64,000 nt of DNA from Dysidea avara (lineage: Eukaryota > Porifera > Demospongiae > Dictyoceratida > Dysideidae), in contig NC_089275.1 in the NCBI RefSeq assembly GCF_963678975.1, forward strand, positions 24,427,977 to 24,491,976. Direction: 5' to 3'. Position numbers and translations under genes: made by a program. The notes under the pieces are model-generated. The model ran no database searches. It worked only from the letters and a program-made list of their open reading frames with translations, and was not told where the DNA came from. This document shows, one piece after another, positions 1 through 64,000 of the stretch; position 1 is the first letter of the stretch; every line of letters starts with the position of its first letter.

Positions 1-1
1 T

Positions 2-474
2 CTTAAGAAATACTCCAAGTACCCCCCACTTAATCTCAGCATACTTATGAAAATCAAAAGTATGTATGAAGGTGATCAAGCAGACCTTGGTGAGACAGAA
101 GATGGCCATGAAACATGTAATGAAGTTGACAGTGTCACTGAAGATTTTGAAGAACAAGCAGACCCTTGATTTGACAGACAATGACCATAAAATGTCGCAG
201 TGTCCTTGAAGAACAGGTTTTAGCTCATGTAGAACAACAGCGTCCTCATTTTGGTTCACATTGACCATGGATAATATAGATATGAATGTCAGACGCAGCT
301 TTCAGAGACGTGACCGATCTACTCAGTTGTACAATTTTAGCCATGTGTTTGCAGCACAGATCACATGTATGACTCAGAGCTGCAAGATGGGTCCCCTTCC
401 GGACCAGGGATTATCTTTCCAAGCAAAGTTGATTGGCAGAAAATTATTAGTGACTTTGAAGTACTTGTATCAAG
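2..474 (+). pseudogene. Remnant of a transposon-type protein, possibly DUF6589-like
   Basis: From the left edge one frame is open for 55 codons (2-169) and ends in an acidic tail with TGA. A second frame (261-474) contains a block reading DNIDMNVRR, then YNFSHVFAAQ, then a hydrophobic LIGRKLLVTLKYL. That order (DN-[IV]-D, an aromatic/His block, and a conserved segment ending in a ..GRxLVxxLKxL-like helix) resembles the DUF6589 domain found in many sponge and cnidarian transposon proteins. A sequence reading as a splice donor (CAAG|GTAAAT) follows at 475. Frames do not join without stops, so I treat it as a decayed copy. It could instead be the 3' exons of a gene starting left of the window. 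The family call is from memory and weak. Confidence 0.3.
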
Positions 475-2700
475 GTAAATACATAGCTTTATATTACCGA
501 TGGAGATATGTGTACTAATTTCTTAAGTACTTGTTCAACATTTACCAGTCAAAGTAGACTGGTTAGGTGGCGTATACTTTCTGATCATAGCCAAGAAATG
601 TCATGGCCTTTGAAAGTGGTAATGGTTGGTAATAGAAAATTTAGTGGCAAAGTGAGTGGAACTTGTCGCAAGGTGATAGGAGCAACCAATATGGAGTTAT
701 GGATTATTTTATAAAGGTATGAAAAGGGTTTGCATGTTTCCTTGCCAAAAAGTTACTTCCACAACACAACTAATTTAGTCTCACATGGCCAAACCGCCTT
801 TCTTATTGATTGGAAATTAAAGCACCTGCTTGAAAAAGGATCCGGTCTATTTCACCATCACCAGTCATCCTTCACTGTTAACTCATGGTTGTCACCTTTA
901 AATAAAATGTGCATCACATATACTGTGTAATAGAAATGCAGAAATAGCGACGTTTCGAAACCTATTGCAGAATCTTCCACCAGCTCTCACATCTACGGGC
1001 TCTGTAGCTGTTGTACAGATACAACAACAGGCAAAGATGAGGAAACAGCACAATTTGATAATACTGTAGGCAAGAGGAAGCGAAAGCTACTACATGAATC
1101 ACACTGTCAAAATGAGCTTTCAGTACTGAATTCGATTATACAGTGCTGTAGAAACTCAGCACTGACAGTACTATTGTTCCGCGTGTTAAGAAGCTCACAA
1201 AAGCAATGAACTGGATTTAAAACTGAATCTTTTGCATACAGTAAGATCTCAACCAGTCAGAAAAGGACAGCATCAGTAGCTACGTATGAGTGATTACAAT
1301 AACAACAGAGACAAGTCCAGTGCACTACGCAACTGCTCTGGGCTGCAGCTTAATTGGCCCGGCTATAAGAATTAAGCTACTCCACCTAATGCTGCCATGC
1401 ATGCCCGTATGTAAACATGTATTTCCCAAAAGTTCTTTGCAGGTTAAAGGTTAAAATCACCACCATTACTAATAATAACATTTAGTACATGATCCAGTTC
1501 TAATCAACACTGGTTACTAGTGAATGCTATTGACTAACAATCTTGACTAGTACAACCTACACCTGGTAGTCATTGACTACAGGTTAGGATGTTTATACTT
1601 AAATAAATGAAACCACGGAGTAATTATAAAACAATAAAATTAAGCTTCAAAAAGTATTCGGTCACAAATAAAGCAGCTATACAATTGCAATATGTGACCA
1701 GATCTGCAAGAATCCCATATGTTCACACAAGCCTAATTTACAGTAGAATGCAATAAACGCAATGGGTGGAGTATTTACGAAATCATAAAAAAAACTCTGT
1801 AAATTTTTAAAACATTTCTTTCACAGTGAGGGAAGGTGATAAAGGCATAAACTTTGGTAGCATCATGATCCCCAAAGCAAGAGGAGTTCCAAACTCTTTG
1901 TTTATGTCAGCACTCTCAAGGAGACGGAAGATATGAACGTTAGTCTGCCTTGCGTTGACCGAACTGTTCACTATCATTCTTCTCAAGTTTTCACTTTCGC
2001 CTGGTCGTAGGAGACAAAACTTACCCAGCAATGGATTTGCCTGTTCATGAAGAATCCGATGATACAAGTTGCATCTTGGTAGAGGACTGCGTTCATAAGT
2101 TATGATCATTTAATTAAGCCCCTGTAGTTTATTTTCTGTATTGTCACTGTACAAATCAATTTTTCTGTTGTTGCCACTGTGCAACGATGTAACTCCAAAA
2201 GTTCTTGGCTTCTAGAGCTGAAACTTCAGTTGACCATCCTTTTGGCTATCTAGATCAAGAAAATGTAATAAAATGGAATTAGAAAACTGTGCTAACATAT
2301 GGGGTTCTTGCAGATCCAGTCACATATATTAAACTGTCTTCTTACTTAATAAGAAATCGTATTCACAGCTGGTTTCTTCAAGTTTAATCATATCATGCAT
2401 GTGTACCTGCATCTCACCACACCTTTGAAAAACCAACCATGCTGTAATTTTCTGGCAAAAACAATTTTGCAATATAGCACTTTGGATCCCTCTGCTAAAA
2501 CGATTGAAACACTCTAATAGAGCAGTCACCCTGCATTAATAGAGCAGTGAAGAATATTATCCTACCCATAGAAAAAACAAATAATGAAACAAATAAGGTC
2601 ACCTAAACCTGTAATGGACATTTAATCCCTAATTCAGTCATAGATTTAGACTGCAGTGTCCATTAGGTTTTCTGCAAGTGTATCCACTTTGTATAGTCAA
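475..2700. other. No supportable gene
   Basis: I see only short open frames without recognisable domains. The longest (1807-2109, minus, 100 codons) has no motif I know and no matching exons nearby. A copy of the dispersed ACTCTAATAGAGCAGTCACC motif lies at 2511-2530. Confidence 0.5.
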
Positions 2701-2707
2701 TATACAG

Positions 2708-3548
2708 TACATGTAACCATAGATAATGTATGTCACATGGATTGGAAACGCCCGTATTATTTATATAGTGACATTTATATAGTGACGTCATGGGCTATCC
2801 TCGCTGCACAACTTTATGGCCTCGACAGGTGGAAGATTTCGCTGTTCTTGTAACCAGCAAATTAGTGTTTGTTGTTTACAGCTGGGTTAGTTATCACCTA
2901 CACTAATTGGAGGCTGGACTGGGTAGGGACGTTGGAGGGCAGTAAACAATAGCGTAAGAAAATTCAGGTTCAAAGGTGAAATATGGTGTTTCAAAACGGT
3001 TGTGCAAATTTCCTGAAGAAACAGAAAGTGTAGCAGTGTTTCTTTGCTGCTGTTTACACCACTTGTAGCAGGTAGAGTGTAGTAGGCTAGCTAGATATTC
3101 ACTGCTTCACTGTATATTTCTACTGCCTCGATAAAACTTCAGAAAACAAGCACTACTTTGTGTTATTGTTTAGCTCAAGCTGAGCAGTACTGTAGCATAA
3201 AATTTATTTCAATGTATCACACATTTCTTTGGTTGTGTAAATGCGGTGACGAGAAGTTGGTTAATAGTACTGCTATTGAATTATTAACTGGTGCGTACCT
3301 GCCATTGTCACCTGTCGCAAACAATATTTCTCCCAGTGCCCATAGACATGCTGTGTTCTTGTTCAGTACACAACGCAACACAATAAACAATGTAAAAGGA
3401 ATGTCCACGCCTTCAAACAAGCAAGAGAAAGCCAAACAGCCACTCAACAAATTTCCAAATGTTTGGCGCACCATAACTAGGATAGGAAAATAGAATTTAA
3501 TTTAATGGGCGTTTCCAATCCATTAGGAACGCATACATTGTCTATGAT
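2708..3548. mobile_element. TIR-bounded element of about 840 bp
   Basis: The ends are inverted copies of each other: ATAGATAATGTATG followed by ATGGATTGGAAACGCCC on the left, and GGGCGTTTCCAATCCAT followed by CATACATTGTCTAT on the right. The interior contains open frames of 111 codons (3158-3493, plus) and 85 codons (minus) that overlap each other; neither has a motif I recognise. It looks like a non-autonomous DNA transposon. No clear target duplication was identified. Confidence 0.6.
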
Positions 3549-3672
3549 GTAACACAAGCAAAGTTTGCATCATAACAATACAACAGCTACTGATGACACC
3601 AGCTAAATGAAACAAGGATGTAGTTACTGAAATCCAAAATCCAAGCTTTGTAAATGGGTATGGCCTTCAAAT

Positions 3673-3830
3673 TAGGTTTTAAAAAGTTGTGAAATCAAAG
3701 GTACAGTAGCAGCCAAGAAATGGCACAAGGATGTTAATGTGGAAATCTAAAATGATCGGCATTAATATTTTTCTTGGCCACCACCTCTGATTTCACTTTT
3801 TAAACCCTAGGCTATACCCATTTTTACAGC
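3673..3830. mobile_element. Palindromic MITE, family B (decayed copy)
   Basis: Left arm reads AAAAAGTTGTGAAATCAAAGG then GCCAAGAAATGG; right arm reads CTTGGCCACCACCTCTGATTTCAC, the imperfect complement. The same arms occur, better preserved, at 59917-60178. Confidence 0.6.
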
Positions 3831-4099
3831 AGGGCTACAGCTACTATGCTTAAGTTATGACCCATTTTCAAAAATCTGGTTACATATATTTTGCATGGTT
3901 GTAGAGTGTTTAGTGGCCATGAACTTGCAAAAAAAAAAAAAAAAAAATTCACAAACAAGTATAATAGGAATTTTAAACTACATTGTAGTTTAAAATTCCT
4001 AATACTTGTTTTAAAGCATCTTTGTAAGTTTCTATCTCAATTGCACCTTTCCTACACAAGTTTTGGTGTTTGCTTTGTAATTAAACACAATATAGTGTA

Positions 4100-4340
4100 A
4101 TTATCAAAATTAAAAACTAAGTAGGGTACCAGAGGTGAAAAGTAGTACAACAATGAATAATGGTAACTATTACAACATAGTTATGTGCTACATTAGAATG
4201 TTACCCACCACCATCTGAAAGCAGGGATTTTCTCACATACAATAACTACACCTGTATGTTGTAATAGCTATCGCCATTCGTATATCTTTGTTTCACTACT
4301 TTTGTCGCAAGAAGCATTTACAAGGTAAAAGTTAGGAAAA
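4100..4340. mobile_element. Palindromic MITE related to family A (decayed)
   Basis: Contains CTAAGTAGGGTACC, GAATAATGGTAACTATTACAAC and, inverted, GTTGTAATAGCTATCGCCATTC and TTTGTTTCACTACTTTT. This is the arm structure of the better copies at 6743, 30476 and 63407. Confidence 0.5.
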
Positions 4341-5762
4341 ACCCATCAAATTTTTGATTGTTTTATTAGTATTTTATTAGAGTATTTTAGTATGGTGTGA
4401 CTGCTCTGTTAAAGTAATTTGACTGCTTCAGTACACCTTATATTGCTTTATCAACCATTTTTGTCCACACTGTTAAAAGTGGGGAGTTGCCATTACTCTG
4501 GGGGGAGTAAAACATTTTGCTCGGCAAGGGGAGTTTGGATTACTAGCAGAGTAACAGCAACTCATGGAGAGTAAAGAGAATTCCAAGTACGTTAAGGCAC
4601 AAACTTGCAGAGTTGCCATTACCAGCTAGCTAGTAGTTACACCGCTTGGTCATCAGGCCATGCAGTCATATCTCATGCTATTCTGGCTACCATTCACAGC
4701 ATGAAGATAAACCACCAGTCTAGAATGGAAATACATTTATAACATACTCAGCAGCATCTGTTGGGGTGGTTACTCATATGTTGTGCTTTCATACAGGTCT
4801 GACAATCCCAGAGCCTGACAGAAGTCACAGTCACCCAGAAGGATGAATCGTCATCCAAGAATACTGAAATACAATTTAAATTATTAAATACAATTTTCTA
4901 TATAAGCGTGTTATTCAGAATTAAGAATATTACCATAGAAACAGATTCTTTAACAATGGAGTCGAGTGAAATAGTCAAGAACGCCTTAATTCTCTACCAA
5001 GTTTTTGAACTAAAGAGGTAGTACTAAAAGGTGTTTTCTCGTTCTTGTGTTTACCCGTACTTGCCTGTAGCTATTTCTTCAGGTGAAACGGTTATCTCCT
5101 AGTCGTGTGACATCCCGGGCTGTAGTACCCTGTATGACTACCAGCGAAAGTCACCATTGCTTGTGGGTATTTAGGTAACTTATTGTGGTATGGCAGAGGG
5201 AGTTTTAAGACATGAGAAGAAGAGTGCAACATTTGACAAACTTCATAGTGTAGCATTGGGCATTCCCAGCAGGTGACAACTACTATCACGTTCTGTAGAC
5301 TTGAAAAAGAGGAAACTGAAGCCAGCTACTACTAGCCAACCTCTCAACATGTGAGAACATGCATCTGCAGTTGCTTGAAGTTAGCAGACCAGCCAACACA
5401 AAGCTAGCTAACTTCTATAATACTAGCTGGTAAACTATTGGTTGTATCACTGCATATGTTTTCATCAGAATCTTTTAAATTATAGGCTCACCAAGATGTG
5501 TAACATACAGTTAAAAATATGAATGTAATACACATTGTTCATCTTGTTACTCCTGATCTGCAAATAATGTTTACATTACATAAGTGCATATTTTAAACTC
5601 TGCTAGCACAAATGTCTCAACGTCACTGAGAGGATTTTTAAAAAGTTGAGTGCATTACCATACAGTGACTAGTCATCAATTTGTAAACAAATGTTGCAGG
5701 TGCCACAAGAAATCAGTTAACCTTGACTACAAAGTGAATCAAACGGTACGGTCATACTGTTT
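4341..5762. other. No supportable gene
   Basis: AT-rich sequence with only short open frames. A degenerate copy of the TTATTAGAGTAT / GTGACTGCTCTG motif lies near 4370-4415. Confidence 0.5.
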
Positions 5763-6240
5763 AAGTAGGGATCGTGGTGAATGTTTTGCGCGCCGCCCAA
5801 AATTCCGCCTTTAAAAATCATCCTACAGACATTTTATGCGACGAAAATCACTTTTACGGAACAGTACTAGTCCATATAATACATAAAACAACATTAAATA
5901 CAACAAAACACTTACAGGTGGCCGGATATAAAATTTTTTTTAAATCGCCAAAAACTCCAATTTTAGCCTCACTACCTCACTCACTGCCTCACTCACTGCC
6001 TCACTCACTGCCTGACCACAGTCACAAGCCTAGAGCCCAAACAAAGCAGCGCACGGTCACCATTTTACGCCACAACAACAAACTCACCGGTGGAATGTGC
6101 CTTTTGGGGTTCCGACAAGTGTACGCCCTGTGCGCCTTGTATTTCCTTTTATCTTCAATCAGGTTGGTCGTCTTCTTCTTCAAGCATCGAAACCATACCG
6201 AGGCATTAATTTTCCATATCAACACTTTTCTGTAGACACC
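5763..6240. repeat. Interspersed repeat, family C, copy 1
   Basis: About 450 bp closely matches 29572-29995 in the same orientation. Shared blocks include TTAAGTAGGGATC at the start, ACAGGTGGCCGGATATA, CTCACCGGTGGAATGTGC, TTTTATCTTCAATCAGG and GAGGCATTAATTTTCC near the end. This copy has an extra internal tandem of CACTCACTGCCT (about 5977-6014) that the second copy lacks. No TIR or tRNA-like head is obvious, so the class (SINE or MITE) is open. Confidence 0.7.
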
Positions 6241-6742
6241 ACAAAATTATTTCAGAAGCGCTTATGCTGCTGAAAGAGCGAGGCGCTTATAATTTCAAGT
6301 GTTGCACGTGAAACATTAGTTGTCACTCCAACTTTTGCCAAAGCCTGGACTGCAATCAACGAAGAGACTTGAGACGACGGACTGATACTCAACAGCTTGT
6401 TCCTCTGAACACACTGACTCAGCCACTCAGTGCAGGACAGCAAGATCAGCGAGTGATTCATGTGATTGGATAGTACTCTGTATTATACTTCATCCTGTTA
6501 GTCAAGACTAAGCTCCAGACAACTGAAAGGGCCTGTTCATTCAAACAACTTCTGGCCGGGGTGAATAGAACGTGGACCATCATACGGAGAATGCAGGTCA
6601 TAGATCTGAATGCCACTGCTACTATGATCAAAGCATAGGTAATCTATGCACGCTACTACAGGCCTATGTTTCCAATTTTGGCACAGGACGTACTTTAATA
6701 AGCTGTAACTAGCTAGCTGTGCTACAACAAAAAATTAAACAA

Positions 6743-6990
6743 ACTAGTATTTTAAAAAATTGTTAATTTAAAAATGAAGTAGGGATCTATGTAGTGAAAC
6801 AAGAGATGAATGATGGTATTACAGCATAGCTTGATGGGGAAGTCCTTACTTTGCCACATTAGCTATAATTTTGCTCAATGCCAAAGTAGGGACTTTCCCA
6901 TCGAGCTATGCTGTAATACCATCATTCATCTCTTGTTTCACTACTTTTTATTGCATAGATCCCTACTTCATTTTTAAATTAACAACTAGG
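6743..6990. mobile_element. Palindromic MITE, family A
   Basis: Nearly perfect inverted repeat: the left arm (TTGTTAATTTAAAAATGAAG then TAGGGATCTATG, GAAACAAGAGATGAATGATG, TATTACAGCATAGCT) returns as its complement at 6885-6985. The loop is about 30-40 bp. Related copies are at 30476-30706, 63407-63647 and, decayed, 4100-4340. Confidence 0.85.
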
Positions 6991-7111
6991 TATAATGAAA
7001 GATACCGGCTGTCGTTGATTGTAACTACCTATTACAGGTTACCAATGATGCTGGCAGTGGGGAATTCAAAACAATTACAGTAACAGTATTGATGACAACT
7101 GTATGGGATGT

Positions 7112-7345
7112 ACTTTCAGTGGATACAGGTTAACTAACCATACATTTCTTTATTATACTACCATTTACAACAGTTGGGAACAAAGTTAGACCAGTTGGCA
7201 ACAAGAGTCATGTATCAGTGACATGATATTTGCTCAGCTATTTATGATGTGCCACGATGCTTCAGTCGATACAGGTAACCAACTACACAATGGTGGAACA
7301 TTTCTTTATTGTGGTGCTACTATATTTACATGACAGATTAGATTA
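7112..7345. repeat. Imperfect direct repeats
   Basis: Two segments share GATACAGGTTAACTAACC / GATACAGGTAACCAACTACA followed by ACATTTCTTTATT and a short TA- or GT-rich tail. The unit is roughly 140-150 bp and diverged. No coding content recognised. Confidence 0.4.
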
Positions 7346-7696
7346 TCAATTTCATCAAAGACATGGGTACCGGCACAGTTGGAAACAAAATTACAGTCAG
7401 CAATGAGGGTTGCAACAGTTGGAAAATAGAGTCACGTGTCTACTCAGCTGCTGCTTTTACAAGCCATGATATGCCGGCAGTAACTAGGGATACTGTTTAT
7501 AGTCATTTTGTATGTAAGTCTTTACATTCATTGTACACATTGTAACATCATTTGAGATTTACTGTTTATCGGGGGATAGCACATTACATAGATTAAAGGA
7601 AACACCTTGCATGGTTATGCAAACTCCTATAGAGTAATTGCAACTCTCTACATGAACATTCTCAAAGGGATGCTGTTACTCTTTTACAGAGTGGTA

Positions 7697-8267
7697 CAGT
7701 GGAACCTTAGTTATCCAAACCCCTTGGGATCAGGGGTGGTCCATAAGTCTGAAAAGTCTGTATCTGTGAAACCGTGTAGGGAACTCCCCTAGGGGAGTTA
7801 TGGTTAATCCTTATTTTTAACAGTGCACTCCTGTTTCCCTAGAAATCTACTTACTTGTACCTAAGTGCTATCTATTTCATGTAGTGTAGCATTAGACTTT
7901 TCTTTCTTCACAAGAAGTTTGGTAAGCTCAAAAGTAAAGTTTCACTAAATAAAACAGCAAATTAAACCTAGATGATATATTGGCCATACAGGTATACACA
8001 TTATAGATATACTGAATAGGTTGCTACAAGGGACTTTTCAACGCCAAATCACCACTGTGTCAGCTGCTCTGGCAAGGGTAGATTCAAGTAAGAAATACAG
8101 TGGATTGGATAGTCAATTATCTGACTATCAATTGTCCAAATGTCAAGTGACTGTTCAATTAGAGTATTTTGTCAAAGGTATGATGAACAATAAATGAATG
8201 GCTGTTCATACTTTTGGTATCCAAACACCTTTCCCCTATATTAATTTGGATAAGTGGTCCTCCACTG
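7697..8267. mobile_element. Tc1/mariner-pogo-type MITE, family D, copy 1
   Basis: Left end is TA|CAGTGGAACCTTAGTTATCC and right end is GGATAAGTGGTCCTCCACTG|TA, giving inverted termini flanked by TA. A TIR of the form CAGT..CCT..TTATCC is typical of Tigger/pogo-derived non-autonomous elements. The 571 bp interior has no intact ORF. Two shorter relatives lie at 30301 and 62050. Confidence 0.75.
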
Positions 8268-10236
8268 TATATTTAAAGTTGGTTGGTTTAGAGAGGCAGT
8301 CTTTCCATACAGGTGGTCACTAGACAGGTTCATGCGTACCCTACCATACTCTTCCTAATACAAAAGCCATGTAGAGCTGTAACATCTTAGGTAACCTGCA
8401 TAGATCCTGCATCTTGTTAGTGACTTGGGAAGAGTGTTTAAGTGCTATATAGCTGAGCCCCTTCATATATTTGGGGCCTTGTACTCTAACAGTCTTAACT
8501 CCCTGTTACAAACAAGCCTGTAAAGTATTAAAATTGTGATCGACTGATTAATGTAGCTGATTCAAGGAAGAATGTAGTGTTTGTGCACTATAAAAATTGA
8601 TTTAGTGATACAAAAAGAATTTTACATAATTACAATACAAAATACTTTTGAAACCAGAGTTAAGTGAAGGCCACATTACCACTTTATGAACAGCTTGCTT
8701 GGCTAGTTTGGCATCACTTCTTTAAGTTGGCTTTGAGCTCATTTTCACTTGTCTTTTTCATAGGAACATTAAAGTGATCATGATACAGCAATGTGTCTAC
8801 ACTCATTAATGTTATCTTTTTTTATCATTTGAGGGTGAATCTTTATTAGAAGCATTCTTTTGGTTTGCATTCAAAAAAGGGCAAGGGATAGGACATGGTA
8901 TTATAACAGGTATGACTTTGCACAATGTAATCGAATTCCAATGATAATTACATGACGAACAAGTTGATGTGTGCTACTTCTAAAAACCAGGCATCCATTA
9001 AATACTATCATATATTAACACACAACATGCCATTAATTTATTTCTTGTCTTGTTTTGTAACGATACATACAAGTACATTAACATTAAGAGTATTTCATAA
9101 TTGCTATGAATCGTTAAGGAAGCAAAAACCATAAATCAGAAGTATCTTCTTACACCGTAACTGTTTTATAGTTTGTCTATCGTGTTATCATACGCAAATT
9201 CTCTACACAAAGCATTATGGCTGCTCTTAATTTTTGTTCACGTATAAAGAGGATATGTGCCCCCTTTCAACTCGAGAAGATACACCATTCCTGATAGCTT
9301 ACAAGGCCTGTTACACTGTTTTACAGTCGTTATATTCCTGTTATAGCACGTAGGGTTAGCCCCTACTAAACTGTTTCACCTGGTTTCAGTTACCAACTAC
9401 ACACCCTTCATTAAACACGCTTTAATACAGTACGTAAACAGCCTGTATGCACTGAATGAAGGTTGATTTCCTGTACATGTAGCTCAAAGTTCGTCTGCTC
9501 ATGTGGGTGTTGGACAGACACGCAGACACATGCTTTTGGCCAACCAATTTCAGGAAACCAGGTGTGCATCCATAGGTGGCCTTCGTACGTGCCTGGTTTA
9601 AAAACTAACTTAGCTACCAGCTACTTGCATCATTGTAGATGCTGAAGTCAATTGCATTTACTACTAGTGTCAAAGAATGCAGCGAACAATAACACAGGTG
9701 CCTGAAAACAAGATCAGAGTTCAATATATACGCTCCATTGCAAAGTTTGTTGTAAAATTACTGGAGCTCAACACATAAAATAATTGTGACACTAGTGAAA
9801 TAAAGTGCTAAATTTCACGGTTTACTATAACTACACCCTATGCTAAAAATGCACAGCATGCACATGTCACTCAATTATTGGGATGTATGTCATGTCTTAC
9901 CTCCTCTGATCAAAGGTTATTACTTCCTAACCCATACTCTCATCCGTTTGCAACCAAGAAGGGTTTAAAGCTACATACTGATTTCATTATTGCTTTAAAC
10001 GTTGGTATGTGGACTACCAAAGGTGGTAGGCCGGCCAGCTTCTTAGTCTAGTATACGTACACATCTGATTTCATGACTTTTATTCCGTCAACATTAAATG
10101 AGGGCATATTTAGGTTCCTGGCGTACAGCACAAAGATGTCACGAATTAATGCAAATTTCTTAAAATCAAAATGCAGGTCTAGTATTAAATCCACACAACA
10201 AATCAACATTGTTGCATTCTAGATTTCAAATAAAGC
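8268..10236. other. No supportable gene
   Basis: On the minus strand near 8695-8787 a short frame ends in ..NELKANLKK-stop after a possible acceptor, but its phase does not join the exon at 10237-10530 directly. On the plus strand a 25-codon frame at 9217 starts with a targeting-like MAALNFCSR but stops at once. Neither is called. Confidence 0.4.
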
Positions 10237-10530
10237 TTACCTCGAATGTTTCGCTCGCCCATTACCCTCATCCTCTTCCATATCACTCAACGAAGAATCA
10301 CTTCCACTTTGTAATAACAAAGGCATCACATCAATGACCGACATATTGATAGTTGCTGCTAGAGGAACAGATACAGAGAACGACCTGGTGCTGGCCAGAA
10401 GAGCAGATCTCGAAGCAGTAGTAGGTAAACCTTGTAACATTGATCGTGTTGAAGGCTTCGCCATAGGCTTCATCGTGTTTAACAATCGCCCCAAGCAACG
10501 AGTGCAATTTCTCCCAGCAGCAGCCGCCAT
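10237..10530 (-). CDS. First coding exon of an unrecognised, possibly mitochondrial protein
   Basis: An open frame of about 97 codons starts at a good-context ATG (GCCGCCATG reversed as CAGCCGCCAT on the plus strand). The N terminus is rich in Arg, Ser, Ala and Leu with no acidic residues for about 60 residues (MAAAAGRNCTRCLGRLL...), as in mitochondrial targeting peptides. The C-terminal part switches to an acidic serine stretch (SGSDSSLSDMEEDEG). The frame runs into a clean donor (TTCGAG|GTAAGC, donor at about 10239), so further exons should follow to the left, but I could not identify them. No domain is recognised. The start lies about 280 bp left of the GTPase stop codon, same strand. Confidence 0.5.
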   Translation of the reverse strand: MAAAAGRNCTRCLGRLLNTMKPMAKPSTRSMLQGLPTTASRSALLASTRSFSVSVPLAATINMSVIDVMPLLLQSGSDSSLSDMEEDEGNGRAKHSR

Positions 10531-10725
10531 GTGTACAATTCAAACCCACAATCAGTTTGATTTGTTATACGGAATTTAGTATATTCAGTATTCCTTTTTG
10601 ACGAAATAAGATTTTCAGCTGAGCACACGTGACAAGTACAATTCACTAAAAATATTAACTGCACATGTTGTAGTAATAAATGTACTCTACGAGTAGCTCA
10701 AACCATGGATAGTTCATCAACACAT

Positions 10726-10731
10726 TTTATT
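10726..10731 (-). terminator. Poly(A) signal AATAAA of the Rab-like gene
   Basis: AATAAA on the minus strand, 83 bases past the TAG stop at 10814-10816. It is the only canonical hexamer in that interval. Confidence 0.6.
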
Positions 10732-10813
10732 AGTAAAACAGAGTGTAGCAGCACAATTTAAAAATAGCCATAGAGTAAAAAAAATAGAATACAATAACGC
10801 ATACATATTATAG

Positions 10814-13213
10814 CTATGAGCTAGATATAATACGTTTATAAATTTCAAGAAATGCTTCATTGATATTTACACCAAACTTAGCGCTAGTTTCAAAATAGCC
10901 TAGCCCTTGTGAAGTAGTAAATTCTTTTATCATGTCTTCACTGACTTGCCGTGCATCCACCAAATCACATTTACAGCCAACAAGAACTTTATGACAGCTT
11001 GGTGATCCTTTAGTAATCCTACATAAAAGATTGGCATATACATATCAAGCCTGTTAAAATACATGTACAGACTACATGTGGTGTAGTGTATATACTGTTC
11101 CTTACCATAAGTTGTGCACATTGAGAAAAGAATTCACATTAGTTAGATCGAACAAAACAAGTATTCCTTTTGCTTGCTGACAGTAAGAATCCACTAGTCT
11201 GTAATAACGTTCATGTCCAACTGTATCCCATATCTACGTATATACACACAATTTAAAAAAAAAGTTTTTAAATATATATATATAATGTACAGTAATATAC
11301 TATAATGTATTTTGCATGGGAGGATCAAAGCAATGCTGCGTATCGTATTGTCCATACAGTACTAATCAGCTGCATAACTGTACAGTTATGCAGCTAATTG
11401 GGTAAATACAGTACAGTTATGCTCTTAATTGGGCAAATACAGTACAGTTATGCGGAGAATTTATTTAAGGAATGTTACGTAAACAACACACCGTAAATTA
11501 CTAAACCAGCCAAACTAATCCTACGAGTTCATTCTATGGCTAGGAATAGATTGTATAAGCACTTACTGATCGTCTGATCACGAAGCCTTTTAAACACGAC
11601 TCCACTAAGACAGCACGACTGATCACGTGTGCGACATTGTAAATCGCTAAAACTAGCCAAACTAATCCTATTAGTTCATTCTACGACTAGAAATAGATTA
11701 GTTAAACACTTACTGATATCCTGATCACCGAAAGTCACAGCAGTTTGAGTACTAGAGAAAATTGCTCTGAGCCAGACAACCAGGAAGTAAAATATAACAG
11801 TTAAAGCACCGCCTATGCTTGTGTGTATGAAAATACAGCACTCGGGGGGTGTCTCGAGGCAAATACAGCACTCAGCTTCACCTCGTGCTGTATTAGCCTC
11901 TCGACACGCCCCCTCGTGCTGTATTTTCCATACACATGTGCGGCAGTGCTTTAACTCGTACTGCTCAAATGCAAAATCATCTTGTGAGAGTGTGAGTAAT
12001 TAAAAGAACTCACAAATTAAAGGGTGTGGCACCCGTTTTGCTCGCGAGTATTCATCCCATTTTGTTTGGGATACATACCAGATCTGATAAATACTTGTGA
12101 GCAAAACGGGTGCCACACCTCAAGTTTTTTAATTGCTAGCACTCTCGTGAGATGATGTTGCATTTCAGCGGTACTGTACATTAGAATCTTGTGGTTTTAA
12201 AGTGGTTGTATTGTTTAACTGTGGGGAAATACTGCAAAGCAGGTTTATAGTAGACATTAATTTAATTGCTAAATAGGTACTTAGGTGATAAAGATGATAT
12301 CACATGATTTTGCAAAGATCACATGCTGCTAAAAGCTCCATTACTAAGCACCCTGGGAAGATATGGTTGTCCAACCAAAGCTGTGTATGACTTGAACCTA
12401 AGAGCATGTATGGGAAATGCTGCACATTCCTCAAACTTAATGCTCAAACTAAAAAAAAAAACCATTGCACTTTATTGCCTGTGGGCTCACTAGCAACAGT
12501 TTCACAAAGCTTTCTTTCAGACTATGCAGGCTAGTTTCATTACGGAACCATCACAAATGATGCAATGGTGGCAATTAAACACAATTCCATGCACATGTAA
12601 ATCGATGCAATTCATGCTGCTGTCACTCTGCAAGTTGTCTGTTGCAGTCTGTTACTAGTATTACTTCAATATGCACGTGTCATATTCTATGCATAAAATA
12701 ATTTTATGCTTACTATAGCAAAATGCAGTTCATGCCGTAAATTATCACGTGTATATAACTTTGTTCAAGAATTATGTGATCTTAATTTTTGAAATAAAAA
12801 TAAAGCAAGTCCCTAAATGAACAACTGTACACAAATTTTTTTCTGCTGTCTATTGCTATTACTCCAAGAATATTCAACAGATAAGGCTGAAACTGTAATA
12901 ATACAATGGCATTTCTCTTTAGACAACAAAGAAGGCATAAAAAAAGAAAAATGAAAACTAGTTGGGTGCGGTCACATATGCATATGAGACATAATAAACT
13001 GACCTGGAGCTTTGAAACAGTTCCACTGTGTTTTACTGTTTTAGTCAGAAAGTAGCTACCAATTGTTACAGGTTGGAATGGGTCAAATTCTTCATTGACA
13101 TAGCGTGTTACAAAACAAGATTTTCCAATGCTGTCATCACCAACTACCACAACCTTAATGGATGGATCACCTGATGATGATTCTATTTGCTCCACATCAT
13201 CAATACCTGCCAT
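10814..13213 (-). CDS. Rab-like small GTPase with atypical G3 and G4 motifs
   Basis: Three exons join in frame to 180 codons: 13213-13004 (donor CAG|GTCAGT), 11233-11106 (acceptor TAG, donor TTATG|GTAAG) and 11018-10814 (TAG stop). Exon 1 carries the P-loop GDDSIGKS and the switch I Thr in VTIGSYF. Exon 2 opens with WDTVGHERYY, the Rab WDTAGQERF motif with the catalytic Gln replaced by His. Exon 3 has VGCKCDL where NKxD is expected, and an intact ETSAK. The chain ends IYKRIISSS with no cysteine, so it lacks the usual Rab prenylation site. Length (180) is short for a Rab because the hypervariable tail is missing. I infer a cytosolic Rab-like protein with low GTPase activity and unusual nucleotide specificity; the exact subfamily is unclear. 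Intron 1 (about 1.8 kb) is full of inverted repeats. Confidence 0.88.
11498..11730. repeat. Direct repeat pair in GTPase intron 1
   Basis: GCCAAACTAATCCTACGAG..CACTTACTGATC near 11510-11580 recurs as GCCAAACTAATCCTATTAG..CACTTACTGATA near 11658-11726, about 148 bp apart. Just upstream (11370-11455) the phrase ACAGTACAGTTATGC recurs with spacing near 40 bp and forms a hairpin with TGCATAACTGTACAGTTATGCA. Confidence 0.6.
11800..11956. repeat. Inverted repeat in GTPase intron 1
   Basis: GTTAAAGCACCGC..ATACAGCACTCGG on the left pairs with CCCTCGTGCTGTATTTTCCATACAC..GGCAGTGCTTTAAC on the right. Inside, AAATACAGCACTC also repeats directly. It fits a small foldback MITE. Confidence 0.6.
11957..12178. 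repeat. Second inverted repeat, abutting the first
   Basis: CAAATGCAAAATCATCTTGTGAGAG and GGGTGTGGCACCCGTTTTGCTC on the left are answered by GAGCAAAACGGGTGCCACACC and CTCTCGTGAGATGATGTTGCATTT on the right. The loop lies near 12055-12085. It resembles a foldback element inserted beside the previous one. Confidence 0.6.
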
Positions 13214-16200
13214 AGCAACTGACCACTGTGTTGCTAGTTGCTAGGCTTGACCTGGGATAAGTGCAAATAATGTAATTTCAAGGTAAACATTTTCAACATG
13301 TGTAGTACATTTGGCAAACAGAATACATGATAAAATGTCTGGGAAACAAGTCAGAATGGACACTATCATTGGTGAAGACCTGATGTGCTTTCAAGTAGTG
13401 TATGATGGAGTAATATACTTAAACTCATCAGGCTAACAGATTAAACGTATTATCAAACGTATCATGTTCTGTGAAAAAAATGCACAAAAAACTAGATAGT
13501 GACTTTTTACGGTTCACACTTGAGCAATACAGGTATACAATCATTATACTGCATACAAAGACCTAATAAAAGTTTAGGGAAATTATTTTACAGTGCAACT
13601 AACAACAAGACCACAAACGGGCATTTGAACTCAACAGCTATCACTTAATTTATATTTCAAAAACAATGAGTAAATACGTTGTATCAAAATTCTCCACACT
13701 AATGGTGATATTGTTTAAGAAGATAATATTATTATGTACATGCATTGTCCAGTCAGCTATGAAAAATATTAAATATATCCTTATAAGGTCTGGAATGTTT
13801 ACATGGTAACCACAGCCACTATAATTATAACCTTTCTGTGGAGAAAGGCTCAAAAGTTTAAGCCAGTACCTAGTGACCTATGTTCATAGTTTTAAATACC
13901 ATCCATCTCATTGTCTCTATATTTAGAAAATGGTATGCACAATATGCTTTGATTTTTGGAGGATGATGAGGTCTTTAAAATCCACTAAGAGATCTGCTGG
14001 CAGGTTCTTAAAATGGTTAGAGACCTGCTAGCAGTGCGAGCTTCAATCTTTTCAGCACTTTGACAAAAACACATTCAGTCTTCCACAATTATGTTAACAG
14101 TGTGTGACGATTTCATATAACCCAGTCCTCAATCTATATGCCCATATAAAATGTATACATTGTCTAAGTTGGTTAGATACCACACACTCGGTTGATCTTT
14201 GTGGATTTTAAAATCTACAAAGATCCTCATGCTAGGTCTCTAACCTACACTTGACAGAACCAGGCTTCCACCCAAATCCAATTCTACATATTACTTGTTA
14301 AAGTTGTAAGACTGGATGTGTGTGGAAACCTGGTTTTGTCAAATTCGGTCAAATAATAATTATTGTCTTTTATATGAGACCAAAACCTGTCATGCCACAT
14401 AAAACTGATAAAAGATTACAATTGCTTGTATAAAATAGCTATTCTATTTCACAACTACACTAAATGTACACATTTTATACCTTGTCAATGAATACACCTA
14501 CCCATAGCATGTTGCTACCTACACAACATAGCTATAACTAAATATGGATTTAAGAAAACAGAGTATAAAGTTCTATTACCAAAAAAGCACACAATTGCAG
14601 TATTAGCCATATATGAAACCACGCAGAGCGTACATAGCCTGTGTACTATATATAGAAAATGATTCACTGGTAAAGATAAATGATAAACTCTTAATCAGAG
14701 GAGTTTAAGCACCATTAACATTAATTATGTAAAATACTTGATTTCTGGACTATAAACTAAAGAGTACAGATGATGTAGTGAAATGTGGCATCATAATTGT
14801 CTGCAGTTGGTAGAATATAGATGTACCTGAATGTAGAATAAAACACTGTTTTACCTTGATACCACCTGGGTGCTTCAAAACCAAAGTACACAAAGCACAA
14901 GCTAAATTTCTAATGATCCTCTCTGTTCACTAGTTTTGTATTATGACTATTGAGGTTCACGCGACACCAACACAACTATGTACCCAGTAAGTAGCACTTA
15001 AAACACTTCCCGCCTCCTCTGACTCTTAAAATGGTGTTCAGTACAAAATTTCAAACACAGAATTAACAACTATATTAGGAACAGAATGAACTATAGTTGG
15101 AAAAATAACTATTGGTTTACCAAACTTCCATATCTCAAGGGGGTGTCACTCCGATAGGCACTGTACTACGATCTGCAACCGCGGTCAAAACTAAAGGTCA
15201 ATGAACAAGGCCGATTTTTCACGAAGAACAATGGTCAAACTGTTTTTCCAGCACGGTCAAAGCTTCGCGAGTAAGTAATACACGAAAATATAGCAAAAAT
15301 AAACAGAGCCAGGTCAGTAGTAAAGACAAATTTTCGATGAAAGTCAACGGTCAAAATCGAAAATCAATCTTGACTGGCTTTGACCCCGGTCACAGATCGT
15401 AGTACAGTGTCTATTGGAGTCACACCCCACTTGTATCTAACCAGTGGCACAGCCAGCCTTTATGAACTCCAGGGCTTTCGCCAGGTAGTTTGGGCTGACA
15501 GAGTTGAACAGGGCTAAGGCTGTGATTGTCAGCCTGGGGATTAATCCTACTTTGGCTACACCATTGACTAAATACAATGCCATGTCACATCAAGAGAATT
15601 TATTTTGAATATTTGGAACCCACAAATATTTGCACTAAAATACCCACACACTGTAACACGCACCTAGATGATTCCAGCTATGGCACTACACTATCAACCA
15701 CACTAACACCTATAACTAGGAGCGTTTTTTGTGCTTTGCAAAATGGTTGATCATGTTCCCGGGGATGTGCCATGCGAGCTAGCACGCTTGAATGCAATAC
15801 AATTTAGTGGCTCTATGATCTTTTCTATACGTATCGCTAATTTACCATTCAAGGACACTGCTTCCATACATAGTAAAATGTTTAGTCTACGAAATTGTCT
15901 CGGCTTTTGTAATTCAATATACTGACAAACGCCATTGTACAGTTAATTAATACCTTGCGAGTCACCAAGAGAGCTTACAAGATACTGCTAACAATGAAAG
16001 TCTCTCGTAACTAGTAAAAGTCGAAAGTAATTCTTCCAGCTGTTCTAAATAATGCCCCGTGCAAAGAAATGACGTGATGCGCTGTTTATGCGTAGGTGTG
16101 TCGCTAGGGGTGACAACTACATGGTCACATGTCTCAAGTTGAGTTTGCATGTAGGTGGTATGAGGAAGTGACAAATTGTTGAGTAAGTACTGGCTATGGT

Positions 16201-16340
16201 AAACATTGCGTACATAACTGAGACATAACTGTTACAATAGTTTAAAAATACAACAAAGAAAATAAAGCAATTTTTACATAACTAATTATGTTGTGGCAAA
16301 ATGACATGCAAATAAGTGTGTGAGAAGTTATGACAATATT
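13214..16340. other. Gene-free interval with hairpins
   Basis: No coding exon is supportable. A perfect hairpin GATCTTTGTGGATT/AATC(T)ACAAAGATC sits at 14194-14225. An imperfect foldback with TGACAGAACCAGG arms lies at 14251-14341; the arms resemble the element at 19721. Confidence 0.5.
15139..15429. mobile_element. MITE with long terminal inverted repeats
   Basis: Left end GGGTGTCACTCCGATAG then CACTGTACTACGATCTG; right end CAGATCGTAGTACAGTGTC then TATTGGAGTCACACCCC. Interior arms carry repeated GGTCAAA units in opposing orientation. About 290 bp, no ORF. Confidence 0.75.
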
Positions 16341-16844
16341 TTATAAGTTATCAAAGAGGGCTTTCTTTGATGCCCAGTCACCACTCTTAGCTTCTTTGCT
16401 CTTCTTTCGGCCTTGTGGTAGTGCTGCAGCCCTGCTGGAAGGTGGCAATACACCAGGACCTGTTGGACTAGAAGGTGGCGGTGTTACTGTCGGACTATCC
16501 ACCCAATCCATGTTTATTGTTGCCCCTTCTGTAATCATAACCCCTTGTGCCTTGAATATCTTTTCCGTTTCTTGGTCAATCACTAAGATCCTTTTTCCTA
16601 TTCCAGTGCCACTTTGAATTCTTCGCACAACTTCTTGATGTGTACAACGTTCTATATTTTCTCCATCCACTTCGATAACATGGTCACCTGCCAGCATGCC
16701 TGCATCATAGGCAGGACTTTTGAGATTCACTGACTTAATGTACTGGCCATTCAGCTGCTTGTTCGTGTACATGTGGAACCCAAACCCATCTGATGTTTTG
16801 TCTATGACAATCAAACGGGGTCCATTGAACTTTCTTTTTGACAT
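16341..16844 (-). CDS. Single-PDZ NHERF-like scaffold with ezrin-binding tail
   Basis: A complete 167-codon frame in one exon starting MSKRKFNGPRL. Residues about 9-96 form a PDZ domain: the carboxylate-binding loop GFGF (residues 20-23), then GQYIKSVNLKSPAYDAGMLA and GDHVIEVDGENIE, closest to the PDZ domains of NHERF1/NHERF2 (SLC9A3R). The region 118-150 is Pro/Ser-rich linker. The last residues DWASKKALFDNL match the ezrin-binding motif at the end of vertebrate NHERF1 (..DWSKKNELFSNL). The protein therefore keeps both ends of a NHERF but one PDZ instead of two. By family knowledge it links membrane proteins bearing C-terminal PDZ ligands to ERM proteins and cortical actin. The 5' UTR is split by an intron (16865-17108). 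Confidence 0.9.
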   Translation of the reverse strand: MSKRKFNGPRLIVIDKTSDGFGFHMYTNKQLNGQYIKSVNLKSPAYDAGMLAGDHVIEVDGENIERCTHQEVVRRIQSGTGIGKRILVIDQETEKIFKAQGVMITEGATINMDWVDSPTVTPPPSSPTGPGVLPPSSRAAALPQGRKKSKEAKSGDWASKKALFDNL

Positions 16845-16864
16845 CCTTCAACCTGACCACAATC

Positions 16865-17108
16865 CTACAGTAGAGACAAAATCATCAGTAAAGAACAATA
16901 CATCCACAAGAGATCTAATACCTAAACACTAAAAAGCGCAATACGATACATGCTTTAACAAACAAGACATCTGTTTTCGAGACGCCTGTGATCGATGCAG
17001 CAGCTGTACGATTACGTAAAGCACCGTGCTCAAAAGCAAAAAAGCAGACATAACTGACAGTATGAAATGTTTATGATACACGTCAAACAAACAATTACTG
17101 AAACTCAC
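16865..17108 (-). other. 5' UTR intron of the NHERF-like gene
   Basis: Donor GAG|GTGAGT at 17109/17108 and acceptor TTTTGTCTCTACTGTAG|G at 16865/16864 on the minus strand. The non-coding first exon would lie upstream of 17109. Confidence 0.6.
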
Positions 17109-17199
17109 CTCTCGCCTTGCTGTCCTTCTTGAATGTTTATTGGGTGTGGCGATTAGCAGGTTCAAAAGGATCACGTGCTTTCGTGGTATCACGTGATAT

Positions 17200-17345
17200 A
17201 GGGACTTCTGTTGGCTGCTTACTATGTTTTGTTTACCTCCTTACAACAGCTACGCTACTTCGAAATAGTGTAACAGTTGTGAAAACAAGCCGGTGATTTG
17301 TCTACATTCTGATTTTGGTGGTGGGCATTTTTTGGAGTTGATGTG
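17200..17345. promoter_or_regulatory. Probable shared divergent promoter
   Basis: The NHERF-like gene (minus) and TGFBRAP1 (plus) have start codons about 500 bp apart, and the first NHERF-like UTR exon already begins near 17200. The transcription starts of both must therefore lie in or close to this short stretch. No TATA box or specific factor site is claimed. Confidence 0.45.
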
Positions 17346-20300
17346 ATGCCTCCACCGTATAAAGTAAACTTGTCAGCTTTTGAAATTGTCCCTGCTGTCG
17401 AGAATGTAGTGTCTGATGGAAGATCAAAGACTGAGGTATATTAAGCTGTTTCACTCCCTCGGGGTGGGGTACCTCCTAATCAATGGACACTCTGGAGCAT
17501 AGTAAAATTATTCTATGTGTTTGTGGAACAATTTGTTAACATACTATAGTCCAGGAATTGGACAGTATGGAAAATCTGGTGGGAGACCAGCATGCTATCA
17601 AGCATAGCCAAAATTTTGTGTGAAAACTGCAGTAGTGTGTATATTAACTTGAGGCCCACTGTTGTATGATCAAAACTTCCATTCCTGAGAAACATGTGTA
17701 CCTACAATTAAATTTCTTTTTGTCTCCATTGTTGTTTTGCAGAAGCGAATTGCCAAAAGTTTCATTGAGTAATAAGAATTGTTAGCTCTTATATAAGTAG
17801 CTATAGGTACAGTATTACATTGCAGAATTACAGGCTTAAATCTGTCAGGAGCTCTTATAAGCTACAGTACTGTTAACAAATTCAACAAATATAGGGCTAC
17901 AGTACTGTGAACAAATTCAACAAATATAGGCCAAGTATATGCATTTGGCAAGATTGTATTTGCAAAAGTTGTGTACTGCAGCTGTGGTTATGGAAACTGT
18001 CTTCGTCTATACTGTTACAGGGCAAGGTCTAATTCCAAGCCTACCTTCACAGGTGTTTAATACAGCAAAAAGGATACAGGCCATTCATTCTTAGCATGAG
18101 GTATTTATTTAGTTTTAGCTCATGTAGGTGTGGATGGACACTCACATAGTCATGCATGTGGGTTTCTGAATAATTTCAGGTAATTAGGGGCACAGCTGGC
18201 TGTGGGTGTATACCCAGTTTAGAAAATATAACTCTTTTCATCTTCATTTGCTGTTTTGAATACTGCACATGATGGAGGAGCTGAAACTTGTAAATACCTG
18301 TTTGCATGAAATATTGTAACAGTTGTATTTGTGATTTGGATTGTTGTTTATAGGCTACAACATTGTGGTTTCATGCACCATTAAAGCACTAGACTAGGCT
18401 CTTGAAGGAAATATTACACATTACTGAATATAGTAGTCCCCTTGCTTGTAGTGTATAATTGCACAGCTCCAGTTTTGGTGTACACAATTCCTTTGTTAAA
18501 ATTTCTAGGTTGAGAGTATCTGTTGCTGGGAGAATAACCTCTACATTGGTACTAATGATGGGTGAGTATGTTAGATGTACATGTGCCAAATTATTGTATA
18601 AATATATGTGCTACTTTGTTGCATGCATAATTCATCTACATTTCATGCATTTGTAGGTTGATTATGTATTATCGTCTTGAAGCAACTCGTACCCCAATGG
18701 GGAAGATGAATCACCAGTCCATCTTGAAGTATAGTAAACAATTAGTCCAGGTACATATTTTTAGACATACATATACTGTACAGTGGCTCTATATATCTAT
18801 GCTTGTATTTTTAAGCCAATTGTACATACATTTAAAAGTAGAATTGTGCCACAGCTGGTTTCTCAAATATTTCTTCTGCTATATCATATTTAGTTACATT
18901 ATAGCATTTCACCCTTTATGCGTGTGCTTTGTGTGTAGAAAAAGCCAGTACAACAGTTGGCAGTAGTTCCAACTCAGTCAAAGCTACTTGCTTTAGTTGA
19001 TGGTAAGTAACTGTGTACACAAACTGCTACAGTATACAGTATAAAATTACTTGCATTGTGCGATGTACTGTATATTGCACTTAGTATGTTTGCGTTTGCA
19101 ATTTGTTGTTTGTATTCACTTGTGTATGGTATACTGTATGTATGTATGTACATGTCATATTGTGTAACATCACTCATATTTTTTTAGGATTCCTTTATCT
19201 GATGAGCAGCCACAACCTTGAGGTTATTATTCACTGTTTACACTCTAATGTTTGCATCAATTTATTTAACATGTTCTATATTAGTTGGTTACATGCTTTA
19301 CACTTATTAGTTCATGAAGAGTGTCCAACTAAGACACATTCAGCAAAATCACTGTGTATAAATTAGAGCACCACACCTCTGTAGAGAAAAGGCTTTACCT
19401 TATTCAACACCTATTAGCAGTTCTATATCACCAAAAAACATGTTAATTTGATCACAGGTAATTGTCTATTCAATGATAAGCAGTGATTTTGTACAGGCTG
19501 CATTGGTAGTTAGACACTCCCTCCCTTGCTATGAACTCTTGGTGTCTGCCATTGCTCTGAAATGGTACTATAAATGCTAGCCTTTAAGAAATACTTCACG
19601 TTTCAGCTACACGTTTCTGACTTCCTGTATTCACAGGCTTTAAGCCTTCTCACAGGACCCTAGTGGGGTAGCATTCAGAGAATACTGTGTGAAATACTAC
19701 AGCTATAAAAGTGGCATGGCATATGTGACCCGGTCTGACAAAACCAGTCTCATAGTTTTACAACCCATAACTTTTACTTGAAACTTTCCCATGAAAATGT
19801 TGGTGCTGTATGCAACAGGTGAAGTTTTACCTTGTTCACTATACAAGTTATGATGAAGACTGGTTTTGTCAGACCAGGTCACATATATATGCACATGCAG
19901 CTATTTATGCATTCAGTGTGATATGTTTTTTATTTGTAAATGTGATATATGTATTGATCCTTATTGTAGTTTTTATCCCCACGAGTACATACTACACATA
20001 AGCATAGAACATAACATATACTTACTAATGTCACCTACGCATGTTTGTTTATTTACAGCTCGTTGACTCTGGACAGAAGATTAAAAATGTGCGTACTATC
20101 GCTATTAATGTACTTATGTAAATGCACAAATGCATGTAGTCTTTGTGGTGTGAATATTGTATTTATGCACTGTACACAAGTACGTATGCCTATTATAACA
20201 ATGCCTACACTGGAAATATACACCACATAATGTGTGTTTTATATACATACTCAAATAACAACAATATGTACACCTGTATTTAATTTGTAACTTGATTGTG

Positions 20301-23300
20301 TGTGCATGCACATATGTATGTATTACAAGGGATCAGACTGAATTAGGTATTAAATGTCCATTAGCCTGATGCCTTCAGGCCAGCATAACTCAAATACAGC
20401 TGCAGGCATGATTTATTCACACGTTAGTCACTAGAGCCTGACAGATGTCTTTTGGCATACCACAGTATGTACATTATGCATCATGAACTTACCTTTATCC
20501 TCCTTTGTGTCTTACTGACAGTTGACAGTACCAATGTGTCGATTCAAACTGTAATGGCCATTTCAGTTTTCAGTAATTGATAGTCGGTATGTGCATGTGT
20601 TCAGATGCAAAATTCTTCTGGTTTTGTACTTCCTTTTGATGTGGGTTCACCAGTCATAATTATGTTACAAAAAGGTAGGTAAACAAGTACAAGGAAGAAT
20701 TAGGAACTTGTAAAGTTCAATTAGGTACTTGTAAAGTTCAATTAGGTATCATAGAAACGAACAGTAAGTTAGTGCATCAGTCAGAAAATTCCAAATGTTT
20801 TAAAATTTTGTAGCAATGCAACTTATTGGAAGCGTTCCAAGTTGCACTGGGTTTGATTTATGCATAACAGATACTGCCAAGGTGTGGTTTCTGATAAATA
20901 ACTTTTTTTTTGTCAGAAAATGCAAACACCCATGATCCCTAATGTGCAATACTATTACCAAGAGTACATAATATTTATATGGGGAGAGTATCTAACTCTC
21001 AGTATGGCCTGTACAAAAACCCTGGGTAAAGTTCACCAAAGTTCACCTTTCATCAAATCATCACCTAGCTTCATTGGAAATAGAGAACTGTTGATTTATG
21101 TTGATGAGGGCAGAGCCTTTGTTCTCACAAAATGCTGAGCTGTTACTTTACCCAGGGTGTTTGATGAATGCATTCAAGTTAGACACTTTCCCCATATAAA
21201 TATTATGTACTCTTGCTACTACTGTACTGTACAAACTATTAGATTTGCAGCACTCAGCTCTATACATAACTAACATACAGACAGTGGCCTTTTCATACAT
21301 AGTGTACTGTACTGTTATTATGTATGGTGTATATGAATTTTTATTTTAACCAGATTCTCTCTTTCTGTTTAAATGAAAGCAAAACAGATATTAGCCATGC
21401 AACAGAGGTATGGAGTAATGTATATGCATACATGTATATGTTTACTGCATAAACAATTTGTGATGTACATACACTAATAATACTTGTATACATGTAAAGG
21501 GAAATTGGCTTTTGCATATATGGTATGCCCAATTATTATAAAACATACACGGTTTTTATTAAATGTACTGGTATATTGAATTTGTTTATGTACAATAGTC
21601 AGTGTAATATCTTATGTGATCACAAGATCAGAGGTACTGTTTGCTCTGCAGATAGTTACTGTGCCTGGTAGGAAGAAAGTGTTGCAAGTTCATGCCTTAA
21701 ACGAAGACCGGTTTGTTTCAAGGAAAGATATCAGTGTTCCAGATCAAGTTGTGACCATGGTATGTGCATGCAGTGTTTTTATTAGTGTACATATGTGTGT
21801 TCTCATATATACTCCATTTGCTGGCTAATCATACAAACTGCAGTTGTTAAACTTTTCAGTAAACTATAGTAACCAATGAAGACTTAAATCAAGTTCCAGG
21901 AAAGGTATGCCCAGGAAGTAAGAAGGCAGCTAGAAAATGTTCCACTTGCAAGTACATCGTAACTCAAAAGTTCTGAAACCTGGTATATACGAAAATTGCT
22001 TGAAGGAAAATATTAGGGAGAAAAAGACCTTCAGTGTAATAGTAGTCAATGTGAAAAAGTCAAGAATCTTAAATGCTGTAAACTTGTAGACTTCCTTTTG
22101 GAGGGTTATTAATAAAAGACTGTATAATATACAAGTATACATGTAAGAAAAAAATTAGGAATTTTATATTAGATTAAGGACAGTGTATAGTGCTGCAATA
22201 AAAAGTACTGAAACAAGTTGGATCGGAGTAGTACATAATGTCCAAATACTGTAAAACAATAAGAAGTGAATATCCCTACTGTTGTGTCACAGTAGGGATA
22301 TTCACTTCTTATTGTTTTACAGTATGGATACTACGTACTACTCCAATCCAGCTTGCTTCATTACTTTTTATTGCAGCACTATACACTGTCCTTACTCTAA
22401 TTTAAAATTCCTATTTTTTCTTATACTCGTTTGTACAGTTTTTCACAAGTCATGACCACTAAACAGCCTGCTTTTCACAAAACTAGTCACAATATTTTAA
22501 AAGAGTTAATCACTGTACAAAATACGTCCTTTGGCTGATTGTATGTGTATTCTCTGGAGAGCTTTTCTTTTCAACAAGCAATTGCAATTAGCTAAAATGA
22601 AAGGCCTGGTTAGAACCAACTTTGTTGTTTACAACAGTTTTAAATTTGCTCCAAACATACGTATAATTAGATTGTTGGCATCAGCAGAAGGTATCACTTA
22701 CATTCAAATGTCATATCTTTACTAGACAATTTAAAAAAAAAATGAAATAGGGATTGCTTGAGTAAATCAACAAGTATTGTGATTACAATGAGTAAACCCA
22801 CCAATTCCTGTTTTGACTGCTGGTTTGCTCTGATGGTAGCAAATGAGTCAAAATAAGGGTTTGTAGGTAGGTGTACTCAATAACCACAATCCTTGTTGAT
22901 TATTTACACCAGCTAAAAAATTGTTTATTATTGCTCTAAGAGGTAGAAGCTACATACATGGCAAGTTGTGCGTGAGAGTTGTTTACAAAATGTGGGCCAG
23001 TGTATAAACACTCCACCAAACTTTATAGTGATAGCTAGGCAATAGTTTAGCCATAGAAATCAAGTTTTGTGTGGCACAGACCGTATATTGGTACAGGGGC
23101 TCAGTATAAGACCCAGACCTAACATATTTGTTAAATTGACTAAACCTATTTTGACTCATTTGCTAGTGTCAAAGTAAGCTGACAGACTGAGAGTTATGAT
23201 ATGTTATCTGTCCATGCCTACCATTCCTATCCCTATTTCAACTCTATATCTAGATGGGCTTTTCTCAGTCCAGGATATATTTGTTGAGCCAATGTAGTTG

Positions 23301-26300
23301 GTTATACAGTATATGCTGTTGGTGAAGCAGTTACAACTTTTGTCACTTCTATGGTCAGCATGACGAAACTATATCTTCTAAGTGGTATTGCATTATAATG
23401 CATCTGAGTAAAGGGAATTAAAACTTTCCCTATACTGGTGCTGCTTTCTTACAGTGTAGGCAATTGTAGTTTGAGCATACAGTATTCTGTACATTGTACA
23501 TGCAGTACAGTGTACATGAACAAACTGATTTGTTAAAGTGTTCTACCAGTATTTTATGTATACATTCCGTTAGGCAAGAGATGCTAATAGTGTTTGTGTG
23601 GCGTTTGGATCCATCAAGGAGTCATCCAGTACTGGTGTATCCATTGCACCAAATGGCCGATATGCCATTGTGAATATTGAAGGAGGAAATGTGAGTACTA
23701 TAATATTCTTATGTAGATCAGTAACTTCTGTACGGTGTATCACTCAGTGTGCAGTGTTATGGTACATATATGTGTGTTACTTAGTGTACTTGTATGTGTA
23801 CTGTACATGTAAATATAGTTAACCAGAGTTAATGGAGGAAGGCTGTGCACCATGAATAGAAATAGTTTGTAAGCGCATGCGCGAGAGAGCACATTACTGA
23901 CACTTTACCACATGTTGAAGTGCCAAGTAAAGTTCAGCTACCAATTGTAGATATGTATGAGATACTGAAGACACAAAGCAACTCTCTCACTCTCACCACA
24001 TATTTCTTGATGGCTGTTTGTCCAAGAGGTTATTTGTCATACTCTGGCCACTACAGCGCTACTGGTATGAGAGCCATCCTTGTCATCGTCACTCCAGTCT
24101 CAGGAGGCCAGCAACCATCCCACGGACAACCATTCAACATTTTGCCACAAGAGTCTTCGTGAGTTATACCTACTTCTGTATGTACATCGTCAAACCCATG
24201 GCCTTGACGCCAGCAAGCTTGTACTTTTGGTTTAAAGGGCTGGCACATGTTACAACATCTTGCTCATCCCATAGCCACAGGGATCATGGCACCCCTATAG
24301 GTCACAGGTGAGCAGCAAGAAACCGCGGGTACCTGCTCAAACATTACTTAGTTGTAACTACACTTAAAAGCTTACCTTAGTGAGTACACTCTCTAGTTGC
24401 AATGTTTTTTTTTTTACTTGTAAAGAAAAGGTCACTGTGATATACAGTTCTAGTAGCAGTTCTGGTAGCCAAGGCCCATCATGTATATTTCATACAACTT
24501 AGCCTAAGTCGTTATGCCAATTCACCTTCTTTTTAAAAAATAGTGCTCTCCATAGTGACACCTATTTGCACCTTACTTTGAAATTGCTGGAGGGAGTTCT
24601 CAAATCAATTAATTGGGGGGAAAGGACCAAGGCTCAAGTCTTTCTTCAAAGGCATGTGTAAATGCTTCCATTGCCACACATGCAGTTTAAAGCAAGATGT
24701 GGGCAGAGTTGTGGATTGCCCAGTAAAGTTGTTCAGGACATGCGTAAATTGCCCAAGCCAAAATCAAAGTTTCATAAACTTTGTTTAGAATAATAAATTT
24801 AAAAAGTGCAACCTCTCAAGATTTCTTCAGTGATCTACAGTCTCACAAAATCCTAAAGATAGTTTTCCACAAGACAGCAGTATACTTCAGCAGCTCTCAA
24901 CTCTACACTCAGTTAATCCTCACAGCGTGCTTGGCGGCTGCTTTTCACAATGAACTAAACTATGCCAGCAGTGAGTTGTTTGCAGGAGCTTGACTTGCTT
25001 TACCATTTTTGTCGGTTCCCCTCATTGCTTTGATTTGTTATGTTCCAGGATGAGTTACAAAGTTGAAGTTAGTTTGTGGGTAGGCACAAAGTTCCTTTGG
25101 ATGAAGGAGCCCATGATGTACCCCCAAAACATGTTAGACTAAAATAAGGTAAGAAATAGCACATACACAGATGGTACTAATGCTGGTGATACTGGTGCTA
25201 ATGCTGGTGATAATGGTGCTAATGGTAGCGATGATAAGTGTGCTAATTGTGGTAGATGTGATAACTATGTACCAATGAGCAAAATGTTATGGGATGTGTG
25301 CTGCAATCCTGGGCCTTCCTCCAAACACCTTCTAGTATCCAACATCTGTTGCTATCGACATTAAACACGTATCATCTGAGCCACTTACAGTACTATTAGA
25401 AACTGGTAGTCAAGCAAACAGGTGGATGTGTGGTGCACAAATTTGCATATATATGTCATATGGTAAAATCCTCTGTATGTTTGTATGCTTTGTTTCATTT
25501 CTTTTGTTAATCACATTGTTTAGATTGTTGAGATTTGTCCATACGACACTACCAAACCACTGATAAAGAGGGCAGGAAAAGTATGTATATACTGTACATG
25601 TGACATGATTTAAATAGCTGAAGTTCATCATGGTTATACTCTTGATTGATTGACTGAACATATGTATGTTGTAATATGGTCTCTTTGTAGGGTGAATTTC
25701 TGGTCAACATAGGTCAACTGGGGATATTGGTGTCTACAACTGGAGAATCATTGAATGTACGTACATGTACGTATGTTACTGCATGATTCTAAATACACTT
25801 AAAGTTTAGCTTTTTTATAAAAAATTAATAAAATATACAGTACTGTTTTGATAGTCATGATTGTTTGCTCCTCTATTAGAGCAGGAGCTCATCGAGGACT
25901 CGATGAACTCCTTGATTAGAGTGATTATAACCATTAGACTTCCAAACCATTTTACATGTCTAAGTGGTTGTATAATTATAAGGAAGCTCAGTGATCACAT
26001 AATGTGTTCTTTGTGTTCCTCCATCTGGTATAGCGTCCACCTGTGGAATGGCAGAGTCCACCAGTCGCCATGGCATACAGGTTCCCTTTCATTTTGACCT
26101 GGTCAGAGAGCAAGAGGTCAATTGAAGTGTACAACTTGATAGATCAGAGACGTGTCCAGACTATACCATTTGAGGTGTTCACTACACACTGTGTAAAATG
26201 GGTGTACTTTACATTGTTGTTATATTGTAGAATGGAAGATGTTTAGGACATTTTGATATGAAAGTTTATTCTGCTGTATCCAAAGCTGTCTATTTGTTAT

Positions 26301-29300
26301 CTGATGTACCATTGGAAAAACAGGTATTTACTTTGATGTGTACACACACAACTGCACGCGTGCACACCTGCATGCACGCACGCACATGTATGCACACATA
26401 TGCAAATGCATGCATGCATACACAGAGATGCTTATTATTTTGGCATACAACTACATATTAGGTGGATGATTTATTAGAGAATTATCTAGTGGAAGAAGCT
26501 TTGCTGTTAGCAGAGACTAAATATGCACTGGATTTACCTCGCAACAAGAGAGGAGCTCAACAGGTATATGCTTCCTCTATGTATTAATGATACACTAGGT
26601 ATCTTTATTATCTTAGTCACAAAATTGTCCTTAGTAAAGGGAACTTACCTATTTATTTGGAGATCAAGTTTCACTGCATGCTGTAGTTGGCAAATACTCT
26701 GATTAAACAGTCAATTTTGCAATTTGAAACAAAATTTGCATAAAAGTTATGCTGTACTATAGATAGTTGTTTGTCATTTAGAATTACTTGTGTATCTGCT
26801 TTCTGTAGTTCTTACACACGGTCAAGCAGAAAGCAGGGTTTATGTATTTTGGTCACAATGACTTCTCCAGAGCAGAAAACTTGCTAATTGAAGGAGCAGT
26901 GGACCCTCGAGAAGTAAGTGTGTATGTGGTGTATATAGCGCTGTAATCCAACTGTATTAGAGTGACATATATCTATGACCCTTGAGGCTATATACTGTAG
27001 ACTATGCAATTACTAAAATCCTACTCTGCCACATTAATTAAGGTTGTTTCAAGCTCATGTGACTCTCTGGATCCTCCTCCTTCAAAGCTGAGCCATCCAG
27101 GTACTGAATTCTCCAAAGTCTGGCAGGTTTCTGTACTATGTACACACACCCCTGTATGCCCACTCTTAGTGGTAGTACTAGAGCTGGGAAACAACTCCAA
27201 ATCTGAAACAGTTCTATGAAACTGTTCCCTCTGCACTTGTCTCCTCTTAAGAAGTTTTCCTGTGACTAACCCATGGGTTACAAAGGTCGCATGGCAGGGA
27301 TGCATTGGATCCTCCACTGTCGCTGACTCCATGTCTTGTGGGACTATATACTCTATCCTTTGAAATTTCTGGACAAACTGTTTTTGATTATTCCTGCTGC
27401 AGGGATATACGTACGATCTCGGTGAGCCCTCCAAGTTGTAGTGCTTGTCTCAACCAACTGTATTAGCATCATTAACACTAACAAATCACAAAGAGTTCAA
27501 TATATCCTGATGCCTGGTTAAGTCCCACTCTGCCACGAGGTTGATTCCAGCTCATGTGACTCTCACTTGACTGTCTGTTATATAACTCTCTAGATCCTAC
27601 AGTACATGTACACAACATTTTGGTAATTTATAATGTGCAGTGTATTTACGTCTCATGGATGTGTATTTACATGTACTTGTAAATTTGCTTTTTAGGTTAT
27701 TGTTCTGTTTGATGATCTATTACCTTCCAAGTCTAATTTTGTGTCAATGGCTGCAGCAAACAGACTACATGGTTTACCTAGTGTTAAAACCTTAGGTATT
27801 AACTTAATATCTGTACTGGTGTTATTTTTACTATAGTAGCTACATTTGTACTTGTATGTACAGTACATATATGTTACAGTGTGTGTATATATAACTTACA
27901 AATGTATGTATTTTCTACTTAGCTCTTTGTGTTGTAAGGATAAAAGAAGGCTTAAGTTGCTAACGGCACTGTATTCTAACTTGATGAACTTGTAATAACT
28001 GTATTTCATGTACATATGTAGGAATCACATACATATGTTTACAGTATACTTACTGGTTGATTTTAGAGGGAGCTGGGCAGTTAACACTTAGAGAGGCCAA
28101 AAATTTTCTGATTCGATTTTTGGTAAGAATAGTGTGTGTTCATAGACATAGGACAATTTAGCAAATTTAGTTACATTCTATACTGTACTTACAGTAACAC
28201 TGCATAGTGTGTTTTTTTCTTTTTTGTATATTTCAAAAGTACTGTGTTGGTACAATGTTAATTATTGTATGTGTGCTGTTCATAGAGAGAAATAAGAACA
28301 ACTACACTAGCTTCTGGAAGAAAAGAGGTGTGTGTTATGTATATGTTGTAAAATATTTAGTGTATCTATTTACATGGTATAAAGCAATTCGTACCTGTAC
28401 ATGATATACGCGTGCTATATAGAGGAGAATCACACTGCTAATAAACACTACTTTAATTTTTTTTTAAGGAGAGAGTTGCTCCAACAATATACCATGCACC
28501 AATATACTACTGTTTGTTTTAGTTGTGCATGCCTATTCTGAGTCTGCATGCTTTTGATATGATGTTATAGTCAGTTGGTGCTTCTTTGCTGAGTCTATCA
28601 AGCCCAGTGCCAGTTTGTTGTTCTGGGCTAGGCCCAGTTTAGCACAGCTTGATCGAATCACACTACAGTTTATTCCAAGCCATGCTACACTATACCCAAA
28701 TAGGTGAATAGTGTCAATGGGGTAGGATGTCATTTATGCAAAATTACAGTGTATGCTTGTGTGCTTCTGAACTGTGTTACCACACAATAATTATGTTCCT
28801 GTAGTTTACGCACAACGCTGTTACATGGATTGTATGTTACAGGAGATTGATACTGCTCTAGTGAAGTTACTAGCAGAGACAAGGTCATCAGATTTTCTAA
28901 TAGAACTCATTGCAGCACATGACAAGCGTGTGTCCATGGATGATTGTGTTGAAGCACTGGAAAAGAATTCGGTAATATAGTTGAACATATGTTAACAAAT
29001 ATTTCATCATTTCTTCTTCATCACCTTAGTGCTACTATGTGCTAGGGTTACTGTACAGTTATTCTCACCAAGCAGATAAGGCTCTTTCTGTGTGGACAAG
29101 GTAGTGTAACATGGAATTACATGTATGCTGTACAGTGTAAACCTGTGAAGTGAGTTCATTATACCTATGGCCATTGTAGGCTCCTCAATCAACACTAAAC
29201 GGCTGTGCACATCACTGCAAAGCTGCATAAAGAATAATTTGTGTACTTCCCTTCCTACTCTGTTGTCTTTACTATTTTGAAAACTTGTATCATAGCTTTG

Positions 29301-29431
29301 GGCACTGTCAATGGTGTCAGATAAATTAACAGATCAACAGGGTAGAGGTGATTGTATTCCTTATCCGCCACATCTGGTTAGAATACTGTACATGCTGTTC
29401 TTCCTTAGAACTCTTATTTGGAAGATTTATC
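17346..29431 (+). CDS. TGFBRAP1: TGFBRAP1 exons 1-22 (propeller and first solenoid half)
   Basis: Exons read from splice signals and homology: 17346-17435, 18509-18561, 18657-18750, 18939-19002, 19188-19222, 20059-20109, 21354-21407, 21652-21759, 23574-23690, 25524-25580, 25691-25756, 26034-26174, 26231-26323, 26462-26563, 26809-26913, 27696-27795, 28067-28122, 28286-28327, 28843-28971, 29030-29089, 29296-29376, 29409-29431. Each junction keeps phase. Diagnostic peptides are VESICCWENNLYIGTNDG (exons 2-3), IVTVPGRKKVLQV (exon 8), RPPVEWQSPPVAMAY (exon 12) and SDVPLEKQ (exon 13). Least certain are exon 7, the donor of exon 20 (29090, chosen over 29101 because only it keeps frame) and the 23-base exon 22. 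The minus-strand frame at 27021-27434 is intronic. Confidence 0.88.
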
Positions 29432-32400
29432 GTATGCTCAATTCCACCTTGACTGGGTTTTTTTTATAGTTAGCCACTTGGAGGCTTGGAGGTTATACTT
29501 TGTGATCTTCTATATCCTTCCCTGCTGCCCTTCTCGAGTACCTGTACACTGTATACCCTTAGTTATCGTACTGTTTAAGTAAGGATCTCCAAAGTGACAT
29601 GAGCTGCCTAAAATGCCGCCTTTAACAATCATCCTTGAGACATCTTACACAACGAAAATCACCTTTATTGAATTATATTAATCCATCTAACATCAAATAC
29701 AGCATTGAAAACAAAAAAACACCTACAGGTGGCCAGATATAGAATTTTATAAAATCACTGAAACTCAAATTTTCGTCTACCAGCCTACCCGACCACAGTC
29801 GCAAGGCTGGAGGGCCAAATGAAGCAGCACATGGCCTCAATAACAAACTCACCAGTGGGATGTGCTTTTTGGTATTCGGACGTGTGTGTCCTCCGCACCT
29901 TGTCTTTTCTTTTATCTTCAATCAGGCTAGTCTTCATCCTTCTTCATGCAATGAAACCATATTGAGGCATTAATTTTCCCTATCAACACTTTCCTTGAGC
30001 AGCATACTTAGTCACCGCAAACTAAGTGCTTACACTTGGCAGATACATGTACCTGTAACTTCAGAATAGGTTCAATGCACCTATTAATGAGATCTTGGTT
30101 GATTAATAACGATTGAGCACTGAGACCACACCTCTTAACAATCTATTTACTTGATCATAATATTATTGTTGGTCTAGCTGTATTCATAATGCTAGCACAA
30201 TGAATAATAGTATATGAAATAGTGACACACCCCCAAGGTGACTCAAGATACTCTAGTACAGTGGTCACCCTAATAGAACAGTTACACGTGTAACAAACTA
30301 CAGTGCTCCCTCGATTATCCAACCCCTTGGGACATGTTCAGGTAATCAAAAAGTTCAGTCAAAGTCCATTCATTTATATACAGAACCCTGTTCAAATACT
30401 CTAATAGAGCAATCATTTCTACTGTTCGGTTTATCAAATGTTCAGATAATAGAGGTTCAAACAATAGTGTAGTATATTAATTTTTTTAAATGAAGTAGAG
30501 ATCAAAGCAATAAAAAGTAGTGAAGCAATAAATAAATGATGGTATTACAGCATAGGTTGGTGGGAAAATCCCTACTTTGGCATTAAACAAAATCATATTC
30601 ATATAACATACCAATGTAGGGATTTTCCCACCGAGCCTTACTGTAGGTGTAATACCATCATTTATCATTATCGCTTGGATCCCTACTTCAATTTTTCAAT
30701 TAATAATTTTTAATATATGTTGTGCTCCTCATTTTCTACAGTAATGACAGCCAAAATAAATACATGTGAGTTAGTTAGGAGCATTACAGTTAAAGTTTAT
30801 GTAGAATGACAATGTAGACGGGAGAAATGACAGTATAGTACTAGGTTCGGGGACTGGATGAATGTGCTCTTCGTGATGTACACGGATACATTATCACTCT
30901 ACAACGCCATCACTATTCATCACGTGATAAGCTCTAAATATAGTGCAACATTACCATATTATACTGTATGTGCGCACTGCGCGTGTGTATACAGTTAATG
31001 TTCAGTTACAATCTCCAACATCCTCCGGGGGGGGGGGGGGGGGGGTCACGGATGCACTCCACACATTCTGCGATCTGTTGTTGGGCTTGTTCAGCAGCCT
31101 TACATCCTGGACGTACATCAACGTGTGCACCACTATCAGACACTGTCTTATCACCTTGATCATCATTATCATGCACATCTGTCATTTGATCCCGAATACT
31201 CCCTGCATCACTTGTCACTTCGAGGGGGTAGAGCTTTGTGACTGGTCTGTTAGTAACACCATTCTTCGTTCATATGTTAGCCAAGTGAACCATTCCATCA
31301 TTGCCTGTGGTTAGGCCTTCAATCATGGCTAACTTCCAATCAATACGCGGACAGTCATTGTGCACCAACACAACATCACCAATCTTAATCTGTTGGCCAC
31401 CTCTTTCAGTATGATGATAAAATTCTCTTGAATAGGTTAAATATTCATGTTTCCATTGGTTGGTGAAGTGGTCAAGCAGAATTGCGTGTGTCTTGCATCT
31501 CTCCTCAGTTGGTCTGCTTCATGGCAACTTGGATCCCTGATATCCTCAATGGTGGTGTGTTCATGTGGTAGTCTAGCTAGTCTTCGCCCATGTAGGAGAT
31601 GTGCTGGGGTAAGTGGCTCTGGGTCAGTAATATCGTCAGAAATATGTGTGAGAAGACGGTCATTTAACATTGCTTCTACTTCTGAAACAACTGTCTAGAG
31701 TGTCACCAAATTGATGTGGACTCTTCCAAGTGTCTCCTTGATTGCCATCTTGGTGAAGCTGATCAGTCTCTCCCAATACCCTCCAAACCATGGGGGATGA
31801 ATTTCCACCTGATACCTTCCCAGCCCAGCACTGTGCTGAGTTCCTCTGATGTGAACAGCCTAGTGAGCTCTTCTGCAGCTGAGGTGTAGGTGTTTGCATT
31901 ATCTGACATCATCACAGTTGGTAATGATCTCCGGGAAACAAAACAACAGAAAACAAGCAAGAATGTTGCTGTAGTAAGGTCTGTCACTACCTCTACACTG
32001 TAGGTGCACAGCCCTGGAAGTGGCACAAGTAAATAAGCATACAGTATATTATATACCCTGACTTCCTCATTGTTCTGTTTCACATATGTAGAGGGCTCCT
32101 GTGAAATCTACACCAGTGATGGAGAATGGTGGGACGTCTTGCACTCTAACCTTCGGAAGTGGTGGTGATTCTGGGGCAGCATATGGTCTTCCACTATGCC
32201 TTCTACAAACAGTGCAGCAGCATAACAGTTTTTTTACATATTGACATCCTGATGATATCCAGGAAGATTGTCGGAGCGCTGTCAGGGTAGAACCAACACC
32301 TGCATGAGAGAGAAGAACATGTACATGGTTAACAATAAGTGCGGTACGATGGTTGTTCTGTGGAAGCAGGTAAGGAAACCTGGCCAGCTCACTGAGCGGA

Positions 32401-35400
32401 GCATTGTGAATCCATCCCCCACACTTTGTCATCAACAAACAACCAGAGCTGTCTAACAAGTGGTCTCTTCACTTCAGGACGGACACACTGGGATTTGGCA
32501 CTAACCAACTCCTTTGGGTACGTAAGCTCTTGGCAAGCTTGGACCCATCTGGTCTGTGCAGAGCTGAGTTCTACAGCTGTTAGAGGGCCATTCAGCTTAG
32601 GCTGTGATCTGCACAGGTTGTTGATAAATCTAAGTGTGTATGCTGTGACAGCTAGTAGCTTGGGCGGTAAGTTATAGTTGCTCAGCTTGATGACCTGGTG
32701 TAGGCCAATGTCTGGACTGGCAGGCGGTTGGGGGATGAATTCCTCGACAGTGGCTGCAGCTGCATGTAAGTGGATTGCTGGCTCTGGCTGCCATGTTGAC
32801 CAATTCTGGGGCGTAGTCAACCAAGGTGGACCCTTCCACCACAGGGTTTCTGGTGAGCAGAGAAGTTCAGAGCTGAATCCTGTGTCAACAGGTCAGCTGG
32901 GTTGTTGGCTGTGGGACAGAAGTTCCAGGTTGCACCAGGGATAGCTCCCTTGATCTCCAGGACTTGGCATTGCACAAATTGTGGCAAAGCCTTAGTGCTG
33001 AAGAACCATCTGACTGTCTCCCCAATAATATGTGAGGGTATCCTGCAGCTGTAGAGCATTGCTTACGAACTTGGCAACTCTTGAGGCAATAACTACCGCC
33101 ATCAGTTCCAGCTTCGGTAAAGTCAGATTCTTCAAGGGGGCTACACGGTTCTTGGCAAGCACAAAGGTCACTTCACTACCACAGGTAAAGAAGGCCACTG
33201 CTCTGTACGCCATAGTGCTGGCATCTGCAAACACGTGTAGTGTAACATCGGCTCTGGAGAATCCCTTCTTGAAGTAGTGTCTGTCAATGGCTGATTCAGA
33301 CAGCCTCTGGATGTCATCCATGATAGTGGTCCACTCTTCTCTGACAGTAGCATCTAGGGGCTCATCCCAGTCAACTGCTACGGCTTCTGTATGAACAGTT
33401 TGGCACGTACAGATATAGAGATAGCGATACCTAGGAGGTCGGAGGCATCTTTGAGTACCTCTTGCTTGGTTGTCAGTGCGCTAGTATTGTGGTGTAGACT
33501 ATTCAATGATAGTGACAGGTGGTCGGTAGTAGTAGCCCAACGTATCCCGAATACATTAATTGGATTGGTCTCATCTGATGTCCTATCTAGCTGTGCAGCT
33601 TTCATCAGTAGCTTGCTGTTGGAAGCCAGGCTCTCAAGTTGAACTTTGCCTCACATACACTGTAGCATAGAGCGAGCTTGCTCACAAAATCAAAGAGCTT
33701 CCTTCTCTGTGTCACACCCTGTAACAGTATTGTCAACATACAGGTTAGTGTGAATTGTGTGTGAAGTGCATGTGTTGTACTGCAGCAAATGGTGGTTAAG
33801 CACAGCAAACATCATAAATGGTGAACTCACAGATCCGAATAATACTGTACGAAATCTATACGTGTCGAACTTGCTGTTTGTATGGTAGGATCCAAGAGCC
33901 AAAGGAACTAAGTAAAGTCACGGTCCTTCTCATGCAAGACAATGTGGAGGAAGGCTTTCTCTATGTCTATAGAAATGCCATATTGGTGAGTGCAGAAACG
34001 TAGAATGATTGAGGTAAGGTCATTAAGGAATGGGGGACCTGTCAGAAGGCAGTCATTTAAACTGGGGTGTTCACATGACTGACGGCAGCTGCAGTCATAT
34101 ACTATATTTATGGGAGTCGTACATGAGTTCTTCCTCACTGGGTGATGTAGGATGTAGTGGGATACACCACTCTCACTGGGTTCAGTGACAAGTTCGATGA
34201 AGCCCCTGCTCAACGTCTCCTTAAGGATCTTGTTGTATGACTGCAGCAAGCCTGGTGATTGGGCAAGTCTATTAGCTAATGATCTGGTGCGGTTCTGACA
34301 CACTTCAAAGTTGTCTGGTAGTGGTGGTGTTCCCTTTTCTAAGGGAAACCAGCACAATAGGTCCCGTCACTCTGCCTTTAGATGTGACAAGTGGTATATG
34401 ATACCAGAAATTGGTGACCTGGTTTGTCGGATTCAGTTGGTGCAATTGCAGTGTCCTCTATCTGCCAGAATTTTGTCAGATCACATTCCACCTGGTGATA
34501 GCCTGTGATAACATGCAGAGAGTTAACACTAGCACTTACTGGTTGAGGAAGCAGTGCAGGCCCTGAGTGTAGATACCCGAGCTTTGAGCTCATGGCTGTT
34601 GGGCCGGCTCCTCTGATGATGTGGTCCCCAACGAGGTCTCAATAATGGTCTGCACCAATGAGCAAGGATATCTCAAAGTTCTCTGATGCTGTGATTGGGT
34701 GTGCTAGTGGTAGCCCCTTCAAGTAAGGTAGTTGTAAGACATCTGTATCCAGGGGATTGGAGATAGGGGTGGCAATGGTAGGCACTACAAGTGCTGACAG
34801 TGATACCAGTTCTCCTGATTTGGATAGACACTGTATCCATTTGTCTGTGTAAAGGCTTCTCAGCACCAAAGGATGACAAGCTGATGGTTTCAAATTTGTA
34901 CGGTGTTAATGCCACCTCCTTTGCCAGTTTCTCTGTGAGGAAAGATCGCTGTGATCCTTCGTCAAATAGTATATTAGCTTCCATCTGCAGGTCAGTTCCA
35001 ACAATAGTGGCAATAGCAGTCTTCAGTAGACAGGTGGTGTTCTTGGGAACTTTATGTGGTACTAGGGTGGTAAAAGAAGCAGTGTCAACAGTAGCGGTTG
35101 ATGGTGGAGCTGTTTCGCTGGTAGTCTGGCTGGTGTTACTAATATCTCCTTTGGTTGAATCATTGCAGATACTTGTATGATGTTTGTTACCACACTTGTC
35201 ACTTGCAACAGCGGTTCTTTGAATGGTATTGAGATACACGGTGATGGGCAAGACAGTTGTAACACAGCCATTGTTGCTTAATTATCTCCACACGAGATGA
35301 CACATCCTTGTGTACTTCACAAATAAGTGCGGTATGATTGCCCTTACAGAACACACAACTTAACTTGTTGCCAGTTTCCTTTCTGCCTTGTGGTTTAAAA

Positions 35401-38400
35401 GAAGGCAGTGGGATTCCCTTGTTAGCTAGACAGAGGGAATGTTTGCTGGCCTGTCTCAAAGATTCGGATCTCATTGCAAATGGTAGCCTAAAGTTCCAAT
35501 GCAGTCCATTCAGCACTGGTGTGATTTCTGGCCATGTTTCTCTTAGTTTCCTCAAGCAACTTGGTCAATATCATAGGAACCAGCAGTGTTGTCGAGTGAC
35601 TCTGGTGATTTGCCAAGAGATTGTAAGCAACAGACATGGGTCTCGATGGTATCATAGAGAAGTCTGAGATTGGCCAACCTATTACCGTATAGCGCAAAAT
35701 TTTGGCGGTGGAAAACATTGGCGAATTTGGCGAATAATTTTTCCATTCGCCAAAGTTTTACCCTCCAAAATTTTAGCCTTAATTGTGTCTGGTGCGGCCG
35801 CCCCTTCGCATAAAGAGGAACCCGGCTCGAATCCACTCTATGCGGAGGGGTGACCGTGCCAGTCGCCATGCAGACTAGCTATAGTATAGGTGTTGTGTGA
35901 GTTAACGTTAGAATGGCTGGTATTCTGAAATACTTTAAACCTGTGCCGACTCCATCATCGTCTTCTCCGAATCTTCCTGATCCAGATGGGCCGCTCAATA
36001 GAAAAATTCCAGCTAAAGCTATTGAATTGGCTAATGCAAAAGTTGCAGAGGCGACCAAAGTGCCACGTGGTCGTTCGCCATATTTTTATCTCACACCAGG
36101 TCAACGATACGAAGTAGGCAAGCGAGCTGCAGAACATGGAGTAACAGCTACTCTAAGGTATTATGCTGAGAAATATCCGAAACTTCCTCTCAAAGAAACC
36201 ACAGCAAGACGCTTGAAAGATTTGTACAAGGACACATTGAAACCTAAGGCGAAATCAAAGAAGGCCAAGCCGAAAGATGAGGGCTCCGATGTAGCCTCGG
36301 AAAATTCTGATGAAGAGCCCACGAAAGAGACAGAACCAGAAGAGGTAAAAGAATTGCCTCGTAAGAAAACAGGGCGGCCTTTGCTGCTAGGGGCTGATAT
36401 AGACACCCAAGTACAGGAATACATCAAAGATGTAAGGAGGCGGGGCTTAGCCGTTAATACTTCTGTAGTCATCGGCAGTGCACAAGGTATTTTGTTGTAC
36501 AAAGATGCAAATCTTCTTGCAGATAATGAAAAAGGAGCTGAAATTGAATTATCAAAGGACTGGGCAAAATATTTACTGAAGCGGATGGGGTTTGTGAAGA
36601 GAAAAGCCTGCAGTAAAGCTAAACTTGATGTTGAACGGTTCAAAGAAGTGAAAGAGGATTTCCTGTTAGACATTAAGAACATCGTTGCCATGGATGACAT
36701 TCCTGCAGAGCTTGTGATTAACTTTGATCAGACTGCTCTTAATTATGTACCAGTTACTCCCTGGACAATGGAAAAGCAAGGAGCAAAATAAGTTGAGGTG
36801 GTGGCTAAGGATGATAAACGGCAAATTACTGCAGTATTTGCTGGGTCAATGTCAGAAGATTTCTTGCCACCTCAATTAATTTATGAAGGTAAAACGACTC
36901 GATGTCTGCCTCAATATAAATTTCCTTCCTCGTGGCACATAACCTATTCAGATAACCATTGGTCCAATGAATTCACAATGAAAGAGTATGTTGAGAAGGT
37001 TTTGGTACCTTACAGCTGTATATTAACAGAAAACGAGCTGAACTGAATTTATCATCCAACCAACCTGCATTGCTCATTTTTGATAATTTTCAAAGCACAG
37101 ACCACTTCTTCTATGCTTAAACTGCTTGACAGTTACACAATCAATGTTGCTTTGCTCCCTGCAAATTGCATGGACAGATTACAACCACTTGATTTAAGTG
37201 TCAATAAGGCAGCAAAGGATTTCTTGCGCTCCAGGTTCCAAGATTGGTATGCTAAGCAGCTGTGTTCTCAGCTACAGGAAGAGTCAGAAACGCAAGCAGT
37301 AGATTTGAAACTATCCACAGTTAAGCCATTAAGTGCTGGATGGATTGAGTCCATGTACAATTACTTCAAGACTAAGCCTGAAATAATAAAGAATGGGTTC
37401 AAAGAAGCTGGGATCACTAACTGCTTGACGTCTGCAGATTCTGTTGCACCAAACACTGCTTATAGTGCCTAGCATATAATGACATTCTGCTGTAACTTTA
37501 ATCTGATTAGTTTCAATTTGATTATATACTAATGACAATCAATTGACATGTATAACTAGTGTAGTTTGGTCACAGTGTAAATAGATTAAGACTGAAATTA
37601 TTTACAATATACTACAACTCAGTATCTAAAGTGTTCTGCCAACATTACGTACGTGGGAATGGGGAAATACGATGCTTGTTAAAGCAGTTGATCAAATGTG
37701 CTCTCATTGATTCTTGCTTCAGCTGTAATTTGTTTAAATTTATCCCAAATGCAAGAGCTGTTGCAAAAGCTATGGCAAAAATCCCACAGTCAGTCCCTCC
37801 CTTCTGTTTTTGGGACTGCGAGACTGTTATCTTGAGCTTCTCTGACCCTACCTGGAACAGATTAGCAATCACATGTTCTGTTTCCTTGTCACAGTATTGA
37901 AATAATGAATCATAAACTCTGACTTCACCAAGCTGACAATTCAATGTTGTGGCAACTATCCAATGGCGTCTGCCTTTACAATGTATGATCTGGACTTTGT
38001 TCCTGACTAAAGTTTCTGTCATTTGTAACCGTCTGTCTTGGTATAATGTCGACACTAAACCATTCAGTTCCGAAAACTGTTCTTTTAATAGTTGCTGTGC
38101 AAAATTAATCTCAATATCACACAACTCTTCTCCCATTATGATTCTTTCTGTGTCAATACACTTAACCCTTTTCCTCAGAGGTGGCGCTTCTTCTGGACCT
38201 TCATTATGCTGCTCAGGTACAATTACAACAGGTAATTCGCAAGGTTGCTCTGAGGAAACCACAAGTTCCTGTCCTTGATTTGCAGCTGCAGGCAATGCTT
38301 GTTGATTGGTAGGTCGAGTAGGTGCACAAACTTCAAACACTTCCACTGACAGTGTGGACTGGATCAGTTTCTTAGCTTTCTGGCATTCATCGGCGTTAAC

Positions 38401-41400
38401 GGACTTGAAGATTAATTTACAAGGTATTTCTAGACCACCCTGAGGCAAATCCGAGGAGTACCTTCGAACTCCATTAATTATACAAACGAGCAATCCGCCT
38501 CTCCTAATAAATAACGAGCAAATCGTCGATATTCTTCTTGGCACATGACCTACAATTCGGTCACTTCCTCCTATTGCTTTCTTCACGGCCACAGCATACG
38601 GATCGTGACTGTTGCCAGGCTCACGCTCACATCCAAGTTCCTCGCCAATTATTGGATCATTCCATATTAGTTGGTATTCATGGTATCCGCGTATCATAGA
38701 TTCCACAGAAAGTATGAAGTCGAAACCCGCCATGTGGATGCTGCAGGATCAGTTGAGCCAATCACACACTCTATTTACTTCCCATCGTCACGTTACAGTC
38801 CCAGCTACATGACCTGTAAGGATATGAATTTAATATAGCTATAGTTATATTCATAGAGGCACAAAGGTTGTGCACAGCTGTTATAGTTTTGATACAGACT
38901 AGACCTCACGGCTCGCGGAGCGAGGGTGTGGCTATACCACACTATAATATGCGTTGGAGTTCAGGTTCTCCGTTTGGTGTAGTGAATGTTACGGAGAATT
39001 TGGCCGGGTTCGACTGTTTCGCTAATGTTTTACACTTGGATAGTCAGTGGAGCATTTCGCCAAAGTTTTTTTCGCCAATACCATTTTTTTGACGATTCGC
39101 CAAAGTTTTACGCCACCAATGTTTTGCGCTATACGGTAGATGGTTTAGGGAGATCTAGCAGGGCTTGAACATGGGCACTAATGATTCGATGTGACTACCC
39201 ATAGTGATCTTTCAATAGGGTCACTGAGGTCTGGTAATTGGTGTTGGTCAGGGGAAGCCTAGTAATCACTCTTGATGCCTCGCCTCGCAGTTGGGCTCTC
39301 AAGTAGGTCACACCTGTTAGAGTTGGGTTGGTGTCAATGGCAGCTTGGAAGCAGTCCCAAAGAGTAGTTTTGCCAAATAGCCTTTGTGGCCGCGGCTTGA
39401 GCAAGTGATCGTCCATTCAGTAGTCTCCGATCGCAGCACCAGAAATGATGGGGGAAATGACAATATAGTACAATGTTCGGGACGTGCTCTTCGTGATGCA
39501 CACGGATACAATATCACTCTACAATGCCATCACTATTCATTATGTGATAAGCTCTAAATATAGCACAGCATTACCATATTATATGTGTGTATGCGTGTGT
39601 GTATACAGTTAATCACATCATCAGATGAGCTGGCCCAACAGCCATGAGCTCAAAGCTCGGGTATCCACTCTCAGGGCCTGCACTGCTTTCTCAACCAGTA
39701 AGTACTAGTGTTAACTCTCTGCATGTTGTTACTGTCTACAAGGTCATCTCCTAATACTTCACTACTACAGGGTGTATACCAGTCTGTGTTAGCTGATTAA
39801 TTTCTTGTTACTGTCATCTTGTACAGCTGCTTTGAAGTAGCTATGATGTTGTCCTGTACTTGCAGATTAAATCCTCATTTGAACTCAAATCTCTCTCTTA
39901 GGACTTGCTCTGCAATGATGCTCCTTGCTGTGGCCTTGGTTTTCTAAGGTGGAATGCAGACTTTGCAGGTTTGCTTACTGGGCTTTCTTCCTGAGGCAAC
40001 TACATTTGAATAGTTTTGACACCAGGTTTGTAATAAGGTTATTCCATGAATTTTTGCAACACAATACATGCATTGGAGAACAGAGATGCTTGGTGTTACC
40101 ATTATAATTTTAACTTATTTTTGTTATTTCTTTTATGATGGAATCTGCCTTCGGCTTGTTTGATAGGCTGTCTGATGTACTTAATTCTCTACATGACCCA
40201 TCAGGGGTGGTGGAGCAGGCCAAAGAGTGAGAGGGCCAGGCTAGCTGTAAGTGAAGACCCCCCCCCCCCCCCCAAAAAAAAAAGGTAACTAGGTAACTAC
40301 CTGCTGACAATAGCTTCCCTCCACCAACTATATCTCCTTATTTATAACTACACATGGTAGCTTGCTATACTGCTCCTCTGACTACTGTGACTGTTCTATT
40401 AGAGTATCTCAATCTTTTCTTGCAAACATTGTCCCATAAAAGTGGGGGGGGGGTGGCAATAGCCCCCCTGTCTCCACTGCCCATGTGACCCTTACAAAAC
40501 TCTCATTCACCACACCCCTGAGAGTTCAGAAGACTTTTGCTGTAGCACTCTCTATCTGCTTGGTTGCTTGATTGTGTTCTGTGCAACTTTACTTTTCATG
40601 AATCTGTGAGAAGTATCTGAATCAATGCAATGTACCATGCATCAGCTCATATCCACTCACGGTTTGCACAAAAAGCACAAAATATGCAGTATAACCCCAG
40701 CTGCAGTGGGATCACAGGAAAAGTTTCATGGTTTTCCGTCAATAATGTCATTCTGTATTCTATAAGCCTGCATGCTATATGCTTAATAAATCAAACTGTA
40801 GCACTAGAATTGTATTTACATTAGCTTTTATCTGTGTACAAAGGTTCCTGTGTGTATTACAAGTATGTGTGCTCTATTCCATACCCAGAACATGTGATGG
40901 AGAATTGGAAGATCCTGATTTTGAAGGAATTAGTTATGTTATTAACTTTTTACAAAGGTGAGTGTAACACTATTTGTTGCTTACACCACATAGAGAGAAT
41001 GCTTGTATATTTACATTCTAAATACCTACAGTGCCAATAGGAGTGTAGGATAAAAAGACTATAATAGTTACAGTAGGTTGCTAACCTTGTTAATGAGGTC
41101 ACGAAGTATACCCTAGTTATGTTTTGATGGCCACTATATTGGAGTGGTCTTAACTTAAGAGGTAGCTGATATGGTACAGTTTTAATTTGTCCTACTGGTG
41201 TCACAATCAGTCTGCCAGTTGATGTAGCCAATTCACTTTAGGATATTTCAATTGAGGCTTAAAGTGCTAATGCATAATAGTAATAATGCTCTATCAGGGC
41301 TCAACCCAGAAAATAAACCTAGAGGGGGCGAAGTAAGTTGCTTTGGATTCTAGGGGGGTCTGGGGGCATGCTCTCCCAGGAAAATTTTGAAAATTTAGGT

Positions 41401-44400
41401 GTAAATATACTCATTTTTGGTGAAATTTTACTGTGATGCCATTGAATATTGACCATTGGATTATACAACTTTGGGACCAATTAAACCTTTCCATTTCTCA
41501 AGGCTTTAGGTATAAACCTAGGGGGGGCAATAGCTAACCCAGAGGGGGCCTGTGCCCCCCCCGCCCCCCCCCCCCCCCCTAGATTAACCCCTGTCTATGA
41601 TTATGAAAGTATCACGTATTTTATAATTACCGTATAGTATTTTGTTTTGTGTTGTAAATAATACAGTGTATATCCTAATAAAGTAGTCACCCTACTACAA
41701 CAGTCTAGCTAATATTAGTGATGCTGCTGATGTCATCCATGTGCAGATTCAATTTTGGAGAGTTTAATTCCCAAAAATTTTATGCCCCCAGACCCCTACA
41801 TAGTCATACTGTTCCTGGATACTAAATTCCTCGAGATTGAGGCACTCTGATCATAGATATTTGTAAGCTACCGTAAGCGTAGAAATTTTCATGGTGTATA
41901 AATTTTCATGGATTCCGTGGTACGTCTTACCCACGAAAATTAATCCACCCTAGAAAGATTACATACCAAGTTGAGTTGCCATCAATGCGCAATCAAACCC
42001 AGTGCCATCGTCGAGGCCATCATCTGTCTTGATCCGTCCTTGTCTAAATAATGCACCATCACTTCTTTTTAATGCACCATTGTGCAGTTTAGTGACACGT
42101 GAGGTACGAGGTGAGGTAAAACCGCCTGATCACAAATTCACGATGAAGTCTTTATTATCGTATTTCAATCGTCAGAAAGAGGAGAAAACAACGCCTAGTG
42201 AGGACGATGATGATACTTCTAACAAGGATAGCAAAGCGCCCTCAAGCAAAGTTGTTAATGAAGCTTGCCACCTGGTTTGTTTGGTGGAAGAACGTGGGAA
42301 GAGCAAAGGTGATTACATGAAACTTTCACTTACAGAAAAGGCAACCATCGGGAAATATGTTAGTGAACACAGGGTGGTAGCTGCTGTTAAGGAATTTGAT
42401 AAGAAGAATCTTTTAAAAGGAAAGCAGCGTTAGGGTTGGCGAGATGCCTACCTTAAAGATTTCAAAAAGAAAAATCAAGAAGCCAAACCTAGTGAGAAGG
42501 TTTTTGTCACCTCACTTTCCACCAAAAAAACATGGAAGGCCTGTGCTTTTGGTTGCAAAGTTGGATGAACATTTGCATCACTTACTGGTTGAGATGAGAG
42601 TAAGAGGTACATCTGTTGGGACTACTGTAGTTATGGGTGTTGCTGAGGGAATACTGATGAAGTATAAATCCCAATTCAAGAGTGGCATCAAGTTGAACAA
42701 GGAATGGGCTCGGAGAGTTCTGCACCACACGGGGTTTACTAAAAGAAAAGTCAACAGTAAATCCAAAGTGCTTCCAGAGAATTTTGATGAAATTAGGGAT
42801 CAATTCCTGACTGATGTACGATCAGTCATTTAAATTGAGGATGTGCATGGTTATCAACTGGGACCACACTGCTATGAAAATTGTCCCGTCTATGAATTGG
42901 ACAATGAAGAAGAAAGGAACTAAAAGAGTGGAATAGCTGGTATCGATGATAAACGGCAAATAACAGCAGTTTTTGCCTGTGCCATGTCTGGCAAGTTTCT
43001 ACCAATGCAGTTAATATATAAAGGTACAACCACCAAATGCTTACCTAAGCTTAAGGATGAAGGTTTTCCATCGGATTGGCACATTACATACACTGCAACC
43101 ATTGGGCCAATGAGACCACCACAATGGCATATCTTAAAAAGGTGATCGTTCCTTATGTTAAGAAAGAGAGAGAAAGACTCAAGCTTGATAACACCCATTG
43201 TGCACTTGCCTTGTTTGATGTGTTCAAAGGGCAGTGCACTGCCAAAGTCCTTGAACTGCTTGAAGAAAATAACATTCTTTTTGTCACAGTTCCAAACAAT
43301 TGTACTGACAGGCTCCAACCATTGGATCTGTCAGTAAACAAGCCAGCCAAAGATTTTGTTCGAGCTAAGTTCAGGGAGTGATATGGGAGTCAGATTTGTA
43401 AACAACTCGATGATGGCATAAAGGAGGATGTTGACATGAGAATGACTACAATGAAACCGATTACAGCTCAATGGATGATAGATTTACATGGTTATGTTTA
43501 GTGATGTGCGATGATACTTGATATGATGATACTTGATACTTATCGGGCAATACTCCAGCTGTATCGCGATACCGATACACATGTACACATATCGATATTT
43601 AAACTTGGCTTCTTTGTACAAATGATGCACTGTATTGCATATCGATATTGTATCGTGACTACGCAGCTGTTAGATACAGATATACCATTTCAAGCATATA
43701 ACACATCACTAGTTATGTTTCATCTCGACCCAGTATTGTGATGAATGCACATGGTTTCTGAGCTGCTGGCCTTTAATACCATTGTTAACATATAGCTACT
43801 TACTCAAGTTTATTTGATTATTATATTCTCAAAATGTACAATTAATTGTTCATTTGATTTGTAAAATTATTGTAAATTAAATCAGTCATCAAGTTACATG
43901 TCAATTAAACAGTACCGGGTATAGCACACATACATGTACTTCAGTTATGGAATCATGGAAAAGGACAGATACACCTTTGTTCAAAGCAAATTTGTAGGTG
44001 AGGACGTAAGCTATCTTGCTGAAACCTAAAACCAGATTCAATGCCAAAAGCTAAATTTGTAACAAAAGTAACAGCATATACTCCGCAGTCTGTCACACCC
44101 ACTTGTCTTTGTACAGTAGCCATGCTGAAGTTGATACTTGACCCCAGAGCCTTTTCGATCTTGCATTTTGTGTTTTCATCCACATCTGTGTACAGCGAAT
44201 CATACACATTGATCTCCCCAGGTTGGCAACCAATAGTGCTCACTGTTATCCAGTGACAACCTCGGCAATGCATGATTGAATGTAATTGTTTGTCCAGAAG
44301 CCAATGGAATCATTCAGAAGAGTATTTTTCAGGCCTTGATATGTAGGGAACTGATGCAGTATCAGCTTCTGTGCAGTATTCATGTGTGTATCTGTTAATT

Positions 44401-47400
44401 CCTGTCCCACTGAAAGGATCTCTCTGTCTGAAATTTTTAACACAATATTAAATATACGGACCCATTCCATGTTAGCATTTTGATCAACTTCTTTGCCTGT
44501 CTGCTCTTTACTATCTACTATTCAGCTTGGCTCGCTTTGCAGGTTTATTCTCAACGATCACATCCTCATTCTTCACCTCATCCTTACCACCAACGTCCTT
44601 AGTTGACTTACTTGTTGCAACTTTAGATTTTGCAGCAGCACTTGCTGAACTCGTTGCTTTCGTTACTTTCTGTATGTATTTTGGATCTCCTGTGAATATC
44701 AGCAGGCATGGAATTTCCAGTCCTCCCTGTGAAATGTCACGTGAATACTGCTTGCTGCCCGTAACTTTGCAGTGTATTGTCCCACCACGTCGCATAAACA
44801 AAGAACAGATTGCAGAAATTTTTCTGGGCACGTGGCCGACAACATTTCCACGTTTTATTACAGATACAGCAAACGAATCAAATGCATTTCCTGTCTCCAT
44901 TGTACATTTTAATACTTCACTACGAGTGGCCTCCCATACATCCTTGTAGACATGGTAGCCCCTCACGACAGAATCGCAGTAATATCGCACCATTTCTTTT
45001 GGTATTTTGGAGAACCACGGAAGTGTACGGAGTTAACTAGCTAGATTTGTAATGGGTAGCTAGATTTGTGATGAAACTGCACAGCTATGTTTTCTTCGTT
45101 GCCATCTATTATTATTAGCGTCTTCTATCGCTTGCTTTGGCAACTGGCACTGGCTGGCAAATGCAAGCTACCCACAAAAATAAAGACCCACGAAATTCCC
45201 TTCTGACGAAAACACAAAAATTTATCCTGCAAAATTTAATACGCTTACGGTATAATATCTGTGCTCTAATAGAGCAGTCACTGAATACAACAGTCAATAT
45301 CAAGAGTTCATAATAATTATCTGTATACAAATTAGCTGACAGTAGTATTCTGATTTCAGAGGGTCTAATTTCAAACTTTCATGGAGGGTATTCCCCTAGA
45401 CCCCCTATACTGACATGTTCCAGATGATAGTGTGCAAGACATGTCATCTCCTGGATAAGCACCCCCTCCACATAAAAAGGGTGACTTATTCAGGGAGGTA
45501 CATGCTTAATCATCTATCTTGTAAAGTCCAGTTGATTCACTGGAATTGCAGGTAGCAAAGCATTTGTATAGACAACTATTTGGTGTAATACAATCAGCAC
45601 AAGTGTTCAGAGGTATTTTTAGAGGGCTAAGCCCCTCTTTGATGGAGCTACAGCACCCTTTGCCCCTACAGCACCCTTTGCCCCCATGAATGGCTGGTAC
45701 ATATGTGTACAAAAGAGAAAATGAACAGGGTGTTATAGACAAAGCAACTGTTGATCACTGGGTCTGAGCTAGTACATGTGTACTTGTATGAATTCACTAC
45801 ACTCATGTTTATTGTGTTACAGATATCCTCATGAAGATTTAGTTTTCAAGTATACAAAATGGGCTCTTCATAAAAATGAAATGCTTGCCGCTACAGTGAG
45901 TATAATACGTTCATGTACATTATATGTAGTAGTCAATTGGTAGTTATGTACAATAGGGGTGAGCAGCATTGACCAATATCATACCACGATATTTTAATTA
46001 TAGTTATATTGTGGTGTTACTAAATACCCACTAAATATGTATAAGCTTCCATTACATCAATAGCCTACACAGTACTTACTGTACTCTTCAAGTGGGAAAA
46101 CAACTTGGAGGTGCTGGCCAGCAAACTTTTTTTGACAGAGGTGACAAATAACACTCCCATATTTGACTTGAGCACCTTTCTAATAGTCTTATGTTACACT
46201 CTTTGCTCCACTCTTGCTAACCAGTTCTGCTATAATACTGTTTGAATAATTTGAAAACAGTTAATTTTGGTATTACTGGTATTCTCAGTATGTCTGTACA
46301 CGTTATTAATGAACGTTAAATATTTAATTATTCAGTTTAGAAAAAAACAAAACTAAATTAAATATCAGTACATGTATATTGCCCTCTGCTAATATACAAT
46401 TCACTTTAGACATTACTGCATACATGTGTGATGTATTATTTTATTGCTTAGATTTTTACTGATCGTCCAAAGAACGAGTATAGCAGCGATTCATTTTTAC
46501 CAGAAGTTGTGCTAGATTGTTTAAAGCCATACCCTACTGCCTCCATGCTATATTTGGAATATTTAGTATTTGTTCAAAAGAGTGAGGTAAGTACTTAATA
46601 GCAAAGTTGTCACACTGTTTTTACTCTGTTTGTGTAAGTAGTAGTAGTAGCATACTATGTGTATTATAGAAAGAAGAAAATCATACTGAGTTAGCAAGCC
46701 TCTATGTGGATAAACTGTTGAAGATTAAAACCCGGTACAATGATGACTACAGGAAAGCCAGGTACAGTATTTGTGGTGTATTGAAATGTGTATGTTCTAT
46801 TAGAGTACTATACTGTAGCTTATGCTGCAAACTTACTATAGCAGATAGAACAGCAAGATTTAGTGTATACTTATAGTATTTACAGTGTAATTAGTGTATT
46901 TCCACAATGCGTTACTTTTTTGTCATTACATCTATGCTTTTCAACTAAGTACTGTATGTGTATTGTCATAGTATGCATGCGTACATGGTTAGTAATTAGT
47001 TGTTTTTCTATGGGTTACAGGCAGGCCTTGAAGACGTTTCTAGAGAGTTCCAATATGTATAGACCAGCTGTTGTATTGGGTAAGATCAAGGATACTGACT
47101 TACAACTGGAGTGTGCTTTGGTCTATGGAAAGGTACTTATACCACATGTTGAATTTGTTTTGTGAATGCTGTGTTTAAATGTCTGTACACTGTACATGGC
47201 AGAAATAATGTTCAGAATTCCATCCCCAATAGTTTGGTATAAACCCCTACTGGTATTTATACAATGGTTTGTTAAAATACTCCAGTGGAACATATGAACA
47301 CTCCATTTGAACTGTCGCATTCATAGTTTTTGTAATACAATAAGAAGATAATTTAGATATTTGAAACAGCACTCACAATTAAAGATTCGAAGATTGGTTG

Positions 47401-50400
47401 TTCTCTTTTCCAAGGCTAAGAAACTATTGTGATTTTGTGACATATAGCCCAGTATTGAGCCAACAAAAGTTATTAATGTATGGTTTGCCTAATACGGTTA
47501 CCGTGTCTCATTGATTTCCATTGCGGCGTAGATATTTTCCCATTCATAGACCAGATGTGGGGCTTGCTTTTTATATGTCTTTACTGTCTGCACAGAGTGG
47601 TCATGATCGAAGAACGAATAAGTTTTGTTATGCACAATTTTATAAAGTTGTATTGTGTAAGGGCTGAAACGATCATGGTTTTTTAGTATTCGAGTACTCT
47701 CTAGAGTTAAGGATTGAGTACTCACAAATATTAGCTACAAGTACTTGTAGTCATTCCCATTTGACATATTTTATGCTGACTTTAAGCAGTTTACAGCTTT
47801 TTCAAGTAACAACAATGATACACACACTGTATTTTAAAGTACTGATGTTGGTATTCCTGACAAGAAATTATGCCAATCAAACTCTATAGCCTTCATTGTG
47901 TCACTCCCTGATGGCAAATACATCATGTGAGCTGGGTCATGTGGGCTTAATGAGTACTCAAGTACCAATTTTACTATCAATCCTTATTGTGTACTCAAGC
48001 ATTTGCAGTTTTTGTTTCAGCCCTAATTAATACATGTAATTATTCTATGATGTTATTCACAGATGGATGAACATGAGAAAGCTCTTAACATCCTCATTAG
48101 TAAACTTGGTGATACCAAAGAGGCTGAACACTACTGCACCATCAATTCCAGAGTATGTTCACTGTATATGTATTATTATTATTATTATTTATTGTTTACT
48201 GTGCAAAACCTCTTACAAAGAGTATATACAAGCACAGATATATGCTGTGGCAATCCACCATTGTTTTTTTTAAATGAATTTTTATTTCTTTCCTCCCATT
48301 TGTTTGTCCCTAAAAAATACTCTAGATGTATGTACTGTAGTACAACCAAACTGAGCATTCAAACAAACATCTGTTATAATTACCCCTGTTTACACTTAGC
48401 TATGCCCAATCAGAATAAAAAGCTCACTTTTAACAATACCCAAGCAAGCATAGCGATTTCTATATAGAATATTCATGTTCCTCTGTGCCTTCTTTCTTGT
48501 GAAAATGTATAGCATGTTGGCCCTCAATGAAAGGACATGTGCATATCTTGATAATCATGTTGTTTGTCCGTAGTCTCGTTGTATTACTTAATCATGGTCC
48601 AAAGAATGGAGGGTTTCTAATGTGTATCATCTTATATTTTTGTTGCTTGTGTATTATAGGGGAAGAGCAGAGAGCACAGACAGAAACTATACCAGTGTCT
48701 GCTAGCTGCTTATCTCCAACCAGATACCAGGTATGTCAAGTCTGCATTGCATTGATCTAAATGTACCATGTTATAGTAGTATGGTAGCTAGTAAAATGGT
48801 ATATCGAAGTCCAATATGACAACATGAAACAGCACACAGCTGAACTATAACTATAATGATCAACAATGCTCTAATAGAACAGACATTAATGCCTATTTAT
48901 GTAAAAAAAAAGTCTCACGATTCTACTGTGTCAATTAATGGATTAATCTACCTATGCCCCTAGATTACAGTGCATATACAATATATCTGTTATGTATCCA
49001 TGCATCTTATCCATGTATCCATGCACCTTATCTTGTGAATCTTATAGTTACAGAACAGATACTGCTGAAATTGAACCAGCACTGGAATTATTGAATGCTC
49101 ATGGAGCAGATTTTGATTTGGTTGAGGTAACCATATAGTGATATGTTGTGTGGGACTCATTATACCTTTCTTAACCTCAGGTACTCAAGTTGTTACCACT
49201 AGATTTTCCTCTTTCAGTAATGAAACAATTTTTTATTCGTTCACTCAGAAGTACAATAGACACATCACGCACTTCTAGAATTCAGCACAACTTGGCTAAA
49301 GGAGAAAATCTGCAAGTGAGTAATTGATAATGTTGCAGTTGTACCTGGGTGCAACAACCAAAGCCTTTTATTACCTGGTGATCTTGCTCAAGTACTGGAA
49401 TTGTTAACATGAATTAAAACTGAGCAATGACAAGCGCATATGGTATTACATGGGGATGTACTTGAAAACCCAGGACCTCTGATCCAATGTACAGTTGCTG
49501 CTGTGACAATGCTTCTGCTGATTGATACATTCTACATGTCAAATATAGCAATATGTAACACTTTCACACCTCAGATCAAAGGAGCCGCCCAGGCTACATT
49601 TCGTAGGCACTGATTATATAGACGTTGTTGCTGAAATCGTTGTGGGGATCGAATAATACTCACATGATTAGGATGATCAACTTTGATTTCACCATGAAAA
49701 CCACACATACAGAGAGCGTTTTGTTATCCTCGCCATCCTGCGAGTTGAAAAACGTTGGGCTATGGTGAAAACTAGTGCTATAGCTTATTCATTCAATTGT
49801 TTCCGCACATTTTTGAATACGGACACACACCCTTCACGAAGCTACCACTCTGCATGGAGTAACCACTCTACAAGCAAGCTTACCTGTCTAGTCCTTTAGT
49901 GAACTGCGTAGTTTTCCCATAAATGATTCAATAGCACTGATTAAAGTATTAAACTCGCATAATGGAAATTCTCCATGATATTTTCTAGGATATGTCCGTT
50001 TATCATAACCAAACGTAACCAGAACGTCCTAGCTGCTGACCCATAATCAAAAATTTTAGGTGTGCACATATAATGCATCCAGTGGCTGCACTCGTATTGG
50101 CTTGGGTGATTGATCACCCTGTACAGGCTATCAGTCTAGTAAGTGTTACATACCTGTATTAGCTGTAACACAGGGCATTCAGGCTTTGCCTGATATGTAT
50201 ACCCTCTGCCCTCGGGCAGTCGGGCTTACATATCAGGCAAAGCCCTCATGCCCGTGTTACAACTATTACATGTATACTTGGAATGTTTTACGCACAGTAT
50301 TTCCCTTCTAGGTCAGATATGGTTTGTACAATGAACGGAAGGGACCCATTGTTATGAATGAACTCACGTAAGTAGTACATATGTAGCTACTTGTTGACTG

Positions 50401-50819
50401 ATAGTTGATGCTATATACAGTATTTTCTCATGCTAATAATAGCACATTCAGAATCAAGGAGTTGCGCAGTATCCTGCCCACATTTGTGTTTGCTGACAGT
50501 AAACAAGTGACGCAATAATAACACAGCATTCTACCAATTTATTTATACTTACAATTGTGCAATATCTGATTCTGGTCTAATCTATATTTGGCTGGCTTAA
50601 TTAATGCACTTGCTGAATATATTATTTATATTCCAATGATCATGCTGTTACATACTGCATACATGTTTTTGTCATAGAACTTGTCCAGTGTGCAATTTGC
50701 CATTCAGTGATGCTGCGTTTGTACGCTACCCCAATGGAATAGTGACTCATCTCAAGTGTAGCAAGAACAAAACTATCTGCCCGGTCACTGGAAAGTGGTT
50801 TGGGGCAAACGCAAATTGA
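17346..50819 (+). CDS. TGFBRAP1: TGFBRAP1 / Vps3 homologue, CORVET tether subunit (complete, 33 exons)
   Basis: Thirty-three exons with GT-AG junctions join in one frame to about 924 codons (human TGFBRAP1 is 860). The start MPPPYKVNLSAFEIVPAVE aligns with the human N terminus rather than that of the paralogue VPS39. The order is an N-terminal CNH beta-propeller (about 20-330), an alpha-solenoid, a Vps39-type middle region (EIDTALVKLLAE at about 477) and a C-terminal Vps39_2 zinc motif CPVC..HLKC (880-905). By family knowledge the protein is the CORVET-specific subunit that binds Rab5 on early endosomes, and was also described as a TGF-beta receptor binding protein. Two introns are enlarged by transposons (29432-40888 and 40958-45822); all coding exons remain intact, so the gene looks functional. 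Exon maps are in the next two entries. Confidence 0.95.
19721..19887. mobile_element. Foldback MITE in TGFBRAP1 intron 5
   Basis: Left ATATGTGACCCGGTCTGACA then AAACCAGTCTCATA; right AAGACTGGTTTTGTCAGACC then AGGTCACATAT. About 167 bp, flanking intron sequence both sides. Arms resemble the foldback at 14251-14341. Confidence 0.75.
20961..21213. mobile_element. Inverted-repeat element in TGFBRAP1 intron 6
   Basis: AGAGTACATAATATTTATATG (left) pairs exactly with CATATAAATATTATGTACTCT (right). A second inner pair is ACCCTGGGTAAAGT / ACTTTACCCAGGGT. About 253 bp, no coding content. Confidence 0.75.
22141..22425. mobile_element. Palindromic MITE in TGFBRAP1 intron 8
   Basis: Arms run from TAAGAAAAAAATTAGGAATTT and GTGCTGCAATAAAAAGTACTG to a tight centre where GTAAAACAATAAGAAGTGAA and its complement flank the loop at about 22275-22295. 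The outer arm TTTTTATTGC links it to family A. Confidence 0.8.
22768..22905. repeat. Small foldback in TGFBRAP1 intron 8
   Basis: ATCAACAAGTATTGTGATT on the left and AACCACAATCCTTGTTGAT on the right, with TGAGTAAACCCACC / GGTGTACTCA inside. Confidence 0.55.
25168..25230. repeat. Short tandem repeat
   Basis: GGTGCTAATGCTGGTGATA-type units repeat three to four times in a TGFBRAP1 intron, followed by a similar GCTAATTGTGGTAGATG. No exon signals surround it. Confidence 0.55.
26336..26425. repeat. CA/TGCA-type simple repeat
   Basis: Alternating purine-pyrimidine tract with CACACA, GCACGC and GCATGCATGCAT units in the intron after exon 13. Confidence 0.6.
29572..29995. repeat. Interspersed repeat, family C, copy 2
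   Basis: Same orientation as 5763-6240 and sharing its landmark blocks (TTAAGTAAGGATC, ACAGGTGGCCAGATATA, TTTTATCTTCAATCAGG). It lacks the internal 12-base tandem and lies at the start of the large TGFBRAP1 intron. Confidence 0.7.
30301..30470. mobile_element. Family D pogo-type MITE, copy 2
   Basis: Left end TA|CAGTGCTCCCTCGATTATCC; the right end is decayed (ATAATAGAGGTTCAAACAATAGTG). A copy of the ATACTCTAATAGAGCAATCA motif is inside at about 30397-30415. Confidence 0.65.
30476..30706. mobile_element. Palindromic MITE, family A, copy 2
   Basis: AAATGAAGTAGAGATCAAAGC and AATGATGGTATTACAGCATAG on the left; complement CTGTAGGTGTAATACCATCAT and GGATCCCTACTTCAATTTT on the right. It abuts the family D copy. 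Confidence 0.75.
30813..31010 (-). repeat. 3' LTR of the BEL/Pao element
   Basis: On the minus strand it runs TGTAACTGAAC..TCTACA (TG..CA). A purine-rich tract GGAGGATGTTGGAGAT, the expected polypurine tract, directly precedes it, after an unusual run of about 20 C (plus-strand G run at 31027-31046). It shares TGCTCTTCGTGATG, CACGGATACA and GCTCTAAATATAG with the right LTR. Confidence 0.75.
31437..32459 (-). pseudogene. BEL/Pao integrase
   Basis: An H2C2-type zinc block (VNHVHVLLSHAGVGST...CCTVCRRH) is followed by SITGVDFTGALYI, where the first catalytic Asp lies, then MSDNANTYTSAAEEL with the second Asp, then HGLEGIGRD. A tail with LTPAHLLHGRRL ends at 31437. Several frameshifts and at least one lost segment. 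Confidence 0.75.
32389..33353 (-). pseudogene. BEL/Pao RNase H region
   Basis: Frames 32992-33321, 32817-33059 and 32389-32820 continue the polyprotein with HVFADASTMAYRAVAF, LPKLELMAVVIASR and YYWGDSQMVL, as in BEL/Pao elements. Frames are shifted at about 33030 and 32820. Confidence 0.72.
33605..34357 (-). pseudogene. BEL/Pao reverse transcriptase
   Basis: Frames 33908-34357, 33690-33902 and 33605-33808 hold the BEL-type RT blocks: HHPVRKNSC, PSLNDCLLTGP, ISIDIEKAFLHI and, after a frameshift near 33905, FGSVSSPFMM. The catalytic YVDD box reads YVDN, so the last Asp is lost. Confidence 0.78.
34510..34623. repeat. Source of an inverted 114 bp duplicate
   Basis: About 90% identical, in opposite orientation, to 39614-39727. 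Lies between protease and RT of the BEL element. Confidence 0.75.
34639..35718 (-). pseudogene. BEL/Pao gag C-terminal part and aspartic protease
   Basis: Minus-strand frames at 35488-35718, 35199-35555 and 34673-35251 carry the end of a DUF1759-type gag, a zinc-knuckle-like Cys/His region (CVFCKGNHTALIC, then CYNCLAHH) and a DUF1758-type protease block ILFDEGSQRSFLTEKLA. The protease signature has D-E-G where D-S/T-G is usual. The frames overlap in different phases, so the gene is frameshifted. Confidence 0.75.
35913..37472 (+). pseudogene. pogo-like DDE transposase, recently inactivated
   Basis: The 292-codon first part starts MAGILKYFKPVP and contains a HTH-like region (about 58-105, LTPGQRYEVGKRAAEHGVTA), a Lys/Glu-rich linker, then the core with VINFDQTALNYVP (first catalytic Asp, residue 272). 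A TAA at 36789-36791 and a frameshift between 37046 and 37080 interrupt the rest. The second Asp (LLIFDNFQ) lies in the shifted region, the third in CMDRLQPLDLSVNKAAKDF. In the sister copy the last two Asp are 35 residues apart, giving a pogo/Tc1-mariner DD35D pattern with the QPLD signature. The N-terminal ILKYF motif is shared with copy 2 (LLSYF). Confidence 0.85.
37645..38733 (-). CDS. HIRAN domain plus Ulp1-like (C48) cysteine peptidase, transposon accessory protein
   Basis: An intact 362-codon gene starting MAGFDFILSVESM. Residues about 12-110 resemble a HIRAN domain: CEREPGNSHDPYAVAV, then IVGHVPRRISTICSLF and GGLEIPCKLIF. HIRAN in HLTF and Rad5 binds 3' ends of DNA at stalled forks. 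Residues about 205-345 are a C48 (Ulp1/SENP-like) peptidase: His257 in RRHWIVATT, Asp275 in VRVYDSLF, Gln310 and Cys316 in QKGGTDCGIFAIAFA, the full triad plus oxyanion Gln. The linker is acidic/proline-rich. Convergent with the transposase, inside the TIRs, and also present in copy 2, so it belongs to the transposon. Substrate (SUMO, ubiquitin-like or transposase) is unknown. Confidence 0.85.
   Translation of the reverse strand: MAGFDFILSVESMIRGYHEYQLIWNDPIIGEELGCEREPGNSHDPYAVAVKKAIGGSDRIVGHVPRRISTICSLFIRRGGLLVCIINGVRRYSSDLPQGGLEIPCKLIFKSVNADECQKAKKLIQSTLSVEVFEVCAPTRPTNQQALPAAANQGQELVVSSEQPCELPVVIVPEQHNEGPEEAPPLRKRVKCIDTERIIMGEELCDIEINFAQQLLKEQFSELNGLVSTLYQDRRLQMTETLVRNKVQIIHCKGRRHWIVATTLNCQLGEVRVYDSLFQYCDKETEHVIANLFQVGSEKLKITVSQSQKQKGGTDCGIFAIAFATALAFGINLNKLQLKQESMRAHLINCFNKHRISPFPRT
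39195..39416 (-). pseudogene. BEL/Pao gag N-terminal part (DUF1759-like)
   Basis: A 73-codon minus frame with LWDCFQAAIDTNPTL, YLRAQLRGEASRVI and LPLTNTNY, the DUF1759 pattern. It ends at an in-frame TAG. Downstream the frame resumes and would continue on the far side of the 35685-39136 transposon (IGWPISDF...), which shows that this transposon inserted inside gag. Confidence 0.75.
39446..39613 (-). repeat. 5' LTR of the BEL/Pao element, outer end truncated
   Basis: Matches 30813-31010 from TGATGGGGGAAATGAC to GTATACAGTTAAT, where similarity stops abruptly. Compared with the left LTR it lacks internal bases and the TGTAACTGAAC end. Confidence 0.75.
39614..39727. repeat. Inverted copy of internal BEL sequence beside the right LTR
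   Basis: CACATCATCAGATGAGCTGG..CTCTGCATGTT is the reverse complement of 34510-34623 with about ten differences. It starts exactly where LTR similarity stops, indicating a rearrangement at the outer end of the element. Confidence 0.75.
39737..40888. other. Intron remainder with decayed hAT-MITE relative
   Basis: No exon before 40889. The stretch 40215-40480 shares ACTATATCTCCTTATTTATAA, GCTATACTGCTCCTCTGA and CTGTTCTATTAGAGTATC with the hAT MITE at 55725-56021, with C and A homopolymer runs at 40259-40282. The ends are lost. Confidence 0.55.
40889..50819 (+). CDS. TGFBRAP1: TGFBRAP1 exons 23-33 (solenoid and zinc-binding C terminus)
   Basis: Exons: 40889-40957, 45823-45895, 46452-46586, 46670-46761, 47021-47132, 48063-48152, 48660-48730, 49048-49126, 49181-49315, 50312-50367, 50678-50819 (TGA). 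Diagnostic peptides are TIFTDRPKNEYSSDSF (exons 24-25; human VFTKRP...NSF), PYPTASMLYLEYLV, MDEHEKALNILISKLGD (exon 28; human GEHEKALHILVHEL) and AAFVRYPNGIVTHLKC (exon 33; human VFVRYPNGGLVHTHC). The zinc ligands CxxC and HxxC are all present. The chain ends about 20 residues after the second pair, like the human protein. Confidence 0.93.
41285..41600. repeat. G/C-tract-bounded element
   Basis: Begins near CAGGGCTCAACCCAG and ends near CTAGATTAACCCCTG, partly complementary. Contains several runs of G and a long C run (about 41556-41580). A decayed MITE is likely; the boundaries are uncertain. Confidence 0.35.
42143..43498 (+). pseudogene. pogo-like DDE transposase, copy 2
   Basis: Starts MKSLLSYFNRQKEE at 42143 and has the same N-terminal HTH-like segment (LSLTEKATIGKYVSEHRVV). 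Stops and frame changes occur at about 42431, 42831 and 42935. Core blocks MRVRGTSVGTTVVMGVAEG and WARRVLHHTGFTKRK match copy 1. The catalytic pieces VINWDHTAM (first Asp), ALFDVFKGQCT (second) and CTDRLQPLDLSVNKPAKDF (third) survive; second and third Asp are separated by 35 residues. The frame then runs into the MITE at 43499. Confidence 0.8.
43499..43711. mobile_element. hAT-type MITE with 8 bp target duplication
   Basis: Ends TAGTGATGTGCG.. and ..CACATCACTA are inverted repeats. GTTATGTT occurs directly before (43491-43498) and after (43712-43719), a perfect 8 bp duplication, as expected of hAT elements. The interior is rich in ATCGATA and GATACTTGATAC units. It lies inside the dead transposase of copy 2 and so is younger than it. 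Confidence 0.85.
43953..44993 (-). pseudogene. HIRAN / Ulp1-like protein, copy 2
   Basis: Minus-strand frames 44511-44993 (HIRAN part: YHVYKDVWEATRSEVLKC, NVVGHVPRKISAICSLF, GGLEIPCLLIF), 44246-44470 and 43953-44273 (peptidase). The catalytic residues remain: His in CHWITVSTIG, Asp in INVYDSLY, Gln and Cys in QRQVGVTDCGVYA. A stop after the HIRAN/linker part (about 44513) and a frame change near 44250 break it. Conservation of both domains in a diverged copy supports a real function for the gene in the active element. Confidence 0.82.
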
Positions 50820-51647
50820 ATAATGTGCAATATAATATTTTTACATGAACCTTACATAATTTTTGTAATATCATAATTGTTTCTAAATTACATGGCCATA
50901 AAATGTGGATTAAGCAAGTTATCATCAGTATAGTTGTTATCAAATCAGCCTTAAAAGGTCATGTGCACTACACCCATCAGCTACAGATCATGTCTCAGTA
51001 CCAGAATAGATATCTGCATTATGTAATTTGTAAAAAGGATTGAAAATTGCTAGGCCAGGTTGTAGCTTGAAACCATCCACATCTGATGAACTGTCATAGT
51101 ACAAAGTGATAAAAATTCTGTTAGTGCTTATTAGCTATAGTTTGGTTGGTCCAGATTTTGTCAGCAGGTCCAGTTACAAATAGCTGCATTCTGGCAATTC
51201 AGTTTATAGCCTAGGAAAGTTAGTAAAACTACTGTGGATTTTATCATGTTTGTATAGTTATCTGAAGAAAAGTCTGGCAAACACTCAGGAAAGTATATAC
51301 TAGCTAGCTAACTGGTGACATTTGCACACAAAAACTCTTGACAAGCTAAGATCAAGAGTTTGCTAATTTTACGTGGGGCTGGCAACATAAAATAAAATTT
51401 CTACGTTTATTTAATCAGGGAAAATAGCATCAGCCTAAAAGGCTGTTTTCAGCTAGGTCTATGCCATGAGAGCACAATAAACAAGACTAGACTCCTGACC
51501 CCTTGTAATTGTACGTACATGGCTAAGTACCTACCTCGGTACAACCTACAATAAAATCTTTCACCGTTTTAGCACTGTACAGTGCTTTAGGTAAGCTGTT
51601 CTGCTGCGATGGGTGGGCGTTAATAAGAGCTCTTATTCCTGCTAATT

Positions 51648-53552
51648 ATGCAGCATGTGAACGACCGAGATGTCTCAGAAAATAAAGAGAAGATTGGAGA
51701 GCCCACAAGCAAATTTGTAGCTCTTCCTGCTGAATTACTAGTTCACATATTTGGTTTTTTAAGCGACGTACGAGACCTGGTTAAAATTCGTTATGTTTCA
51801 CGAAAATTGCGTAGTGTTAGCGAGACTCCGTCGCTGTGGAGGAACTTTACCTGGTCGCAGTTCGACAGTGCTGAAGAACGCTGTGTGAGGAGTGTGCTGA
51901 AATCGTGTGGGAAACACGTTAAACAGTTATGTTTTCCTGATCACGTGACGCCATCTAAATTGGTATCAATGTTGAAGCACTGTAGTCATCTTATACAACT
52001 AAGTATTCCAACAAGCAGTCTGAGTGTTGTTCAGTTGGGAAAGACGATAGAACCAATGAGAAACTTGGAAAGGCTAGATGTTCCATGGAATGGTGACATT
52101 AATCCATTACTTTTGATTAGTGCTAGGCTGAAAGAGCTCACAATTAGAGAAAAGGTCAAGAAACGAACTTCCTTCTCCTTTGATATGGCATTGGACTCGT
52201 GGATGGATAACTGGGTAAAAGAAGGATTTCAACCACAAGCATTAAAGATTGTCAGCAACACACTTATTCCACCAGAAAAGTTAACCCGGTGCTGGTTTCA
52301 TTTGAATCCTAGTTCACCACCTGGACGTACTGGCTGTCTCAAAGTGTATCGCAGACTCAGAGTTCCAATGGATCTGTTTCCTGCATTACCAGAGTTCCAA
52401 TTACAGTTTGGTCAGTCATGTACTCTTCCATATGTGAAAGCCAGCAAGTGTGGTTTATTAGGATTGGAAAGGGACCTTTTATTATTGACCAATTGTACTG
52501 ACGGTGACAACATACTGCACAAGGCAAAAATGGTCATGCGGAGTAACATTAATGGAGATGGTCACTTGAAAAGTGACATGACCGATCTTACTTTTGTAAC
52601 CCATTTTGATGCTTCCCTTTGTAAATTGCTTCATTCTGGTCATCTTGAACAACTAGCTGTGATGTGTCCTAATTTACAGCAACTAAACTTGGAAGATAAT
52701 GTTAATTGTTTAAAAAGTTTACAAGGACTACGTGTGATTGCCAGTTGTAGTAAACTACAAGGACTAAATCTGTTAGGAATACAAGTTAAGGATGTTGAGA
52801 GTCGTGTTCGGTTATGGGAAATATTGGTTGATCTGAGACTGCTCTATCTTGCCATTGAATTGTGTGTTTTGTTACCTTATGGAGAAGATGACCAAACTAA
52901 GCAAAAGATAATTGGCTTTTATCAAAAGTGTTCAAAATTGAAAGCATTGGAATTGTATCGTGGAGATCTTTCACATTGTCCCAATTGTAGAAGTTTTATT
53001 GGTGGACAAACATCAGTACTATCCAACTTTCCATCGCTTACAAATTGCTTAACAGGTAATATTGATTACACTGCTGTGCAAGACATTGTCAGCAACTGTA
53101 CAATGCTTAAATGTTTTAGGTATCATTTTAATATTCCATTGTCATGTGAGTTAACACACAATTGTACCTTAGAGCAGCTATTTATTAGAGCAAGTAATTC
53201 AGTTATTCCTGACAGTTTCATGCATGTAGTATCTGCTCATGGTGGACTAACTCATGTGATTTTGTCTGTGGGCGCAGTGACTGCTCAAGGTGTTACTACT
53301 CTTATTGCAAATTCTCCAAAGCTCAAGACATGCCATATTAATTCACGTTTTAGGCAATTCTCTGAAGATTATCAATTCAATGTAAGAGATTTCATTTCAG
53401 CACTAAAAAAGAAGTTCCCAGACAGAAAACTGTTTTCTTGTGGGAGTTTAAGTTTAACACAAGAAAGTACCTATATTAAATTTGATGCTCTAAATTATTT
53501 ATTGATTGAGCGTAACACAGACCTTACTTCATTGTGGTCCTCACTGATTTGA
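51648..53552 (+). CDS. F-box / leucine-rich protein, intronless
   Basis: A single open frame of 634 codons. Residues about 23-68 are an F-box: FVALPAELLVHIFGFLSDVRDLVKIRYVSRKLRSV...PSLWRNF. The remainder (about 75-610) has leucine-rich irregular repeats (HLIQLSIPTSSL, NLQQLNLEDNVNCLKSLQGL, KLQGLNLLGIQVKDV, TLEQLFI), as in FBXL proteins. By family knowledge it would join SKP1 in an SCF ubiquitin ligase and recruit a substrate through the LRRs; the substrate is unknown. The lack of introns next to a 33-exon gene suggests origin by retroposition or a lineage-expanded single-exon family. The start ATG is the first in frame; the gene lies about 830 bp past TGFBRAP1 on the same strand. Confidence 0.9.
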   Translation: MQHVNDRDVSENKEKIGEPTSKFVALPAELLVHIFGFLSDVRDLVKIRYVSRKLRSVSETPSLWRNFTWSQFDSAEERCVRSVLKSCGKHVKQLCFPDHVTPSKLVSMLKHCSHLIQLSIPTSSLSVVQLGKTIEPMRNLERLDVPWNGDINPLLLISARLKELTIREKVKKRTSFSFDMALDSWMDNWVKEGFQPQALKIVSNTLIPPEKLTRCWFHLNPSSPPGRTGCLKVYRRLRVPMDLFPALPEFQLQFGQSCTLPYVKASKCGLLGLERDLLLLTNCTDGDNILHKAKMVMRSNINGDGHLKSDMTDLTFVTHFDASLCKLLHSGHLEQLAVMCPNLQQLNLEDNVNCLKSLQGLRVIASCSKLQGLNLLGIQVKDVESRVRLWEILVDLRLLYLAIELCVLLPYGEDDQTKQKIIGFYQKCSKLKALELYRGDLSHCPNCRSFIGGQTSVLSNFPSLTNCLTGNIDYTAVQDIVSNCTMLKCFRYHFNIPLSCELTHNCTLEQLFIRASNSVIPDSFMHVVSAHGGLTHVILSVGAVTAQGVTTLIANSPKLKTCHINSRFRQFSEDYQFNVRDFISALKKKFPDRKLFSCGSLSLTQESTYIKFDALNYLLIERNTDLTSLWSSLI

Positions 53553-53920
53553 TTTGCTTGTATACATCATTATAAAACTGCTTGGTATGTTGTAAACAAA
53601 TAGTGTATAACTTGTGATGTGTATATGGTAATACCAAGAGTTAACTCTTGATAATACATTACAATGTATAATTACATTATTAAATGAGATATAGTGTACA
53701 TAGACACTAGTAAAACTATAACTATATAGCTCTCGATGTGGTTATGGCGTGTACATATTTAAAGGAGTGATAACACCTGGTGGCTAGACTGCTATAGGTA
53801 TGATACATATCAGAGTGCCTGCCTGATAAGCACATCCTCAGGCTTGTAATTGGGTGTATACGTATCAGGTAAATCACTCAGTAAAGTAGGAAAAAAGATA
53901 TAGGAAGGGGATAAGGAAAG

Positions 53921-54178
53921 TTATACAATGATATTTGCAGCATACAATGTGGATGACCTGTTTTGTTCACCATGAATTTTGTATTGAAAAAGTCTGTCAA
54001 AAAATGTTTGGGATGCTGCTGCTCCGGCTGTAGTCAATATTTGCACCTTTAATCCCTTGTCAATTTTTATTGCTAGCTTGCATTTATCTCTGCACGTGGC
54101 CATGCACATAATAGTAGTCACATTCTTAGGCTTACAACTTTTGATATATTCAGAGATGTTGGTGAGACAGTATAACCT
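53921..54178 (-). other. Open frame of unknown nature
   Basis: Open from a TAA near 54179 down to TAA at 53921, about 85 codons, with no ATG at the start. Cysteines are frequent in its first half (SCKPK, CMATCRDKCK). A possible acceptor (TTGTAAAG) precedes it. No family recognised; it could be a decayed terminal exon. Confidence 0.2.
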
Positions 54179-54284
54179 TTACAATTAAAGCATTCACTTG
54201 CTCTCTCATCAAAATCTTATCAGCAGCAATGCTTTGTTTCATGCTCTTATTGGGTTTTAAAAAAAATTGTTTTGTTATATACAG

Positions 54285-55648
54285 TATATGGCTACCTCTC
54301 TAACAAGCAGTGCAGATGACAATCATGCGGCTGCACTATCTGGTGAGTTATAATGTACTGTGATGTGTGCATGTAGGGAAGGCTCTACTCAAAATAAGTT
54401 GGCATGTGGTACACAGTACATCCCATCAGATAACAGGTAATTAATATCTCAGTATACATGAAAATTCTGAACAAAATTAATAGGATTGTTTGGTCATAGG
54501 GTAACAGTCCTGTAAATTAGGTATCCAAGCACATGCATCTTGCTATTTTGCACCCTCTCAGTTAAATTAGAACTACTCTATCATTTTTAAACCAATAGAC
54601 ATGAAATTTTCACACAAGCCACTTTAGTAATTTTGCCAAAGAAGAGCGTTTGCCATTTTGAAATAGCAAGTTCAGATGATGAATAACATGAAAGTAAAGA
54701 AAAGGATTTCTGGGAGTGTCAACCCGAAAGATAAATATGTGATGATTGAGAAGCTAAAAGACAAAAATAAAAGCGCACAATGGTTTGTGCTGTTTAGCAT
54801 AGTGTATCATAAAAGTATCAAGGCTCTTGTGCGTAAACTGTAGGACTAGTTCTAGTATAAAGGGAAAAACTGTAACTCATGTTCTAAAGCAAATTTAGCA
54901 GTTGGGTTTGGACTAAACTGTGTACTAGTGTCAACTTACATCCAGTATAAAAGTACAGAACATTTGCTAATACCATTAATTAGTAAGTTATAGAACAAAT
55001 TAAATATCATGGGAAGCCATATAAGCAGACTGTACAGAGCACCCTTACAAAGTTGTGAGTCATATTGGTATCAGGGCCACCCACATGGGGGGGGACTAGG
55101 GCATTTTGCCCTGTTAAAAATATCTTGATATTCTAATAGAGCAGTCAGATCTTGATACTCTAATATAGAGGCAGTCACAGTATCCTTCAGAGGAGCAGTG
55201 TAACAAACTTATAAATAAGGAGATATGGTTGGCCTCACTTTTTTTTAACTCTTCGCCCTGGGGCCCTTAATTTCTCTGGGTGGCCCTGCGTGATATGCAG
55301 TTTTATTGTTTTCATTTTTTAGCTGTCACGTGGCCATCTGTAATGCTTGAATCACTGTAAAAACTACCTAGTGACCGTTACTACATTTTGTGGCAGTGAC
55401 CTTCGCTGGGATTTACCACAAAAAGTAGTAATGGTCACTAGGTCAAATTGAATGGTTCACATGACAGCATTCATTAATTACTTCAGAAACAATTTTAATT
55501 GAAAGATTTTCTATATTTCAATTGACTAATCTATTGTTTGTTTTCTGCTTCACAGTGTAATCACAAACAGAAATGTTGACCACAAATTTTTTTTTCTATT
55601 GTAGGAGTAACTTTTGGATTCAGTGAAAACATAGTAGATACGAACTGA
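54285..55648 (+). CDS. Possible small two-exon gene, unrecognised
   Basis: Exon 54285-54342 follows an acceptor (GTTATATACAG) and contains ATGGCTACCTCTC; it ends at a strong donor (TCTG|GTGAGT). Exon 55605-55648 follows an excellent acceptor (TTTTTTTTCTATTGTAG) and joins in frame to a TGA. The product from the ATG at 54288 would be only about 32 residues (MATSLTSSADDNHAAALS-GVTFGFSENIVDTN). Upstream coding exons are possible, since the frame is open to the acceptor. The intron contains a hAT MITE. Unrecognised; may be an artefact. Confidence 0.3.
55072..55288. mobile_element. hAT-type MITE, family E, copy 1
   Basis: Ends CAGGGCCACCCACATGGGG and CTCTGGGTGGCCCTG. Interior matches 55725-56021 in opposite orientation (AAATAAGGAGATATGGTTGG, TCAGAGGAGCAGTGTA). 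Flanking 8-mers agree at only 5 of 8 positions. Confidence 0.75.
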
Positions 55649-55724
55649 GCAATGGTGCCATAGAAGAGTGCATTAGTATAATCTAACTTAGACTCTCTGG
55701 TTATCAATACCACATTCTTATTGA

Positions 55725-56021
55725 CAGGGCCGCCCAGAGAAATTAAGGGGCCCAGGGCAAAGAGTTAAAGTGGGGCCCTTGACCCAAGTTGTAAGGTGAA
55801 GACCTGCTGGCAATAACAATAACTACCCATCACCAACCATATCTCCTTATCTATAAGCTTGCTACACTGCTCCTCTGAAGAATACTGTGACTGCTCTATT
55901 AGAGTATTTAGATCTGACTGCTCTATTAGAGTATATCGATCTTTTAAACAGGTATTCAGGGGGCCCTTCATGGGGCCCCGGGGCAAAATGCCCCAGTTGC
56001 CCCCCCCTGTGGGCGGCCCTG
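55725..56021. mobile_element. hAT-type MITE, family E, copy 2, with perfect TSD
   Basis: Ends CAGGGCCGCCCAGAG and GTGGGCGGCCCTG. CTTATTGA lies directly on both sides (55717-55724 and 56022-56029), a perfect 8 bp duplication. The interior holds two CTGCTCTATTAGAGTAT copies at about 55889 and 55919. Confidence 0.9.
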
Positions 56022-56742
56022 CTTATTGACAAGTATTGTGCCATGCCATCTGATAGACTTTGGATGGCCTAACCTGCTTATATCTTAATGAAATGGCTTT
56101 GTAGAAGAGGGAAGCAGTGGGATACTGGATGTTATAATACAATGTTCTCCATCTTATGTAAATGTTCATAAAGCTCTTGAGTATAGGAAATTCAGTGTGC
56201 TAAATATAAAACGTATTATAAAATGTCCAGTGGTGTATACCAATCCCCCAAACACTGTTTAACTTTTGACAAAAAGGTGCTACCAAAAAAATAGTCTAGC
56301 AAATGTAAAATAATGTCACTAATGGGTGCCATTACCTGGAAAGTTGGCCCAATCTTGATTGCCCCCTAACTACACATGGACTTAAAATGTTATTTAGCAG
56401 TGAAAAGAAAATTAGGAAATGAATGCTCTGCTGTGATTCCCTGGCCTTGGATCACATTAGCAGCCCAATGTGGTAACGACTGAACAATCACACTCACATT
56501 ATAAAATTAGAGAATTGTTGTTTCTATCCCATGAGTGCCATACATGCATACACTTAAAAGTGCTGCCATCGACATGCAATGTAACTGCCAAAGCCTTTTC
56601 TTTTGTTACAATATACTTCCTATGAAAGCATTTTGGGGTTCAATTGCCTACCAACACTGCTAAGCTGGCATGAAGAAAAAGTAAAACTGGTTGTTGAGAG
56701 TGATACTGATGGAAGTAATTTTTGGGAAGGAAATTCCAAATC

Positions 56743-56773
56743 TTTATTATCCTTTAATGATACTGTATTTATT
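56743..56773 (-). terminator. Two AATAAA poly(A) signals of the hnRNP U family gene
   Basis: AATAAA on the minus strand at 56768-56773 and 56743-56748, about 210-235 bases beyond the stop codon at 56980. Confidence 0.5.
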
Positions 56774-56979
56774 ACATTTACTATATGTGTAATTTAAACC
56801 TCACATAATTATCAAGACATTCAAATCATTGCAAACTACATACTTGTTACTAGCTCCGTACCCAAAACAAAGATATAGTCAATATATTTTAAAAGTCAAA
56901 ATACATATATCAAAAACAGGTACACAAAGGGTGAAGTAACTATACTATCACTAAAAGTTAACAAAACAAATTATATTGT

Positions 56980-57641
56980 TCAGTATCTCCTGTGGGGATA
57001 GTATTGGGGTGGTGGGGGAGGGCCATATCCATCACGGCCACCACCGCTACCATAATAACCTCCTCCACCTCCCCTAGGGGGATACCCATGACTTGGTGGT
57101 GGTGGTGGACCTCTATCATAGCGATGCTGAGGTGGACCATATCTGTCATAATAGTGAGCAGGTGGACGATCCATACCACCACCTCTTGGATGAGGAGGTG
57201 CTCCATAGCCTCCTCCACCACCATAACCCCCACCACCATAACCCCCACCACCATAACCCCCACCACCGTAACCCCCACCACCATAACCTCCACCACCACC
57301 ATAACCTCCACCACCACGCATCGGTGGACCATAATCCCTTGGGCTGTCTCTGTAGCCATAGCTATCCCGATAATCACCACCTCCTCTGCGATAATGATCA
57401 CCACCATAGCCTGGACTACTACGAGGAGGGGGAGGCCTGGAATCATACCCTCCACGGGAGCCTCCACGGGAACCACCACGAGATGGGGAATCATATCTGG
57501 GTCTCTTGACATATGGTGACACTGAAGGTGGCTTCTTTTCCTCATGGTATTTCTTCACTTGTTCTTTAATTTCCTCTTCCGACTGTTCAACAAATGTAAC
57601 CTCCTCAAATAGATCATCAACTTCTGGCAGGCTATAGTTAA
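56980..57641 (-). CDS. hnRNP U (SAF-A) family protein, last exon
   Basis: Acceptor TTTCATGTAG at 57642 opens a 220-codon exon. Its start (NYSLPEVDDLFEEVTFVE, then EQVKKYHEEKK) matches the conserved end of the hnRNP U / HNRNPUL core (FTLPEVAECFDEITYVEL..QYKEESK). Next come an Arg/Ser/Pro region with RGGSRGG repeats, then GGYGGGG repeats (tandem 15-mers at 57218-57310) and an Arg/Pro/Tyr tail ending YYPHRRY. In the family this RGG tail binds RNA; the proteins act in nuclear RNA processing and chromatin. The SPRY and P-loop kinase-like domains must lie in exons to the right. I could not find them up to 64000, so the gene is only partly seen. No ATG: translation enters from the previous exon in phase 1. 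Confidence 0.85.
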
Positions 57642-59480
57642 CTACATGAAAGAAAAGAGGGGATATGCCATGTGTCCAAACTCAAACAGAACAAAAGCTG
57701 TTCAACACCACTAGGTGTAAAAGGACAAGCATAAACAACACATACATCACAAATTGCCACATAAAACAGGCAAAAAATCATATAAATGAACATGTTACTG
57801 ATATTCGGTGATTAAAATTGACTAACAACATACGTGAATCTGTCTTCACATCCGATGCTTAGACTAACCATTCCATGACAGTTCGGACAAAGTTATACTA
57901 AACATTACTGGTTTCCAATAGTAAATAGTAGCTGGTAAGGAGAGTTTTTGAAACAACCACATGAGTACATCTTTAGTTGTCAATCAGTTATGCACTGCTA
58001 ATCATTTGCTACACAATAGTAGGATCACAAAAGGAAAACAAACTGAAAGCTTATGGGTAAGGCCTGTATACTTACTTCCAGCATATTTGCATATTGTTTA
58101 ATAACTCAGGTCTGCTTTTGCCAGGTGCTCCCATTTCGCACTGCCGCAATACGTTCACTACCTCTGCTAATCATTATTATCTAGTCAAACAAACCACTAA
58201 GTTTGTTGACTACATGGTAAAGTCCCCTCACAATCTCCAATTATCACATTACTTTTTGTAATTGTGGAAAGCTCATTGGAGTATGGATCACAGAAATACG
58301 AAACAAGAGATCATCAATACCTGCAGCTATACTAGAGGACATTCAATCCCTACTTCAGTCATTTTATTATTTCAGCCATACAGTAAAGCCATAACTGAAT
58401 GATAGCTGCAGGTGTAGGCAATCTTATTACTTTCAATTTATATAATCCCTAATTGAATTTGAATTCCATATTAGTCCTTGTATTTCTTTGTTAACATAAT
58501 CGTGGCTGGTGCACCAGTGCATACTGCATCAAAGGTGCTGCGCGTGCATCATAAAATAAAATTCACATCTGAACATGTGGCCCAACTATCAATCACTAAA
58601 GTGACCATATTCTCTTCATGTTCAGCTATGGTTCGCCCATAACACAGCATTATAAACAAATAACAGTATGAGAAGTGCCTCTGCAACCTTACTGTTTAAA
58701 AAATATGTATGATAACGTAATAGCCAGAAACTTGAGATAGCTAGTCAATAGAAAACTCTGTTCCAATGCCAACATTGCATGGGCAATAACGATGAAGCCA
58801 GGGGTGAGTGGTAGAGCGGTGCTGCGGAATGTATCAAGACACACGGTAGTGTGTCGTGCAGCCAAGAAAGCCAGCGCACCACACCGTGAGTATATCGACA
58901 GTAAGAAAGGAAACAGCTTTTTCACATGTGCATAACTCCATGACCCCTCCTCCAAAGCACACCTTTTTGCATTATAGCTGTCCGCCAAGTAGGGTAAGCC
59001 ACACAGCAAATTTGATTAAATTCGCAACATCCATTTGCAAGATATGGGCATTCAAAGTTTCATTTTAATTTCTTCATTTTTTTTCTTCTTACAGTATGCC
59101 GTATGGGGCTGCAATTTTTTTTCGCACACTTTGCAAAAATTGCTATAAAATGCAAACGTATAACTCGATTGCCTCAATCTTTGGCACAAATGAAGAGCAT
59201 GTAACAGTGGATTCACATACCAAGTTTGCTGTGAATCAGAGGAATATCCAAGGAGTTATGAGCATTTATTCACATAATAAAAAATCGAACTTCTGTCACG
59301 GCTACAGGGTAAACCGAATATAACAATAACTTGAAAATTGGTGTGTAGATAGGCTGATCATCGTAGCAGTGCCTTTTGATAGTTTGAATAGCAATAGAGT
59401 TACAACGATAAAGTTAAAAAGCAAAAGCCAAACAAATGTAAAATTGCGGGATCAAGATACTCTAATAGAGCAGTCACCAT
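57642..59480. other. Intron or intergenic sequence, no exon recognised
   Basis: A splice-like open piece near 58084-58146 on the minus strand ends at a GTAAGT donor but its phase does not fit the hnRNP U exon. A foldback with ATACCTGCAGCTAT / ATAGCTGCAGGTGTAGG arms lies near 58315-58420. Confidence 0.4.
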
Positions 59481-59487
59481 GGGATAA

Positions 59488-59590
59488 AAAACGTACACAA
59501 AAATGTCAAAGTTCGAACCAGGGACCTCCATACCTAACACCTACATCATTAACCACTGATACCTTGGCTGATCACCTCACTTAATTTCTG
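59488..59590 (-). repeat. tRNA-like SINE head
   Basis: On the minus strand an A-box-like GGTATCAGTGGTTAATG is followed about 31 bases later by a B-box-like GGTTCGAAC. Such pol III promoter pairs mark tRNA-derived SINEs. No acceptor stem pairs well, so it is not a functional tRNA. The body may extend leftwards toward 58790. Confidence 0.4.
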
Positions 59591-59916
59591 CTTTATAAAT
59601 GAAACTTTAGTTGAAATCTGCTTATAATCAAACGTTCGTAATTTCATAGAACTACCAATAGAAGTACTAGATTGTTCTAGAACATTCTATGTATGTTCTA
59701 TTAGAAGCCCTCAAAAAAATGTGCACTGTATTAGAGTATTACAATAATATTATCAAATATTGAAATAAATAAATCATGCAATGAAATACATGTATAAGTC
59801 TGTCTTCAATAATCATCATTGTATCTGCATAGAAAAGAAGAAATGTGAGTAAAAACAAACCTCAAAGTCAGCCATAGGCTGGTTTTGGGGCCTTATAAAG
59901 CACAAAAAGAAGTGAA

Positions 59917-60178
59917 ATCCACACAAAAACAGCCAAGCTGTGAAAAATGGTACGGCCTTAAAAAGCCTGGGTGAAAAAGTTGTGAAATCAAAGGTGGCGG
60001 CCAAGAAATGGCTGCAATGATGTTAATGCTAATAAATTTAACAATGCACACATTCATCATTAGCATTAACATCATTGCAGCTATTTCTTGGCCACCACAT
60101 TTGATTTCACAACTTTTTTCACCCAGGCTTTTTTAAGGCCGTACCTTTTTTTCACAGCTTGGCTGTTTTTGTGTGGAT
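59917..60178. mobile_element. Palindromic MITE, family B, well preserved
   Basis: ATCCACACAAAAACAGCCAA to GTTGTGAAATCAAAGGTGG and GCCAAGAAATGGCTGCAATG on the left; near-perfect complement on the right ending TTGGCTGTTTTTGTGTGGAT. The loop is about 30 bases. Related to 3673-3830. Confidence 0.85.
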
Positions 60179-62049
60179 ATAGTTAACAAATTGACTTTGA
60201 TGTTGGTAACAAAATGACACTTTTACTGCTCTACTTTATTTTGCTGGGGAAAGCTCTGTGAAGCCATGCTAAAAAACCAGTGCCGGTGCAAAAAGTTAAA
60301 TACTGCATGCACATAATCACTGATAACCATAATCACTAATGGTACTATTAAATGCCAAATGATTGACTTATTTGATGGCAAATCATGGCTCAAGTGACTC
60401 TAACAAAAAGCTACCTTAAAATAAGTAACCAGTATGAAAATGAAACACTGCTCTTCACTGCTTCACAATGTTGCTACGGTGGTCACACAACAATCCAATC
60501 CATGTTACTAGAGTAACTGGCCACCTGCTGATCATTCAATCAAAGATTCTTGCAATTGTGTTTTTAACGATGCTTTTCTGAATTCCACCTTCAGTTAATA
60601 AAAATAGCAGGTGGCACCCTGGGGATTCAGATGACTGAGATCAAAACATAAGTCCAAATCACCATGTCAAGCTTTTCATATCAGTTGCTATAGGCAGCTT
60701 TCAGTCATCTCTGAGACTGTCATTATTAAACATAAACATGCTTAATCATATGGATAAACATAACTGTTTGGTTTATTGGACTGCGTGGAAAGCTAATGGA
60801 AACATGTAAGTACTACTAAAAAGTTGCACATACATCATCAATTAACTAGCATTGCATATACAGTAACACTATAAACATTTGGTGGTTATGTTTTAAAAAC
60901 TCTCCTTTTTACCACTCATTTACCCTTGGAAGAACAGCATGTACTGTATGCCGCGCATGTCATACAAAGAACATATGTATGTTCTGAACGCATTATATAT
61001 CAATGCAATGATCACTACTTTTTGTTATATACACTTTGGTCAGAGTACTTAGTTATTTCCTCATTCGTACACATCACAGTAAACACTTCATTGTATGATC
61101 ATTACCATGGTATTGTTTTGCTTAATAGCAAATGTTACATAACTTGACAATCATTTCTGCGAGATATCAGAAAACGCCACAAGCCAACTGTTCTCTTTAG
61201 CAAGTATACATGTTGATGATGTATGTAATGGTAGAACATATGAATTACACAACATCGGGTGTGATTTGTACCCTCTTACACTTTGTTAAGATCACTGTAG
61301 CACCAGGTCATCTGTATTACTCCAACTGCAGCGGTGAAGACAACATGCAGCTCAGCTCCATCAGATAGTAGTAGCTCCACAGATGTATGCTTTATTGTGT
61401 GTACAGCCATACTGTGTGAAGTTTAGTATTTTGTGGAATAGTATAATGAAAATCATTAGATGATAAATTATTATCTTTAAAACTATAAGGAAAAACTCTT
61501 ATGTACTCTCACACAGTATGGCTGGTGGTGGTGCATTGCATGTACAATGTGGTGTACCTAAAATAGTACTTACAAACAGACATGCATTTGTATTCTGCAA
61601 GTTGGCACTACAAACGCATATTAGAGTTGATGGAAACAGTCACTGTGTAATCATGTAGCAGAATGTACACAGTATCCGCATTGTTGTTATAATACATTGG
61701 AAATGCACTTCATTTATAACTGTATACACGCCTACTATACAATCACGAAGACAAGAGTCAACGGTATACCATTGGATGTGTATATAAACAAAATGTATTA
61801 AGAAAAAATAATTCACAAGTATATGTGGCCATCAACAGTACACACATACCAATGTACTGCACCACACACAAACTCAATTAACTGTAATACGAAATTTTAC
61901 TACAGAAGGATAGGAATTTCATAGATAGTGCATCATTACAATAGCACTTGACATGCAAATTTAATTCCCACATTAACTAGTTTTAACTCTATTAATTATA
62001 CGGGCTAAGTAGGGATTAAATTTGCACATCAGTGATCTTTTTTTCAGTA
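60179..62049. other. No supportable gene
   Basis: AT-rich; short open frames only. The longest (60926-61147, plus, 73 codons) has no recognisable motif or splice context. Confidence 0.5.
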
Positions 62050-62227
62050 CAATGCTTCCTTGATTATCCAACCAAGACAAGTTCAGATAATCAAAGCCCA
62101 TTAATTTATGTAATAAAGCCCTGTTCAATCACTCTAATAGAATTTACACCTTAGATAAATTACTCAAATAGAACAGTCATTTCTGCTGTTCAGATAATTG
62201 AGTGTTTGAATAATCGAGGGAGCACTG
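62050..62227. mobile_element. Family D pogo-type MITE, copy 3
   Basis: TA|CAATGCTTCCTTGATTATCC on the left, GAATAATCGAGGGAGCACTG|TA on the right. About 178 bp, with a CACTCTAATAGAAT motif inside. Confidence 0.75.
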
Positions 62228-62301
62228 TATTGCTCATTGTAATGATCCCCACTACCTGTAAGATTCCTAATTTTTCTTACACTTATTTGTTAACTACTGT
62301 A

Positions 62302-62826
62302 TAGGGGGAAAGTTTCGATGGGTGAAAGTTCCGCAGTAGAGAGCAAACAAATTTATTCATAGTTAAACTTTTGCGTGGTGGATGGCGCCTGCTCAAAATG
62401 CTTAGTCGCGCACATAAACAATGCACATTACAGTAATTTGTTGGTAAGAGGGCGTGGATCACGATGGGACATACACTGGCACCTGATGATCGATTAAAGT
62501 GGGCGTGGCTCTACATTGGCGTACACACGGCAATGCACATGGCTTTGTACATGCCTCCAGATTGTTGCAACATGTCTTAATAAATGGGTGTGGCTCCACG
62601 TATGATTATCAACAGACAGTGATGCACAATCCAATTAAGTGGGCATGCTCACAAAAGAAGCTGGGCTGTTGCAGGACTTTCCACATTATTAAGCAACTTA
62701 ACTTATGTGACACGTCAGTCAACCCAGACATCACAGCCAGCAGCAGCATTCGCAGGGAAACTTTCAGTTTTTGACAAAACCGCGAAATCTGCGAAAGTTT
62801 AGCTCATTGAAACTTTCCCCCCTATA
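62302..62826. mobile_element. TIR element of about 525 bp
   Basis: Left end ATAGGGGGAAAGTTTCGATG, right end CATTGAAACTTTCCCCCCTAT. Subterminal GAAAGTTCCGCAG / CTGCGAAAGTTT are also related. Interior lacks an intact transposase; a 91-codon frame at 62499 has no motif. Confidence 0.65.
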
Positions 62827-62871
62827 TGGTATTACTGTAAGTTCCGTAATACCAAGTAAGCAGAAGAAAGA

Positions 62872-63207
62872 ATGGTGTCAGACAATGAACCGTACGAGCT
62901 AGATGAACAACTTACAAACGTAGAAGCCCTTTTGCATATTTTTCGTGTTGTATTGGTCACACGGTATTACACACAGGCAACAGTACAGGAAGAGCAGCCT
63001 CTTCACTTTAATTGCACATGGAGGCTGGTGGAAAAAGTTAAGACGACCCCTAAAAATAATGTGATTCCACAAAGTGCTATATCAGCGAATCAACACCTTT
63101 GCACTAGAGGTAAAAAGAAATCGGACACAAAGATGGAAATGTTAATGGATGCATTGTGTAGCTTACACTCTACCAAAAGGCACATGTCCAGCTCAAGCAT
63201 AGCATAG
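62872..63207 (+). CDS. Unrecognised 111-codon ORF
   Basis: Starts at AGAATGG and ends at TAG. The product (MVSDNEPYELDEQLTNVEALL...) begins acidic, has a hydrophobic segment (LLHIFRVVLVTRYY) and a Lys-rich, then Ser-rich end. No domain recognised and no splice partners seen. It begins 46 bp after the TIR element at 62302-62826. A small lineage-specific gene or a chance ORF are both possible. Confidence 0.3.
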   Translation: MVSDNEPYELDEQLTNVEALLHIFRVVLVTRYYTQATVQEEQPLHFNCTWRLVEKVKTTPKNNVIPQSAISANQHLCTRGKKKSDTKMEMLMDALCSLHSTKRHMSSSSIA

Positions 63208-63406
63208 GTCATTGTACCATTGAAGGGTATACAGAGATTGGACATTTGTCACAATTGCAAACTCAAATGCTGCAAGTGGGTTGATTATTGTGTGTTAGAT
63301 GTGTCGTTTACTGAGGAACGCAACCAAAATTTGCTCTTTATCATTTTTTAAAACAAAAATTCAATATTTGCACTTTTGTAGATGATTTTTTTACAAACTA
63401 GTACAA

Positions 63407-63647
63407 TAAAAAATTATTACTTTCAACATGAAGTAGAGTTCCAGCAATAAAATGTAACAAATATGAATGATGGTACCTACTGCAACAAAGCTGTGGGAAA
63501 ATCTCTACATTGGTATGCTATTGCCATCTGTTCGTTGCCAAAGTAGGGATTTTCCCACATATCTATGTAGTAATAGCTACCATCATTCATATTACCTTGT
63601 TTCATTACTTTTTATTGCTGGAACCCTACTTCATTTTAAAATTACTA
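63407..63647. mobile_element. Palindromic MITE, family A, copy 3
   Basis: CATGAAGTAGAGTTCCAGCAA and AATATGAATGATGGTA on the left; TACCATCATTCATATTACC and TTGCTGGAACCCTACTTCAT on the right. Centre near 63520-63545. Confidence 0.8.
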
Positions 63648-64000
63648 TACTAGCTTTTGGTATAGCATAGCACATGGTGGATGTGACTGCTTATCAGAGT
63701 GTATCAATCTCCCCTGTCCTGTGTGAGCTAAGCAATAGATTAAGGGATGTGGTTTGCCATGCTTAGTTTTACAACAGCATTACCACAGCTTGATTATTAA
63801 GGGGTGTGGTCATGGTGACCTCTAATGGTTAATGGCATGCCAGTGTGTTCTAAGACATGGTCGGATAATGCAATCATTTTATATAAGTGTAGCTACACGT
63901 TTAATCACCTAAATGCGCTCCTTTAAAAAAAGCATCGATACAGAAAATTATTGCATTGGTATGGTTTCCTACCTGGATTGGATCACACGTGAAATGAATT

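Follow-up and report, generated by a model that had tools for sequence, protein, structure and literature searches.

A transposase is usually regarded as all that a cut-and-paste transposon needs. HIRAN domains are known from helicases and prokaryotic proteins, and HLTF and Rad5 are SNF2-type translocases. Elements of the pogo superfamily are 1.2-5.2 kb long (PMC7386202, PMC9976928); transposases are given as the products of their one or two ORFs (PMC7386202). In Passer, a DD35D lineage of pogo, terminal inverted repeats (TIRs) are mostly <30 bp and the only ORF has 400-500 codons (PMC9976928). The transposase of Ginger1 resembles Gypsy integrase and carries a C-terminal Ulp1 or OTU domain (PMC2836005). 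Oomycete CryptonF and some CryptonS elements, which are tyrosine recombinase elements, encode a C48 peptidase besides the recombinase (PMC3212892). The ciliate elements TBE and Tec, relatives of Tc1/mariner, have additional ORFs: a small ORF and a zinc finger protein in TBE, and a site-specific recombinase in Tec (PMC7325037).

We analyzed a 64,000-nt stretch of Dysidea avara DNA (the window) and confirmed an earlier observation, made from the letters alone, of a transposon that pairs a pogo-type transposase with a HIRAN–C48 protein. By its sequence, the element is a two-gene pogo-superfamily DNA transposon. It resembles pogo DD35D lineages (Passer, Fot-like) in its DDE_1 domain, DD35D spacing, TA target duplication and size (3.0-3.5 kb), but has a second gene, unrelated to the transposase. 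Although it shares DD35D with Passer, it falls outside that definition: it has TIRs of 42-51 nt, two genes and a transposase of 516 codons, open throughout in the related copy L039. Like Ginger1 it is a DNA transposon with an Ulp1-type domain; however, its peptidase is in a separate gene and fused to HIRAN, which is not named for Ginger1 in the available portion of PMC2836005. Neither is HIRAN named for Cryptons in the available portion of PMC3212892, and the additional ORFs of TBE and Tec, which have the same group of transposase, are of other kinds.

A whole-word literature search found no paper naming HIRAN and pogo together, and the matches listed for HIRAN, transposon and Ulp1 were unrelated, judged by title. 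PMC12730594, found in the literature on Kyakuja, Dileera, Zisupton and Ulp1, does not mention pogo, HIRAN, accessory, peptidase or SUMO.

Termini and transposase gene

The features of the window are as follows, with the complete element (copy 1) first.

35683-35684, no strand: TA target site, left copy; the uninterrupted target is present at 9 other genomic places
35685-35726, no strand: left TIR (CCGTATAGCGCAAAATTTTGG...); 85.7% over 42 nt
35913-37472, plus strand: pogo-type (DD35D) transposase gene, broken
35913-35939, plus strand: PIP-box-like transposase N terminus (MAGILKYFK), of putative function
37645-38733, minus strand: intact HIRAN–C48 accessory gene of 362 codons and a stop codon
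37648-38142, minus strand: C48 (Ulp1-like) peptidase domain with His257, Asp275, Gln310 and Cys316
38143-38406, minus strand: variable linker spanning residues 110-197; it includes one hydrophobic/acidic stretch and a cluster of basic residues
38407-38721, minus strand: HIRAN domain, residues about 5-109; Pfam match at residues 29-83
39095-39136, no strand: right TIR
39137-39138, no strand: TA target site, right copy
41869-45252, no strand: second, diverged, broken element of like layout (copy 2), with TIRs TACCGTAAGCG.../...CGCTTACGGTA (TA included)

We found that copy 1 has inverted arms of 51 nt (35676-35726 and 39095-39145; 82% complementarity), and that the element proper (35685-39136) has TA on both sides. 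In the window, each end of copy 1 carries one exact match to the terminal pattern TACCGTANNGCGNNAAA and no further exact match exists; one additional site differs from it by 2 mismatches. We joined the flanks without copy 1 (146 nt) and searched the genome with them. Of 11 matches, two were the window's own flanks and nine, elsewhere, spanned the junction, two of them at 92% and 89% identity. The arms, the TA pair and these empty sites bear out the matching, TA-flanked termini of the sequence-only reading. Read across the joined target site, the three frames stay open for 70, 2 and 62 codons, respectively, which we did not count as proof.

The transposase gene of copy 1 is interrupted by a stop at 36789 and by a frame-shifted stretch near a stop at 37044. 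DDE_1 was matched in pieces, below the Pfam cut-off when split, and the QPLD signature is present. The sequence-only reading was thus right about a DDE transposase with QPLD, but had omitted that the gene is broken. P0001 matched DDE_1 with 50.9 bits (cut-off 22). The three Asp residues and the DD35D spacing were kept in 16/16 open transposase frames, which were picked by a pattern containing the third Asp. Among segments picked by profile (those that span 70% or more of the profile), the second Asp was kept in 44/45 and the third in 45/45. For the DNA-binding domain, of HTH_Tnp_Tc5, CENP-B_N or Brk type in the pogo superfamily, scores in the window clade stayed under the cut-offs: 17.5 bits for HTH_Tnp_Tc5 in P0001 (cut-off 22.2) and 14.3 bits for BrkDBD in L063 (cut-off 23.4). 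A search with these two profiles matched neither in L071.

The core of the PIP-like motif was present in 8/8 subfamilies with a readable transposase start, a count that excludes L066 and loci truncated before it. This N terminus would bind PCNA, judging from its motif. Drosophila Pogo transposase was reportedly found to bind PCNA in 1998. In our searches, we found no paper joining a pogo transposase with PCNA, and the sole match for transposase, PCNA, PIP box and transposition concerns LINE-1.

The accessory gene and its peptidase

The minus-strand gene of copy 1 is a single open frame of 362 codons counted from its ATG, intact as had been claimed. Both of the domains proposed for its product scored above the Pfam cut-offs: HIRAN at 29.5 bits (cut-off 24.7) and Peptidase_C48 at 23.1 bits (cut-off 20.7). 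All four catalytic residues were as originally assigned. Structure prediction recovered a HIRAN fold for the N-terminal part, HIRAN being among the fold matches listed. A Pfam profile search found no motor domain in the accessory protein, unlike HLTF, which has translocase activity (PMC11237066), and Rad5.

As in Ulp1/SENP peptidases (C48), the His, Asp, Gln and Cys are in order, and the domain gave weak profile matches to SENP1/Ulp1 (E 0.015-0.62). Its sequence is remote from theirs, and we regard it as a putative deconjugase. Fold comparison gave weak matches, with adenovirus proteases among those listed. The peptidase might therefore mature the transposase or some other protein of the element by cleavage, as viral proteases of the same clan do. 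We consider this very unlikely: only two proteins and no polyprotein were seen in the element, and some family members have HIRAN without a peptidase (below).

A strict SIM-like core was found in the linker of 6/10 subfamilies and is absent from copy 1. NLS-like clusters and a broad SIM pattern were each present in 9/10 but were not informative (shuffle p 0.04-0.35 and 0.35-0.91, respectively).

Conservation of the gene pair

Copy 2 has TIRs at 41869-41889 and 45232-45252 and the convergent gene layout of copy 1, as first described, though both genes are broken. It matched HIRAN (25.7 bits), C48 (22.2 bits) and DDE_1 (28.8 bits), and is about 52% identical to copy 1 in HIRAN and 43% in C48. 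Across the genome, the accessory gene was associated with a transposase in 83/83 cases among the matches listed, with hits on one element merged by position; the pairing is not chance, as had been argued from two copies. TA|CCGTA was found at both ends of 14/17 assembled elements inspected; one end is altered in L022 and in L023, and no such pair of ends was identified in L020.

The catalytic His, Asp and Cys were kept in 47/47 profile-picked C48 segments and the Gln in 46/47, down to about 38% identity. The whole set was kept in 23/23 open accessory frames, picked by a pattern that includes Cys316 and counting the window copy twice. Because these residues are kept over such wide divergence, the peptidase appears to be selected in the main clade. 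The dN/dS was about 0.15. Divergence of the three modules was matched in a distance comparison of profile-cut segments (39 loci, 13 subfamilies, near-copies collapsed). An earlier comparison of 5 loci (r 0.31, 0.41 and -0.16, equalled by 987, 799 and 2813 of 5000 permutations) was dropped; its open-frame patterns were too strict.

Transposons capture host genes, and many copies here, copy 2 included, are broken, so the accessory gene might be a functionless passenger captured by chance. The constant association, the low dN/dS, the kept residues, the matched divergence and an accessory gene that is intact in copy 1 although its partner transposase is broken led us to reject this reading, which we regard as extremely improbable. 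At the sequence level, these comparisons establish the architecture and show that it is constant throughout a diverse family of many copies; they also establish co-inheritance of its parts, retention of the catalytic residues and the predicted HIRAN fold. A tblastn search with the accessory protein, then with a 10-member alignment (A2), found no relative in prokaryotic and viral contig collections, a result that says little on other animals.

A proposed role of HIRAN at 3' ends and the donor site

Our results are consistent with the original suggestion that the accessory protein localizes to replication or repair structures and edits SUMO; we regard it as supported, the architecture directly by sequence and the mechanism by inference. 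The transposase (DD35D, TA target) would cut and paste the element, and PCNA bound at its PIP-like N terminus would tie it to replication or repair forks. Excision would leave 3'-OH ends on element and donor site. HIRAN, encoded by the convergent gene and joined by the variable linker to the Ulp1-type cysteine peptidase, would bind these ends and deliver the peptidase where SUMO joins PCNA, repair factors or the transposase, aided in some subfamilies by the SIM-like stretch. The protein may compete there with HLTF/Rad5-type remodellers, which would strip proteins from cleaved ends through the same HIRAN contact. By taking off SUMO-like modifiers, the peptidase may help the transpososome to survive and promote repair that restores the copy at the donor gap. 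We hold this mechanism as a whole tentatively, at a little below an even chance.

Five members (L007, L070, L072, L074 and L076) are HIRAN-only versions with no C48 profile match. HIRAN accompanies transposases of three types, and the HIRAN-only versions adjoin several types; the HIRAN tree is poorly resolved (12/25 inner branches open). The L001/L005/L006 type is suspected of carrying an intron. Because HIRAN-only versions exist, the core function would be end binding or competition, with deconjugation added to it. One could go further and take the accessory protein as a dominant-negative competitor of HLTF/Rad5, its peptidase minor or self-processing; the isolated HIRAN domain of HLTF is dominant negative for Cas9 removal (PMC11237066). 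The retention of the catalytic residues argues against this, and we think it improbable.

Silencing of animal transposons depends on SUMO. The peptidase could instead de-SUMOylate host heterochromatin or piRNA-silencing proteins and keep the element expressed, with HIRAN just a DNA anchor. Ulp1-type genes on several unrelated transposons, including Ginger1, Mutator (PMC2836005) and Cryptons (PMC3212892), would suit a target common to all. However, this leaves the HIRAN-only versions and the PIP-like motifs of the partner transposases unexplained, and we judge it rather unlikely.

Beyond the PCNA/3'-end/SUMO mechanism, HIRAN may be a general accessory module of the pogo superfamily that had gone unnoticed. 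Its HIRAN–Ulp1 form would be a transposon-encoded replication-fork factor that, with PIP-box transposases, takes over PCNA/HLTF/SUMO control at 3' ends and thereby places excision at sites from which the lost copy can be regained. This wider proposal is possible but doubtful. A long-open question is how cut-and-paste elements gain copies through replication or repair. HIRAN would join the parts recruited by mobile elements, and its pairing with a SUMO-protease-like domain could let such an element act on the host replication and repair machinery. A domain of the 3'-end-binding type, in most cases fused to a SUMO-type peptidase, was present at all of the related transposase loci examined. The family names HLTF/Rad5, PCNA and SUMO as host targets, and elements with both genes open exist in which these targets can be tested.

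The window element, its ends and its genes

The sequence-only reading had described a pogo-type transposon with matching ends flanked by TA, in which a transposase gene converges on an intact gene for an accessory protein joining HIRAN to an Ulp1-like peptidase (C48). The window features are:

35685-39136: window element (copy 1), with a plus-strand transposase gene and a convergent minus-strand accessory gene
41869-45252: second element, both genes broken
34676-35564: degenerate retroelement-like frames, in the repeat hit by the insertion
35730-35780 and 39050-39115: TTCGCCAAAGTTTT-type motifs repeated inside both element ends (seen by eye), possible candidates for transposase-binding sites
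51627-53549: open frame of 641 codons with an F-box match (45.1 bits), probably a host gene

We found that the accessory gene was indeed intact, a single minus-strand frame of 362 codons from ATG. Its product scored 29.5 bits against the HIRAN profile (cut-off 24.7) and 23.1 bits against Peptidase_C48 (cut-off 20.7). The transposase gene does lie on the plus strand, convergent to the accessory gene, but it is broken, by a stop at 36789 and, around another stop at 37044, by a stretch in a shifted frame. A copy on contig C7 has an accessory protein 99% identical to that of the window and an open transposase of 516 codons (DDE_1, 50.9 bits), to which the window remnant is 95% identical. The second element has the layout of copy 1, as had been claimed.

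The matching ends were also confirmed: the inverted arms are 51 nt long and 82% complementary, with TA on both sides of the element. When the flanks were joined without the element (146 nt), 11 matches were found in the genome. Two were the window's own flanks, with the TA common to both. The other nine cross the junction uninterrupted, with identities of 92% and 89% for two of them and 69-77% for the remaining seven. These nine matches show that the element inserted at a TA within an older repeat and that the TA was duplicated. One frame of this repeat (34676-35281) matched a DUF1758 peptidase at 20.0 bits, below the cut-off of 22, and we take the repeat to be, probably, a BEL/Pao-like retroelement.

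Pairing, co-inheritance and mobility

We searched the window's own genome (550.8 Mb, 108 contigs). An open transposase query gave at least 88 matches, at 83 loci. Among the matches listed, 75 of the 83 loci had an accessory or HIRAN match less than 4.5 kb away on the opposite strand, and none had one within 4.5 kb on the same strand. The remaining eight all contained an accessory gene or part of one in the 3' flank, on the opposite strand (in L058, the C48 part only). In contrast, 6 of the best 150 DDE_1 matches had a listed HIRAN match within 5 kb (at least 6, versus 0.27 expected under uniform placement).

Pairing was less complete when seen from the accessory or HIRAN side. The accessory query gave at least 140 matches (106 loci once merged by eye); together with at least 100 HIRAN profile matches, the union was at least 177 loci, a lower bound. 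Thirty-six of the 106 accessory loci were without a transposase among the transposase matches listed. All 38 loci examined around HIRAN or accessory matches had a transposase match, that of L008 being of another type, as did 7 of 10 further HIRAN loci; none was found within the flanking DNA examined at L062, L065 and L069. L062 (448-1083) encodes a different HIRAN protein (30.9 bits; several copies), whose branch in the HIRAN tree is long; no related transposase was found in the 4 kb examined. Further listed HIRAN matches share its frame length of 212 codons.

Both proteins were conserved. His, Asp and Cys were present in all 47 C48 segments picked by profile, broken copies included, and Gln in 46 (the exception was a stop). 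Open accessory frames had all four residues (23/23; picked by a Cys-containing pattern, with the window copy in twice). Open transposase frames kept three Asp with DD35D spacing (16/16; the picking pattern contained the third Asp), and of 45 transposase segments picked by profile, 44 had the second Asp (there is a gap in the window copy) and 45 the third. In one contrast (L020/L021/L029 versus L025-L028), the accessory gene had a dN/dS of 0.13-0.16 and the transposase one of 0.12-0.13; wider contrasts were saturated. Across 13 subfamilies (39 loci), transposase, HIRAN and C48 distances agreed (r = 0.864, 0.885 and 0.861, each reached in 0 of 5000 permutations); a first comparison of 5 loci was not significant. 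As judged by sequence comparison, these results show the identity of the parts and their co-inheritance.

Seventeen elements were pieced together from contiguous segments. In 14, TA followed by CCGTA was found at both ends, which are 3.0-3.5 kb apart with differing flanks; one end was altered in L022 and L023, and the end pair of L020 was not identified. Both genes are open in eight of the 17 (L010, L020, L023, L024, L025, L031, L032 and L033). Synonymous distances of 0-0.03 for close pairs within subfamilies indicate that those copies are recent. The window-type terminus had 14 exact genome matches, all at accessory loci (compared by eye); a reversed control had none. The L005-type terminus occurs at 58 sites with at most one mismatch. 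Two pairs of it enclose 233 bp (C1:13527482-13527714) and 185 bp (C3:5253488-5253672), too short for either gene; they are probably MITEs that the same transposase mobilised.

In L001, L005 and L006 (also L002 and L071), HIRAN and C48 are in two overlapping open frames of 166 and 239-242 codons, split further in L071. Since several copies share this split, an intron may account for it.

HIRAN genes without C48

Some accessory genes encode HIRAN only. L007 and L076 have such frames (128 and 117 codons), convergent to a window-clade transposase, with no C48 profile match found. L070 contains a 2.26-kb element (157-2415; TACCGTATTGCC ends) whose HIRAN-only gene, of 133 codons, converges on a different pogo-type transposase (DDE_1, 57.8 bits; HTH_Tnp_Tc5, 45.3 bits); more of the listed HIRAN matches have this frame length. 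L072:1155-3756 and L074:1510-4188 are 2.6-2.7 kb long, have TACAGTGGAACC ends and carry a HIRAN-only gene divergent from a Tigger/CENP-B-like transposase (in L072, DDE_1 129.3, HTH_Tnp_Tc5 73.1 and CENP-B_N 24.1 bits). L073 and L008 show the same divergent combination. Profile search gave no C48 match in L070, L072, L073, L074 or L008. Based on these loci, HIRAN recurs beside three transposase types, and the C48 part is optional. With a HIRAN tree this weak, one acquisition could not be told from several. At L075, a HIRAN match lies ~2.2 kb upstream of another DDE_1 transposase, on the same strand.

Precedents and a proposed role at 3' ends

TIR transposons that carry an accessory gene are a known kind. 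Ulp1-type domains are on record for transposons of the Ginger1 and Mutator groups (PMC2836005) and for some Cryptons (PMC3212892), and extra ORFs for some ciliate Tc1/mariner relatives (PMC7325037). The main text of PMC7325037 has no mention of 'accessory', 'peptidase', 'protease' or 'HIRAN', and that of PMC7386202 none of 'accessory' or 'ORF2'. HIRAN together with pogo was not found in any paper of the literature searched. Within that literature, HIRAN as a transposon accessory, and HIRAN–C48 within a pogo element, appear to be new.

The post-cleavage complex of DDE transposases has free 3' ends. Cas9 is removed from cleaved DNA bearing a free 3' end by HLTF, which depends on its HIRAN domain for this activity; the isolated domain blocks the removal (PMC11237066). 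Since HIRAN of HLTF acts at such ends, we propose that the accessory protein binds those of the transposon post-cleavage complex, where it would compete with HLTF/Rad5-type remodellers. The main-clade protein would also strip SUMO-like modifiers there, the transposase meanwhile being tethered to PCNA. We infer end binding, deconjugation and a benefit to transposition.

The motif [ILMV]xx[FY][FY] was found within the first 12 transposase residues in all eight subfamilies with a readable start (e.g., MAGILKYFK, MKSILQYFK and MSKSILDFF; p = 0.0008-0.015 in shuffles of the first 40 residues). In sequence it resembles the PIP boxes found at protein N termini, though it lacks their usual Gln. A canonical C-terminal PIP box was absent from the L070 and L075 transposases and present in those of L072, L073 and L074 (QTDLLQYF, QSTLDDFF); the L008 transposase is cut off. 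A PIP peptide that binds PCNA has Pogo transposase as one of its parents (PMC4103810).
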